From the NCBI GenBank assembly GCA_004565275.1, contig SDOX01000094.1, positions 62,001 to 126,000 of the forward strand: a stretch of 64,000 nt of DNA. The letters run 5' to 3'. Below, piece by piece: positions 1 through 64,000 of the stretch (positions within the stretch are counted from its first letter, which is position 1; each line of letters opens with the position of its first letter). The DNA comes from Nannochloropsis salina CCMP1776. Its lineage: Eukaryota > Sar > Eustigmatophyceae > Eustigmatales > Monodopsidaceae. The position numbers and the translations under genes are program-made. Below the pieces are notes generated by a model, which worked only from the letters and a program-made list of their open reading frames with translations, was not told where the DNA came from and searched no databases.

Positions 1-2646
1 GACGCAATCGGTGGAGCAATAGACATACTCCAGCCGACTGAAAAAGACGTGGATCCGTTTCCCGCACGCGTCGCACAAGAGCTTCTGACTGTCCCCTTCC
101 TCCACCCCTTCCTCCCCTTCCCTCTCCTTGTCTTCTCCTTCCTCCTTCCCTTCCTCCTTCCCTTCCTGTTTCGACTCTTTCTTTCGACCCTTCGCGCGCT
201 TTTTCTTCTCTTTCGCCTTCTCCTTTTTCCTCTTCTCCCCTTCCTCTGTCAGCCCCTCCGGCACCCCCGACCTCTCCCAGTCCCTCCCCCCCTCCTTCTC
301 TTCCTCTCTACCTCGCACCCGTCGAAAAGCGTCGCGGGTCAGCTTATTCTTGCAGAGGAAATAGGCAGGGCGATCCCGGTGATCCAGAGTAGAGGGGTCG
401 CAACCTCGCTCCAGCAGGGCCTCGACCCATTCCTCTTTCCCTCCTTCCGCCGCGATGTGGAGCAGGGTGTAGCCCGCCTCGTTGCGCGCGGTGAAGGTGG
501 AGGGCGGGAGGGAGGGAGGGAGGGAGGAAGGGGAAGCCGTCGAAACGAGGGTGGCTACCAGGGGAGACCAGTCAGGGTCGGGAGGGGGAAGTGGAACGGA
601 AGGAGGAAGGGAGGGAGGGAGGGAAGGAGAGAGGGAGGAAGGCGCCATGCTATCTGGAGTAACGCTGTGGGGACGAGGGTTGCAAGGAGGAAGGGAGGGA
701 GGAAGGGAGGGAAGCAAGGGAGGGGGAGGGGAGAAGCGAACGGTGGCAAGCCGGCTGTGGATGGCCTGAGTTTCGCTGAAAGAGGGAGGCTTCGGCATGA
801 AGGGGACGCGACGAAGGCGGGGATCATCGCGGCGGAGGAGGGGGGCCTGGGGAAAGGGAAGAAGAGGGTGAGGGGGGGAGACGACGGGACGGAGGGAGGG
901 AGGGAGGAAGAGGCGGAGGGGGGGGGGGATGTTTTACCTCCTCCCCTAGGAAGACGCCTCGCATTGCTTTTGGGAGGGAAAGGAATATAAGCTCACAGCC
1001 TGCGAGAATGACGGTCCATTCTTTCAAAATGGCGCGAACGTCTTCGACCGTTTTTTGTTCCCCGTAACGGCGGAGCTGCGAGCCCATTGACTGCGCCCGG
1101 CGTCCTGAGGGAAAAGGAGAGAGTCAGAGAAAGGGGGACAGAAGGGAGGGAGGGAGATAGGAAGGGAGGGAAAGAGGGAGAGAAAAAGTAAAGCAATCAA
1201 GGAGGGATGGAAGCATTCGAGGGCCAGAAGTGGAAATGCTTCTTGAGCGCCTATGCGAGACAAGAGGCAAAAGAGAGAGGAAAAGACTGCCAGGGCCACA
1301 TTTGGAAAGAGGATGGAAGAGGGGCACAGGGAACGGGGGAGGGAGGGAGGGAGGGAGGAGGGAGGGAGGGAGAGAGGGAGGGAGGGAGGGAGGGAGGAAC
1401 CTTGATTGTCATAAGCACTCTGGCTACCACCCGCTTTCGCCCTGACTGTATAACGGCTAAAGGACTTATGGGCCAGGACCTGATGCTCCTCAAAGATGGC
1501 GCCCGCGAATTTTCCTTGTCAACACATGGGAGTGGGAAGGAGGGAAGGCGGGAGGGGGGGAGGAGTGAGGGAGGAAGGGAGGACGATGAAGGTGAGAGGG
1601 AAAAAAAGAATGTGCGAGGGAGAAAGGAGAGGGGCCTACCCGAGCGCAACATCAAAACCGCCCATCGACGAGCCTTTGGCCGTCCGGGCTCGCCGCTGCC
1701 CTCCGTTTTCCCCCGGCTTTCTCGAAGCGCCGTTAGAAGCTCGAAGTTGCTGGCACGCTTGGGATCGGGCGACAACAGGACCGACCACAACGTGACACAG
1801 AACGGGGCCTAAGGAAGCGGAAGAGGAGGAGCGGGATGAAGGGTAGGAGGGTGGGATAGGTTGGGCTGGAAGAGAGAAGGAGGGGGAGGAGCCCACCTGT
1901 CCCTGTCGCAGGGTCAACTCGGCGCTCTCTTTTTGAACCTCTGGACCGTCCGTATCTTCTTCGTCACCCTCCCCTTCCTTGTCGCCCTCGTCTCTCCCCT
2001 CTTCTTCGAAAGTTTCTCGCAGACGGTCGCTGTCCTTGTCCGTCTCCTCCTCTTCTCCCACGTGCTCGTACGCCTCCTTCGGTAGTGGGGTCCTAGAGTA
2101 GAGAGAGCAGTGAGTTCCAGGCATCAAAAAAAGGTCCTTCAATCTGACACGTAGAGATCCTTCTTTCTCGTTTTCGTCCCCACAAACCCTTTCACCAGAT
2201 AACACTTACTTTTTGGCAATACTGCGCCGCAAATTGCACACATGCCACGCTGATTGGTAATGCGAAACCCTGTCCTCCACCGGGACAGCACACCTGCATT
2301 TTCGACAATATAGCTTTTTTCCTCCTCCCTCGATTCCCCCCTCCCCTCCTCCTTCTTCCTCCTCCTCTCCCTCCAGTATCTCCCCACCGTCCTCCCTATC
2401 ACCCTCCGCCCTCGTAAGCCCGCACGCTTCCATCCTCGCCGCCAGGTCTTTTTGCCCATCAGCCTCCGCTTCTATATTTTTCTCCGTCATCTCTAACCAG
2501 AATGTAGAAGGAATATCAAAAAGGGAGCAGTGATAGTATGTAGCTTGGAGATCATTTCCCTTGGAGTACGCTTTCGCTCTCCATCCTTTTTCCCTCACAA
2601 AAGGCGGCAACTTCTTGGCCCACTCCCACATTAGAGGGTCCGACAT
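1..2646 (-). CDS. VMS1: VMS1/ANKZF1-type peptidyl-tRNA hydrolase, partial at window edge
   Basis: This family releases stalled nascent chains from 60S ribosome-tRNA complexes during ribosome quality control and works with Cdc48/VCP. Exons read from the start Met: 2646-2210, 2092-1897, 1808-1640, 1514-1401, 1104-938, and 846 to the window edge; phases agree, giving 643 residues so far. A C2H2-like finger (CRKC then H-x5-H) lies near residues 112-130. The VLRF1 release domain follows, with the catalytic GGSQ loop (Gln near residue 299) and the LRRYGEQ helix. An ankyrin segment ([13 protein letters not shown]), a Lys/Glu-rich coiled coil and the terminal paired-Cys element (CDACGKR, then YCSTDC) complete the family order. 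The last exon holds a long Pro/Ser/Leu linker translated from TCCC tracts. Only the last few residues lie outside. Domain assignment is firm; the symbol follows yeast. Confidence 0.9.
1336..1397 (+). repeat. (GGGA)n tract
   Basis: About 60 bases of GGGA/GGAG units inside the VMS1 intron between 1104 and 1401; in the sense (minus) direction it is TCCC-rich. Shorter tracts of the same kind occur at 500-760, 880-935 and 1530-1600. Confidence 0.9.
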
Positions 2647-4303
2647 CTGCTTGTTGAATGTTATGATGCATGAATGGGTACAGCATAATGAATGATAAGA
2701 TCGGCGGCGAAATGGCTCCCAAGACTGGCGTCTTCGTGCAACCAGATATGAATTAACCTCCCCACCCCACTACCGAAGTCAGCAAGGGTAATCATACTGA
2801 CACACTTTCGAGGCATCCAGGGAATCTGTCCCCTCTTGAATGAATGACGTATCAAAACGAAATAAATTTACATACAGTCAGTCATACACAGCGATGGGCT
2901 TTCCGGGCGATGGGAGACTCGCGGTCGCCTGAGCTTTACACCTCACGGAAAAATGGCAGGACTAAAAGACTCGTACACGTAAGGCATCCTTTATTTCCAA
3001 ATTTTAATGATCAAAGTGACAGCGATGGCCACAGTTTGGTTTTTAAGATCTTTGCACGCAGTACTTCTTCTATTAATTGCTTTAAATGATAATATCACTA
3101 CTGGGAAAGGTTTAGTCGTTTAACACCTTTCTCTCGAAAAGTAATGCATGAAACATGAATAGATCTGATTAGGAAATGATTCCAATAGATTACAGATGTT
3201 GAATGATTTGGAATCCGATGAGTTTATCGGGTTGTCATAGATGTGCACTTGTTTCGAAACCATCCATATGTCGCGCTTTAGAAACGATTTGCAGGTTTTC
3301 TTCTGCCCACTGAAAGCGGTATATATCTCATTGGGTAGTAATATAAGATAAATGCCCATTTCTGGAAAAAGAAATCAAAATAGACTACTCAGTCAACCTT
3401 CAATTGTGATAAACAATGCGAGAATGTATCTAGTATGGATAAAAAAGGGAGAGGAAGCGACCTGAGTGATCTATTTCATCTCTACTCTATGTTTGTCTTC
3501 ATTCGATATATCGTTAGCACTTGAGAGCATTGACATACCAGTACAGGACTCCCGACACCATTTTCTTCCAATGTAGCAGACAGTGGCGAAATCCCACGAA
3601 TGTGATTAGTTTGATTGCTTCATAATTTCTTACGAATCCGAACTTCCTTCGAGCACCAAACGCGCTGTTCCTAGTTTAAAAATAGCATGTATGAGACGAT
3701 AGCACCTTCGATCCTGCATTTTGCTCCTAAAAATGAGGAGACTGATCCATGCCGCGAAAGGGTAATACTGTATGAGGAAAAATCCCAGCTTTCAATAACA
3801 TACATTAAGTCGGAAATATTCAATTTCGCCTACTCGTTCAATTTCACCTACCCAGTGTAGTCTAAATTTGGCACCTTCAAAGTGTATCGATTATGTGCGC
3901 CGTTAACTGACAATCAAGCCACATAACATTCCCAAACTGCAGGGAGCATTCTTCGGGCTGTTGCGTGTGACGTCACGTCTGAGCCGTTGAAAAACCGTTA
4001 CTGCCCCCCGAAGGATTCGGGGTCCTGCTCCCCCTTCGAATTTCCAGACACGCCGCAATTACTTCATGTTCAATGAGTCTTTTGACCCGTCCGAGCATGG
4101 GTCTATGTGCATCGAGAGCTAATGTTAAACATCACTGCGACGTGGTTTGCGGAGTTGTCGGCTATATGAAGCCTCTTTCCTGTGTGAATCTACACTACTT
4201 CAGCTGCCCCCTCACAACTTCTATCTGTTCCGATTGACCCTATCGCTCTAATACGTTTACCTCACAATTGAGTTCTATCACCAACATGTAAAACCACACA
4301 GCT
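2647..4303. other. Intergenic region, no gene seen
   Basis: About 1.65 kb separating two divergently transcribed genes (VMS1 on minus, PLAC8-PrsW on plus). It is AT-richer than either gene. The reading frames in it are short and lack splice-consistent extensions or recognisable motifs. It presumably carries both promoters, but I see no definite element. Confidence 0.5.
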
Positions 4304-7300
4304 ATGTCCTCAACACCGTCTTCGACGGGCGGCGGGGGGAGTTCCACCAAAGCTGCTCCTCAATCACAAAGCATGCAAGCACGGACAACCGTCGAGCCAT
4401 TTGAATCCTACCAGCACACTCCTGCCTCCACTGGCTCCCTTCCAACACTTGTCGTCCATCCGCCAGACGCCATTCCCGTGGCACAGTCAGTTGGTGTCAC
4501 GAGACAGGGGGTTCCTCCGGGTACATGTCCGTCCTCCGCAACCCGTGCTGGCCACCCAGGTGCATCAGGCGTCAGCTCCCAGCAAAACCCGAATGGAGGG
4601 CCCCTCCCCCGCCAGCCGCATCAGCCCGCACGTGAATGGACAAGCCCTTGTCTGGATTGGTTGCACGATGGCGAAACTTGTTGGTGGAGCCTCTGGTGCC
4701 CCTTGTTATTGTTCAGTCGCACCACCGCACGTTTTGACCTGGTGTCCAGCCCTCTGTCTTTTTCATGCATGGTGCTGGGTAAGTCGGCTTCCGCTTAGAA
4801 AAAATAAGGTTGAAAGCGGTAGCTATAGCAATTCCTGCATGTCATTGAAGGAAGGCGAAGGAAGGGTTTGGAGAGGGTGGTCTGGCGTGTCCTCTAGCGT
4901 GTCGAAGCCTCCATCGTCTTTGATCACTCCTTTCTCTCTCCTCCTTCTCTCCTCCTATTCCCCTTCATAGGTGCGGCTGCCGTCACTGCTATTTTCTCTG
5001 CTGCATTAGGGCCTTTTGTTTCGATTCTTTCTGTCTTGGGATTCGCTCTCTGGCGTGCGCACTATCGAGGTACGCCTCTCGCTATTCCTCTTCTCCTTCC
5101 CTCGTCCCCTCGGACCCCCTCCCTGGCAAGCTTCACCCATAGTCTTCCTACCGCCACCCCCATCTATTGTGTTGATTTATCTTTCTCGTCTGCTCTGTAT
5201 ACGCGCCTCTCCGTGGACAGAGTGTGGGTGTTGTGTCCTTCCCTTCCCCAACCCCTTGACCCTCGCATTCCCTCTTCTAACCCCGCTCATCAGGGAAGAT
5301 CCGAGCCGCTTACGGCATCGTGGGCGGGTGGCTTGAGGACCTCTCTCTCCACGTGTTCTGCTCCCCATGTGCCGTGGCACAGGAGGCACGCGAGGCGAAT
5401 GCCCACGGAAGGCCTGCCAAAGAATTTTGCACCGGGGAGGACCTGGTAGGGAGGGAGGGGAGGAAGGAGGGAAGGAGGGAACAAGGGAGGTTGAACAATA
5501 TTCGCCGTGCGTTTTAAGGGTCCTCGGTCGTTTCTCCCCTTTCGTCAAACGCACGTTTCCTTCTTTCTCCCCCTTCCTCTTGCCCTTCCTCCCTTGCCCC
5601 AGGTACCCCTCACGAGCGATCCCACCGCCACTGGGGACCTCTCCTTCCTTGCCAGCCTCCGCCAAGTCTCCCGTTGCTCCTCACTCCTCCTCTTTGCCTC
5701 CCTCCTCCTCTTCCTCCTGGTCCTGTTTCATTCGTCGCCGGGCTCGGGCCTGGTCCTCACCCTCGCCATCCTCCAACCCTTGATCGTCCTCTACCTTGTC
5801 TATTGGCGCGGGCACCGGAGAGCGGCCAGCTTGGACACTGTCGTCAAGCTCTTTGCTGTTGGTAAGTGCATCGGGGGGGGCAAATTCTTGCTTTGCTGGC
5901 GAAGGCGATGGCTCTATCCTCCGGGGTTGGGTCGGGGGCTGGGCATGGGACGGATGAGAATGGCCAGTAAATTTTGATGTCGAGTGCGCTTCTCCTTAAT
6001 GGAAGCAAGTGCATTTCCTTTGTGTGGTTATTGACTCCGGTGACGCCCGTCATCCACAAATACTAACATGGAATCCCGCCTGTTTCCTTCTTTACTCCCT
6101 CTCTTGAACCCTGCCGCAGGTTTCTTTTTTACTTCTCAGGTGGCGGGCATGACAGAACCAGTGATCGAAATCCTTTTGATGGCAGTCGCGGGAGCCGCTG
6201 GTTAGGAGGGATGGAGTGGAAGAGGGGGAGGAAATGCAAGGGAGGGGAGAGACACGAATTCCGAGAGATGGGGAGGAAAGACGTCTGTAGTTCGACTTGC
6301 GTGTCGTCTGATTCAGCTATCGTCTCACCCCAACTTGTTTCCCCACCCCCTATGCCCCCCCACCCTGCTGCCCTCCCTCCCTCCCCGCAGGCGTCCTCCC
6401 CACCCTCGACCCCGAGACGGCCACCGAGGAGGACGTGCAGGCCTGGGTCCACAAAAACATGGGCTTGGTCCTCCTCATGTGCTTTTCTCTTGCCTTCTTC
6501 GTCGCCGCCCTGGTCGAGGAGCTCTACAAGTACGGTGTCCTCCCCCGTTTCCTTACCTCCTATCTTTTCTTTTCCTCCTTTTCCACCCTGCAAATGTCAG
6601 ACCAAGCGGCGTCCATGTGTAGCCTGATCGTTCCTCGCGTTCTTTCTCCTCTCTTCCTCTAATTTTTCTTCCCGTCCTTCCTTTCTTTTTTCATTTCCCC
6701 TCCTTACGTCCCCTCAAAGGTACTTGATTCTACGCTATTGCACCCTTGGAGGGCCCATGCGGAACCCTCAAACCATTCTGATATACCTAATCAGGTAAGG
6801 GAAGTGGAAAGGAAAGGCACAAAAAGGGGCGTGAACGGAAAAAGAGGGACAGAGAGGAGGCCATGCAGGCGTCTGGACGGAAGGTCCAGCGGGTCGCGCG
6901 TCTTGTTTCCAACCCTTGAGAAGCTATCACGAGCCTTGCACCCACATATTCTTCCATTCTTCCCACCCTCCATCCCTCCTTCAGCGGTGCCCTGGGTTTT
7001 GCGTGCGCCGAGAACATCATGTACGCCTTTTCGGGCGGTACCTCTTTGGGCCCCTCCCCCTTGGGTGGAAGCAGCAGCAACAAGCTGAGCATGTTTGTGG
7101 ACGAGATCTCTGTCCTGACGCTGAGAGCGCTTATGCCCGTTCACGTAATTTGCGCGGCTTTACAGGCCATCCAATGGGTCAAGGTGAGCCCTCTACTCCC
7201 TCCTTACCTACCCTGATCTTTTCCTCCTTGCTGTCAAATTTATGCCCCATTGTCGTGGGAACAGCTTGCCTTACCACTCTTTCCCCCCCCGCAAACGTCG

Positions 7301-8268
7301 TCGTCATCTCCCCCTCGTGGTGGCCACCCGCTTCTCTCCGCCCCTGCTCCCCATACACACCCATTCCCGTCCTATTCTTCATTCCTTTCCCCTCTCTCGC
7401 CTTCCTGACCCCTTCTTTCCCACCCATCCAGTCCGTGGCTGAGGACATCCCCATGTCTACCTTTGGACTGCTCTTCCCGGCGATCTTCTTGCACGGGTCC
7501 TTCGACTTCATACTTATGGCCGCAGGGGTAAGTCAATCCATACATGTTGCGGGATAACGAAGGGGAGGAAGATTGTCTCGGCAGCAAAAAGCCCAGGAAT
7601 TAAACGTAGTGGTGGGATGGGGAGGGAAATTGAAGCTTGGCTTTGTGGAATGTGACGCCTTTATTCCTCTCCCCGACACCAGGCGCTTGTGTTTGGAGAG
7701 CACTGGGATGAGAAGAAGGGAGCTGCCGCCTCGCTGGTCATTGGTACGTTCATTTTCTTTCTTTTCCCGGGTGCAAGGCTACCGCGCGCAGTTGCTCTTT
7801 TGAAAGGGTCCAAATTATCACGCCGCTTTCCTTGAATAAAGTCCTTTTCGACTTGCCTTCTTTTCGCTCTACCCTTTCGTCTCTTTACTTACCCTCTGCT
7901 TTCACAATATAGCTCTTGGTATTACCGTCGTGAGTCTCCTTGTGACCTACCGCATGTGGTGCGCTCAGCAAGAACGATTGAGCGCAGATTGGCTCCCTGT
8001 CCGCGACACGGAGAGCACAGAAAGAGCCGCAGGGCAGGGAACAGGGGGAGGAGAGGGAGGTGGTGGAGAATGGGTGAGCGCGCGGGTCGGTGACCCGCTA
8101 GTTCAGCAACAGGATCGACGGTCAGGAGCAGCAGTCAATCCATCCAGCCCTGCGACAATGCTTGCTTCCTCGCAAATACCTTCCTCCTTCCATGGAAATC
8201 GAAGGGACGAGGGACTTCTAAGCTCCACGCAGGCTTTGGAGCAGGGTGGGGGACCGGAAATTGTTTAA
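4304..8268 (+). CDS. PLAC8-domain protein fused to a PrsW-type intramembrane protease
   Basis: Eleven exons join in consistent phase to a 663-residue protein: 4304-4778, 4971-5069, 5294-5445, 5603-5861, 6120-6200, 6391-6529, 6720-6794, 6985-7183, 7432-7527, 7683-7743, 7913-8268. After a Ser/Pro/Gly-rich N-terminus comes a PLAC8-like Cys-rich domain (CLDWLHDGETC, WCP, a hydrophobic stretch, FCSPCAVAQEAREAN). Several membrane helices follow, with the three PrsW motifs in order: EELYK near residues 397-401, CAENIMY near 433-440, and HGSFD at about 514-518. In PrsW proteases these supply the catalytic Glu pair and a His. The tail is Gly-rich and polar. Substrate is unknown; by analogy it would cleave membrane proteins. 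The exon 6 donor was set at gtacgg (6530) because it alone keeps the EELYKY reading. PLAC8 is the less certain half. Confidence 0.82.
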
Positions 8269-9055
8269 AAAAAGGAAATATGACAAAACCTGAAGCTGCC
8301 TCCTGAACAATCAAGCGGGACCTTCAGCCTTGCCTTCAAATGTCAAAAGTAGGGATATTCGGATCTAAAAGTATCTTACCGAAACCGAATATTACTGAAA
8401 TAAGAACAAGGAAGGGTTTCAGGTGACCAACTGGTGGGAAGATTCGACATCATAATGATGTTGGTAGCGTAGGCACCATAAAAGAGATTATGACAACATT
8501 AGGAGCTTCCACGCGTGAATAATACCCTACCCGCGATATGAAACCATGTAAAGCTTTGAAATCCTGCGGTCAAAATATAGAAGAAGCAAGGATGTATAGA
8601 TTAAGTCTAGAAGCACTTGCAAGCTCATCGAAAAATGCATTTCGAATGAGAAAATACAAGAAGATGAGAAAGATAGCGAAACGTAGCTATTACGAAGCCT
8701 GTAGTACACAACTATCCGCATTTTCTTTCTTTCCGTGTGGTGAGCTAGTAGTTGTTCATTCTTGATTGATCAATGCTCTGTCCCCTTTAAACAGTGATGA
8801 CATGCAAGGCACTTACACCGTTTGTAGCTTTTCATAACAATTACCACGACTTCGTCTCTTTTACTTTAATATCTATCCCTATGCCAGTTTAGAAAAAACC
8901 ATGACATTCCGTGTTTTGGATGCATCTTTCAGTCAATAGTACCAAGATGTAGGTGTAATTTGGAGCACATGAAGGTACAGAGCACCTACTTGTCATCGTT
9001 CTAACCTTGAATACCCATAAAAATGTGTCGGTGTCAGTCTCAATCTCAACAACGT
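8269..9055. other. Convergent intergenic region, no gene seen
   Basis: About 790 AT-rich bases between the 3' ends of the PLAC8-PrsW gene and the subtilisin gene. Only short unsupported frames are present. It should hold both polyadenylation signals, which I cannot define by eye. Confidence 0.5.
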
Positions 9056-10513
9056 TTACGAGCAAGCGATACTGCTTCCTTCGGCCAGATACGTTAAGGG
9101 TTTGTTTCCCCCCGGCTGACGGATTGACACGACTGGATTGCGAAGCTCTCCCACGACTGCATTGTTAGAGCATCGAGTCCGAAGTGAATTTCCCAAAATA
9201 CATGCGACCTGTCCAGCAACTCCCGGGCTAGCCATGCTTGTTCCAGACATTTGAACATACGACGCATCGCCCCTATTACTTGCACTCAGAATGTCCACCC
9301 CAGGAGCATATAAGTCCACGACCGATCCATAGTTCGACCAGCTAGCCCGTCGATCTGAGGTTGAACTTGCACCTACGGTGACTGCACTAGTGGATGATGC
9401 GGGGCTTACTCGACTTGCATCTTGTGATTCGTTTCCAGCTGCCACGACCACTATGACGCCGAGCGAAGCCAACCGACTGACAGCTGAATTTACTGCACCG
9501 CTGTAACTACTGCCTAACGACAGATTTAACACGATTGGTGTACCAGGTGAAGCGCGCTTGGCGCGGGCCACCATATCAAATCCTGACATAATGTCAGACA
9601 AACTTCCACCACCGTCCCCTCCCAAAACTTTGATGCACTTCACTGTAGCTGAAGGGGCCATTCCTACACGCAGGCCTCCAGCATATGCCGCAACGTGCGT
9701 CCCATGTCCATTGTTGTCGATGCCATTTCCGTAAGGGCGGTATCCGCTTGAGAGAAGAACTGACTCTGTGGTTGCTCGGCTGGTGCTACAAGCCAGACAT
9801 GTGCGAAACTCCACGTGACTGGTTCGGCATCCGGTGTCTAAGACATAAACCCTTACCCCTGCCCCTTTACTAGCACACGTGCCAGAATGACCATCTAAAG
9901 TGGATTCCACTTGATTCATTCGATCGCAGCCCCAATTATATGGTGTCGCCATTTCATGTGCTTCTTGTAGATCATTTTGACTAGGGCCATTCGGTCGTCT
10001 GGGAGAGGAACCCCGCTTACGACGACGATTATTTCCTTCCATTTCAGAGACGGTAATACTAACATCAGCTGTAGAATTTGCAGCAGTCTGAGGCAGACGA
10101 AGCCGTACACGTTTATCAGGTACAATTTCTTGCAGTAGAGGAAGTGAATGCAGCGTAGCCAGCGTACTCTCGTCTGACTCAACGCTAGAAAATGAGGGCG
10201 GTCCAAAACAAACCATCCCCATCATTCCTAGTCCTTCGTAAAATGTATGTGCCATGCAATCTCCCATCTTAGTGGTGATTGCGACAGCTTCATCCCGACA
10301 GAGGCGATCACTGACACAGTCCGAGTGATTGAACGTCGCGAGAAAGCCGCGTCCGAAGGAGGTGAGAAGCTTGACATTTTTATTAGGAATTGGCCCACGA
10401 AAGGCATGCATTCCAGACATATTAAATTTGCGGTAGTCCTGACATTGCACTCGAATAAAATCTGGCGCTCCAATAAAAACCAATAGACCGATAAGCAAAG
10501 AAATCGAATACAT
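9056..10513 (-). CDS. Secreted subtilisin-like serine protease (S8, proteinase K type)
   Basis: A single uninterrupted 485-residue frame. The N-terminus has a hydrophobic signal peptide (about residues 1-23). A region of about 140 residues follows in the place of an I9-type prodomain. A basic run (RRRKRG, 163-168) could be a processing site. The S8 triad is complete: Asp226 in YVLDTGC, His270 in GHGTHVAAYAGG and Ser426 in GTSMASP, with the oxyanion Asn361 in AAGNE. Length and order match eukaryotic proteinase K-like enzymes, so the protein is probably an active, secreted endopeptidase. It is intronless while the genes on both sides are cut into seven or more exons, and it lies in AT-richer DNA. 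That could mean retroposition, transfer or simply a family habit; the sequence alone does not decide. Confidence 0.92.
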   Translation of the reverse strand: MYSISLLIGLLVFIGAPDFIRVQCQDYRKFNMSGMHAFRGPIPNKNVKLLTSFGRGFLATFNHSDCVSDRLCRDEAVAITTKMGDCMAHTFYEGLGMMGMVCFGPPSFSSVESDESTLATLHSLPLLQEIVPDKRVRLRLPQTAANSTADVSITVSEMEGNNRRRKRGSSPRRPNGPSQNDLQEAHEMATPYNWGCDRMNQVESTLDGHSGTCASKGAGVRVYVLDTGCRTSHVEFRTCLACSTSRATTESVLLSSGYRPYGNGIDNNGHGTHVAAYAGGLRVGMAPSATVKCIKVLGGDGGGSLSDIMSGFDMVARAKRASPGTPIVLNLSLGSSYSGAVNSAVSRLASLGVIVVVAAGNESQDASRVSPASSTSAVTVGASSTSDRRASWSNYGSVVDLYAPGVDILSASNRGDASYVQMSGTSMASPGVAGQVACILGNSLRTRCSNNAVVGELRNPVVSIRQPGGNKPLTYLAEGSSIACS

Positions 10514-11320
10514 GTTAAAATGGATTTTTGAAGGCCTAGTGGACAGATGCTCCTGTTCATGTATTGGTAAACGGGTACTTTAGAGCAGTCCTTTTTATAT
10601 TTAATCGATACTTTTTTGGATCAAAGAAACACACAAGAAAACGCACAAAATTCATTAAATTTTGTCAAAGCTTGCTTAAGAGTAAAGTAACTAGAATAAA
10701 TCGTGTTGTAGCAGCAAAACATGGACTGGGTTTGACATGCTGTTTTGCACACGACGCACGCGCGTTTGTGCACAACATGCATGAAAAAAATCAAACACAG
10801 ACACCGGACGCAGGGATAGACCACGTCCACAGCTATACTGCGTCCAGGTACAATTATTCCACCCCAAAAAAAAAGACAGCGACGCAACAACCTGGCTGTA
10901 AAAGCCCTGTGTCCTTCTCCCAGGCCGGACCAACGGACCGTCGGCTAGGAATGTTGCTGGAAAGCCCGGGGTTACGGAACCGGAGGAAACGCATTTCACC
11001 ACCTTGCGTCGGGACCATGCAGGACAGACCTTGCGGAGACTTGGAGCAAGGAGTTTGCTGTGCATGTCTTTCTGGGAACAGCGTGGGAGCGGGGGTCTGT
11101 CCGGTACCCGCAATTTGATTTTGGTTCTTTTGCTGCCCTGTCATCCTGAATCCCCCCCCGGTCGGTGCAACATTCCTGCTCTTTTCATTCTCCCTTTCTT
11201 TTTGGAAAAAACAAGCATTCGTCTCCATCTGTTTCATTTCGGACCCTTACTGGTAACAGACTCCTGGAATTCTACGAGTAGCCTGTTGCCCACCGGGAGC
11301 TGTTCTTGTGCGCCAGCACA
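10514..11320. other. Divergent intergenic region, no gene seen
   Basis: About 800 bases between the subtilisin start (minus) and the DUF1769 gene start (plus). Open frames here on both strands are rich in Cys, Phe and Arg, overlap one another and lack family motifs, so I leave them out. Promoters for both genes are expected here. Confidence 0.45.
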
Positions 11321-13604
11321 ATGATGAGCATCCGCGGGAGCTGCAATCAAAGTGATACGAATGTCGCTACTATAAACTCTACATCCACGGAAGACCCGAT
11401 CCCCATCTCTCCGTCGGACCCCCCGATTTCTCCTTCCACACCTTACGAAAAGGGAGTGCCTCGTCCATCTCCCCAAAGCTGGCCTCAATACCCGGTCTTT
11501 GTCTGTCTCAGGTAAGGAGTTGTAACGGCAGGGAAGGGGGGAGGGGAGACCGACCCTATTCGGCGTGGTAGTATACAGACTGCTGGCCGCAGTCGATGCA
11601 TGCGTATAGTCGTTTGTTAATGAAGGAATCTTTCGTACGCATCTTCGGTTGGTGCCCCTCAATTTGACGCTCTTCCCCCTACCTATCCTGTCCGGGTTTA
11701 CTTCGCTCCAGCCAAGATTCCTCGTCGACTTCCTCAGAGGGCAGCGTCCTACCGCAGAATTCTCGTAGCATTGTCCCTTTCAATAGCCTGGAGCGTGTTC
11801 GTATCGATTCCTCCTTGTTTGAAGGCGAGCTCATCCTGAACATAGCCGGACTGACCCCTCCGCCTAAAAAGCATCTTGGTATGTACGTTCTCCTTGCCGT
11901 CCTTTCCTTCCCTCCGTTTCCTTTCTCCCCGCCCTCGTTTCCCTCCGTGCCCTGGTTCATCCTTATTCATGTCTCCCGCATGGTCTTGTCAGGTAAAAAT
12001 GGACAGGAGGGGTATTTCACAGGCTGCCACAATCGCACCTTGGAGTGCGCCATCCAGGGGCGTTTCAAGAGCCGCGTACCCTTCAACGAGGTGCCCACCT
12101 ACTCCTTCTCTCTCTTCTCTTTTTGTCGCTCCCACACATCCCTTTCCTCTCCTTCACTATCTCTCCCTCCCTCTTTCCTCCTGCCCCCCACCCGTCGTCC
12201 ATCCTGTCTTTGCCTCCTTCTCCGTCCCTTCGGCCTCCTCTCTTTGTCTCCTTCTCCCTCTCTTCAGCCTCCTTTTCTTGGTTTCCCCAAGTCTATGGGA
12301 CCACGTGTGATGTTAGTTGAAGGATAATTAAGGCCTTCCCCTCTTTTACCTCCGTCCTCTCTTTTGAAACAGGTTTATACGGGGCAAGCCTTCCAGACCC
12401 CCCTCCGGAGGCTCCCTCCCTCCTTGCTGATAAAAGCCGTTCAGGCGGTCGTCCGACAGCTGGCTCCATCCACACAGGTGCCTTCCCACCACTTTGCCCT
12501 CCCTCGCTTCCTCTTTCCCTCCCTGCTGTGCTTTGACCACAAGGGGCTCTTCGGATATTTGTGGACGGAAGTAGATGGCCTGACTTTTTCCTTTTACCCT
12601 CTCAGGTGGAAGTCACGGGTAGCGCCCCCTACATCCTGGGCCCTCTCGCCACGGTGGCCGCCGTGGTAGCCGTTTATGAGGAAGGGAAGGAGAAAGATAT
12701 CCTGGAGCTAAGGTGGCCACCCCCCCCGTCTCACTCATCGGCCTCGGGCCTCTGGCTCTTGGCTTTCTGTTCTCTTTCTTGTCGGCCCCCTTCAAGCACT
12801 GCCCGGCCTCCTCTCTGTTACTGATTTTGGGGTCCCCTCCTTTTTTTCCTTCCTCCCTTTCTCTTCTCGTTGTTGCCAGAGAGAACACCACCGCCCTGGG
12901 GGGAGCCTTTGCCTCCAACCCCAAGCTGGCCCGGGACCGTATGGCGCGAAAACGGTACTTCGCCAACCCGGAGCACCTCGCTGCCTTTGAATTTCAGCCT
13001 GGCATGGTCTATGGTACGTCTTATTTCCTCCCTCTGACTTTTCTGGACCTCATATGGACCCTGGCGCCTGTTACCGTCTGATTCGTTGCCTCAACGGACA
13101 CGGCTCGAGGATCCCTGTGGAAGGAAATTGACTCGTGCATGTTTCTCCCTGCTTTGTCTTTCTCCAGGCTTTGGCTTCTTTGGAGCGACCCTCCAGATGA
13201 AGGAATGGAGGCTGGACATTGCGGGCGTGAAGTCCTTAGACCTGACGCACTTCGTGGATCCGTCCCAGCCTTTGCAAATCATGGCGATGAGGAGGGACAA
13301 GCCACGGGAGGGAGAAAAGGAAAACTGCACATTCCTATGGGAGCTGGATGTGTATCATGCTCGGGCCCTGGGGTTATTGGGTGATGAATGGATGGGGCCC
13401 AACGGGGAGAAGCAGCAGGCCAAACGGGAGGAGGAAGAGCGTCAGGGAGGGAGGGGAAGAAGGGGGACCGACGGGGAGAAGGGCGGAGAGAGGGCCCGCA
13501 ATGGCTTCGCGTCGCTCTTTCGTCGCAACAGGCCTGGGAAAATGGAGGGAGCGTCGGAGGAGGGCGAAAAAAGAGAAGCTTCCTCCACGGCGCCAGTGGG
13601 TTAA
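11321..13604 (+). CDS. DUF1769 (UPF0590-like) family protein
   Basis: Seven exons in consistent phase, 11321-11511, 11712-11878, 11993-12090, 12373-12477, 12606-12712, 12880-13013 and 13168-13604, encode 412 residues. A Ser/Pro-rich N-terminus is followed by the family core: GRFKS, then TGQAFQTPLRRLPPSL, then APYILGPL, and FGFFGATLQMKEWRLDIAG followed by FVDPSQPLQ. This order fits DUF1769, a family known mostly from fungi and other eukaryotes and without a proven function. The C-terminus is a charged low-complexity tail rich in Glu, Arg and Gly, read from a GGGA-type tract. Family recognition is from remembered motif order and needs a profile search (DUF1769 profile; a significant full-length hit would settle it). 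The first exon is the least certain. Confidence 0.7.
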
Positions 13605-14035
13605 TTTATGCAAGACAGTGGGGTTGAGAGGCAGTTAAAATAAACTTCCGACCCCAACAATTAAAAAAACACGCCAAAGCACCTCATGGAAGATTTTTCC
13701 AAAAGCATGAATATTAAGACATAGAATTAAAATAAGCTAGACAAGTGGACTCGCTGCCATGCGTTATTTTGCTATTGGCAGCGCGTGGAAATTTTCAACG
13801 CGCTCTTGCTCATCTCACGCCCCTAATTCCCTCTTCTTGGCATTTCACGTGTGATTGGAAGTCAAAAGATGTACTTTGCACCTCACATTTGGATCACTCC
13901 CTGCTCATATTCTTAACGTCCTTCATTGCATTGCTTTGGTCACATGACATTGAGAGGGTTGTCCCAGATTAACCTCCTACCACCCTATCATTTTGATCGA
14001 TCTCATCTCCTTCCTCAAATTCCGACCATAGACAG

Positions 14036-16198
14036 ATGCCGCCCCCACCAACACTGTCTTCTCAATCGTCAGATATAACACCACTAGCCACCTTTGAGGA
14101 TTATCCCTGTTTTGGGGACATATTTGATGCGGGTGCGCGAAAAAGTAACGTTACATTTTGCCTTACCATCTACTTCCTGTCTCTCCTCACTTCCTATTGT
14201 TCTGTCTTCGTCTTCTACAGGCTTGAAAGTTCTAAATGCCTCATGCCCATTTCAAAAGGCAAGCCTTACGCTTTCAGGCGTCGATGCCTATGTCGAAGGA
14301 CGACTAGGATTACCCTCCTCCCTTCCCCTGTCAAAGGAGGAAGTTTTGGCGCGAATACCTGTGAAACCCGGTGAGTCCCGTAAAAGGGGAAGAGGGAGGA
14401 AAATAGGCTAGAAAAGTTGATAATATTGTTTATATCCAATGTTGTGTGGTCTAGTACAGAAATGACTGGGGAGGGTACGATGAAAGTAACGAAGACGGGT
14501 GATAAAAAAGAGACAGTAGAGTGAACCGATAAATTATCCACTGTCATGCAATGAATGAGGCGAGCAACTTAGAAACCAACCAGGGATCGACGCACCTGCT
14601 AGGCCAACTTATCAACCCCTCTCACATCACTCCATTCCTCCCAGCACGACCTACCCCCTCCCGCGCTCTCTCCATGCCCCCCCCGGTGCCTGCCGGCCCA
14701 TCCATGTCGGGGAAAAAAAAAGGAATCGTCGCCTCCATCCACGGCATCGCTCACGCAGAGTCCTGGGCCATCGACCTGATGTGGGACCTTCTCCTGAGGT
14801 CTGCACACTCCGTCCCTCTTTCTCTTCCTTCCTACCCTGCTCCCTCATTAATTTCCTTGCACACATCATACTCCCCTTATTTCTAACCCTCGCTTACCTT
14901 ACTACCCATGATTTTCATTTGAATTTCTCACTTAGATTTGCGTACGACGTTCAAGCGGCAGAACCATCATTTTGGGACGATTTTCTTCGAATAGTCCGTG
15001 AGGAAGCGGAGCATTTCCTGTCTTGGACTAGGCGACTGGAGGAAGGATACGGCATCCGGTATATCTCGCCCTCCCTCATTCCCTCCCTCTCTCCCTCCCT
15101 TCCCTTCTCTCCTTCCTTTTTTCATCCACTTCTCCATTGATCAACATGCGCAGTCCCCCCGATCCCTTCCTGTCCTCCCTCCGACACCCTCAGTGCCCCC
15201 TGAGAACGACGACACACACGACGTTAGCGACTGCTCTTTCATATAGCCCCTTCCCCCTCCCTCCCTCCCTTCCCTCTCCCCAAGCTACGGCACCCTGCCC
15301 GTCCACGACGCCCTGTGGGAGTGCGCAGAGGCCTCGAAGGACGACGTGATGGCTCGGTTTTCCCTCATCAACCTCCTGCAGGAAGCACGTGGGTTGGACA
15401 CTTCGGAGATCACCCTACAGGTAGGCCCGGCCTGTCTCGCCCCTGCTATAAGCGTCGTGCATTGGCTGGCTTGTCCTCTCGGGCGACGTGTCTCCGTGCG
15501 TGTCTTTGATTTTGGTGTATCCTTCTCCCTTGTTCTCCTCCCTCTCTCCTTCTTTCCCTGTCTATCTCCTTTCATTCCACGCCCGGCCTGTTCCAGCGTC
15601 TGCTTCGTGCAGGCGACCCAGTTAGCGCGGAAACTCTTCGGAAAAACGCGAAGGAGGAGGAAGGACATGTGGCTGCTGGGATCAAGTGGTTCTGCTATGT
15701 AAAGGTAGGGGGGAAGGAAGGATGGGAGGGAGGAGGGAGGGAAGTTGGGAGGGAAGGATAGAGAGATTGACTGCATTTGGCGATCTAGTGGCTTGGCATG
15801 CCCCAAAAAATGAAGGAATTTGAGCGAGGGAAGGAAAAGGATGATATTGCGACGCAAGAGCATGCGTCTGTGCGTACGGCTACATATTTTGATCCGCCTT
15901 TTTTGATCCCTCTCCCTTCCTCCCTGCCCCCCTGCCTCCCTTCTTCCCTTCCCCCCATCGTCCCTTCATTTTTACCTCCGGTTCTGCTCTTTGACAGGAC
16001 AAACGGCTACTACAGGGGTCTTGTGAAAGCTATTTTCACCGCTACGTCAAGGAAAGATACCGCGGACGTATCGTCCCCCCTTTCAATGTAGAAGCTCGGA
16101 GACGGGCAGGCATGTGTGAGGCATGGTACTTTCCGTTGGTAACGCCCAGCAAGAAGGAAAGGGAGGCGGGAATGAAACAAGGTAGTGAACACACATAA
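14036..16198 (+). CDS. DUF455 ferritin-like family protein
   Basis: Seven exons, 14036-14132, 14221-14370, 14603-14798, 14936-15058, 15285-15420, 15597-15704 and 15998-16198, join in phase to 336 residues. The core matches DUF455: HGIAHAESWAIDLMWD near residue 131, REEAEHFLSW near 168, YGTLPVHDALWE, then ARGLD, AGDPVSAETL and KEEEGHVAAGIKWF near 252-265. The Glu and Glu-x2-His residues in the first, second and last of these motifs lie where a ferritin-like four-helix bundle would bind two metal ions. The family is common in bacteria and found in some algae and fungi; its substrate is unknown, so a di-iron oxidase or hydroxylase role is only inferred. The first two exons, upstream of the domain, could be a targeting region. 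Confidence 0.85.
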
Positions 16199-16231
16199 AT
16201 TTGCAAAGAAGTTTACCTATGGTCAACTTCC

Positions 16232-18166
16232 TTTCTCGTACGAAAAGAATATTGAGGATACTTTAAGCATGTGCTTCGATGGCAACAGCTAGCGTGTGAT
16301 AGCACCTCGTAATTTTCGGAACAAATAAGGACACGATTGAAATGACCGAGGCATTTCTCATCGCTTGCGAAAAATGAAAACTGCAATTAAGCCCTTGAAG
16401 GTGTTCACCACTGAGTATAATTCACTTTGCTTTCGTCTGAAATTGGAAGACAAAAGGAGATTGTTTAGGAAGATCTTTGAAAGATCCAAGGGACAACAAA
16501 TACACGACACGAGGCATCTATGATGCATTGGATGGGAGGGGTAAGCATAGCTGCTATGAGAGCAATAGTACATATAGGCTTTGGCCACCGTGAGAGTATC
16601 TCTCTTCGCCACGACGTCTGACTTGCAGAAGACAGCTATGAAACACGACAGCACACAGATCTGAGACTAAGTACTCGCAGCAGTAGGGGCAGTGGTCGGC
16701 ACCGGTGTTCCAGGTTTGCACTTGATCGTGGTCTTCGTATTCATCCGCTTCGACTTGATAGAGCAATCCGTATTCGTGTCTGAGAACATTAACTCGCCTG
16801 TCATGAGCTCGACGGTCAATGGTGACACCACAGGATCCTCCTGAAAATTCACGCGTCGAAAGTTTCCAGAGACCCTGTAGAATCCGTTGGCTCGGCCGTG
16901 GCTTGCGACATGAAGGCTCTTGGGAGGCTTGCTTTGCCTCAATGTCAAACGGGACCCGAGGGTCTTACATACGACGCGTTTGCCACGAGCCAAGATTCTG
17001 CAGTCGTTCGGTGCAAACGAGGCCGTATCCAAGGTATCATCTGCCCCATCTAGTAGCTCCGCCACGAGACCAGACTGGCCAATAGTTTGAGTAATATTTC
17101 CGGAGGGTTCATTCAGGTAACCCTTGATGCGCCACTGATCTTTGTTGATCCTTGAGCTATCGACGGCATCGATTCGTGTGAGGGAGAGCTCGGCTTCCTG
17201 TGCGGCAGTCAAGGCGAGCAATGCACTCAGAGCGAAGAAGGAGAGGACACGACGCATTGTTTGAATCTTATAATTGGCTGGTAGTTGCTAAAAGCTGTAG
17301 AGGACATTTGAAACACATTGAAGTTACATCAGTTCCAGCGTTCTACTACATTTTCAAGCAAAGGAAGTTTTATTCAGAGCTGGAGACTTAACAGTTATGA
17401 GTGTGTACTCATTGAAGAAAGAGTCTTATACGACTCTCTGAGAGAATAGTTCCTTTGTATGTCTAGATAGCAGCGTTACTTCTAATGTAAATCAATACAA
17501 GTGAAGGTGTAAGCCGAGCCTACGAGCAGAATGTGATCAGCCCCTGGATAGTGATTTATGGGGATTTTTATCACAAACTATGGACAGATTTGTCTTGTGG
17601 GCACAAAGTTGACAAAGAAGTATTCAATGAAAGCGATCAGCCTCTGAATTGGGACTTTTGATAACGAACTATAGACACAATTCTGTGAATAACACAGAAG
17701 AGTTGCAAAAGAGAGTTACAAACTTTTGAGAAAAAGACAAATCGCAGTGGAATGTTTTAAATACAAAACATGAAAAAAAAGTGGAAGAATCACGACACCT
17801 CTCCCGCAGAAATTCTTTTTTTCACGGGCGCTTTTTTAGCTTTTAGCCCTTTTTCGAATATATTCCCGAGTAAACAGTCGGATGTTTACCCCCCATCCCT
17901 GCCCCTGCGAGCTAATTACACCATACAAGCCAAATGTTCACATTAAATACTGCAGTATGTATGTTGGGACACACGAAAGAGCATATATCGGCCCGTGATA
18001 GTCGAAGTACGTCCTTTTCGGGCATGAATATTCACATTCTAGTAGCCTGGATGAAGAGCCAATGAAATCATTGTGGGAACGTACGTCCGTGGACTCATTG
18101 CTCCTAAATCACGGTCTTGATTTCTTCACACACGTACAGGACCGCAAATGTGTATATCATACTACT
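16232..18166. repeat. Tandem segmental duplication, copy A
   Basis: About 1.94 kb repeated in the same orientation at 18919-20860. By direct reading the copies differ at four substitutions and three small indels: a 7-base insertion in copy B just after the shared start, and two single-base changes in length. The unit carries one complete gene (16667-17257, minus) with roughly 900 bases upstream and 430 downstream. Homology ends abruptly at actact on the right. Confidence 0.95.
16667..17257 (-). CDS. Small secreted protein of unknown function, copy A
   Basis: A single-exon gene for 196 residues. The first 19-20 residues form a textbook signal peptide (MRRVLSFFALSALLALTAAQ), so the protein is probably secreted or lumenal. 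The mature part is polar and probably beta-rich, with four cysteines (in NDCRI, VVCKT, TDCSI and IKCKPG) that could make two disulfides. It ends in a Thr/Pro/Ala tail (TTAPTAAST) that could be O-glycosylated. I do not recognise the family. It is encoded again, without a single residue changed, at 19361-19951; one synonymous difference (GAG versus GAA) separates the coding regions. Confidence 0.8.
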   Translation of the reverse strand: MRRVLSFFALSALLALTAAQEAELSLTRIDAVDSSRINKDQWRIKGYLNEPSGNITQTIGQSGLVAELLDGADDTLDTASFAPNDCRILARGKRVVCKTLGSRLTLRQSKPPKSLHVASHGRANGFYRVSGNFRRVNFQEDPVVSPLTVELMTGELMFSDTNTDCSIKSKRMNTKTTIKCKPGTPVPTTAPTAAST

Positions 18167-18918
18167 TTGTATGAGTAGGATAGCTTGATTAGATTACACT
18201 CATCATTGTTGCCAGAATAAGTATAATTAAGGACAAGGTACTGGGTAGAAATCTATTTAAGCTAAGAAGACCCAATGGAAGAAGGTCTGACATGCGGAAA
18301 GGGGAACAAAAGTCTTCATTGTTCGATTTATGTTTAAAAGGAAGACCTTCACAGCTTGCCTTTTACATTCTCATATGCTGGATGAGAGTTTTGCATCATG
18401 TTTTGGCGGCTGGTGACAGCACACTCATATGTTCTGCATTGATCCTGGTGGCGCAAAGAGATCTCATTGGATGACCTGCAGGTCGCCCACTTGAATTAAA
18501 TTTGAAGAAAGACCGCACATACATCCGCTAAGTACAGAGATCTGCTTTGACTGGCTTATCCAGAAAATAGAGGCACGCCTAATTTGGCCCGTCAGAAAAC
18601 AACAACAAATTTTGTAACGAATTTCTCCTTCAAGAGGCATCCGGCGAGTAACCTTACCGGTAACTCGGGTGCGGAATGCAAATTTTTGATACATCATTCC
18701 ATGCTTCCCGCCATAGGAATTCTAGCATACCTGCTGCAGAGAATCAGATCCTACAATTACATTCAAATGTTAATAGTGGGGATGACGGTCCTGTGCTCTG
18801 AGGAGGCGGTCGTCTCCTTCGATGGGATTCAGCAGTCTGGCTCAGAGTGATTTGCAAAGCAAACATAGACAATGTCCCAGATGAATTTGTATGAAGAAAA
18901 ACAACCTACGGTCACTTC
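18167..18918. other. Unique spacer between the duplicated units
   Basis: About 750 AT-rich bases that are not duplicated. No frame above 88 codons is present and none has a recognisable motif. The bases just after copy A (gtatgagtaggatagctt) weakly resemble those after copy B (gtacaggaagatagctt), so an older, degraded repeat may extend here. Confidence 0.5.
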
Positions 18919-20860
18919 TTTCTCGTACGAAAAGAATATTGAGGATACTTTAAGCATGTGCTTCGATGGCAACAGCTAGCAAACAAAGTGTGATAGCACC
19001 TCGTAATTTTCGGAACAAATAAGGACACGATTGAAATGACCGAGGCATTTCTCATCGCTTGCGAAAAATGAAAACTGCAATTAAGCCCTTGAAGGTATTC
19101 CCCACTGGGTATAATTCACTTTGCTTTCGTCTGAAATTGGAAGACAAAAGGAGATTGTTTAGGAAGATCTTTGAAAGATCCAAGGGACAACAAATACACG
19201 ACACGAGGCATCTATGATGCATTGGATGGGAGGGGTAAGCATAGCTGCTATGAGAGCAATAGTACATATAGGCTTTGGCCACCGTGAGAGTATCTCTCTT
19301 CGCCACGACGTCTGACTTGCAGAAGACAGCTATGAAACACGACAGCACACAGATCTGAGACTAAGTACTCGCAGCAGTAGGGGCAGTGGTCGGCACCGGT
19401 GTTCCAGGTTTGCACTTGATCGTGGTCTTCGTATTCATCCGCTTCGACTTGATAGAGCAATCCGTATTCGTGTCTGAGAACATTAACTCGCCTGTCATGA
19501 GCTCGACGGTCAATGGTGACACCACAGGATCTTCCTGAAAATTCACGCGTCGAAAGTTTCCAGAGACCCTGTAGAATCCGTTGGCTCGGCCGTGGCTTGC
19601 GACATGAAGGCTCTTGGGAGGCTTGCTTTGCCTCAATGTCAAACGGGACCCGAGGGTCTTACATACGACGCGTTTGCCACGAGCCAAGATTCTGCAGTCG
19701 TTCGGTGCAAACGAGGCCGTATCCAAGGTATCATCTGCCCCATCTAGTAGCTCCGCCACGAGACCAGACTGGCCAATAGTTTGAGTAATATTTCCGGAGG
19801 GTTCATTCAGGTAACCCTTGATGCGCCACTGATCTTTGTTGATCCTTGAGCTATCGACGGCATCGATTCGTGTGAGGGAGAGCTCGGCTTCCTGTGCGGC
19901 AGTCAAGGCGAGCAATGCACTCAGAGCGAAGAAGGAGAGGACACGACGCATTGTTTGAATCTTATAATTGGCTGGTAGTTGCTAAAAGCTGTAGAGGACA
20001 TTTGAAACACATTGAAGTTACATCAGTTCCAGCGTTCTACTACATTTTCAAGCAAAGGAAGTTTTATTCAGAGCTGGAGACTTAACAGTTATGAGTGTGT
20101 ACTCATTGAAGAAAGAGTCTTATACGACTCTCTGAGAGAATAGTTCCTTTGTATGTCTAGATAGCAGCGTTACTTTCTAATGTAAATCAATACAAGTGAA
20201 GGTGTAAGCCGAGCCTACGAGCAGAATGTGATCAGCCCCTGGATAGTGATTTATGGGGATTTTTATCACAAACTATGGACAGATTTGTCTTGTGGGCACA
20301 AAGTTGCAAAGAAGTATTCAATGAAAGCGATCAGCCTCTGAATTGGGACTTTTGATAACGAACTATAGACACAATTCTGTGAATAACACAGAAGAGTTGC
20401 AAAAGAGAGTTACAAACTTTTGAGAAAAAGACAAATCGCAGTGGAATGTTTTAAATACAAAACATGAAAAAAAAGTGGAAGAATCACGACACCTCTCCCG
20501 CAGAAATTCTTTTTTTCACGGGCGCTTTTTTAGCTTTTAGCCCTTTTTCGAATATATTCCCGAGTAAACAGTCGGATGTTTACCCCCCATCCCTGCCCCT
20601 GCGAGCTAATTACACCATACAAGCCAAATGTTCACATTAAATACTGCAGTATGTATGTTGGGACACACGAAAGAGCATATATCGGCCCGTGATAGTCGAA
20701 GTACGTCCTTTTCGGGCATGAATATTCACATTCTAGTAGCCTGGATGAAGAGCCAATGAAATCATTGTGGGAACGTACGTCCGTGGACTCATTGCTCCTA
20801 AATCACGGTCTTGATTTCTTCACACACGTACAGGACCGCAAATGTGTATATCATACTACT
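18919..20860. repeat. Tandem segmental duplication, copy B
   Basis: Second copy of the 16232-18166 unit in the same orientation, about 99.8 percent identical outside indels by my reading. It holds an intact second copy of the secreted-protein gene with all of its upstream DNA, so both copies are expected to be expressed alike. Confidence 0.95.
19361..19951 (-). CDS. Small secreted protein of unknown function, copy B
   Basis: Encodes a 196-residue protein identical to that at 16667-17257: signal peptide, four cysteines and a Thr-rich tail. Both copies keep the same start, stop and about 900 bases of upstream sequence. Identity this high means a very recent duplication, ongoing gene conversion, or an assembly artefact; read depth over the unit would tell. 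Raised dosage of a secreted product is a reasonable reading if both copies are real. Confidence 0.8.
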   Translation of the reverse strand: MRRVLSFFALSALLALTAAQEAELSLTRIDAVDSSRINKDQWRIKGYLNEPSGNITQTIGQSGLVAELLDGADDTLDTASFAPNDCRILARGKRVVCKTLGSRLTLRQSKPPKSLHVASHGRANGFYRVSGNFRRVNFQEDPVVSPLTVELMTGELMFSDTNTDCSIKSKRMNTKTTIKCKPGTPVPTTAPTAAST

Positions 20861-21681
20861 ATGTACAGGAAGATAGCTTATATGATCTGAATGCATGCAT
20901 TATTGTTTCAAAAAAACTTCCTTTGCAGTGATCGACCAATCCAGAAATCCCACTTGTCACTCCTTTAAACTTTCGTCTCATTGGACGACTTATACCTGCA
21001 GAAAACTCGGGTACCACGTGCGTCCATTCAATTGAAGGATCTCGAATATACAACTCAGCAAAATCATGGCTTTTCTCTCTGATTCGTCATCCTCGCAAAA
21101 AAGTAACCGACAAGACCATATACCACGACTCAAATCTGGCTCTTCAGTCATAAGTGGATGGGTTTGAGCACGAATTCCTGCATTCTTTATCGCTTTCCTA
21201 TGTCTATGGTACTGCAAAAAGGAATCTATAATTAGAATTGCAGAAGCTCTCTCTAAATTTTCGGAATGGCGCGTGGGATAAGTACTAAAGTTCGTGTCCA
21301 CAAGTGTATTTTTATGCACTACAGAGGCGTGTGTGTTCGCATTGTTTGATGCATAGCGTTCATGAAGTTTTTGTGTGATATGTGTGTCGGTACTAGGGAC
21401 TCAAATTACATAATCAACTCTCTTTAATTTACCACTAGTAAAAAAATTGATCTTCTATTGGTCGAATTGTATTTGAGCTGATAAATTTCGGTTTTAAAGG
21501 TAGAACAATGAATGACAGTAGAAATCAAACTAAGTCTTGAATGCGTTTCAACACATACTAGGCGGAGAACAATAATAAATTAGCGAAAACATGCTATGTG
21601 GACAGTTTTCATGCATATTTTTTCAACTCTCTTATTTTTGATTTGGAAAAAATGCACCCTGTTTTATGTGGGCTCCGACTT
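20861..21681. other. Intergenic region, no gene seen
   Basis: About 820 AT-rich bases after the duplication and before the 3' end of the unknown minus-strand gene. A 109-codon minus frame at 20990-21319 has no motif and no splice-consistent partner, so I do not call it. Confidence 0.45.
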
Positions 21682-23001
21682 CTAGGATGTTCGATTTGGG
21701 GGAGAGCTGGAAGCCATAGATAGCAAGACGTGAGCTACGATATCCACATCGCTCCGTCGACACGTTTCTTGAAGCTCCATTCTTTCTGTATTGCGATCTT
21801 CTAATTTTTCCATCCCAGATGAATGACTGTCGCCCTGAATCTGTGTCTTGATGGATGATTTTGCCGCACAATCATGGGAGTTTTCTGCAACATTCCGTTT
21901 AGAATGAAGCGGAGAGGCAGTCGGCCGCCCGAGGAAAAGTGCTGGGCGAGTCGCCATGAATCGAAGCACTGAGTCATTTCCTCTGGGGGGCAGGAGGATG
22001 GCCATAGCTCCAGGACAATTAGGTGGAGGATAGCGATTTGGCGGGCTTTTGCATGGTTGGAAGCATCGCGGTGCTATATCTTGACCCTGGGATGGCCGTG
22101 GCATGCGCCGTTTCAAGGTCTCCATTTCCATTCCCGAGTTTCCCCGAACGCTGGTTTGCTTTTGAAAGGTTTTTGATTTCAGTATTTCATTTGTAGAAAT
22201 ATCGTTGACCTGGCGCTTGATGCCGGAGAACTCTCTCGACATTGTGGTAGCCTTTGAAGAAGAGGCCAGCATGGCATCGGTAGCGTGTTCCAAGGTTGAG
22301 GTTCGGAGTGGAAGGGGAACTTGAAGAATTCCGTCATCACGATAATTTGGACTCAAATAAGCGCTTCTGTACTCTTCAAGACCTTTCTTTGGTCCCAGCT
22401 GACTCAGGAAACCCAAAAAAGAACGCCTGCGTAGATATCACTTTTAGTACAAAAGCATACATGGTGCAACAAGAGACAAGAACAACATTACTTTCATTGT
22501 TGCCTATTTCTACGTCAAAAAATCCCCGAATCTTTGACTAAATTTTATTTACCAGTAATGGAGATAACTTGCATTTTCCTCGAAGATGGGTGCGAGCGAG
22601 TGTTTATGCAGCTCCCAAAACCGAAGAATTTCATGGCCTTGCAGGGGGATGAGCGGCATTGCATTGCATTGCGCCAAAAACCGGCGCAGCAGTATGAGGA
22701 CAACGTAAGCACGTGCCTATTTGCAAATGAATAGAGAAATAAAGATCGATGACGGATGAAACAATGAGGAAAAAAGAGATTATGCTTTTCACCGAGGAAA
22801 GTCATCACATACCTCGCAATCATTATTACAAAGGCCATGGTGAGGGTGATTGTCCTCTTGCAGCCAGTTCAAAAACTCATGAAGCAATTTCGAAGAAATC
22901 AGGGAGGTAGGTACTGCTGGGTTCAACGACTTTGGACGTACTTTCCTCGTTGTAGAAATCATTATACTTTGTCTTGCGCCGCGCGCTAGATCCTTGTCCA
23001 T
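21682..23001 (-). CDS. Unrecognised three-exon protein
   Basis: Three exons, 23001-22813, 22716-22553 and 22426-21682, join in perfect phase with good GT/AG borders to give 365 residues. The N-terminal 150 residues look helical and globular (TSLISSKLLHEFLNWLQED, YVVLILLRRFLAQ, GHEILRFWELHKHSL, HYWRSFLGFL). The rest is Ser/Pro/Arg-rich and probably disordered, with no signal peptide and no membrane segment that I trust. I recognise no domain. The clean splicing arrangement and the compositional shift at the exon borders are the grounds for calling a gene. It is transcribed divergently from the CHR transporter gene, 860 bases away. A structure prediction of residues 1-150 would be the best route to a function. 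Confidence 0.65.
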
Positions 23002-23861
23002 TGAGTTTGTTTAACGGTAAATTGGCTGCACGAGAATATAGGTAAGATTCCATAACGTTGTGATTAATATGTGGCGAGATTGACCAATACTTGCTGTGCA
23101 GTCACTGGACGCCCCAAATGACGTTCTTTGTGTTACTGGAATGTTGGACGCATTTCGTCAAAAGCGAAGGAGAAAAATAACGACAACTGTCCACAAATCA
23201 TTTGCATGGTTGGCAGTGAAACAAAAACTTACTATCATCAAATAGCAGGACCTTTTAAGCCACATTTCAAGGACAATTTACTCACGTCCAGGACCTCAGG
23301 CCCCTCTGTCTAATCTACGTACGGAGGGGGTAGGAGGTTATTCTTCAAAAGTATGGGCCGTGGGAGATGGATGCTGTTCATCCGTGCTGGCTGTCCCGCA
23401 CCCCACAAACCTTGGTAGTCCGGCGGAGTGATCTATACTCCTGCGAAATTTTCCAGAGGAAAAGATTGGATCTATATTTTGTCGCATGGCAGATGAGGTG
23501 TTAGGTTGTATAAGCATAAGGAGCTGAACTATATAGTAGGAATCTTCAAGGAGTATCCAGGTTTTCTCTAACTCCAGTCAAGTCCTGGAAAAGGTATGAA
23601 TTGCCGTCGCATCGATTCGGATAGTAATTAATAACTCCTAGAAATGACGATAAAGGTCAGTATTTAGGAAGGAAAAAGGCCATTTCCACGGTAACATAGC
23701 GAGTGTGAGAGAAGTATCAGGTCAGAGAGAAGGTGGAGACGTTGAACTTTCCGAGCTCTGTAAAGTATGAGCAAAAGCGAATTCAGCCACTCTACCATAC
23801 ACATTGCGCTCACAATATTTCGGATAATGCACACATTTCCAGGTGAAGGACGGCGGCGTTC
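23002..23861. other. Divergent intergenic region
   Basis: About 860 bases between the starts of the unknown minus-strand gene and the CHR transporter. No coding frame is convincing. It probably holds both promoters; I can name no specific element. Confidence 0.4.
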
Positions 23862-25821
23862 ATGGAGGAGAATACAGCCGTCCCACTTGAACTCGAGGGA
23901 GGGAAGGAAGATGGGCTGCAACACGAACGGCAGCAGAAAGAGGAGGAAGTGCAGGGGCACTTCAGCGACAATAAAGAGTAAGTACATTCTACTTATTAAA
24001 TGTAGGATAGGATGACTTACATCGCAGCCAAACTCACGTACGCTCGATATGCCCCCTGGTACGGTACAACACAGGAGCCCGTCGCATAGTGGGCTGTCAC
24101 TCTCGCTTCGATACAAGCTGTGGGAACTAGTGTGTCACATATTGCCTACAGGTTGCTATGCATTTGGCGGACCCACAGCTCACTTGGCAGTCTTTCACGA
24201 TCTTTTTGTGAAAAAATTGCGTTGGTTGACTGACAAGGTACTTTTCAGGGGTCGAACGGGCTATGTGCGGTGCAACAAATGCCTCACTTGTCCCCTTTCC
24301 CTTTCCGATTTGCCAGGAGTTTGTTGACCTTCTTGCGTTAGGAATGACTTTGCCTGGGCCCACGAGCTCTGAATTTTGCATTGCAGGTAAGCTGTGCAGG
24401 AAAGTACCAGTTCTAAAGGAAGCTGTCATCCATGCTACAGCTCTTATCGCCCAATGTAAAGAGTCAGATGATGTTTGTTGCCGAAGTGGTATTCCTGAGA
24501 ACTTATGTTTGTGTGATGGACTAGCATTTTAGGCCAGACTATACATCCGTCAGGCGTTTTCCCCTCACCGGTCATGCCATATGCTGGAAGTCATGACATG
24601 TCTTCTTAATACGTTTCCCTCTTACCCTAATAACTAGTTGGCACCTACAGAGCAGGCGTCCTCGGTGCAATCGTGGCTTTCTTATGCTTTACGGTTCCCA
24701 GTTTTTTTATTATGCTGGCCGCGGGCCTGGGTGCTACGCACATGGATCCCAATCACGTCCCTGACTGGATGCTCGGCCTAGCCCCTGCAGCCACCGCCCT
24801 CATCTTCGTGGCGTTTGGCCGCTTGGGCCTGAAAATTGTAGGAGACTCGGCTTTGAATGCTTGCATCTCCCTCATTGCGGCGAGTGTAACCTTGCTCGTT
24901 CAGAACGACGCCAGAATACCGCCCCGGTCTATCATGTGGATACTCCCCTTGATGCTTGTGGTTGGAGGTAGTCTGACCTTGGCCGAGAGAAAATATCAGA
25001 ACCGGCGCCGACGTCGAGAGGGGGCCGCCGCGGTGGTCGTCGAGGACCAAGAAGAAAGCGGGCTTGAAGGACGATCAGCCGCAAGCACAAACGGGGGGAC
25101 AGGCACGGAGGATGCAGGAATCATGGGCTCGACGGACGTGAGCTCAGACACCTACGACCACGTGCCTGTCTCCAAGTGGTCGAGCCTAGTTGCTTTCTTG
25201 CTAATTGTTGCATTTCTTCTATATCTGCTGGTCAACCATTTGGCCAAGGGAGTGGAGCCCCCCCTACTCCACGTCTTCAGCTCCTTCTTCATCGTCGGAA
25301 TTACTATCTACGGAGGGGGGCAGGTGATGCTCCCCCTTCTGGTAAGTGTGGCTGTTGATCCTGGCTGGCTCTCGATGGATCAGTTTATGGTCGGCTTTGC
25401 GATCGTGCAAATGACGCCCGGCCCACTGTCCAATTTTGCCGCATACATTGGAGCGATCTACATGGGCGTGCCTGGGGCCATAGTGGGTGTCGTAGGATTC
25501 TTCCTACCAGGCATCCTGCTTATAATCGCCGTTTTGCCCTTGTGGGAACGCGTGCGGAAAATTCCAAACGTCAGGCCTTTCTTGGCTGGCGCCAACGCCA
25601 CTGGATTAGGCTTGATACTCGCAGTAGGGGTGGCGCTGTTTTTGAAAGTCGTCCGGACCCCGGCTGATGCCGTCGTCAGTATCGTAATCGCTTGCGTGGT
25701 AGGGTACCTAAATTATTCCTCCTTTAAAGGAGTCATGTTTGGGGCGCTTTTGGGTTTTCTTTTCAGCCCAACGTGCCTCAATTGGGGCCAGCAAGCTTAT
25801 ATAGCAATAACATCCAGCTGA
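23862..25821 (+). CDS. CHR-family (chromate ion) transporter, two-domain
   Basis: Four exons, 23862-23977, 24075-24237, 24317-24386 and 24638-25821, encode 510 residues. CHR proteins are membrane permeases; some bacterial and fungal members export chromate, but many have other or unknown anion substrates. Both family half-repeats are visible. The first has FGGPTAHLAVFHDLFV followed by LPGPTSSEF. The second has TIYGGGQVMLPLLV followed by MTPGPLSNFAAYIGA. About ten hydrophobic segments can be counted. The halves are joined by a long charged loop (about residues 235-300) with an Arg run, which is longer than in typical bacterial members. The short acidic N-terminus comes from exon 1, whose start Met is the first in frame. 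The exon 4 acceptor (ctag at 24634) restores the VGTYRAG reading. Confidence 0.9.
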
Positions 25822-26397
25822 TGACATGAGGAGACCGTAGAGGTAATTCTCTCTACATAGAAAAGAAAATTCGGTCATTAACTCAGCATGATGTGGATGT
25901 TTGTTCATAGATATTAGTGACTTCCGACAATATTTCTGAAAGCGCATAGAATGGGGCGGTAGAGTATACCTTCTGCCTCAGCAGCCAAGTTTAAATGTTT
26001 CATGCGAAGGAATATTGATAGGCCTGCTTGCTTGTGATGATTTTGGGGCGTTCCAGACTACCCTTCAGCGTGGAAAACCCGCGTGAGTTTTACTCTAATA
26101 GATTTGCACTCTTACCCATCAATCAGTATTCTTTCCTGGCAAAAGATGAACAAACAATTTTCGCCGAATATGCACCAGTCAAATTGCTTCATTGAATACG
26201 GGTGGATATACGCAATTAGATTTGTTTTTTGGAAACAAATAAAAGGATATTTAAGGTGTAATTGCTTTTTCTCAGGTAGCTTCTTGATTTGAACATCCTT
26301 TAGTATTCCCTACATCCTATCTTCGCTTCAATTTATTCTTTACAGTACCTGTTCCCTCACTTTTTCCTCATCATTTTTAATGATGCTACTCTTCATT
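25822..26397. other. Convergent intergenic region, no gene seen
   Basis: About 575 AT-rich bases between the 3' ends of the CHR transporter and the KH-domain gene. Only short frames are present. Confidence 0.5.
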
Positions 26398-28500
26398 TCA
26401 CTTATCAGACTCCATTGAATACCTCTCCTCTGTCAGCGGTATAGATGCATGGACCATGTTCGCGTTCTCGAAATAATTGGGTAAGGGACTTATTTGGTAA
26501 TACTGCCACAGCTGTTGCTGAAAAAGCATATGCTGCTCTTGCAGCTGCATTGAGAAGGCTTGCTGTTGGTAGCTCATCATCGCATTCATGTGCGCGGGCG
26601 AGAATGCATAAGGCGACTGAGCACCCATATTGAACGAGAGAGGAACCGGGCTCGCGAAATTTACCATCCCTCGATAACACGTTGTCTAGCATTTCATGTA
26701 TAGGAAAGATTCGAAGGGGTATTTTAGATTGAAAACAGCAATTCAGCTATATTTGTGACACAATGTCACATGATTGTCATAAGTTTTATTACTCACCATT
26801 TCATGGTCCTTCATTTGATTTTTCGGCTGCTTACTACTTCTTCGAAGATATGGAAGTGTGGTGTCGGCTTTGGAGTAATCTTGTTGGATTGATCCTGGGA
26901 GGCCCTGCTGGGCTTGAGCCTTTGCAAGAAAATTCGTGTCATTCAAAGCGCCTAGAACGAGTAAGTGGGCGCGCCGGCAGTAGTCAGGTATTCCCACGAT
27001 TAGCAACACCCTTTCCCCTACAATCTGTTACGGAAGTGACGGAGATGTATCGGTCATAGACGTATTAAGTTGCTGATATAAGCTTAATGCCCTTTAAAAA
27101 CAGTTTGGTATGATGATATTCTCCCACACTTACTCCTCCTTCCATGGCACTTTCTTCCTCGTTCAGTAGTACGATCCGTGCATTTGACTGGCTGCGAATA
27201 AAGGAGATTGTGGATCCTGCTCTTCCTAACAGTGCGCCAGCCTAAGTTGATAGCGGATTTTGCGAACAGAGATGAAGATATGATCCCAGAGTGTGCCAAT
27301 TATTGCGTGGTAAAAAGGGACTTGAGAAAGAGCCCAGACAGCGGGGATAAATGAAGTAATCTCGTCACACCTACCATGGATGAGTGCACCAGCACTCTGA
27401 TGCCAGGGAGAGGTACGATCTGGTCACATTTTCTATCACCATTATTCTTCAACTCTGTTGCTCCGTCTATGATATTTTCCTCAGAGGGTCTTGGACTGCC
27501 TTTTCCATCCTTTCCCTCTGGTATTGAAGAATTTGCATCCATCACAGGCGTTCGATCCATTTTATGATTTAAGCTGTGAATGAATGGTCGAGTGTTGTTA
27601 ATCGTCAGGCAATGTGCAGTCTATGCTCAACGACCAATTTATCTTACATTTCCTTTGGTCGACTCAAAATATTGCTGTAACCATTGAATAATCCAGTCTT
27701 TTGGGCGAGCAGGTCAACAGCCCAACAAACAGCAGTAATAGAGCCTGTGACGACGATCTAAATTCAAAGTATGAGACAATGAGCAGACAGTTACAAACTA
27801 AACAAACATTCAAATTGACTGGCTCCGTTGATGTGAAATACTTACTAAGCGATACGCTTCATCACGCCCTTTTCCATTTTGGATGCAGACATTTATGTGA
27901 GCGCCCGTTGTCGCAGACATTTCTCGAATGTGACCTCCTTTTCGACCGATTGCTAGGCCTACCCTGGATTGTGGAATTAGTACTCGACTGCATATGACTC
28001 CGGGCGTCACTTTATATGGTGCTGGTCCATGAGAGACATATATGGAAGAGATAGGGCAGAGATGTTACGTTTATATTTGAGATCGAACAGATTTTCTTGT
28101 TTGCATTTATCAATAGGACCATACCTCGTCTGATTTGATGACAATCGTCCACAGATTTCTTGCTAGGCGCGTGAGTTGAATAACTGAAATGTGTAATGTG
28201 TGTGTTTTATGTGACCTCAGAAAGTTCTAATTTTTAACTTTATGTTATATCGATAGCAGAATGTTTTACAGAAGCAATACTTTCTGCCCTCACTCAGAAG
28301 TCTCCTTACCTTTCTTTCGGAGAATCGTCATCTACTAGTGCCTCAGACAAATTGACTGAGCGACAATCTTGGCCATCTTGAAAGTCCTCGACCATACATA
28401 TGTCTTGTGTGAAATGGCGGGCATGACCTTTTTGTGACTGCAGACATGCCGGAGGGCTATCGCTTTCTTTACACTCGGTGTACCGATCCTCCACATCCAT
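26398..28500 (-). CDS. Two-KH-domain RNA-binding protein with Gln-rich tail
   Basis: Seven exons, 28500-28310, 27987-27846, 27757-27648, 27573-27375, 27241-27134, 27018-26797 and 26685-26398, join in phase to 419 residues. KH1 (about residues 64-130) reads RVLIPQSRVGLAIGRKGGHI, then GAHINV, and ends in IVVTGSITAVCWAVDLLAQ. KH2 (about 205-275) reads IRVLVHSSM-AGALLGRAGSTI, then ARIVLL, and ends in VLLIVGIPDYCRRAHLLV. Both keep the RNA-gripping GxxG loop (GRKG and GRAG). An unstructured Lys/Ser/Pro linker separates them. The C-terminus is rich in Gln, Met and Tyr (FQQQLWQYYQ). This is the layout of PCBP/Nova-like single-stranded RNA binders acting in splicing, stability or translation; the target is unknown. 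Introns cut through both KH folds. Confidence 0.85.
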
Positions 28501-28913
28501 AGTTTCCTAGTCTCCAGAAACAAATGTGTTTCGTGACAGCGTACTGTCCTTTATGCATAGAGATAAGAGATTACTCATAGATGTATATGAAGATATTATG
28601 TAATATTCTGGATGGACATTGATCGAGCAATTACATATAAATAAAAATAGCCGCTATGTAGACATTTCCTCCTTGCGGGGCTGGGTCTGGCCGTTTCTCT
28701 CGATTCTTTCATATGTCAAATTTTTGAACGGCTCCAAACGGTTTCCAACGGTTTCGCTGCTGGTGTCGTGGTATAACGGACCAGAGGTAAAAGACGTGCA
28801 ATCTCTGTCTTGGTAGAATTTTCTGTTTCTAAAACACTTTCGAATGGACAAACGTTGTTGTTGTTGGTATATAACGGCTCTCTTGACATACCTATAACAC
28901 AGCAGCCTTCGCA
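28501..28913. other. Divergent intergenic region
   Basis: Some 410 AT-rich bases between the start codons of the KH gene (minus) and the single-pass protein gene (plus). It is short enough to act as a shared bidirectional promoter, which is inferred from layout only. Confidence 0.4.
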
Positions 28914-30137
28914 ATGTGGTCCTCACAACACAACTCGTCCATGCGGAGGCGTGCACATGTCTCACGGCCTGCTTCCTCGCTTTTGGACGAACGAGTAAAT
29001 TTGCAATCCTACGATCGTTCAAAAACCTTTTCTACACGTTGCAAGTATGTCATTTGTATGAATTTCTTGATCTTTTTAGTGCTTTGCATTTGTAGTGGCA
29101 TTTTTACCTTTCAGGCAAATACAAGCAGCACTTCCAGAAGAGTCCACAAGGAATACACAGAGGATCAATACAACGAAGTGTCTGGCACTTCATTATTTCG
29201 ATCATCAAATTGGCGACTTCGTGGGCTGTCCCACGAGGAAACGGGAAAACGTAGGAGGCAAAAGTCTTATAAATCTTCCTCATCTTCGAAAACCTCATCG
29301 TCCCAACTACCGGTATCATCCACGCATGTGCCCCAGCGTCCTCCACCTCGCTTCATTCCTGGTACACTACCACAGTCTAAAGACATATTGACAGCTCCAC
29401 TAGCAGCAAAGTACGCCGCACTTGACGATGCAAGCACGTCAGCAGAAAGATCAGAGGACGTTCGTACAGCACCGATGACAAAAAGTAATCGCGAAATAAA
29501 GAAAGTGTCGGGCAGAAAGAAGTTACTCAACTCGCTAACATCTTCAATTGATGCCAGAAGCGAGACAGATGCAAGTGAGGTTCACACAGGGGAAGCGCAG
29601 ATGACAAGTGCTCCACCTCCAATGGAAATGAAAGAAGAAGAGCCTCTTTTCACGCACGAGGATATGGTACCTATTCAATGCACTTCGCATGAAATATCCA
29701 GAACTATGGACTTTGCATTATCCCACGTTGAAGGTAGCGATGTAAACTGTGTGGATGCGAAGGACAGTGAGGAACATTTGTTGTCTGTTGAAGATGTGGC
29801 CATGCAAGCACCTGATGAGTATACATCTGAGGAGGTCCTAGCTTCTCCTCATTCGCCATCGTCTTTGTGCCCTCTCGCTTCGTCCTGGATAGGGTCTGAA
29901 AACGGCCCCCAACGTGAGGATGAACACGTGAGCGAGTCATTTGAGCTGCCAAGTGAAGCTATTCGAGACGCCGCCACAGCAGGAGAGAAACTGGAAATTT
30001 TGGAATCGACCACGGAGTTGGAGGAAGTCGAAATTTCAGAATCTGGGAGTGCTTCTGTGCGTGATCCCTTTGATTACATTCCTCCGTTTGCTTTGGAAGA
30101 TATTGCCTGCGTGGACATGATTTCTTGGAATGCTTGA
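28914..30137 (+). CDS. Unknown protein with one membrane segment and disordered acidic tail
   Basis: An open frame of 407 residues. Residues 45-67 are strongly hydrophobic (ICMNFLIFLVLCICSGIFTF), with a Ser/Arg-rich stretch before them. The rest is Ser/Thr/Glu-rich, low in hydrophobics and probably disordered (poly-Ser near residue 118, acidic blocks to the end). It closes with an aromatic acidic motif (DPFDYIPPFALEDI). I recognise no domain. A caution is that 29045-29114 has plausible GT and AG ends; removing it would shift the frame into a shorter reading, so I keep the unspliced version. It could be a single-pass membrane protein with a long cytosolic or lumenal tail, or a nuclear protein if the hydrophobic part is really spliced out another way. 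Confidence 0.55.
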   Translation: MWSSQHNSSMRRRAHVSRPASSLLDERVNLQSYDRSKTFSTRCKYVICMNFLIFLVLCICSGIFTFQANTSSTSRRVHKEYTEDQYNEVSGTSLFRSSNWRLRGLSHEETGKRRRQKSYKSSSSSKTSSSQLPVSSTHVPQRPPPRFIPGTLPQSKDILTAPLAAKYAALDDASTSAERSEDVRTAPMTKSNREIKKVSGRKKLLNSLTSSIDARSETDASEVHTGEAQMTSAPPPMEMKEEEPLFTHEDMVPIQCTSHEISRTMDFALSHVEGSDVNCVDAKDSEEHLLSVEDVAMQAPDEYTSEEVLASPHSPSSLCPLASSWIGSENGPQREDEHVSESFELPSEAIRDAATAGEKLEILESTTELEEVEISESGSASVRDPFDYIPPFALEDIACVDMISWNA

Positions 30138-30375
30138 AGCTGAATTTAAAAACGCGGATTTGTTTGCTGATGCACAACAACCTTGTGAGATACAAACCAA
30201 ATTCTTTGAGCCTTGCATCCCATTGCACTCTCTAAGAACAATATTAATTATCTGATTTCTTTATTGCGCTTCATAAAGTTGCCCTCCCGGCAAATACTGT
30301 GACTATGATAGCTATGCTCCATATTTGCGACGCCAGGCTTCCTCATCTCGAAATTTCACCATTCCCAAGTCCATT

Positions 30376-32004
30376 CTAGCGCCTCGGACAATCTCTCTGT
30401 CTCCCATGCGTTCCTTTGGAAAAGGCACCGCCCCGGGCATTACCAACGCCACCAAGTTGCCTGCGAATCACATCAAGCTCCTGCAAACACCTGTCGCGGT
30501 CCATGACCAAAGCCGCTTCCCGCTGACGCAAAGCCCGGATCTCTCCCTCAGCTTCTTCCAAACGTGCCTCTGCCCGTGCCCCGTCGAGTCGAGAGGAAGC
30601 CAGGCTGCTTTCCAAACCTTTCGCCATAAATTGAACCTTTTGCACCCGGGCCCACGTCGTCTCGACCATGCGCTTCTGCACCAAAAATTGTCGTTCTCGC
30701 CGCCGCAGCTCCTCAGTCTCTTGCTTGAGATCGTTCATCTGCCGTTGTAACTCCTTGACTTTACCCTTTAACGCCACGAGCACCCCTGTCGGTGCCGGCT
30801 GGCTTCCGTTCATTCTCATTGCCGTTGACAGAGCCGACGTGGGGTTCCAACATGTATCCTGTCCATTTTGGGGCGCAGGTTTTGTCGCCCCATGAAGAGA
30901 CTTTCTATTCTTTCGCGATGGCGAGGGAGTGGGACGACCGGGTCGATTGCAACCTTGGCTGTCGCCTTCCCCTCCACAGGCCTCAGCCCTTCCTTGCTCC
31001 CTGCTCTCCTCGCTTTGTTGCCGTTGATCCAGTCGCCAAGCTTCTAGGTGGACATTGCGGTCCCGCAGCACGTTTGCCTCCTTTTCCACGCGGGCAATGT
31101 GAGCCTCGTAGAGCGTGAAGACGTCGGAAAAGGTACTTTCAGAGGCCACTCGCCGAAGCATGCCTTTAAGTTCGTGGATTTCAAGACGAGCCGAGGCCAT
31201 AGCTACCTCCTTTTCTTTTGTTGTCTCGGCCAGGGCAACTTCCAATCCCTGGATCCGCGCTTTTTGTCCCTCTCCTCGCTCCTTCTCTTCGTACAGCATC
31301 CTTAGCAAATGACCCGGGGCGATATCGCTGGGAGGCCGGGCTAACGAAGACTCCTCGTGCTGTCGTTCCGGGGCCCAAGATGGTGGGGCTTGATGTAATT
31401 CCTGATACTTCGTCGTCCGGTGCATGTCCGTGTAGGAAGGCTTTCTGTTGTCTTCCGTCGGATCGTCATTGAAGGGTGGTGCCAGAAGCTGCTCACTCCG
31501 GAGGATTTGATAGGCATTAGGGCTGTAGCAGCTGCTTTCGTGGCTACTGCTGTTTTTGAAGCCGCTGTGGCCTGGCGAGGGAGTGCTCTCTGGAGAGGAA
31601 GCACGGGACGATTCAGACGAGGAGGAGGAGGAAGAGGACAAGGGACTGGCTGCCGGTGCGCACCCAGTCAATCTGTCGTACGGACCCTTAATTGCCTTTT
31701 CTTTACCTCCAATCGTGGGATGATGGCTGCTGCCAATATTCAATTTCTTGTTTGCTGCATCTTCGTCTTGAAGAATGTCTACGATAGATTTAATTTCCTG
31801 ATCTAAATGATCACCGTTAACGGCCGCAGGGTCTACCTCTGATATGCGGCGTGCTGGGGAAGGAAAGCCTGTCGATGAGGTGCCTGCAGGCGACATCAAT
31901 ATTGACTGCTTCATGTCTCGGAAGTCTCGTAGCCAATTGTCGTCGCTGCCTTCTGTTTGGTCGGCTAACATATTTTCGACGTGTCCTCGGGCGGGCGAAG
32001 ACAT
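30376..32004 (-). CDS. Coiled-coil protein of unknown function
   Basis: A single-exon frame of 542 residues. The N-terminal 220 residues are Ser/Pro-rich and disordered, with a poly-Ser block (SSSSSSSS near residue 126). Two long heptad-rich stretches follow: about residues 235-325 (LLRMLYEEKERGEG, ELKGMLRRV, EKEANVLRDRNVHLEAW) and about 415-525 (VALKGKVKELQRQMNDLKQE, EELRRRERQFLVQKRM, ALRQREAALVMDRDRC). A basic, Gly/Pro-containing linker separates them. No catalytic or membrane feature is visible. It is probably a structural or scaffold protein such as a centrosomal, ciliary or cytoskeletal component, which is a guess from composition only. It is divergent from the Tim13-like gene. Confidence 0.75.
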   Translation of the reverse strand: MSSPARGHVENMLADQTEGSDDNWLRDFRDMKQSILMSPAGTSSTGFPSPARRISEVDPAAVNGDHLDQEIKSIVDILQDEDAANKKLNIGSSHHPTIGGKEKAIKGPYDRLTGCAPAASPLSSSSSSSSESSRASSPESTPSPGHSGFKNSSSHESSCYSPNAYQILRSEQLLAPPFNDDPTEDNRKPSYTDMHRTTKYQELHQAPPSWAPERQHEESSLARPPSDIAPGHLLRMLYEEKERGEGQKARIQGLEVALAETTKEKEVAMASARLEIHELKGMLRRVASESTFSDVFTLYEAHIARVEKEANVLRDRNVHLEAWRLDQRQQSEESREQGRAEACGGEGDSQGCNRPGRPTPSPSRKNRKSLHGATKPAPQNGQDTCWNPTSALSTAMRMNGSQPAPTGVLVALKGKVKELQRQMNDLKQETEELRRRERQFLVQKRMVETTWARVQKVQFMAKGLESSLASSRLDGARAEARLEEAEGEIRALRQREAALVMDRDRCLQELDVIRRQLGGVGNARGGAFSKGTHGRQRDCPRR

Positions 32005-32606
32005 ATGGGCAAGGGAAAGCTTTTGGCGCCTGTAATCGCGTAAAATCCGATTAAAAACATGCTATGTAGTAGTCGTGTCTCGACACACAAAACATACGTC
32101 GTATTTCCATACAGATACACCGCGCAGCCATGCAGAAGATAATTTTGTCAACGCCATTTTTTGGCACGGGAAACAGAAACGTTTCGACCCCTCGCTTGGC
32201 GACGCTCGAGCGAGCGCCCGCCCCAAATCCCCCCCTTGCCTCTGAACAACGAAAGAACTTTATGAAAGCAGCAGACACAAAGTCACATTTCTTGCTTGAA
32301 GCGGTACAATTGAATGCAGCTGAGGAGTTGGGTGGAACGTTTGTGCCACATTACATGTGCTGGTAGTGATAAACATTCGCTGTCTTATACGTACAATATC
32401 TGAGAAGCCCTGTTAAGTCTGGTACAACTTAACTAGTGAAAAGCCCTTTAAGAAATCTGTTTTGGTCCCACATATGCGCTGAAAGAAGACGTTCAACAAG
32501 TCTGACTCTCTATCTCCATGGCCCTGTCCTATATCGCTTGTCCTTGCTCACGACACAAAAAGCCTTGCAATCGTCACCTACCCAACTGACCCGCACCTCA
32601 GTCGAC
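32005..32606. other. Divergent intergenic region
   Basis: Some 600 bases between the coiled-coil gene (minus) and the Tim13-like gene (plus). No supported coding frame. Probably holds both promoters. Confidence 0.4.
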
Positions 32607-33303
32607 ATGGCACAGAAATTGACTCCTGATCAACAGGAGGCAGTCATTCACAAGGTGCGCACAATAGAAATTCAAAAACAAGTGTGGTGCATGTCTTTAA
32701 TTTATTGTCTCCGTAGAGAGGGGTATTGATGGGGAGCGGTACATGAAAAAGAGTCCGTGCGAAGTTTGCGAATAAAAGTGTTAAGGTGAACGCACATTTA
32801 ATAGCAATGTTGTGGAGACTACAGCCATTAGAGCAACCTTAAAGAGATCTAGACACCAGGGACACACATTATCACCTGACGCAATGGCTGGGACTGACCA
32901 TTATTTTCCTACCGCGCCTTTTTGGTAGTTCCGAGCAGAGATGGCGGCTCAAGCCATGCAAGAATTGGTTCAAAAGATGACGGACAAGTGCTTCAGCAAG
33001 TGTACGGGGAAAAGTGGGAATCGACTGGATTCCAAGGTAAATTTCGGGTGGGGGGATGTTGGAAAAAGTGCGAGGCAGAGATTTAGGTCGTTCTTGGAGG
33101 AGCACTGTTGCTCGTTTGCTCGAAGCCTTTCCGCAGTTTTGAACCCTCTTTTTTGACCCGCTCTTGGCGCGACGCATTCCCATGTTTCCATTCGCAAATG
33201 CACTTGACAGGAGCAGAACTGCGTCGCCATGTGCATGGACCGGTATATCGAGACCATGAACGTAGTACAACATTCGCTTAGCGAGCGTAGTGCCACGCGA
33301 TGA
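32607..33303 (+). CDS. Small Tim chaperone, Tim13-like
   Basis: Three exons, 32607-32654, 32929-33036 and 33211-33303, encode 82 residues. Small Tims form hexameric rings in the mitochondrial intermembrane space and shield hydrophobic precursors between the TOM complex and the inner or outer membrane. The defining twin CX3C motif is present (CFSKC and CVAMC, 14 residues apart), with the flanking helices MQELVQKMTDK and MDRYIETMNVV. The spacing and the DRY after the second motif fit the Tim8/Tim13 side of the family; Tim13 is the closer match by eye. Import would depend on Mia40-type oxidation of these cysteines. Length is normal for the family (80-100). The gene is too short and too split to show in a single frame. 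Confidence 0.9.
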
Positions 33304-33542
33304 TTGCCTTGGGACGGACTAACGAGAACAGAATAGGGGGACATTTGTTGACAGCAAAACATCACTTTTGGTGTGCATCAAAGTTAAAGAGGCATAACGC
33401 ATCCCAAATCTTCGGTTGCTCTCTTGAGTATCTTTTAGATTGTGCTTTCTATGGTGCTGCCTGTTTATGGGCTTCTCGCTTGTTTCAAATGCATTATCAT
33501 TTGATTTATGCGACAATTTCAATCCTCAGAATGATTCCGTGA

Positions 33543-34741
33543 CTATCTCAGGGTCTTTGCTTTGGTACTTTCCCGTCGATATATCTTGCGAGTAACGTGG
33601 AGGAATAGAAGGCCAATCATACATCCCAGGTAATGTATGGCAGAATCGGCCGAGATCCGTGCCTTTGAAAGGACGTTGTACATAACAAACAAAGAGAATG
33701 ACGTGGCGAGCAGGCGCTGAACTACCGACTCCTGTGGGATAATGACGTGGTCGTGCAAAGCCCGCATTCGTGAAGCCATTTCTATCGGTCTAGACTACTT
33801 CGCTATTTTGATTACAGAGAAGGTTGTGAAAAGAATGATGCATACCCATTTTCTCCTGCTCCATCTTACCTCAGCCTTATGGAATGCACCTGCCGTTAGC
33901 AGGCATAAAACGACTCCGCTTGACCCTCTACCTCCATTTGCGTCTGTTGAGAGAAGCACGGCGCCCATGCCTGAAGTATGACTCTCGCGTGAATTAACTA
34001 TATAGAATGGTCCCGAGCTTGAGGTTTACTCACCTCCAAGGAATTCACAACAAAGTATGAGGAGGAAGATTGGGAATTTACCGAAAATGCCTGTAGTTGG
34101 AGGAAATAGGAATTATGATCAGGGCAATGCCGATATGTACACAGACGGTCGACGCTTTAGCTCACCTTCTGTCCAAGAACCAACTGCAGTCAAAAGTGTT
34201 ATGTTTCCTGTTGAAACATGCGGGAAAATCCGATATGGACAACGACTTCGGTTACATTGATTCCGAGTCGCAACTCACCCAAAAAATGAAATAGATTTCC
34301 ATGGCCCACAGGGTACAAAAAGATACGTATCAAGAAATCGAAAAGATTTTGTCTTTTTTGCCAAGATCGTAGCGAAAAATATTTGTCTGATAAGAGAGCT
34401 GTAGCATCTAAATCGAAACGATGCAGGATCCAGAATAGGAGGTCTCCAAAGGCAACTGCAGAGCAAATTATCTTATGATACTTGCTCATGGAGATTTTAG
34501 GAAAGCTATCCCGCCGTAATCTTTTCAAGTTAAGATTTACTTTAAGATTGTGACCTTTCATCTTGACCATCCTATTGTCACCTCGGGCCGTGTCAGGTCG
34601 AGATATCCTGTTCGCGCCAAATATCACTTGTCCGGACTTGAAACTTTTTTCGGGGCTCTTTTCAACGGGTAAGCTGTAGCCCTGAAGAGCTACATGAAGT
34701 ATAACCATGATATATTTATTGATTTTCATAGTCTGTCTCAT
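33543..34741 (-). CDS. Rhomboid-family intramembrane serine protease
   Basis: Five exons, 34741-34279, 34207-34166, 34090-34034, 33970-33870 and 33731-33543, join in phase to 283 residues. The rhomboid landmarks appear in order. HGNLFHFLGN (about 147-156) carries the helix-2 His and Asn that stabilise the oxyanion. An E-x2-FG turn follows. GRGSSGVVL holds the catalytic Ser (about 205) in a GxSG loop. SAIHYLGCMIG holds the catalytic His (about 254). At least five hydrophobic helices are visible, with a basic tail after the last. The N-terminus is hydrophobic and could be a signal or organelle-targeting sequence. Rhomboids cut substrates within the membrane; the substrate and compartment are unknown. 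One exon is only 42 bases, which hides the gene from single-frame inspection. Confidence 0.85.
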
Positions 34742-35939
34742 TGTATGGATTCGAATCGAAAGCGTTCTTAGATGCTCCGAGACGTGCTTAATGTATTTGT
34801 TCAGCCTCGCAGCTTAATCATCTTTTCGCCTTTTAGAATGTAAAAATAAGCATGACTTGTACACTCATATGAGTTTATTGAAGATTGATGTAGAAGACTA
34901 CAAATTTATCACGTTTTCCGCATTACTGGCGCAATTTTTAGCCTCCTCGAGGAGCCTAGTCAAAATCTTTCTTGCAAGTCAGAAACCTGATGATTGCAAA
35001 AAGACACACCATACCATCCTCTCAAGTTTTCTTTAAAATGCTTCTCATAATGTTGCCATACTTATTGAAACCTTGTTTCTCTCCATACGAAATGATATTT
35101 GAAAGGCAGAGTATTTGAAAAGTAAAAATCCGAAAAAGGTTTTCGGAGTTAGGTAACGGCTGGGCAAAGTCTTAACGGGCGAGAAGGGCTGATCATTTCT
35201 AGCAATGAATTTTGTAAAATTGCTGCTGATATTCGACATTTATTCTCACTAAAAAATGCTTTAAAAAGCAAAGCATTGTGAGTAAGCTCTCGATAATTGC
35301 AATGATATGTCCTGTCGGTGACAAAAAGAGAAGAATGGAGGATTCAGCGGCAGACACCGCTTCCAATAAATTGGAAGATATACGTTGCGACGCCTTCCCT
35401 TATTTTAAAAGCGTTTCTAGCTCTAAGTGTTTTACACGATGGTTTTTATCACAATCAGCCAAGACGTAATCTCGGACAAAGCGTTCTTTGTGAAAGTAAT
35501 AGGCCTTGCGATATTGGAAATTGGGGTATATCTAGCTATCAATCGTACACGGTGATATCACATTATTTTAAGCGAGAGCACTAGAACTTAGCCTCTATGG
35601 ACTAGTGCTAAGCATCGCTATAGGAAATAATTGTACAGTCAACAAACAAGTGCCCCCTTTGCGAAACTTCCGAGCAACATATATACTTCTCCCTAATAAT
35701 CATCTTGTACATGCATGTTTCGACAAAATTTGCGCTCATAATGGGCCAGATATTTAGTTCTCTACATTGTCGGAGCCGTCTTCAACTGATGTTCTACCTG
35801 TACCAGAAGTTGAATGAATATCAATGAGGGAACAGACCGTGCAAAAGGCACCTGTTAATGTAAACCTGACTGGCCTCTCTTCTTAAGCCCTATCGTTGAC
35901 CACATGATGTTCAAATCGAGCCTCTACCAGGAAAAATGA
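34742..35939. other. Intergenic region, no gene seen
   Basis: About 1.2 kb of AT-rich DNA between the rhomboid start and the 3' end of the ABC transporter gene. Frames are all under 90 codons and lack motifs. The rhomboid promoter should be at the left end. Confidence 0.5.
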
Positions 35940-38900
35940 TTATTCGATCTTCGTAGCACCTACCAAGCGGCGGAAGGCGCTATTATAAGACGTGGAAAGA
36001 AGATCTTGGGGGGTCCCGATCTCGATAATCTTTCCATCGCCGAGAACGGCAATACGGTCCGCGATTTGTATGGAAGACCAACGATGGGCAATAAGGAGGG
36101 TCGTTCGATTCTGAGATGATAAGTGTAAAAGCGAAAAAAGACGTAAACATAGAGCCTTTAACTAACATCAAGAACATAATAGCACTTGCGGTTGTTGTGA
36201 TGAAACAGTGAGCATGAGAAACATGGGATGCAATACAGCGAATGAGATAGACGATGTGGCAATCAAAAACACAAAAATAAAGGCCATATATACATACATA
36301 TCAACCTGATGATTCCAATATCGGATAGGAAAAACTATCCACAAGCACAATCGTGTACGGAATATGTCGTAGAAATACCTTTAAGACTCTTTCCAAGGCA
36401 GTGTGAAGAGCCGCTTCAGACACAGAATCCAGAGCTGCCGAGATTTCATCGAGTAGGAGCACGTGTGAATCTCTCAATATGGCCCTGGGCGTGTTGATAG
36501 AGGTTATAGGAAAGAAGGATCGCGTTTGTTTAGTTCCGCGAGCAATCAATTACATTGTAAAAAAAGTGCACGGTCAAAAATTGCAAGCAACGTGTTCGCA
36601 CTGTCGCTCCTCCCATATGCAACCGCTGGCACTCTATATCATGGCCTCCAAGGCCTACCGTGCCAGCGCCAGCCGAGCTCGTTGCCCGCCACTCAATTGT
36701 GCTCCGCGCTCTCCGATCACAGTATCGAAGCCGTCTTCCCACTGCTCAATAAACGCCAAGCAATTGGCGGTTCGACACGCATCCCTACAAATGAATGGAG
36801 AAAACAAAAAAAAATGTCAGGGAGCGGGGAGAAAGGATTCAGAACAAGGGCATGGAAGAAGTGCGCTCATAGAGGGGCGAAATGTCTCAGGATTTAGAGT
36901 ACGAGACAATGATTCACCGGGAGAGGTGTAAGTCTCTGGCATTGAATTCACATTATCCCTCTCCTCCTTTCTCTATTTCCTGCTCCACAAGCCGTCCTTA
37001 CCTGACCCGGGACATCCTCTCCTCCATATTCCAAGCGTTTCCTCCTTGTATCCCATGTCCAAAGGTGAATGCTTCTTGTTTTTCTAGTAAAGGGAACAAG
37101 TTGAGACCGTCGTCCACCGACAAATGTGACGATTCAATATCGGGAAAGCCCAAGAATAAATTGTCACGGACACTCCCAGAGAAGAGGACTGCATCCTGAA
37201 TGTGAAAGGACATGGGAGGAAAGAGTGATCAGTGGGCCCAGACCGATGCCAAGCCACGCCCCTGTATGGCCGGGGTGCATGCTCACCGACAACAGCGGCC
37301 CCCCACGCCTTGTCTCTGACCCCAACCCTCCGTAACTATTACCCCCTTTTAAAATGCAGTACCTGGGTCACATAAGAGATGCTTTTTCGCAAGTGTTCCT
37401 TCGGTACGCTCTCTAAAGGCACGCGCTCAGGGCCAAATAATATCCTCCCTGCGTTCGGCTCGTACATGCGTGTGACCAGACCGGCAATGGACGATTTCCC
37501 GCTACCGGAGGGACCGACCAGGGCCAAGGTCTCGTTTTCGCGCACTTCCAGCTCTAAGTCTTGAAAAATTGGAAAGTCAGGGCGAGTAGGGTAGGCAAAA
37601 GACACGCCCTCGAAGATCAGGGGTCCCCGAACTTGAGGCCAGGTCTTCATCCGAGATCCTTCCTTATCCATTGCTCCTTTGATCACTTGTGTCGGTGTTT
37701 CTCGTCCTCGCGATGGTGTTTTCTCCGTCTCCAACAGGTCAAAGATGCGTTCTGCCGAACCGGCGGCTTTCATCAAATCGCCGTAGTACGACAAGAGCGC
37801 CGAGATCGAAAAGCCCGCGTACACCGAATACAGCAACATGGTGGAAAGATCGCCCACAGTGATCAGTCCTTCGCTCACGTACTGCCCGCCAAAGTATAAG
37901 ACAGTCACCATGCCCAAATTCCCGGACCCCATGGCCACGCCGTAATAGATACCTTGCATAAGGCTCTTGTGTTTCGCTACCCGGAAAACATTGTTCATCT
38001 GGTGGGCATATCGCCCCACTTCCAGCTCGTCGTTTCCCAGGGCTCGCACCGTCCGAATGTTCGAGATTCGTTCCTCGGCGATGCTGCCCGCATTGGCCAA
38101 CTCGTCCACCATCTGCTTCGACAAGTCGCGCACTTTTTTCCCAAAAAACACCCCCCACACTGCCACGGGGGGGATCACACCCAGCATGATGGCGCAGAGC
38201 TGTGGAGAAGTGTAAAGCATCATGCCCAACGCACCCGCCCCCTGCGCGAAATTCCGCAGGAAATAGCTTGTATCCTCCGAAAGCGTCTTAGCCACCTGGG
38301 TCACGTCATTTGAAAGCCGGTTCATAACCTCGCCCGTCCCCGACCGGTCAAAAAAAGCCAGACGTTGGTGCACGACGGACGCAAAGACCCGCTTTCGTAA
38401 GCGGGCAGCGATGCGTTCCCCCGCCACATGCACCGTGGTGTTCCGAACAAAAGTTGCCAGAGCGCCAACCACAAACACTCCCACCAATCCCGCACTCAAC
38501 ACGGAGAGCGGCGCAGCATCCGGAGGAATGAGGTCCATGGCCCAAGCCGGTATGACGCCGGGCCCAAAGCTTGCCTCGATGAATTCACTCGCGTTCATGC
38601 TAAGATGGGCCGCTGTCGTGTCAATTGCCGGCAGGGTGCCATCGGCCGTGCCTTTGGATCTGTCGACCAGCTGCTTCGTGTTTCCCAGGGCCATGGCGTC
38701 CATGCATTTCCCTATCGCGAAAGGAAAGACCACCGTCGTCCCTGTCCCTACGGCCACGGCCGCCAAGGCGGTCAGGAATGCCGGGGTCTCGGGACGGGCA
38801 AGGGCCAGAAAATGTTGAAAGGTCTTCCGAGCGGGGCGGGGAGGGGGCAACGGGTCGGGCATGACCAACGTAGACTTCTCTGAGGGTACATGAGATGTAG

Positions 38901-39081
38901 ACGTGGTCGACCGAGGGTTATTGGAAGCGCTAGATGGGGTGCCCGGGAGTGTGCTCAGGTTTTGTGCGCCCCGAATTATAAGCGGTACTACTTGAGGATA
39001 ATGATGTTGGAAAAATACTGACGACAGGTAGGACCGTATACACCTTGTGTGTCTCGCTCCTTTCAGCGTTCTTGATATCAT
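35940..39081 (-). CDS. ABCB-type half-transporter, mitochondrial Mdl1/ABCB10-like
   Basis: Five exons, 39081-37363, 37195-37002, 36784-36659, 36484-36379 and 36110-35940, encode 771 residues. The first 50 residues are basic and Ser-rich ([19 protein letters not shown]), as expected for a mitochondrial presequence. A six-helix membrane domain follows, with typical loops ([22 protein letters not shown]). The nucleotide domain is complete: Walker [11 protein letters not shown]-loop Gln at the exon 1 border (SYVTQ), signature LSGGQRAR, Walker B LLLDEIS, D-loop AALD and the switch His in IAHRW. It should work as a dimer, exporting peptides or haem-related metabolites from mitochondria if the Mdl1/ABCB10 reading is right; ABCB8 or a plastid half-transporter are alternatives. 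The four introns all fall in or just after the nucleotide domain. Confidence 0.92.
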
Positions 39082-39954
39082 CGTAGCGTGATTTCCGTCG
39101 TAAAATGGTGGAAGCGCCTGTTCATTAATAAGGATCTTAGGTACGTGGCAAAAACGCGCTGCAAGAGTACCGATCGAATGTTTCCTGGGGAAACAATGTC
39201 AATCGGAGACCCATATCAAAACGAGCTCTTAATCTCGTACGAACCGTAAACTGCAAGATTACGATGCCCTTTTCCCATTCTCTCGCTCGTTAGCGCGCAT
39301 GATGTACGCATTAAAGGAGATAAGCTTCTTCCACGTACTCAGGGGCCAGGAGGTTATTCTTCTTTTTCGCAGGCAAACATTGAAGAAATGCTTTCGAAAC
39401 TCCAACCCACTTTCACATTTTCTCCTCAATAATATATTTTGTTGATCACTATCACCTTTTGGATGTTCTCAGGAGAGCAAAATTTTGATTCAACCATGTT
39501 TGTGGTGATTGGATGATTGAAGCATTAAATTTTCGTCACGAACCAATAGGAAGCTGAACACGTCCCTCCTTTCCACGACGTTTGGTCAAATACAAGCAAA
39601 TTGTGGAGCGTACGTTGGAAGACCATGACCTCGGATGAAAGAGAGCTGTACCAGGTGCAAGCCATGGTGGAAAATCAGTCAGCTAGAAAGTGAACACGGA
39701 GAGTTTGGGGGGGGCGTGGTGTCTACAGTCAGGTTGGACGTGTAAAAAGTTTTGTATTTAACATCGAAAGATCCTTTCTTTAAATGACGCGTAAAAGATA
39801 AAACTTGCCGCTGGGCTGTCGCATTCGTTACAGAAAGCGTTAAATTAAGTTGTAATTATCGTTCAAAGCCACAGATTTGGACAATCCAAAAAAGATTCCT
39901 TCCTGCTACACCCTCTCTTCATTCTTCGCACGGTCCAGCTGTGCTTGCAGCCTG
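39082..39954. other. Intergenic region, no gene seen
   Basis: About 870 AT-rich bases between the ABC transporter start and the permease stop. No frame is convincing. Confidence 0.5.
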
Positions 39955-42373
39955 TCATTTGCTTGCCCTGTCATCCTTATGCACGACTACTGCATAGGCC
40001 CGCGGGACTCCCCTCCCCTCTCCCCCCTCCATCTTGGTCTCTTCCTCCCACCCTCCCCCCGTCCCCACCCCCGCCAATGAGCCCTCCCTCGCCTCTCTAT
40101 ACCCCTCTCCCACGTTCCCCCCCCCTTGCCCCCACGCCCTCCTGCCTACCCATCCCTCTGACTCCGGATGCAACGGGGCAGTGGGCGCAGGCAGGGCGGG
40201 AGAGGGTGGGGGTGGGGCACCCCCCCTGGCGGGGGCCGTGGCCGGCGGCACGGGGTAGAGCAAAAGCTGCTGCAGCGTCGCCGTCAGTGCCTCCGTGGCC
40301 CGACTGCTGGCCGACTCTGGGGAAGGGAGGGGACGACGGGGAGGAGGCGCAAAGGGAGGCACGGACGCGGGGGGGACGTCCACACTCATGTCCGGAGCTG
40401 CTGCGCCCGTGGCTGCCACCGTGCCTGGGTCCATGTGGACGCCCCTGTTCCTTTCCCTCCGTGGATTTCGGGGGGGGTGGGAGGGAGGGGGAGGGAGGGA
40501 GGACGGGAGGGAGGACGGGGGGACGGTGAAGCAGGGGTATGTCACGGCGTAGAGTACAAAGCTGAGGGGGAATGTGAGCAGAAAGCCCATGGTGCCAAAA
40601 AGTTCGATGGCGGCGATCGTGCTCTGGGACCCTGCTCCTGCTCCGTATCCCCCTGTGCTGGCGGGGAGGGTCGTCCGCCACAGGGAAGGGAATCCAAACA
40701 CCGCCCCTCCTGCCAGCACGGCCAGAATCGCTCCCATGTTTACCCCCCCCTTGTGCAACCGCGGCGTCGTTTTGTACAGATAATGGACGGGGAGGACGGC
40801 TTGTCGTACCCAAAAAATGTCCGAGAGCAAAACCCCGACCAGGGCCCCGCCGACAAGGCCCGAGAGCAGGGACCCCCCGACAAAGGCCGAGCCACCGTGG
40901 GCGTCTCGGCTTGTCACCACGGTGGAAGGCGCGAGGAGGACGAAGAGGAAGGCGCCAAAACCCATGCACCCGCCTGCCACGCCCGTATTGGCAAGAAGCT
41001 GAGGTCCCAAGACGTTGCTCAGGGCGTGGGCCCCCGGGAGGAGGTAGCCGACAACGGCCGTGTGAAGCGTGGCAACCCAGAGTCCGATCCCTCCCAGCAA
41101 GGCCATGTAGGGCGGGGAAAGGAAAGAAAGGAGGGCGGTGGGCGTGATCACCACCGTGCTCCAACCGCGCGCGACGGTGCCCGTGAGGAAGCAGCCCAGA
41201 AAGGTGGTGAGAGGGGAGAGGAGGGGGAAAACCACCAGGAGGGCATGGCGCGGAGACGGGCGCAGACTACACCATCGACTCAAGTCGCCCCAGCCAAGGA
41301 GGAGGGGGGTCGTCCACGCGCCCAGACCGAGGAGGACGGCGAGGGGCAGGGAGGTGTAGAGAGGGAAGGGAGGGGAGGGAGGGAGGGAGGCAGGGAGTAC
41401 CTTTGCGTCGTAGGCGTGGAGCCCGGTGTCGAAGCCGAGGAGGCGGTAGGCCCATATTCCCAGACCCGCGTAGAAGGCAAGGAGGAGGGTGCTGAGGACG
41501 GGCGCGAGGGAACGAAGCGCCTGGATTTTCCCAAACACGTGCAAGGAGACGAGGAGGAGGAAGCTGCTGGCCAGGCAGAGAAGGCTGAGGAGGGAGGATT
41601 GGCCGGGGGGCAGGAAGGAAGGAGGGATCGGGTTCCACGTGGCGACGGAGGGACGGAAGCGCGTAATTCCCTCTCGGAGGCCCTCGGTCGCAATGCTTAG
41701 GAGCCACGCCGTCCATGGGAAAGCCAGGACTAGGTGGAGGAGGGAGAAAAATTTCGCGCCAAAAATTCCAAAGCTGGTCCGGGCAGAAACACAGAGAGGG
41801 ATGCCGTACTTGCTGGGGGCGTGCATGGTCAAGGCGGTAAGGCCGGCGGCAAGGAGGGCAGAGAGGAAGGAAGCCAGGACGGACCATTTCCAGGTGAGGC
41901 CAAGGTGGGACCCCAGGACCCCCAGCATGTAGGCTGGAGGGGAGAGGGCGAGGGAGGAGGCGAGCCAAAAGTACTGTCGTGCGGATAGGATGGCGACGTC
42001 GTGGGTGAGAAGGGGCAGGGTATGGTGAGGGATGTGTCGGGAATGCGCCAGCGGGGCGTCGGCAGGACGCCATCCTCGGCATGGCATCTCTCCCCCCGGA
42101 TGGTTTTACCCTAATTCCTGTACTTACATCGTTGAATCGCCAACTCTTCTCCTGCAAACCCACAGGATCCAAGGACGACGCAGGGGCCAGCACTACTTCC
42201 GTCGTCGGGGCTGGATGCGACCATCTTCTTCTGTATGAGGCCCTTTCCCCCTCCACTTGCTGCCCTTGGGAGGCCCTTCCACGTGTCTGGGCACTTCGGG
42301 ATGGGGACTGTCGACCGCACCTGTGCATGTTACCTACGCAATGCAAGTCGCCGTCGTCCCAGTCGTCATCCAC
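39955..42373 (-). CDS. NCS1-family (cytosine/purine/allantoin type) permease
   Basis: Two exons, 42373-42128 and 41973-39955, give about 754 residues; the start Met is uncertain. NCS1 carriers import nucleobases, allantoin, hydantoins or related vitamins with a proton or sodium ion. About twelve membrane helices are visible. The family-typical KYGIPLCVSARTSFG segment precedes LAFPWTAWLL. Later come WTTPLLLGWGDLSRW and LLSDIFWVRQAVLP with HYLYKTTPRLHKGGVN. The substrate cannot be read from sequence. After the last helix is a tail of about 180 residues, rich in Pro, Ser and Gly and much longer than usual. The acceptor at 41974 was chosen because the nearer AG sites would leave a 40-base intron. 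The large antisense frame over 40168-41700 is a GC-rich shadow. Confidence 0.85.
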
Positions 42374-43478
42374 GGCTCTCCGTCGACCTGACCGGGGGGG
42401 GGGAGAGATTTTAAGGGGGGCGGGGAAGAACGTAAAAAGCGGGCCGTAGCGTACACCAAAAGGAGCAGAAATATTCCTAAAAAGAGCTATTTTTACCTTT
42501 GAAGGATCGCGGCCGCGCTAGGTCCGTCCCCATGCGTGTCTTCAAAAGTGTGACCGGTGAACCCAAGAAAAAAAATGTTTTTGAGACGCGTAAAATAAGA
42601 AATACTTCGGTATCCCTACAGGATCTCATCACTGGAGGATGGGCTCAGTAAATTTCAATGGTTTATACCGCTGTGCACACTCTTCCTCGTCCCCAAGACA
42701 TGTCCTGCGCTATGTCATGTATGTGTGCCAACGTGTGCTCGCGGCAGCATGGTCAGAATCCGAAGGGCAGTCAAGCGTTTATCCAATATGGTATTATGAG
42801 CCAAGGTAGAAAGCTGCGAAAGAGGACTTCACAAAATGTCGATGGTAATCCCTGCCTAAATCCCTACAGTCTCGTCCCGACGTGCGAGGCAGGCACTATT
42901 ACTTCGTCTCCGACTCTTCGTCCCTCCTTCTCGGTCGGACACGTATCGCAAATGTGGCGGCGGACAGGGCACGTGCGGACAGGTGAAATTTTGAAGGCGG
43001 AGGAACAGGCTTGCCTTACAGGCTTTAAGCAGCGAGAGCGCTTCTCTCGCTTAAATAGGAACATTTAATATTGTCCGATGACTTTTATTTGTGAAAAATT
43101 TCCTTCCATGGTCTAAGAAAGCATCATAGTTCGTACAGTTATATTCCATGCCTTAAGATTTGGTAGGTGTCTTTCCATTTTTAGGAGACAAGCTTGGATG
43201 ACTTGTATGTGTAGCTTTGCGTCCCCTCAAATTCATTTACACAGGATCTCCCGACCTCACCCAGTCCACCCAATCCACAACGAGGAAGCAACATAAAAAC
43301 ATTTGACAATAAATTGTGGCATATTCTTGTTTCGACTTCTTGCTTGCTTTCGATTTTAAGAGCTCTTCGTTCCATTTTGCGCACCCTTCCCCCCCCCTTC
43401 TCCTAACCCCGTCCACAGCATGAGTCGGCTGCTGCCATCGTTTGCTTCTTATATCGATTCCCGTCTGCCATCACGCCC
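42374..43478. other. Intergenic region, no supported gene
   Basis: About 1.1 kb between the permease start and the zeta-COP stop. A 136-codon plus frame (42658-43068) is Cys/Ser-rich with no domain and no splice partner, so I do not call it. Confidence 0.45.
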
Positions 43479-45208
43479 TTAAAAGTTCCCTTCACGATTC
43501 CCCATGCTTTTGATGAAGGAGTCTTTCGCAGACGCGAATGCTTGTGAGATGGTCATGTCCGCCAAGGGGACATTTTGACCTCCGGATACGCCCCGCCTGT
43601 AACGTGGGAGAAGCAACGCAGATCAGGCCAAAGGATCCATTCCTTACAAGCAAAAAGCTCTAAACACATGAATTCACGGAGGACGGAACATCTGCGGGAC
43701 AGGGGCACCCAACCTATGAGTGGCAAGCACTCTCCTCCTTCCCTCCACCTCCTGCCCACTCCCTTACATCAAAACACGCGCGACAATAGCGGAAGAATCC
43801 GTTTCCAAGATGATGCCACCGTCCACCAACTCATCCACTGTGAGCATGAGCAAGTCCAGATTGTCCAAAAGCGAGCGACGGTCCACTTGGCCCCTGTCCG
43901 GAGGGTGTCGCGTCAGACGCTTTCACAATGTCACACTCCCAGCCTCTTTTCTAAAGAGAGAGGTTCAATACCTTCCCATTGCTGTGCAGTACACAGGAAC
44001 AAGAAGAAGATGGGGAAGGAGGAAGGGACGTACCGCAGGAGCATGGCGATGGCGTCGCGAAACGCGTCCAGCACAGTGGCCAAGATGAGCTCGTTCTGTG
44101 GCAGAATCCAGGGTACCCCATAAACATGTTGTGAGTGGGTCCCACGTGCGTAAAAACCGTCCATTTTGACTTGACGCGCACTGCTCCACCTTGCTTGCCC
44201 TCTTTCTCTAACGTTCCGCCCTCCCTTCCTACCTCCTTCGCATCTCCCACCACATAAAAGTGCGCGTCAGTGCCGGACCGAAAAACGACGGTGAAGTTGT
44301 CTATTGTTATGATCTCGGCTGAGACCAGGAAGCGACAGTAAAGTGGTGTATCCCAGAGAAAGAGGATGATGAACACGTGAAAATTAAGCGGAGATTCACT
44401 ATCGACGCCACCACAGCCTATCATGCGCTCCACCGTCCTGCACCGCACGTGAAATACCACGTCTTTCGCAAAATTTTACACCCCACGTGCTCCAGTGCCC
44501 TTGGGATCGATCCTGTAGCCCTTAATTTTTCCTTATGAATACAGCATCGGAACCCTGTACACCCAAACCCCCATGTGTCACGTGCTACATTTTCCCTTTG
44601 CTTGTCTCCTCCTCGTTCTCTCCCTTCCCCACGTACATTCGGAGCGGGCGTTGTTGTGCCGGGTTTTTTTGAAAACACGCATCTCAAATGCCATCTAGAC
44701 GGAATTGGCGTTTCACATTGATGCGATGGGAACCCAGATACGAAAGGGAATGTGAGGCGTAAGAGTCATGCTCCGGAAAAAGGCTCACGCGGCCTGATGA
44801 GTCCATCACCCCCTGTACCCAACGGTCTTCTCAGGAGGATACATGTCTTTTTGTTTCGAAGAATATCAACGGCGGGCTTCCAACGTACGGTTATACATCG
44901 CCTCGTCCCACACATCTCCACTCCTTCCTGACCCCCCCTCGTTATCGACACACACACCTTTTCTGCGTTGGTGGCGAATATCGGGTTAAAATACTTCGCT
45001 GATAGCCGCTGACCATCATTGTCAAGCACGAATATGGCAGTAACTGAGGGGACAAAGGGCTAATGATGGGATAAGCGGAACGAGACGGGATATAAGAACG
45101 GGAAGGAAAGGGGATTCCAGGAGTGTGAGCAGGGACGTGGGGGAATGACCGTGAAGGGATCCTTGGAACCAAGGACAGGGAGAACTTTTTTGAACTTACG
45201 TCTGACAT
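43479..45208 (-). CDS. COPZ: Coatomer subunit zeta (zeta-COP)
   Basis: Seven exons, 45208-45200, 45059-44958, 44694-44637, 44318-44233, 44095-44034, 43893-43768 and 43596-43479, join in phase to 186 residues. Zeta-COP is the small longin-fold subunit of the COPI coat for Golgi-to-ER and intra-Golgi transport; it pairs with gamma-COP. Family landmarks occur in order: AIFVLDNDGQRLSAKYF, FEMRVFKKTRHNNARSE, TVVFRSGTDAHFYVVG, NELILATVLDAFRDAIAMLL, LLDNLDLLMLTVDELVDGG and IILETD. The C-terminus VPLADMTISQAFASAKDSF matches the usual end. Length is normal (about 180). The first coding exon is only nine bases (Met-Ser-Asp); it was chosen because the acceptor at 45060 then gives a phase-0 start of exon 2. 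All other borders are forced by homology and phase. Confidence 0.9.
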
Positions 45209-46282
45209 AGTTTGCGGAGGCTTGTCCTTTTTGGAGTGGAGTAGTAGTCTTGCAAGAATGTCTCTGAGCAACAGACAGCGGCGAGGTACCCAAACAGAGC
45301 TCTAGACGCCCTCGACGAAAATCGCGAGGGATCGGAAAACGTTCCAGTAACCTAGACATGAGCAAAGGTGGTATAGACTTGCATTTTATATTCATTTTCT
45401 ACAGATCAACTCATCGGAAGGTAATTCTGGTATCACGAGGGCATGACATGGGCGCATCGCCCATTTCTCTGCGCGATCGTAAGCGAGATGAAAGGGAGGC
45501 TCCCGTCGGACAGCTTGTCATACGACGACGAAAAATCATCGTTGAAAAGTCAAGCTCTTTTTTACCAGGACAGTGTTTTCTCATTGTTTTAGCGTGGAGA
45601 AGGTGGTAGGAAATGAAAGGAACAGCGCACGGTATAGGCGCAGCAATGGCATCTACTTCCGGGTATGATGCTGTGGCGAAAGCATGAAAAGCGACTGTTA
45701 AGTAGGAATATGAGATAATCCGATCCGCAGCGCGTATAAAAAGGACAACAATCTTTGCTTTATACCGTTGGATTCTATCATGAATACATTTCATGTATTT
45801 TCCTGATTTGATTCATCGAGGAAGGTATGAACATGCTGCGATCAATGTATCCATTTCCTACTGCTCAGGGTCACAGCTACAGCACTCTGGAAAAATGCAG
45901 CGACCTTATCTAATTTTCCGAACAACCATTGCTTTAAGAGTATGGGAAAGGGTGGAAGTACGTGCGAGTTCGATTTTTCCAATTTTACAAATACAATGTT
46001 CTTTTCTTTTCTTTCTTTTTAACGGCTGTAAGTGGCCATGGTTTGTCTTTCTTAAGTCCACCCCCAGTAATTTTTGAAAGATGAATATGAGAAGTAATCT
46101 GTGCAGAGTTGGGCAGAAAGTGATGGGGTAGTGAAGTCAGACCACAGACGACTGCGTGTATCATCTCCCTTTCTTATTGATGTACCCAAGAAATATGTAG
46201 ACCCACACAAGCGCCTAAAAGAATGACATAATCCATCACCAAGACTATTAGATAGAAATCAGGACTCCTTGTCATCATTTCC
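45209..46282. other. Intergenic region, no supported gene
   Basis: About 1.07 kb upstream of zeta-COP. A 127-codon minus frame at 45411-45794 has no recognisable domain, no clear hydrophobic pattern and no splice signals in the right places; I leave it out. Confidence 0.4.
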
Positions 46283-46744
46283 TTACTCCATCCGTCTAAA
46301 TCCTCCCTCCCACCTTGAAGCTTTGGATCCTTTACGCCGGAGATCTTCCCAAGGCTGAGCTGTATTGTGTTTGAATAAAATTAATGTGTGGCGATGACAC
46401 TTCGTTTCCTGTCTATTGATTTTTGGCACCCATTTCCTCTTACCTACCAAAAAAGAATAATACAGAGCGACTCCAGCCACGATAAGCAATCCCAGACGAA
46501 CGACGAGGCTAGTAAAAATGAATATCGCGATGCTAACCATGTAGGAGACCAGCCTTTTCAAGACGCGACAACCACATTCACAGTAGGCAAAACAAGCCTC
46601 CAGGCGCCCCTCCAGTTCTAAGGCGTGCATTCGTGCGATTGCTGCCCGCGAGGGTTGGTACAATTGAGGCTGCAAGGAAGCTTTGGAGGTAGGGCTTGGT
46701 TCAGGACTGGTCGTCGATGGAATTAGCTCTAAAGGTGTCGGCAT
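46283..46744 (-). CDS. Small membrane protein of unknown function
   Basis: A 153-residue frame. A Pro/Ser/Thr-rich N-terminus (about 35 residues) leads into a Cys-containing helix (ACFAYCECGCRVLKRLV) and then a hydrophobic region long enough for two membrane spans (SYMVSIAIFIFTSLVVRLGL, LIVAGVALYYSFLVG). Directly after the second span lies a candidate 84-base intron (46443-46360, gtaagag to tacag). Removing it keeps the frame and gives a 125-residue protein ending in the same basic tail (EDLRRKGSKASRWEGG). The intron-derived 28 residues look unlike coding sequence, so the shorter form is more likely. No family recognised. Confidence 0.5.
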   Translation of the reverse strand: MPTPLELIPSTTSPEPSPTSKASLQPQLYQPSRAAIARMHALELEGRLEACFAYCECGCRVLKRLVSYMVSIAIFIFTSLVVRLGLLIVAGVALYYSFLVGKRKWVPKINRQETKCHRHTLILFKHNTAQPWEDLRRKGSKASRWEGGFRRME

Positions 46745-47479
46745 GGCTCCCTTATATGGTTCTCTATTCTGTTGTGTAAAGTTTACCGTGGATTGAGCTG
46801 TTTATACTTTCATTTGTCGGTGTCATTCCACTCATTACGCGAGCTCTACATGATTTTTGCAGACAAACTGTACTCATTCCCTCCCGCACTCAGTGCAATG
46901 ATTGAAATTGGTCTCTGCAAATTATTAAGCTTAATAAAAGCCGACAAAATGGCTTCCTCTCAAGCGCACGATAACACAACTTTGCAAAATAAAATACCAC
47001 GACGACATATTTGTTCACACGCCTGGGAAGATCGGATCAGTGACTAAGAATGCGATCTTACGACCAAATGAAGATCAAAGATTGAAATTAGGTTTCTTGT
47101 ATGTATTCTCTGCCAGGATATTTATGCGTCAAGCAGGCTTTAAAGTTAATGGATAGCTTTAGGTATACGAATACAAATCTAGCGGTTGAGGCGTTACGTC
47201 GCTCATCGCTTGGAAGCTTCCCGGCCCATGCGTGCATGCGCCTGCGCCAAGGCTCCAGATCTGGACCACTGGCGCGATAAATGCCTGACACGGAAAGAAA
47301 GGGGCATCCTCAATATAATAATTTGAGGAGATAGACAGAAGCAACGTGCGAAAGTTGACTACGGCTCGGAGATATAGGCTTGCGAGTGTCTCCCGTAACG
47401 TGCTTGGACCAGTTCAAGGAGGAAGGAGTTGCCATTCGCTTGCCCTCGAGCTCTCATAAAGCACTCTATAAGCATTTCT
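46745..47479. other. Intergenic region, no gene seen
   Basis: About 735 bases with short frames only, upstream of the small membrane protein gene. Confidence 0.4.
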
Positions 47480-47827
47480 TCAAAAAATTAAAACCCCTCC
47501 TTGGGCAAAAAAATATAAAAGATACGGACACTTAATCTCGTTTACATTGTCTTTGGCTTTCTTTGGCGCATTTATACCAAAATGTACCTTGAGAAGTTGG
47601 GTTTTTGCGTTTTGGACCGCCCTCTTCGCGTCGTACATGTGACTGGTCTTGTTTTTATTTCCTCCGTATAGAGACTTATTTCCTTGAAATTTTGGAGTAA
47701 ATTGTGCACGTAAGGCTGTCAGTATTTCTCCTTCTGGTAGATCTGAGGATGTTAGGAAAGTAATTTCAGAAAATAAAAGACTTTGCTGTTTCCGTTTTTG
47801 ATGTTTGAGAGCCCGGCGTGGCATCAA
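47480..47827 (-). CDS. Possible small basic protein
   Basis: A 115-residue minus-strand frame, Lys-rich (MPRRALKHQKRKQQSLLF at the start, then LPEGEILTALRAQF and AKRAVQNAKTQLLKVHFG). The composition is more even than that of neighbouring noise frames, and the central part could form helices. The last 15 residues turn hydrophobic (YLLYFFAQGGVLIF), which may be read-through past a missed splice site. No domain recognised and no neighbouring exon identified. It may not be a gene. Confidence 0.25.
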   Translation of the reverse strand: MMPRRALKHQKRKQQSLLFSEITFLTSSDLPEGEILTALRAQFTPKFQGNKSLYGGNKNKTSHMYDAKRAVQNAKTQLLKVHFGINAPKKAKDNVNEIKCPYLLYFFAQGGVLIF

Positions 47828-48186
47828 TCGCGCTATTTTCTCTCTTTACAGTCACATATCTGTTAAAAAAGGCTCATGTTTGACTTCATATACTTCTTTT
47901 CTTTAACTTTGATGTTTGTGTTTTCCGGCAGAAATAATTTGGCTTGACTGTTCTGATAGAGGCCAAAGAGCAAGACCGGGTGGTGATTTAGAAACCTCCC
48001 ATTACCCGAGCCCCCACCGTTGGTGTACAAGGCAGTCTACAAGAAACACTGTGAAGAAAAATTTATGCTAACGGGAATTGCTTGACACCCGACACGTCAT
48101 AAGAATTCAACCTGGGGTTCAAGCATCGCTTATCCTGCTTCAGTCATCAGGTCCGACCCGAGGGGCTTCGTCGGCGAGAAGCTGAC

Positions 48187-48660
48187 ATGAAAACATCAGT
48201 TGACAACATAAAAGCCATGTCGCTCGACGACTTGGTCGTCAGGTGCAACATCAAAATGGGTGAAAGGTATTCAATATGGGCGTAATTAATTTTCCCGCTC
48301 GACAGCCGGGATTATCAGTGAGATCTACCGCAGTCAGGAAAGGTGCCCGAGCGCAAAGACGCAAGGGAGGCATCAGAATTGCGCAGCAGTTGGCACAAAA
48401 TGAAGTCCAAAATTGGCATCCCCGAGCATCACAACGCAGAGATAAGCGTGCCATCAAGCTCCATGTCATCAAGACTGACAAATTGAGGACATTAGAGCCA
48501 TTGAATGATCACGAGGTTGTATATACTGGGGACACGGACGTGGTCGCCTCGGAAATGCCTTTCTTTTCTAATCCCTTCCTTAATGTCGAGGCCTTGCTGC
48601 CTAAAACGCACACAACACATTGGTGCATTCACCGGGCTCATCTTGTTAATTTTTGTCCTT
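48187..48660 (+). CDS. Possible small basic protein with a UAP56-binding-like motif
   Basis: A short frame starting at 48187 contains AMSLDDLVVRCN, which resembles the UAP56-binding motif of mRNA export adaptors (family consensus around SLDDII). A donor at 48258 and an acceptor near 48334 would join it, in phase, to an Arg/Lys-rich frame (VRKGARAQRRKGG, ASQRRDKRAIKLHVIKTDK). Basic composition after such a motif suits an RNA-export adaptor. The C-terminal end is not resolved: the second frame runs towards the aminotransferase start without a clear stop of its own. Treat as a hypothesis; the end coordinate is approximate. Confidence 0.25.
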
Positions 48661-48682
48661 TCCTATGCAGGCAGCTGCTGGG

Positions 48683-51600
48683 ATGTCGAAAATATTTCCA
48701 TTTCTGACAAGAACACGAAGAGGTCTAATTCCGGCACGCCCTCCCACCAGCATTAAGCGCGAAAGCAAAAACAGCGGCTGCTTTCAGTCTTTTCTTTCAT
48801 ACCCATTTTTACAGCAACCACATCATCATAGCGTCCATAACGAGGCTCCGGATGGCACTCCTATCGACGTACGTAACTTGCGGGGGGGGTTATGAGAAAG
48901 AGAAAGGCTCGTATGGCTTGCTTCTAATAAGTCCACCGCCTGCCACGCATAATCCATCACAGCCCAAGCTCATGCGAATTCAAAGAACCACCAATCCAAG
49001 AGTGAGTACCAGAGTTGTCAAAGGCCTCCATAATTTTTTGACGTGCATTTTGACTCTTTTTCCTCTCGCTTGCTCCCCATTTTCATTATTTTTTAACTAG
49101 CCCAAGGTACCGCAGAAGGAGCTAGTGTTTGGAAAGGTCTTTAGTGACCACATGTTGGAAATCGACTGGGATTACAAGAACGTGAGAAAAGAGGGGGTAG
49201 GGGGAGAGGGGGGAGGCGGATTTGGAAGTTCATAGAGGAAGGAAGGAAACGAGGAACGTTTTCACAAAAAGGCCACGATTGTCAGTGTCTCCAGGAAGCT
49301 TACACCCACTAACTTAATGAATATTCCTTCCCATTTTCTACCCTCCTTCCAATTTTCCGCGCCTGCAGGGCTGGCATCCTCCGGTCATCAGCGCCTACCA
49401 CCCTTTGTCCCTCTCCCCCGCTGCTTCGGTCTTGCACTACGCCCTGGAATGTTTCGAAGGGATGAAGGCGTACAAGGACGTCTGCGGACGCTTGCGGCTC
49501 TTCCGGCCGGAGTTGAACATGCAACGTCTCAACAGTTCCTTGGCCCGCCTGTACATGCCGGTGAGGCAGGGAGGGAGGGAGGGAAAGAGGGAGGGAAGAC
49601 GAGGGAACAGAGGCACATGGCATCTTGCTCATTCCTTTCCTTTCCCATCTTGTCCACAGTCTGTCGATCCAGATGCTTTCATAGAATGCATCAAGTAAGT
49701 TTCTCCCTCCCTCCCACCCCCCCTCCCTCTCTCCCTTCCTCCGCCCCCTCCCACGCTCCCGTTGACTCGCCCCCCGAACCCCCTTCCTTTCTTGCTGGTA
49801 CCAGGGAACTAGTCCGACAGGACCGAGATTGGGTGCCCGAGGGGATTGGGTACTCGATTTACCTGCGTCCCACAGCTATTTCCACTTACGTACGAAAGGG
49901 CAGGAGGGAGGGGGGGAGGGCGGGCGGGAGGGCGGGCGGGAGGAATGGACGTGCAAGATCAGCCTGTGTCCTATCTTGCGCTCTACAATCCATCGACCTT
50001 ACTCCCCCTCCCCCCTCCCGGCCCAGCCTTTCCTTGGCGTGGGCGCCACCAAGGAGATCAAACTCTTCTGCATCATGTCTCCAGTGGGCCCATACTACCC
50101 GGAAGGCTTCAACCCGATCAAGCTTTACGCTGACACTCTCAACGTCCGGGCATGGCCGGGGGGTGTTGGGAACACCAAGGTGGCCCTCCCTCCCTCCCTC
50201 CCTCCCTCCCTCCCTCTCTCCCTCTCGCCTCTTTCTTTTTGGCCCTCGTGTGCTTTTGCTGTCCTTCTTGGGCACGAATTTCTGGGCGGGTTTGGAACTT
50301 TTTTTTTGGGGGGGGCTCGGTACATTTCGGTCTTTTTCGGCCGACGCACTCGCACCCACCTTCTCTACACATATTTACGCAGGTGGGAGGCAATTACGGT
50401 CCAACCATACGGCCTCAGATGGAGGCCACACGCTTGGGTTGTGCTCAGGTAGGAGCCGTGCTTCCGGTGCCGTTTTGACCTCCCTATCCGGGAACATACC
50501 GCCTGCGTATCCCCGCACTGGATCGCCTGATTCGTGACGTGTAGGCAAAGGGGTCGAGCACGCGCTTTCGTGCTGATTGGGGAGTGTGATCAACGGCTTT
50601 CTCATCCTCTCTTTCGCCTCCCTCCCTCCCTCCCTCCCGCCCTCCCTCCCTCCCTCCCTCCCTCCCTCCCTCCAGGTTCTATGGCTGGGGGAAGATCACA
50701 CCGTCACAGAGGTCGGGGCCATGAACGTCTTCTTCTTTTGGGTCAACGAGCAAGGTAGCCCACCGCATTGCCCTCCCTCCCCGCCTGCGTCCTTCCTCCC
50801 CCCCTTTTCTTTCTTTTTCTCGTTTGGTCGCTGGCGCAGGCCAGGGCTCGTATGGAACGGCAAACTCTGCCGACAGGGCTTCGTTTCAGTTCCTGATCCA
50901 CATGTTATCCTTCTTTCCTCGCTGCATTCCTCTTTTTCCCCTTCGCTTTGCCTCCAGGAGAAAAAGAGCTAATCACAGCTCCCCTCTGCCGGGGCGACGT
51001 CCTGCCCGGCGTCACGCGTCGTTCGATCCTAGAACTGGCCGGGAAATGGCGGGAATTTAAGGTGACAGAGCGAGCAGTGGGCATGAAGGAGGTGGTCAAG
51101 GCGAAGAATGAGGGAAGGGTACGACGGGAGGGAGGGAGGGAGGGAGGGAGGGAAGGAGGAAAGAAGGGGCGGAAATACCAGGGCGCTTATGGAGGGATAA
51201 ATGTTCCTGGTACCAGAGGTGTAGTACGAGCTACCACAGGCTTGGCGCACGTTCCTCCCTTGCTAGATCGTCTGCGGGATTTCGCGAGAGGGTTTGGGCT
51301 GTGTTTGCGTGTCTCGCTGGGATCTTCTTCCTGTCCCTCTGCGCTCCTTGTCCTCTGGCCCGCGACTCGCCAGAGGGCAGTCGCACAGTTCCCGTCTTGA
51401 AATCGTTCCTCCCTCACTCCCTCCCCCCCTTTTCTTTCCTCCGTCGAACCCTAGCTCTTGGAGGCCTTCGGAGCAGGGACAGCCGTGGTAGTCTGTCCCA
51501 TTCGCGCCATTTTGTACGAAGAGGAGGACGTGGTCGTCATCAAAGAAGGCGACGACGTGGGACCGTTGACAAAGCGGATGTGGGATGCGCTCACCGACAT

Positions 51601-51850
51601 TCAGGTGCCACACTCCTCCTCCCTTCCTACACCTTTTCTTCCCACAGAAAGGCTTGTAGAGTCATGTGAATTTTGCCTTTTTTTCCCCTCTTTCGTCTCG
51701 TCCTTTGCATCCCATGTCGTTTCCCTATCTCGTCTCCTTGATGATTCGTTGGACAGGGTCACTCAACCTTCCTCTTCTTCTCCTTTCTTTTGCTCTTTCC
51801 TATGGTAGTACGGCAAATTCGACCATCCTTGGAGCGTTTTGATCGATTGA
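48683..51850 (+). CDS. BCAT: Branched-chain amino acid aminotransferase, probably mitochondrial
   Basis: Twelve exons, 48683-48868, 48963-49001, 49101-49181, 49369-49560, 49660-49694, 49805-49889, 50027-50179, 50383-50448, 50676-50754, 50958-51118, 51455-51604 and 51809-51850, encode 422 residues. The PLP enzyme exchanges the amino group between Leu/Ile/Val and 2-oxoglutarate. Motifs in order: [34 protein letters not shown], the PLP-binding Lys257 in [40 protein letters not shown] and [12 protein letters not shown]. Class IV fold, normal length for the eukaryotic form. The N-terminus ([20 protein letters not shown]) is basic and Ser/Arg-rich, as for a mitochondrial import signal. A splice-like tatgcag at 48664-48670 suggests an intron in the 5' leader. 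Several introns start with GGGA tracts and end with TCCC tracts. Confidence 0.95.
50185..50225 (+). repeat. (CCCT)n tract in an aminotransferase intron
   Basis: Uninterrupted CCTC/CCCT units beginning a few bases after the exon 7 donor. A second such tract at 50619-50673 ends three bases before the exon 9 acceptor. Their complement is G4-capable. Confidence 0.9.
51127..51161 (+). repeat. (GGGA)n tract after a 5' splice site
   Basis: GGGAGG units starting about ten bases after the exon 10 donor of the aminotransferase gene. Four or more G-triplets in a row could form a G-quadruplex in the transcript. Confidence 0.9.
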
Positions 51851-53011
51851 AATGCCTCAACGGATGGCTAATAGGGCTATTGATAGGGAGAGGTAGCCAT
51901 GAAATAAAGAGACAGTATGGTAGCAATCGTATATGAGTGTCAATAGATTATGCCGGTGAAGTGTGTGTACATTAAATATATATTGTTTTATACTTTCCTT
52001 GTGTGTTTTTTTACGGTTTGAATCGTGTAAATTTGGAGGGGAATGTGGGTTTGGGAATGGAGTGGACGGCTTGTATAGAGGCGCGGTCGGTGGTGCCTGG
52101 TGGGGGAAAGAGCCCGCAGAAAAGTGGGGAAAAAGACGAATGGAAGCTCGACGAAAGCGAGACGAAGGATGTTGAGTGCATGGAAGGCAAAATTGTGGGA
52201 GGTTTCACACATGGCTTCTTGATATGGGGAGAGACTGTTGGTACAGTGCAAATAGAATGTTTTAGATAGTGGGAGGTTGACGAGTGTTCTTGTCAGAGGC
52301 ATCCGCCTAGTGCACATGGGGAAGGTCTGGGTGATACATTGAGAGCATGGGTCATGTGTAGGAACACCTTCAAGATCATCGACTGGACAGATGATAGGAA
52401 GTAAATCTCAAGATAAAGAAGAAGAGCAGTACGATGAAAAGGTGAGGACGTCGTCAGCGAGATATATAAAGACGTAGAAAATATTTTCGCATTTTTTTTT
52501 TGCCTTCTGTCCTCCCGTGCTCTCAACATTTAAATTTTTGTGTAATTTCTCCGTTGTTCCTCTTAATTCGCAAACGATGTGTCAATACTTTAGTGACTTT
52601 GGTGCTTACAGTCAGAATGCTATGCCAGCGCGAAGGTGGATGGAGGTTCACAAGGCCCTTCGCACGACTCATTTGGATCGGTGCTCCTTACTTATGCACA
52701 ATCTGATTCTATATCCTTCTTAGACGCATGATGACAACCATAGCGCTTACAATACATAGTCTCTTCCATGTCCGGCCTACGACAGTGACTAATATACTGT
52801 TCTTAACGCTTCCCCCCCATTGAAGACAGAAAGAGAACGTCTTTAAAGATGGGCATTCCTCTTTTCTTCAGGAGTCAGAACATGAATGAGAGACAATGCA
52901 CTCTTCCTTTTGGGGCTACCCTGGCACCATTTCCCTACCCCCATTACCCTCCTTTCTCCTCGATTTCTGAAATGATTAGGCTTGCCGAAATTCTTTCGCG
53001 TACCATTTCAC
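51851..53011. other. Convergent intergenic region, no gene seen
   Basis: About 1.16 kb between the 3' ends of the aminotransferase and the Gln-rich gene. AT-rich, with frames under 110 codons and no motif. Confidence 0.5.
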
Positions 53012-54967
53012 TCACGCTTTTGTGCTGTTATCGAATTTCCGCCTCGGCGCGGCCTTAGTGTTTGAGGTCGTAGGGGGAGGGAGGTGGGAGGAACGAGGAA
53101 GGGGAAGGTGACGCAAGGTGGAGGAGGACGGAGGAAAGCAAGGCGGGGCCCCCAGGAAAGAGGAGGAGGTCGAAGAAAAAGTGGTAGCCAGAGTCGGGGC
53201 ATTCAAGGAAGGTTGGTGATGATAAAGATGGAAGGCGAAGTGGGCCATACTATTGAGCTTTCCCGTGTCGAGGGTGTCGAGGGAGCGAGGGGAGGAGGTG
53301 GTGGGAGCAGAGGAGGCGGTGGGGGAGGAACTACTGAGGGCCAACGCCAAAGGCTGATGGACTTGGCAGGCAAGGGGACCGTGGACTGCAGTCACTGAGG
53401 ACGAGGGGCGCCGGGAGGGCGAAGGACCAAGGGAAGGAGGTCGGGTATGGCCTTCCGTGTGTGCTTTGTGGAGGAAGGCGGCGGCCGAGGATGGTTTTTT
53501 CCATGTGGCCATGAGCGACGAGCGGACAGGAGACTCAATGTCCCGTTTCTTGTGGTTCTGCTGTCGCGCGTGGATCGATTCTTGGCGTTTCCTCTTCTGT
53601 TCCGAAAAGAGTGGCGACTTTTCTACCTGCTGCTGGGGCTCACGACATGAGCGTCGCCTCTTTTGCCGCTGTTGTCGTGGTGATGATGGTGGTGATGGTC
53701 GTCCTTCTTTCTGTTGTTGTTGTTCTTGTTGTGCTTGTTGTTGTCGTTCTTGTTGTGGTTGTTGTTGTTGTTGTTGTTGTTGTGGTTGTTGTTGGGGAGG
53801 TGATGGTTGTTGCTTCTCTGCTTGTCGCTGTGGTTGTTCTTGGTAATTTTGTGGTAGCAGTTGATCTGATTGGTATGATCGTGGCAATGGCTGTTGTTGT
53901 AGTCGTTCCAGCGGCCGCTTCTGACGTTCTGGTGTCATCCTCTGCCTTGGCAGCGCCACCCCCTTGGACCCCCAGGAGGGGGGCATGCCCTGGTGTGGAA
54001 GCTGTGACCGTTGTTGATACGATAATGGCCAGCGCAAATCCTGATGCAGCCACCGCGGCTGGTATATTCTCGGGCCCTGTACGTTGCCGTCGTGCTGAGA
54101 ATGTGGTCCCGGAGAGTCCGCTGGTGGTGGGAGTTCTCCTCGGGCACCCAGGGGCGGCAGCCGCCCCGTGATTGGTTCTCCACGCAGTGAAGGAGGGAGG
54201 CCGCCGGACGGGGGCAATACATGGAAGCTAGAATAGGGCTCGGAGAATGAATTTGCGTTGTTCGGCAGTCGGGCCAGGTCGGGGCCGTGGGCAGTAGGGT
54301 GGAGAGACACTTCCCGCGCGTCAATGGGAAGACCAAACCCATTGGGACGAGGATGACGAGGAAAGGCAATGAAATATGGCAGAGAGGGGGATGCGGTTTG
54401 GATTGCTGAGGGGAAAGGGGGATGCCACGGCCGAACGGGCGGGAAACTGGCAGGGGCAGGGAGATGCAGAGGAGCCACAAGGGGGTTACGAGAATATATG
54501 TCTTGCATCAGAGGATTAAATGACGAGGACAGGGCTTTGGCGTCCACGGATTGTTGCTTGGGGGATTGGCAGCCTTGGGAAACGGTTCGTGATGGGGTAC
54601 TGTGCCGTGTGTTATCTCTTGGCCATTGATGGGCGGTGGGCCCATACGTGGTGGAATTCCTTGGGGGAAATTGTACGCCCCGATGCTGCGTCTGCTCTCG
54701 CGGGGAGGAACCACAGGCGGCTTGCACTAATAGGAGAAGCGATGAAGGGTCACAATGTACTGGAGGTACGCCATCTGATATTCCGACACGATTGTCCATG
54801 ATTTGAATGCCCCCTGCTTCGATGCTTGAGGGCGACGCGCATGCAGCCGCAATGAGGGCCGCCATACCGCTGCCATTACCATGTCCATCGTATTGGGAGG
54901 GAAACATCTTCTTGAACGATATTCTTTTAGTCTTTGGATGGGAAGTCTGTGGCATTGTTGCGGGCAT
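53012..54967 (-). CDS. Gln-rich low-complexity protein
   Basis: A frame of about 650 residues from the Met at 54967. An N-terminal part (KTKRISFKKMFPSQYDGHG, GMAALIAAACASPSSIEAGG) precedes long Pro/Ser-rich stretches. A Gln-rich block at about residues 370-425 contains runs of QQQQQQQQ, and a basic segment (QQRQKRRRSCREP) that could be a nuclear localisation signal follows. No DNA-binding or catalytic domain is recognisable. Composition suggests a transcriptional or RNA-related regulator, which is inference. A splice-like ttctcag lies just upstream of this Met. A further upstream frame (about 55190-55000, SWFFVQPEGLLLTTGNHKYF) looks coding, so the true start may be near 55282 through exons I could not join in phase. 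Confidence 0.6.
   Translation of the reverse strand: MPATMPQTSHPKTKRISFKKMFPSQYDGHGNGSGMAALIAAACASPSSIEAGGIQIMDNRVGISDGVPPVHCDPSSLLLLVQAACGSSPREQTQHRGVQFPPRNSTTYGPTAHQWPRDNTRHSTPSRTVSQGCQSPKQQSVDAKALSSSFNPLMQDIYSRNPLVAPLHLPAPASFPPVRPWHPPFPSAIQTASPSLPYFIAFPRHPRPNGFGLPIDAREVSLHPTAHGPDLARLPNNANSFSEPYSSFHVLPPSGGLPPSLRGEPITGRLPPLGARGELPPPADSPGPHSQHDGNVQGPRIYQPRWLHQDLRWPLSYQQRSQLPHQGMPPSWGSKGVALPRQRMTPERQKRPLERLQQQPLPRSYQSDQLLPQNYQEQPQRQAEKQQPSPPQQQPQQQQQQQQPQQERQQQAQQEQQQQKEGRPSPPSSPRQQRQKRRRSCREPQQQVEKSPLFSEQKRKRQESIHARQQNHKKRDIESPVRSSLMATWKKPSSAAAFLHKAHTEGHTRPPSLGPSPSRRPSSSVTAVHGPLACQVHQPLALALSSSSPTASSAPTTSSPRSLDTLDTGKLNSMAHFAFHLYHHQPSLNAPTLATTFSSTSSSFLGAPPCFPPSSSTLRHLPLPRSSHLPPPTTSNTKAAPRRKFDNSTKA
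53740..53785. repeat. Polyglutamine-coding trinucleotide tract
   Basis: (GTT)n and variants on the plus strand, read as CAA/CAG on the minus strand inside the Gln-rich gene. Mixed codons imply some age and limit slippage. Confidence 0.85.
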
Positions 54968-55730
54968 ACTGAGAAACAAATGGAAAAACGACTGTCAAAG
55001 AATGGGCGGCGTTCCCTCCGGCGAAGCTTTGCCTTTCTTTCCGATCACAACCCTGTAGATGGCTCCAAAAAGCCATTGAGGCAGAGCACGCCACAAACGT
55101 TTGCTCCATATCGACGTCCACAAAGTATTTGTGATTGCCTGTGGTCAAAAGCAGACCCTCAGGTTGCACGAAGAACCAGGACCTCAAGTCGCTAAAAGGA
55201 AAAAAAAGGAACCGACCCCAGTCGTTAGCCCCCTCGGATGATTTTGGGAAAAAACCGAAACCGCACACCCGAGCAAGGCCATTGCGTTCGACTGCCTTGG
55301 TGAGTACTCTATTAGTATAAGAGATAAGCCATCACATGTTTGCTAACTACGGGTACTTTTGACAGCTTGGTAGAAGAGTTATAGGTCCGTATTTCTGTCA
55401 CTTGCTCTCTCGACACGAGCAGCTGACACAGGAGCATATGGAGAGATAAAATGGCCGCTACACGAAATACGGCAGATGCTGCTCTTGGGCGCGGGCTCTA
55501 CCCACATGACATGTAGCTGCTTGATGTATCAAGTGCAAGGTGTATGCCATTCTATATGTCGACTCATTGAGGCGGTTCGAATCATTGCAGAAGCGAGCGT
55601 GGACGGGAGGAGAGTGGTTGCTAGAGGGGTTGGCCAGGTATAATACCATTGTTGAACATACGGAAAATACCTAACGCCGTACTTCAACGAAAATATATTG
55701 AAGTGACTTGTTTCAACGGGAGCTTTGGTT

Positions 55731-58700
55731 TCATTGTAGCGACTTATCCTTTTTATCGCGAATATCACTACGGCTGCCTTCAAGAGCAGCGCCGCTGTCG
55801 TCTTGAGGACTGGCGATGCGCCCTATACTCCGTTCCCATTGCTCGTCCAGGGCATGCAAATGATCGTGTGCCAAGGCCAGCAAAGCAGGGACAGCAGTCT
55901 CTGTCCGCAAAACTCTGGGTCCAAGCGTGATTTGCTGTAAAGGCGATTTGATGCATTGATGCGTGACTTTCCATTGCCAAAGAGACAGCTGCCGATTCGC
56001 ATTTCAAATTGATACTAGGAAGACTTTTCAATGTGAGAGACTTCACGCTCAAAGCTCAATCATAATTGTAGGCAAAAGTAAGGGTGTCGTACCTGAAAAC
56101 CATGCTCTCGGAAGAGCTCCAGCTCATAGGGTTCCTACGTTACGAGACAGGAAAGGGTTAGGGTTAGGGTTAAGGGTTCCTACGTTACGAGACAGGAAAT
56201 ATCAAGAGAACGAAACAACATAAACACATTAGAAATCACAACTCGTATGTATGCCGCGCAAGTAGAGCAGATGAACCACCTTCTCAGCAGCTCCACTCTC
56301 TTTTTCCTCCCTCAAGCCCTCGGTCGCACCTCCCATCCTGATTCGGGTCCTATCGCCAAAAGGAGCCGCGGTTGTCCCACCGCTGTTTCGCCTTTAAGTC
56401 CATTCTTTGGGACTGGAAACGGCCAAGAGAGCTGACGAAAACGTGTATCCACGCCCACAGAGTCATGTAGGGCTCGAAAAGGGTGGGAGAGGACACGGAG
56501 CGTGTGTTGGAAGGAGGAGGAGGCGGAGGGAGGGGGGGAGGAAGGGTACAGGACTTCCAGCTTATCGCTTAGGAAGCGCTTCATGGAAGAAGATGAAGAG
56601 AAGCATTTGGGGGAAGTTGGAGGGGGGGGGGATGGAAAGCGTCCGTTTGGTCAGAGGCCATGAATCACGAACTTCCACGTGCTGCAGAAGTTGAGATCGG
56701 AAACGGCGCACATAACTGAGGACGGTGCCCACATTCCCGACAGCATCTCACCTTGAGACGCCGATCGATGATGATATCGGGGACGATGGTGTCGCCGGCC
56801 TGTGAAATAGATTCCACGGTGCTTGCGTGAGATACAAACACAAAAAATGGGGCGAACGAAGAGGAACCGAAGATGGAGCCAGGACAGCTTCCATGAAAGT
56901 GAAAGAGGGTTTTTACATAGGAGGGAAGGATGTGGCATTCGATGGTCTCATTTGCATACCTGGCTGAGGCCTTCTACCACGAGTTCTCGCAGCGCTTGCT
57001 GTGAAGAGAAACCGTTTAAATGAGAGTCAATGTTAACGTCATCATGGGAATATGTCAATCCATTCATGTACGAACGAGACTACACATATGTATGCCTATG
57101 TGTGTGTTTTCTTGTCCCAAAAAGGAGTGAACAACAATATGAGGCGACACACGGGAGAAATGAAGCTTTCGTTCACTGAACAACAATAATAAACATACAT
57201 ATATATATTTATATATCTATGTTTATAGGCACATAAATGTATATACGATGCTTGATCCATGTACCGAGTCCTGTATTGAGTCTCACTCAGACCTTCTGGC
57301 GGCTTGGAAAAGGACTCACCGGTTCTCGCAACAAATGGGAGCCCCAGTAGCTCTTCTCCACCTGGACGACCCCGGACCACGGCAAGAGAGCAGACAAGGG
57401 CGAAAAAGAGAGGGGGATACAAGTAATGGGTAAGCAGGCCTTGTCCTTTTCTTTCTTTCTCTTCCCTCCCGAGCGCGAGGAAAAATGACCGTCGATCGAT
57501 TATCAATTTCACCCGTGTTTACCGGTACAGAAATGGATGCGACAAAGCGATCCTCCCAGCGTCACGGTCTCTCTTCCATGCCCCTCCGCCCTACCCCCTT
57601 ACCTTCTTCGCGGACGTGATCAGCAGTCGACCAACCCCCAGGGCGACCATGTGGGGAATGATACGTTCCATCCTCAAGGGGGCTTGCATGGCGAGGAGGA
57701 CGTCGACACTGAAAAAAGAAAGGAGGAAAAAAGGGCGCCGGGAGTGAGTTCGCGACGGGAGAAGATGGGTGCTATTCTGCTCTTTTGACTGGTGTGTCCT
57801 GAGGTATACTAAAGGAGGACCTGGGAGTAAGTAGAGGCGAGCAAAGAACTTGATACGAGGAAGCATCCCCTCAGGAAATGGGGCCGTGGGGCTTGACATT
57901 CACACAGCAGTCCTCAACCCCGCACAAAGACCTTATCCCGTCCCTCTCTTCCCATGCACGCGTCCGTCATCCCCTCCCAAGTCGACAAGGTAGCTACCGT
58001 GGGCGCAGTGCTTCGCTGGGAGGTGTTAAGAGGGGGAGGGAGGGTCCCATAGCCAGGTGCAGCTCGCCTCCCTCTGTCCACTCTACGACGGCCCGGTCGT
58101 TCCTGTGTACGTTCCAGGGAGGGAGATTGATAAAAGACATGCGCTCGAAGACTTGTCCTCTCCCCGTCCGATGGCATCCATTCTTTTACCCTTTGGGGAC
58201 TCACCGCCCTCCGTTCAAAACGCCCACGCGCACTTCGTCTCCTGTCTTGGCACGCAGGACCTGTGTAAGACCCGTCCAACCCGGAGGTAAGTCAATTTAA
58301 AAGCACTGTAGGTAAGTGCTTCCCGGTTCGTGTGAGAATAAGCCGAGAGGGAGGATTCTTCCCCCCCACCCTACCTTCCGAACATGCTGCGCCCGGGCAT
58401 CGTCTTGCCCTAACCTGACAATGGCCGATTCCTCCCCTTCTCCTCGTCCGTCCTGCGGATTTCTCAAGGTCAGATTAATTTCTTCTGCCTCGAATAGGAG
58501 ACGATTGAGCCGCATGGGACTGGACCTCGAAATAGACCTCCCGCAATGAGGGAAACTCGCCCAGTGAGATGCTGTTCGCGGTGGCATCTTCCTCTTTCCA
58601 CAGAGTGAGCCGACGAAAGAGTACGAGAGCGATGATAGGAATGCCGAGCGTCCGTTACATTGATACATACTCATGCACGTGCGAGGACCTGTGACGATTA

Positions 58701-58932
58701 TTTTTTTTCTCTCCCGGCCTCCTTCCAACGGAGGATTTTCGCGACAGACCCAAGACAGGCCTTGCCCACCATCCCCTGCCGCAGCTGCGATCAAGAACAC
58801 AAGTAGAAAAACTAGAAACACGCTGCCACTCAGGACCGTGTGAGACGCATTGCTGCAACCGCGTCGCTGTCCATGTCCTCCTTTGGCGCTAGCAGCGGCA
58901 TGAAATGGCAGAGATGCAAATATGGACATCAC
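55731..58932 (-). CDS. rsmE: RsmE-type 16S rRNA m3U methyltransferase, organelle-targeted
   Basis: Ten exons, 58932-58375, 58260-58205, 58102-57998, 57708-57603, 57361-57320, 56998-56960, 56799-56752, 56578-56330, 56134-56093 and 55934-55731, join in phase to 482 residues. RsmE methylates N3 of the conserved uridine 1498 of bacterial-type small-subunit rRNA, using S-adenosylmethionine. The N-terminal PUA-like part begins MRLNRLLFEAEE (about 139) and runs to RKVLRAKTGDEVRVG. The SPOUT part shows MERIIPHMVALGVGRLL, EKSYWGSHLL, RELVVEGLSQ, the knot motif LLLAIGPESGW (about 390-400) and TLGPRVLRTETAVPALLA. About 138 extra N-terminal residues with a hydrophobic stretch (VFLVFLLVFLIAAAAG) suggest import into a plastid bounded by ER-derived membrane, or a mitochondrion. 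Intron 8 holds a telomeric-repeat insertion. Confidence 0.92.
56128..56199. repeat. Interstitial telomeric repeats between 27-base direct repeats
   Basis: Exactly three GGGTTA units (56155-56172) lie between two perfect copies of a 27-base sequence (56128-56154 and 56173-56199, agggttcctacgttacgagac and so on). In the RsmE sense direction each copy contains cgtag followed by gaacc, so the 3' splice site of exon 9 (exon starting at 56134) exists twice, 45 bases apart. Confidence 0.95.
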
Positions 58933-59564
58933 ACGTGACTGACACCGATGCAGCTGCCATACGCTCCAAAACTGTATTTTTTGCGTAGTAATATGCTTTC
59001 ATTGTCACGATTTTTACCAATTGACGCCATAAATTGTCGTGTATGGCTCTTATTTCCTCCCCACGTTTAACCTCCTCCCTTCCAGCAAGCAAGGCGACAG
59101 CCATCAGCAACGTGCCTGTGCAGGTATGGCTTTCCCCCGTCTTTTAACACGCGAAGCTGCGGATTCTCTTCAATCAGACAGTCTATCACCTTCTTTGCAT
59201 TTTTAAAAAAGCGTTTTCATCCATGGCCTAAGCGTTGGTGTATGTTGAGGACTAAAAATATCATCCCTCTTTTATTCCCCTACCTGGCAGGTCAGTGCGT
59301 CCTCTTCTTAACGACGTCTTGTCTCCCCTCTATCAGGTATGAATTGCTTTAAGAAGAATTCTCTTTACTTTTTATTCGTTGTATGATGCATTGGAAAGTG
59401 TGCTTAGGGCGATAGTTCGATTATTGAGGGGTATTGCTGGATTCTATGGCGCGCTCTGGAGCCACGGTCACCTCGTCCTTTTGTCTTGGAACAACCCTCT
59501 ATCTGTCGTTCTTCTGAATTTTTTAGCATAACCCTTCTCTAACAAGTCCTTCATTGTAATAGTG
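58933..59564. other. Divergent intergenic region
   Basis: About 630 bases between the RsmE start (minus) and the KTI12 start (plus). No coding frame is supported; both promoters are expected here. Confidence 0.4.
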
Positions 59565-61973
59565 ATGCCCCTGATCACCATCTGTGGGCAACCAGCGTCG
59601 GGAAAGACGACCTTTGCCCACGGCTTGGTTGAGTACTTGAAAAAGAAGCTGCCAACTCCGTGCAGGCCTGGAAAGGGCAAGGACGAAGAAGACAGGGGCT
59701 CTGCAGTGGTCCTCGTCAATGAGGAAGCACTGCCAGTTTTGAAAGCGGAGGGGTATCGAGGTCGGTGCTGGCGTGGTTAGGACGGGAATTTTACTTGGGG
59801 TGGCTGAAAGATGTGTATGCCTCCTCTTTGTCATCGTTTGCGATGCCAGTACAACATCAATATTTCTAATTAACCAATATATTAATTGCCTCTCTATCCA
59901 CAGATGCTACGGCCGAAAAAATCACCCGCGGGGAGCTCAAGAGCAAGGTGGATCATGCCCTCAACCGTGACACAGTCGTGGTCGTGGACAGCCTGAATTA
60001 CATCAAGGGGTTCCGCTACCAACTGTACTGCATGGCACGTGCCGAGACGACGCAACATTGCGTGGTGCGTGGAAGTTTAGAGCAGATGAGAAGGGATGAG
60101 GGGATGAAGGTGAAGGTTTCAGGGTGGCAAGGACAAGGGAGGGGGTAATCTACGTATCCTGACCCCTACCCAACGATGAAGACGGGCATACGCATTAAAT
60201 TGCGGACAAGTTAACACTCAAGCGCGAGGGTACCGTAAGAACCTTCATCTTGGACGGTCACCGATGCGCCTGCTTTTTTCTTCTTTCCTCTCTCTTGTGG
60301 CGTTGGACAGGTATGGGTCGCCCTTGAACACCAACAAATGGCTCGGGCCTGGAATGAAAGCAGGGAGGACCGCTACCCCCCTGAACTGTACGCAAGGGGG
60401 GGGGGGGGAGGGGAGGCGAAGGGGAATGTGGATGGGGGAAAGGAGGGGCGGATAGAAAGGGAGGAGGTTCCTTGGTGGGAACGCGGGCCTCAAATGCCCA
60501 GACTGGCACGGCCAAGCTTTCCTGACCATCTTGTCCACTGGCTTGCCCCCCCATCCCCCCCCCTCCCTTTCACCACAGCTTCGACGATCTTTGGGGGCGT
60601 TTTGAGGCTCCGGTGGAGGGCAATCGCTGGGACAGGCCGCTCATATGCTACAGTCCCCGTCCGCCCTCGGAGGGGGCGGAGGAAAAGGAGGGTCGAAAAA
60701 GCACGCGGGAGGAGGTGTATCAACAAGTATTAGCCGCAGTAACGGAAGGGAAAGCTCCTGCTGCTGGTCTCTCTACCGCCACGGTAAGAAAGGAGAGGGG
60801 GCCAAAGAGAGAGAGAAGGGGGGGGGAAGGGGGAGAAAGGAGGAGAGTGGGAGGGAGTCAACGGAACGTGTGGTATCGGCCAAGGAGGCTCAAGACGAGG
60901 ACAAAGAGGGCTGGGGTGTGGTAGGTAGGCGTGAGATAGACGGGCGGTTCCCACCCCCCCGACAGTGTTTCTGTTCCGAGATCCTAGAATTCTACCCTTG
61001 CTGCTCCCGAAAGGAAGGAGAAAGGGTGGAAGGCGGGGGTCGATGACGCGGACAGTTGTCAAACTCGGGGCAGAGCAAGGTGCTTCTCGTCGAACGTTTG
61101 ATTACGTTGGACAGGATGTTATCCGTCTTGTCCCAGTCCTTTCCTCTATGCCCATGAGGCAGGGGAGGAAATTCGAGCGACCGGGTCCTAGCAGCTCTCG
61201 CTCTCGCTGAGGGGAAGGCGACAGACTTTACTCACCTCGGTCCCCCCATGCTTTTCCAGTATATCGTTGATCGATTGATCGCACAATCAATACTTTTCTG
61301 GTCTCTTGGTTGATTATACCGGTTCACCTTTTTGTGGCAGTGATCTGTGCATTCCCACGCTCCCTCCCTCCCTCTCTTCATTCTCCTTTCCTCCCTCCAG
61401 GCCCCACGCAACGACGCAGACGCTCTTTACCTCCTGGACCAAGTCACCCAACGCCTCCTATTCTCCATCCTCGAACGGCAAAAAACTTCCATGCCCGGCG
61501 ACATCATTACAGTCCCGGAGGCGCGTACGCCAGTGTGCTTTCGACGGTAATGTTTTCAAAAAGAGAAGGACTGTCTCTCTCCTTTTTTGGACGCTCGACT
61601 GACATGGGACATCAAGTTTCTGGGATCGAAACCTGGTGTAGCTCACGATACGATTTATCATTCTGGGTGAAATATCTTTCTCGCCTGCTCCCTATATCGT
61701 CCATCCATCATTTTTGGGGGTTAAGCACTGCACCTTGAAAACATATGAGTCCTAAATTAAAGCGCCTTGCATCGGGTATACAGGCACGTTGGTCTTCCCG
61801 AACTGAAGAGGCTCCGAAGGCAATTTCTGAAGCAAGCTTCTGACTGGGCCGCTGCCACTTTGGGGGGCGGGGGAGGGGACAAAGAGGGAGGAGAGGAGGT
61901 CGGGAAGGAGGACTCGAGGGAGAGAGCGGTGGGCGATGCATTTGTCCAGTACTTGAATCTGCACACGACGTAG
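59565..61973 (+). CDS. KTI12: KTI12 family P-loop protein (Elongator-associated)
   Basis: Six exons, 59565-59760, 59904-60064, 60311-60387, 60579-60783, 61401-61546 and 61784-61973, encode 324 residues, close to the usual 300. KTI12 is an ATPase that assists the Elongator complex in wobble-uridine modification of tRNA. Visible are the P-loop GQPASGKTT (8-16), TRGELKSKVDHALNRDTVVV followed by DSLNYIKGFRYQLYC (Walker B region), NESREDRYPPEL, GNRWDRPL, and the C-terminal LPELKRLRRQFLKQ with the closing VGDAFVQYLN. An acidic Gly/Glu-rich insert near residues 285-305 is read from a GGGA tract and looks like a lineage-specific loop. Introns hold similar tracts. The start ATG follows a possible splice acceptor (aatag), so a 5' leader intron is possible. 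Confidence 0.9.
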
Positions 61974-62342
61974 GATCGCGGGGGGAGGGGGTTGCGGGCA
62001 TGTACAGTGGGAGGCAAGAGGGGGAACGAGGATGGAATGTGAATAACGCAGACATAGCCTGCCGGTAAATCTAACGGAAGTAGACGCCTACGCGCCGCAA
62101 GAGAAGTGTGGCGCACGGCGTCGCTGGCAAAGTATTGACAACCGTGGAATTTGCAGTAGGTATTTTCTATTTCTTTCCCTTGTGCTCTTTCAAGTGTACA
62201 TGTGCTTCTCGCAAACTCGGTGGCTGCTCTCATCGGCAATCAAGTTCACAGGCGAGGCGCCTAAAGTCCCAACGTACAAGCTGGGCCTTTCCATCGTGCT
62301 TCCAAAGAAGCATAAGGGGAAGAAAATTCACACGATTGCAGC
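61974..62342. other. Convergent intergenic region, no gene seen
   Basis: About 370 bases between the KTI12 stop and the stop of the multi-spanning membrane protein gene. Confidence 0.5.
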
Positions 62343-63537
62343 CTATCCCCCCTGCTCAACGTCCACGGCGAGGAGGGGAGCTCGCATCGCCTGAAAAAGC
62401 TTTTTTTCCTCCCGTCGCAAATACAAAGTGATGAGAACAAGCGTTATGATAAGGCTTCCAAGGGGCAATGCAAGAAGGAGAATCGGAGTTAGGGCTGTCA
62501 CAGAAGGGCAAGAAGAGAGGGACGACAACAGCAAAGTGAACATGATTGGCCTGATTGCGTCCTCCAAGTCCCTTTTATCTCCTTCCCTATCCTTCCGATG
62601 TTCCCACCTTTATCGTTTGGAAATTTGAAAGCTGCGAGGAAAAAGCAGGGCCACTGCAGGAGGCTCAGAAAGAGAAGGCCGTACGATGCGATGGTATGCA
62701 TCCGGAGGAAGAGAGGGTGTTTCTCCTCTTCCTCGCTCGCCACGTGCTCTTTCGCTTCATCAAGTAAGGCTGGATGACCCATGACTATCGCGATGAAATT
62801 TGACAGCACTACACCTGTGATAACGACGAGGAGAGTGTATCGCTACAGGGATACACAGCGGAAAAATAGGAAAAAAGAACAAGTCAAGCCTGTGCAACCT
62901 CTAGTCGAAACATCCTCCCACTCTCCATTCGGATTCTGTCACGTCTCGAGCCATGCAGAATACTTACGGATGCTATCTCTTTGTTGGAAGCTATTCTAGA
63001 CACGTATAAGGCGTTGCCCACCCAGGTCATAAGGATTCCTACTGCTTGTGGCTTAGGCCAAGTCCGCAAAGTCCTCTGGTAGTAGAACCGGAAAGCTTGG
63101 AAAATGAATCCCGTGATCGCTACACCTGCCGCAACCAGACCTCCAACTACAAAGTTTTCGCTTCCGATACCTATCCCAAGGTAGGTCAGCCATGGAATCC
63201 ACACGTCGAGAAGGGCAGAGACTGAGGACGTCATTTGGGATGGCCGAAGCCAGTCCCGAAAGCGTGGAGAGGGTGAAGAGGGAGAAATTGAATGGGTTGT
63301 GGGAGGAAAAGGTGTATATTTATTTTTAAAATTAGAATTGCCGCCGTCTGGTGTGGAATTGACGGATTTTGAAGGCAGCCCGTTGGCATTTTTCGACCCG
63401 CTCCCCTGAGTTGTGGGGGGACAGGAAGAAGAGGAGAGGTCCCCCACAGGCGAAATGACTGGCAAAACTAGAATTTCTTTCTCTTGGCTCTGACCGAATA
63501 TAGCTGTAGAAAAGTAGTTTGCTGAAGCTGAAGACAT
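62343..63537 (-). CDS. Multi-spanning membrane protein of unknown function
   Basis: Three exons, 63537-62968, 62842-62608 and 62494-62343, join in phase to 318 residues. A Ser/Pro/Asn-rich N-terminus of about 95 residues is followed by five to six hydrophobic helices: WIPWLTYLGIGIGSENFVVG, GLVAAGVAITGFIFQAFRF, ILMTWVGNALYVSRIAS, YTLLVVITGVVLSNFIAIVM, YGLLFLSLLQWPCFFLAAF and PILLLALPLGSLIITLVLIT. An acidic loop (KEHVASEEEEKH) lies between the fourth and fifth. The end is basic then polar (YLRREEKKLF). I do not recognise a family. The frame continues upstream to 63684, but the Met at 63537 lies next to the polar N-terminus and is preferred. Gene structure is well supported; function is open. 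Confidence 0.7.
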
Positions 63538-63643
63538 CTTGCTGCTGTGTTCGCAGCGCGCGTGAGCGAGTTCGTTCCTGCCTTCGAAACTGTATTGCGC
63601 TTCTTTTAAAAATACACAGAATGTGACAACAAATGAAAAGATA

Positions 63644-63940
63644 TCAGAAGGCCAGTGATATATATTTTCGATGGTAAGGGACACAACGCATGGTAGCAGG
63701 ACTCGTCATGCTCGTACATAGCGAGAATTTCCCTATCAAGTTGAAAATCCGTTGAATTTCCGTTGGTGAGATTTGAACAGGAGGTTTTTCGTTGAATTCT
63801 CCAACCCAAAAATCCATGGACCAGTCTTTGTACAGCTGGGTCGAAAATGGTACACCGACAAACCATGGGATTCTCTTTTGATCGGATGTGATAGATATCG
63901 TGTGGGTAAGACACAAGCTTCTTTCAAGTCTGCCTTTCTC
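63644..63940 (-). CDS. Possible terminal exon of a gene outside the window
   Basis: A minus-strand frame that closes at 63644 and runs upstream to about 63940 has even, protein-like composition (RIPWFVGVPFSTQLYKDW, DFWVGEFNEKPPVQ, ISPTEIQRIFNLIGKF). It has no convincing start Met and stops opening just upstream, near splice-like AG dinucleotides at 63930-63940. It may be the last exon of a gene that begins beyond the right edge. No family recognised. Confidence 0.3.
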   Translation of the reverse strand, partial: EKGRLERSLCLTHTISITSDQKRIPWFVGVPFSTQLYKDWSMDFWVGEFNEKPPVQISPTEIQRIFNLIGKFSLCTSMTSPATMRCVPYHRKYISLAF

Positions 63941-64000
63941 ACGTTACACGCCCCTTTGGCCGCCTACTTTGCGAACAAAAATAAATTTCTTGCGCACACC

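Follow-up and report, generated by a model that had tools for sequence, protein, structure and literature searches.

Short stretches of telomeric repeat that lie at internal sites of chromosomes have been described in mammals as short interstitial telomeric sequences (PMC2246262, PMC7215372). These loci carry the species' own repeat at an internal single-copy site, and at some of them the insert is flanked by a direct duplication of the target, for which repair of a staggered break has been proposed. Table 1 of PMC2246262 lists target duplication at 6/130 rodent and 4/25 primate telomeric insertions, and Table 5 of PMC7215372 lists it at 3/66 horse loci, plus 2 among complex changes. A related product is known from mouse and human cells, where breaks with complementary 3' overhangs give rise to small tandem duplications through CST-guided Pol alpha-primase (PMC8355091). 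This class is defined by its dependence on CST, Pol alpha and Ku, and by copies that are linked through end joining with little homology. There, nickase-made overhangs of 43 bp are duplicated after a telomere-type machine fills in both ends and end joining follows; the available part of that paper describes no telomeric insert between the copies. Finally, new introns of Daphnia have direct repeats within or next to them that stem from the repair of staggered breaks (PMC4202315, whose main text holds no word starting with "telomer").

Here, we describe a locus in an intron of an RsmE-like methyltransferase gene that can be compared with all three systems. Like the mammalian loci, it holds the genome's own telomeric repeat at an internal single-copy site and, from among the changes that end joining typically leaves at a break site (deletion, addition, duplication or none at all), it shows a duplication, of 27 bp. 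It differs from them in that the host is a eustigmatophyte-type alga, the duplication holds a splice acceptor, and the empty site is a prediction. Two copies of the duplicated sequence are present, as in the CST-Pol alpha product; here, however, they are separated by 18 telomeric bases, and the AGGGTT where they are joined may represent homology. In contrast to the Daphnia introns, the intron here would be older than the insert, if the empty-allele prediction holds. Telomeric insertion at break repair with target duplication is a kind of event that is already known, and the RsmE intron site is a clean further example of it.

The window, i.e., the whole stretch of 64,000 nucleotides that was analysed, corresponds to C97:62001-126000 in an assembly of 103 contigs. 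That TTAGGG would be found at the chromosome ends of this organism had been set as a check by an earlier reading of the sequence alone, and the arrays indeed run up to contig ends, for example in C1, C14, C23, C54, C60, C72, C76 and C95, so that the units of the insert match the repeat at the genome's own chromosome ends. The same motif has been reported for the Monodopsis and Vischeria assemblies and for M. gaditana B-31 (PMC8570151), a source that also gives the main spliced-leader sequence of Microchloropsis gaditana CCMP1894. As 34 of the 40 letters of this leader have 11 exact matches in the genome, we infer a Microchloropsis-type eustigmatophyte as the host species. A search for the telomerase domain PF12009 gave no match in the genome and likewise none in control genomes, making this search uninformative.

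Several observations on telomeric sequence elsewhere in the genome are recorded here in their own right. At the outermost telomere ends in L036, L038, L041, L044 and L045, TTAGGG gives way to TTAGG-type units, and in L039 to TAGG-type units, which are perhaps real variants or perhaps a read artefact. Inside large contigs, L021 (C78:842954-843972) and L022 (C86:559304-560322) hold short arrays placed head to head, GGGTTA units being followed directly by TAACCC units; head-to-head telomeric stretches also occur at a complex horse insertion (PMC7215372). Two loci that both carry telomeric units, L030 and L081, can be aligned over 218 nt (72% identity) and are perhaps copies of a dispersed repeat carrying telomeric sequence. 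In L029, L033 and L037, a donor-like word, GTGAGT or GTAAGA, precedes the array by a few bases, and these arrays are perhaps further candidate intronic insertions.

The insert itself lies well within its contig, at base 118155 of 140,581 in C97, and its features are collected in the table below. The sequence-only reading had placed perfect 27-base direct repeats around three GGGTTA units inside an RsmE intron, and these coordinates proved exact: the two copies are 100% identical, offset by 45 nt, and both directly abut the array, whose letters are GGGTTAGGGTTAGGGTTA. A search of the window with GGGTTAGGGTTA gave 2 overlapping matches, found only at the insert, where 0.01 would be expected from dinucleotide shuffles, while the genome contains the telomeric 18-mer 1031 times, for the most part as overlapping matches within long arrays (reversed control, 0). 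When repeats were sought from 14-base exact seeds with a spacing of at most 150, the 27-mer pair was the window's only direct-repeat family of at least 18 nt outside low-complexity sequence; TRF reports further two-copy repeats in the window, which are imperfect (e.g., 40840-40891, at 84%). The identity of 27/27 bases only bounds the divergence between the copies to below about 10% (binomial estimate, 95%), and the insertion need not be recent. At the left junction, one base (A) is in telomeric register. The 27-mer itself opens with the telomere-like word AGGGTT, which at the right junction is one base out of telomeric register; this junction (TTA, then AGGGTT) is compatible with simple end joining in which no more than one base is shared. 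RNA families and tRNAs were also sought in the 64-kb window, and none were found.

Features of the RsmE-like gene and of the telomeric insert in its eighth intron (window coordinates).
Feature	Position	Strand	Remarks
Whole RsmE-like gene model	55731..58515	-	10 hand-placed exons, 343 aa, PF04452
Exon 8	56330..56578	-	last residues GPESGWE, just before intron 8
Intron 8	56135..56329	-	195 nt; 150 nt in predicted empty allele
Exon 9 (EPYELELFREHGFQ)	56093..56134	-	directly after proximal acceptor
First 27-bp direct repeat copy	56128..56154	.	proximal 3' splice site within; minus-strand intron end 56135
Three telomeric GGGTTA units	56155..56172	+	sense strand of the gene is C-rich CCCTAA
Second 27-bp copy, identical to first	56173..56199	.	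distal 3' splice site; minus-strand intron would end 56180
Two CTAAC motifs, candidate branch points (inferred)	56163-56167, 56157-56161	- (sense)	start at -33 and -27 from proximal intron end

The assignment of the host gene is based on a hand-spliced model in which all nine introns follow the GT...AG rule and the exons join into an open frame of 343 aa; introns other than intron 8 measure 102-321 nt. The spliced protein matches PF04452 with 89 bits (curated cut-off 23.9, E=3.3e-25), which, with the insert lying inside intron 8, bears out the location given by the earlier reading. It also matches 8 PDB sequences, among them RsmE structures such as 5o95, the best match (E=3.5e-8). The alignment to 5o95 spans the joint of exons 8 and 9 (GPESGWE-EPYELELFREHGFQ) with one extra residue relative to 5o95, which speaks for the proximal acceptor being the one in use. 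A search of the genome with TIGR00046 did not find this gene, perhaps owing to its short exons. The same search gave a second RsmE-like gene (L069, C2:131121-131663, E=1.7e-20) without internal stops, which is perhaps an organelle-targeted paralogue. A scan of the RsmE-like protein against a collection of genome contigs gave 40 pattern matches and no confirmed relative, and a 22-mer searched in a collection of viral contigs gave 0 matches. On the + strand of the window, at 59532-59780, lies a KTI12-like partial gene (PF08433, E=1.9e-9).

Starting from what is directly observed, namely the anatomy of the site, the telomere repeat of the genome and the gene model, we consider it fairly probable that the locus arose in one double-strand-break repair event, consisting of a staggered cut, telomere addition to one end, fill-in of both overhangs, and end joining. 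In an empty ancestor, a break in intron 8 with a stagger of 27 nt would have produced complementary overhangs that included the 3' splice site. Telomerase requires a 3' end, and as the presumed source of the repeat it would have added three GGGTTA units, or 18 bases, to the 3' end ...GGAAA. Both overhangs would then have been copied, for which CST-Pol alpha-primase, the telomere-type fill-in machine, is a candidate that would act on 3' overhangs, the polarity presumed here. Joining of the near-blunt ends would have left one 27-bp copy on each side of the 18 telomeric bases, thereby doubling the acceptor. In other words, a single insertion-with-duplication step would suffice, whereas a plain tandem duplication of a 45-bp unit would need a further deletion. 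The order of these steps may be reflected in the overhang tip, GAGACAGGAAA. CST-Pol alpha-primase primes opposite pyrimidines, and a 15-purine tip disfavours near-full-length fill-in (PMC8355091); the tip here is purine-rich (10/11) as well as shorter than that 15-purine tip, and T residues of telomeric units added past it would supply priming sites, which fits telomere addition before fill-in. A transposon with target-site duplication was rejected as a source, as only 18 telomeric bases, and no element ends or genes, lie between the copies.

Among the observations that count against this repair scheme is the AGGGTT exactly at the start of the duplication, which is not predicted by plain blunt joining. 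It is the centre of a serious rival explanation, which we nevertheless regard as unlikely, in which a telomere-extended 3' end paired with the AGGGTT 27 bp behind it, either on the other end or on the sister chromatid, and copied these 27 bp a second time. The duplication would then result from a template switch guided by microhomology, i.e., from re-entry at a telomere-like word, and not from a staggered cut. Telomeric hexamers are rare, with 53 places on the + strand among the 64,000 positions of the window, which makes their coincidence with the duplication start suggestive, although this argument is post hoc. The template switch also requires that the added repeat contain an extra A (TTAAGGG). 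Similar words do occur elsewhere, GGGTTAAGG in L009 and L088 and GGGTAAGGG beside arrays in L054, L055 and L066, and AGG follows 3/41 of the array ends with TTA plus a non-G base in 78 loci (L009, L088 and L024, which is the RsmE intron site itself); against this stands the exact word GGGTTAAGGGTT, found in the examined loci only at the RsmE intron site (L024, L067, L068). Independently of the origin of the duplication, an extra or displaced A before GGG was observed in arrays of L009, L024, L054, L055, L066 and L088, and is perhaps a slip of the telomere-making enzyme.

Still less probable, in our estimate, is that a ready-made telomeric fragment was captured, or an internal array copied, at a staggered break with no telomerase acting there. 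Such sequence is abundant in the genome, as the 1031 overlapping 18-mer matches attest, and a telomerase-like bias in start phase was not strong among 39 isolated arrays (GTTA in 10/39, the other five starts in 4-7 each), which is in line with capture and counts against the repair scheme with telomerase. Yet the insert consists of whole units with no subtelomeric flank, and at the empty sites of the mammalian loci the bases that stand in register with the insert are non-random, an argument for telomerase in that system (PMC2246262). That the structure is an artefact of assembly or sequencing, or that it arose by later minisatellite slippage, is very improbable, considering that the 21-nt core of the 27-mer occurs at only these two places in the 26.5-Mb genome, even with up to 2 mismatches allowed, and that slippage would give whole 45-bp units, whereas the array consists of one 45-bp unit plus 27 bp.

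To place the locus among the other telomeric arrays of the genome, we surveyed the flanks of such arrays for direct repeats. Six patterns for right-hand array ends (at least 3 units, then a non-telomeric base) gave 64 places, and the 58 loci for arrays of at least 3 units hold 72 arrays. Of these, 33/72 were left out because of flanks shorter than 150 bases, N runs or telomeric flanks, leaving 39 isolated arrays. A two-unit search, which covered arrays ending in TTA then a non-G base (one of six end phases), gave 43 places, 16 of which were already covered; 20 of the other 27 were taken, the remaining 7 being subterminal, inside covered loci, or head-to-head partners. As one two-unit locus was left out for too short a flank (L079) and another gave two arrays (L081), 20 two-unit arrays were added, for a total of 59.

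The sequence-only reading was right in counting exactly three units, but this number is not special, as 37/39 isolated arrays of at least 3 units are 18-39 nt long and 2/39 are longer. The long duplication is the exception: the longest exact direct repeat between 50-nt flanks was 3-8 nt in 38/39 isolated arrays and 26 nt at the RsmE intron site (27 when counting the A that is also telomeric). For repeats anchored at the array, telomere-like matches were filtered out and 3420 cross pairs served as control. The RsmE intron site then scored 26, L072 scored 10.5 (12/13 bases) and L035 matched at 7/7 bases. At a score of at least 10.5, 2/59 arrays were found (the RsmE intron site and L072) versus 0.10 expected; at 7 or more, 3/59 versus 0.74; and at 6 or more, 4/59 versus 1.7. 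When the telomere-like filter was omitted, 2/59 arrays reached 9 (control fraction 0.0087, about 0.5 expected) and 10/59 reached 5 (control fraction 0.075, about 4.4 expected), and in an un-anchored test 5/59 came up to the 95% level of the control (about 3 expected). Many high-scoring controls had degenerate telomeric or pyrimidine-rich flanks, as judged by eye. In L072 (C14:534245-534857), a two-unit array lies between TCTAAGTTAAAAC and TCTAAGATAAAAC, which match at 12/13 positions, and which likely mark a second, older insertion with target duplication, although some cross pairs reach or pass its score (best control pair, 11.5). The weaker candidates L035 and L039 prove little. By their flanks, then, one case among the 59 arrays is certain and one likely.

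A rule that telomeric arrays in this genome bear long duplications was thus rejected, with a long exact one in 1/39 isolated arrays of at least 3 units. As a long perfect duplication is found in only 1/59 arrays overall, staggered insertion with duplication is not the usual route here. The structure had been called the expected scar of telomere addition at a staggered break; it does belong to a described class that has been ascribed to such breaks, but "expected" is too strong, since most of the 59 arrays have no detectable duplication, as is also the case at mammalian loci. The mammalian duplication counts and the 1-2/59 found here are of the same order, though not strictly comparable, as the former rest on empty sites and the latter on flanks alone.

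The consequences of the insertion for splicing would follow from the doubled acceptor. Both copies carry the same 3' splice site, so that exon 9 could start at 56134 (proximal) or 56179 (distal), and the earlier arithmetic was correct in that the acceptors lie 45 nt apart in the same frame, with TAG as the fifteenth added codon. Splicing to the proximal acceptor preserves the frame of exon 9, and splicing to the distal one would lengthen the exon by 45 nt, or 15 codons, the last of them a stop. This in-frame TAG is no independent oddity, because it arises from a phase-0 intron that ends in TAG and an insertion of 45 nt, a multiple of three. Alternative use of the distal site could give a poison isoform. 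As the last 20 intron bases are identical at both acceptors, the locus forms a natural contest between native and telomeric upstream contexts. Upstream of the distal acceptor, the native sequence (..GTTCTCTTGATATTTCC..) is fully retained; it is also that of the predicted empty allele, in which words of the loose branch-point consensus YTNAY start at -53, -45 and -26. At the proximal acceptor, only the 20 duplicated intron bases are native, and the telomeric C-strand lies upstream of them. If acceptors were chosen by simple scanning, the distal one, which gives the poison form, would have the advantage.

The telomeric strand upstream of the proximal site may, however, supply a branch point of its own, as it contains two CTAAC motifs as well as a TTAAC at -39, and no further AG occurs between the last CTAAC and the proximal splice site. 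Among the other introns of this gene, numbers 1, 2, 3, 5 and 6 have YTNAY words with starts between -31 and -40; in intron 7 such a word begins at -19 and in intron 9 solely at -7, and the last 60 bases of intron 4 hold none. Assuming a CTAAC-like branch point in the host organism, we tentatively raise the rather doubtful possibility that the telomeric C-strand acts as a ready-made acceptor module, in which the native branch-point context stays with the poison acceptor while the productive one would depend on the CTAAC and pyrimidine tract of (CCCTAA)n.

A search of the open-licence literature for intronic telomeric repeats in connection with branch points and splicing gave a review on simple repeats, and one for interstitial telomeric repeats under the genus name Nannochloropsis found no paper; in algae, such repeats are already in print for Chlamydomonas (PMC6549138). 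Whether intronic telomeric repeats affect splicing is a question raised in PMC7215372, of which this locus offers a concrete test, and for close relatives of the host, RNA reads are public and a long-read assembly exists (PMC8570151). A probable telomere-repeat repair scar of the type described in mammals and other vertebrates is now found in a compact algal genome. If the proposed role of the telomeric strand is true, break repair with telomeric repeats would both break and rescue splicing at once, leaving the gene with a built-in choice between a productive and a poison transcript.
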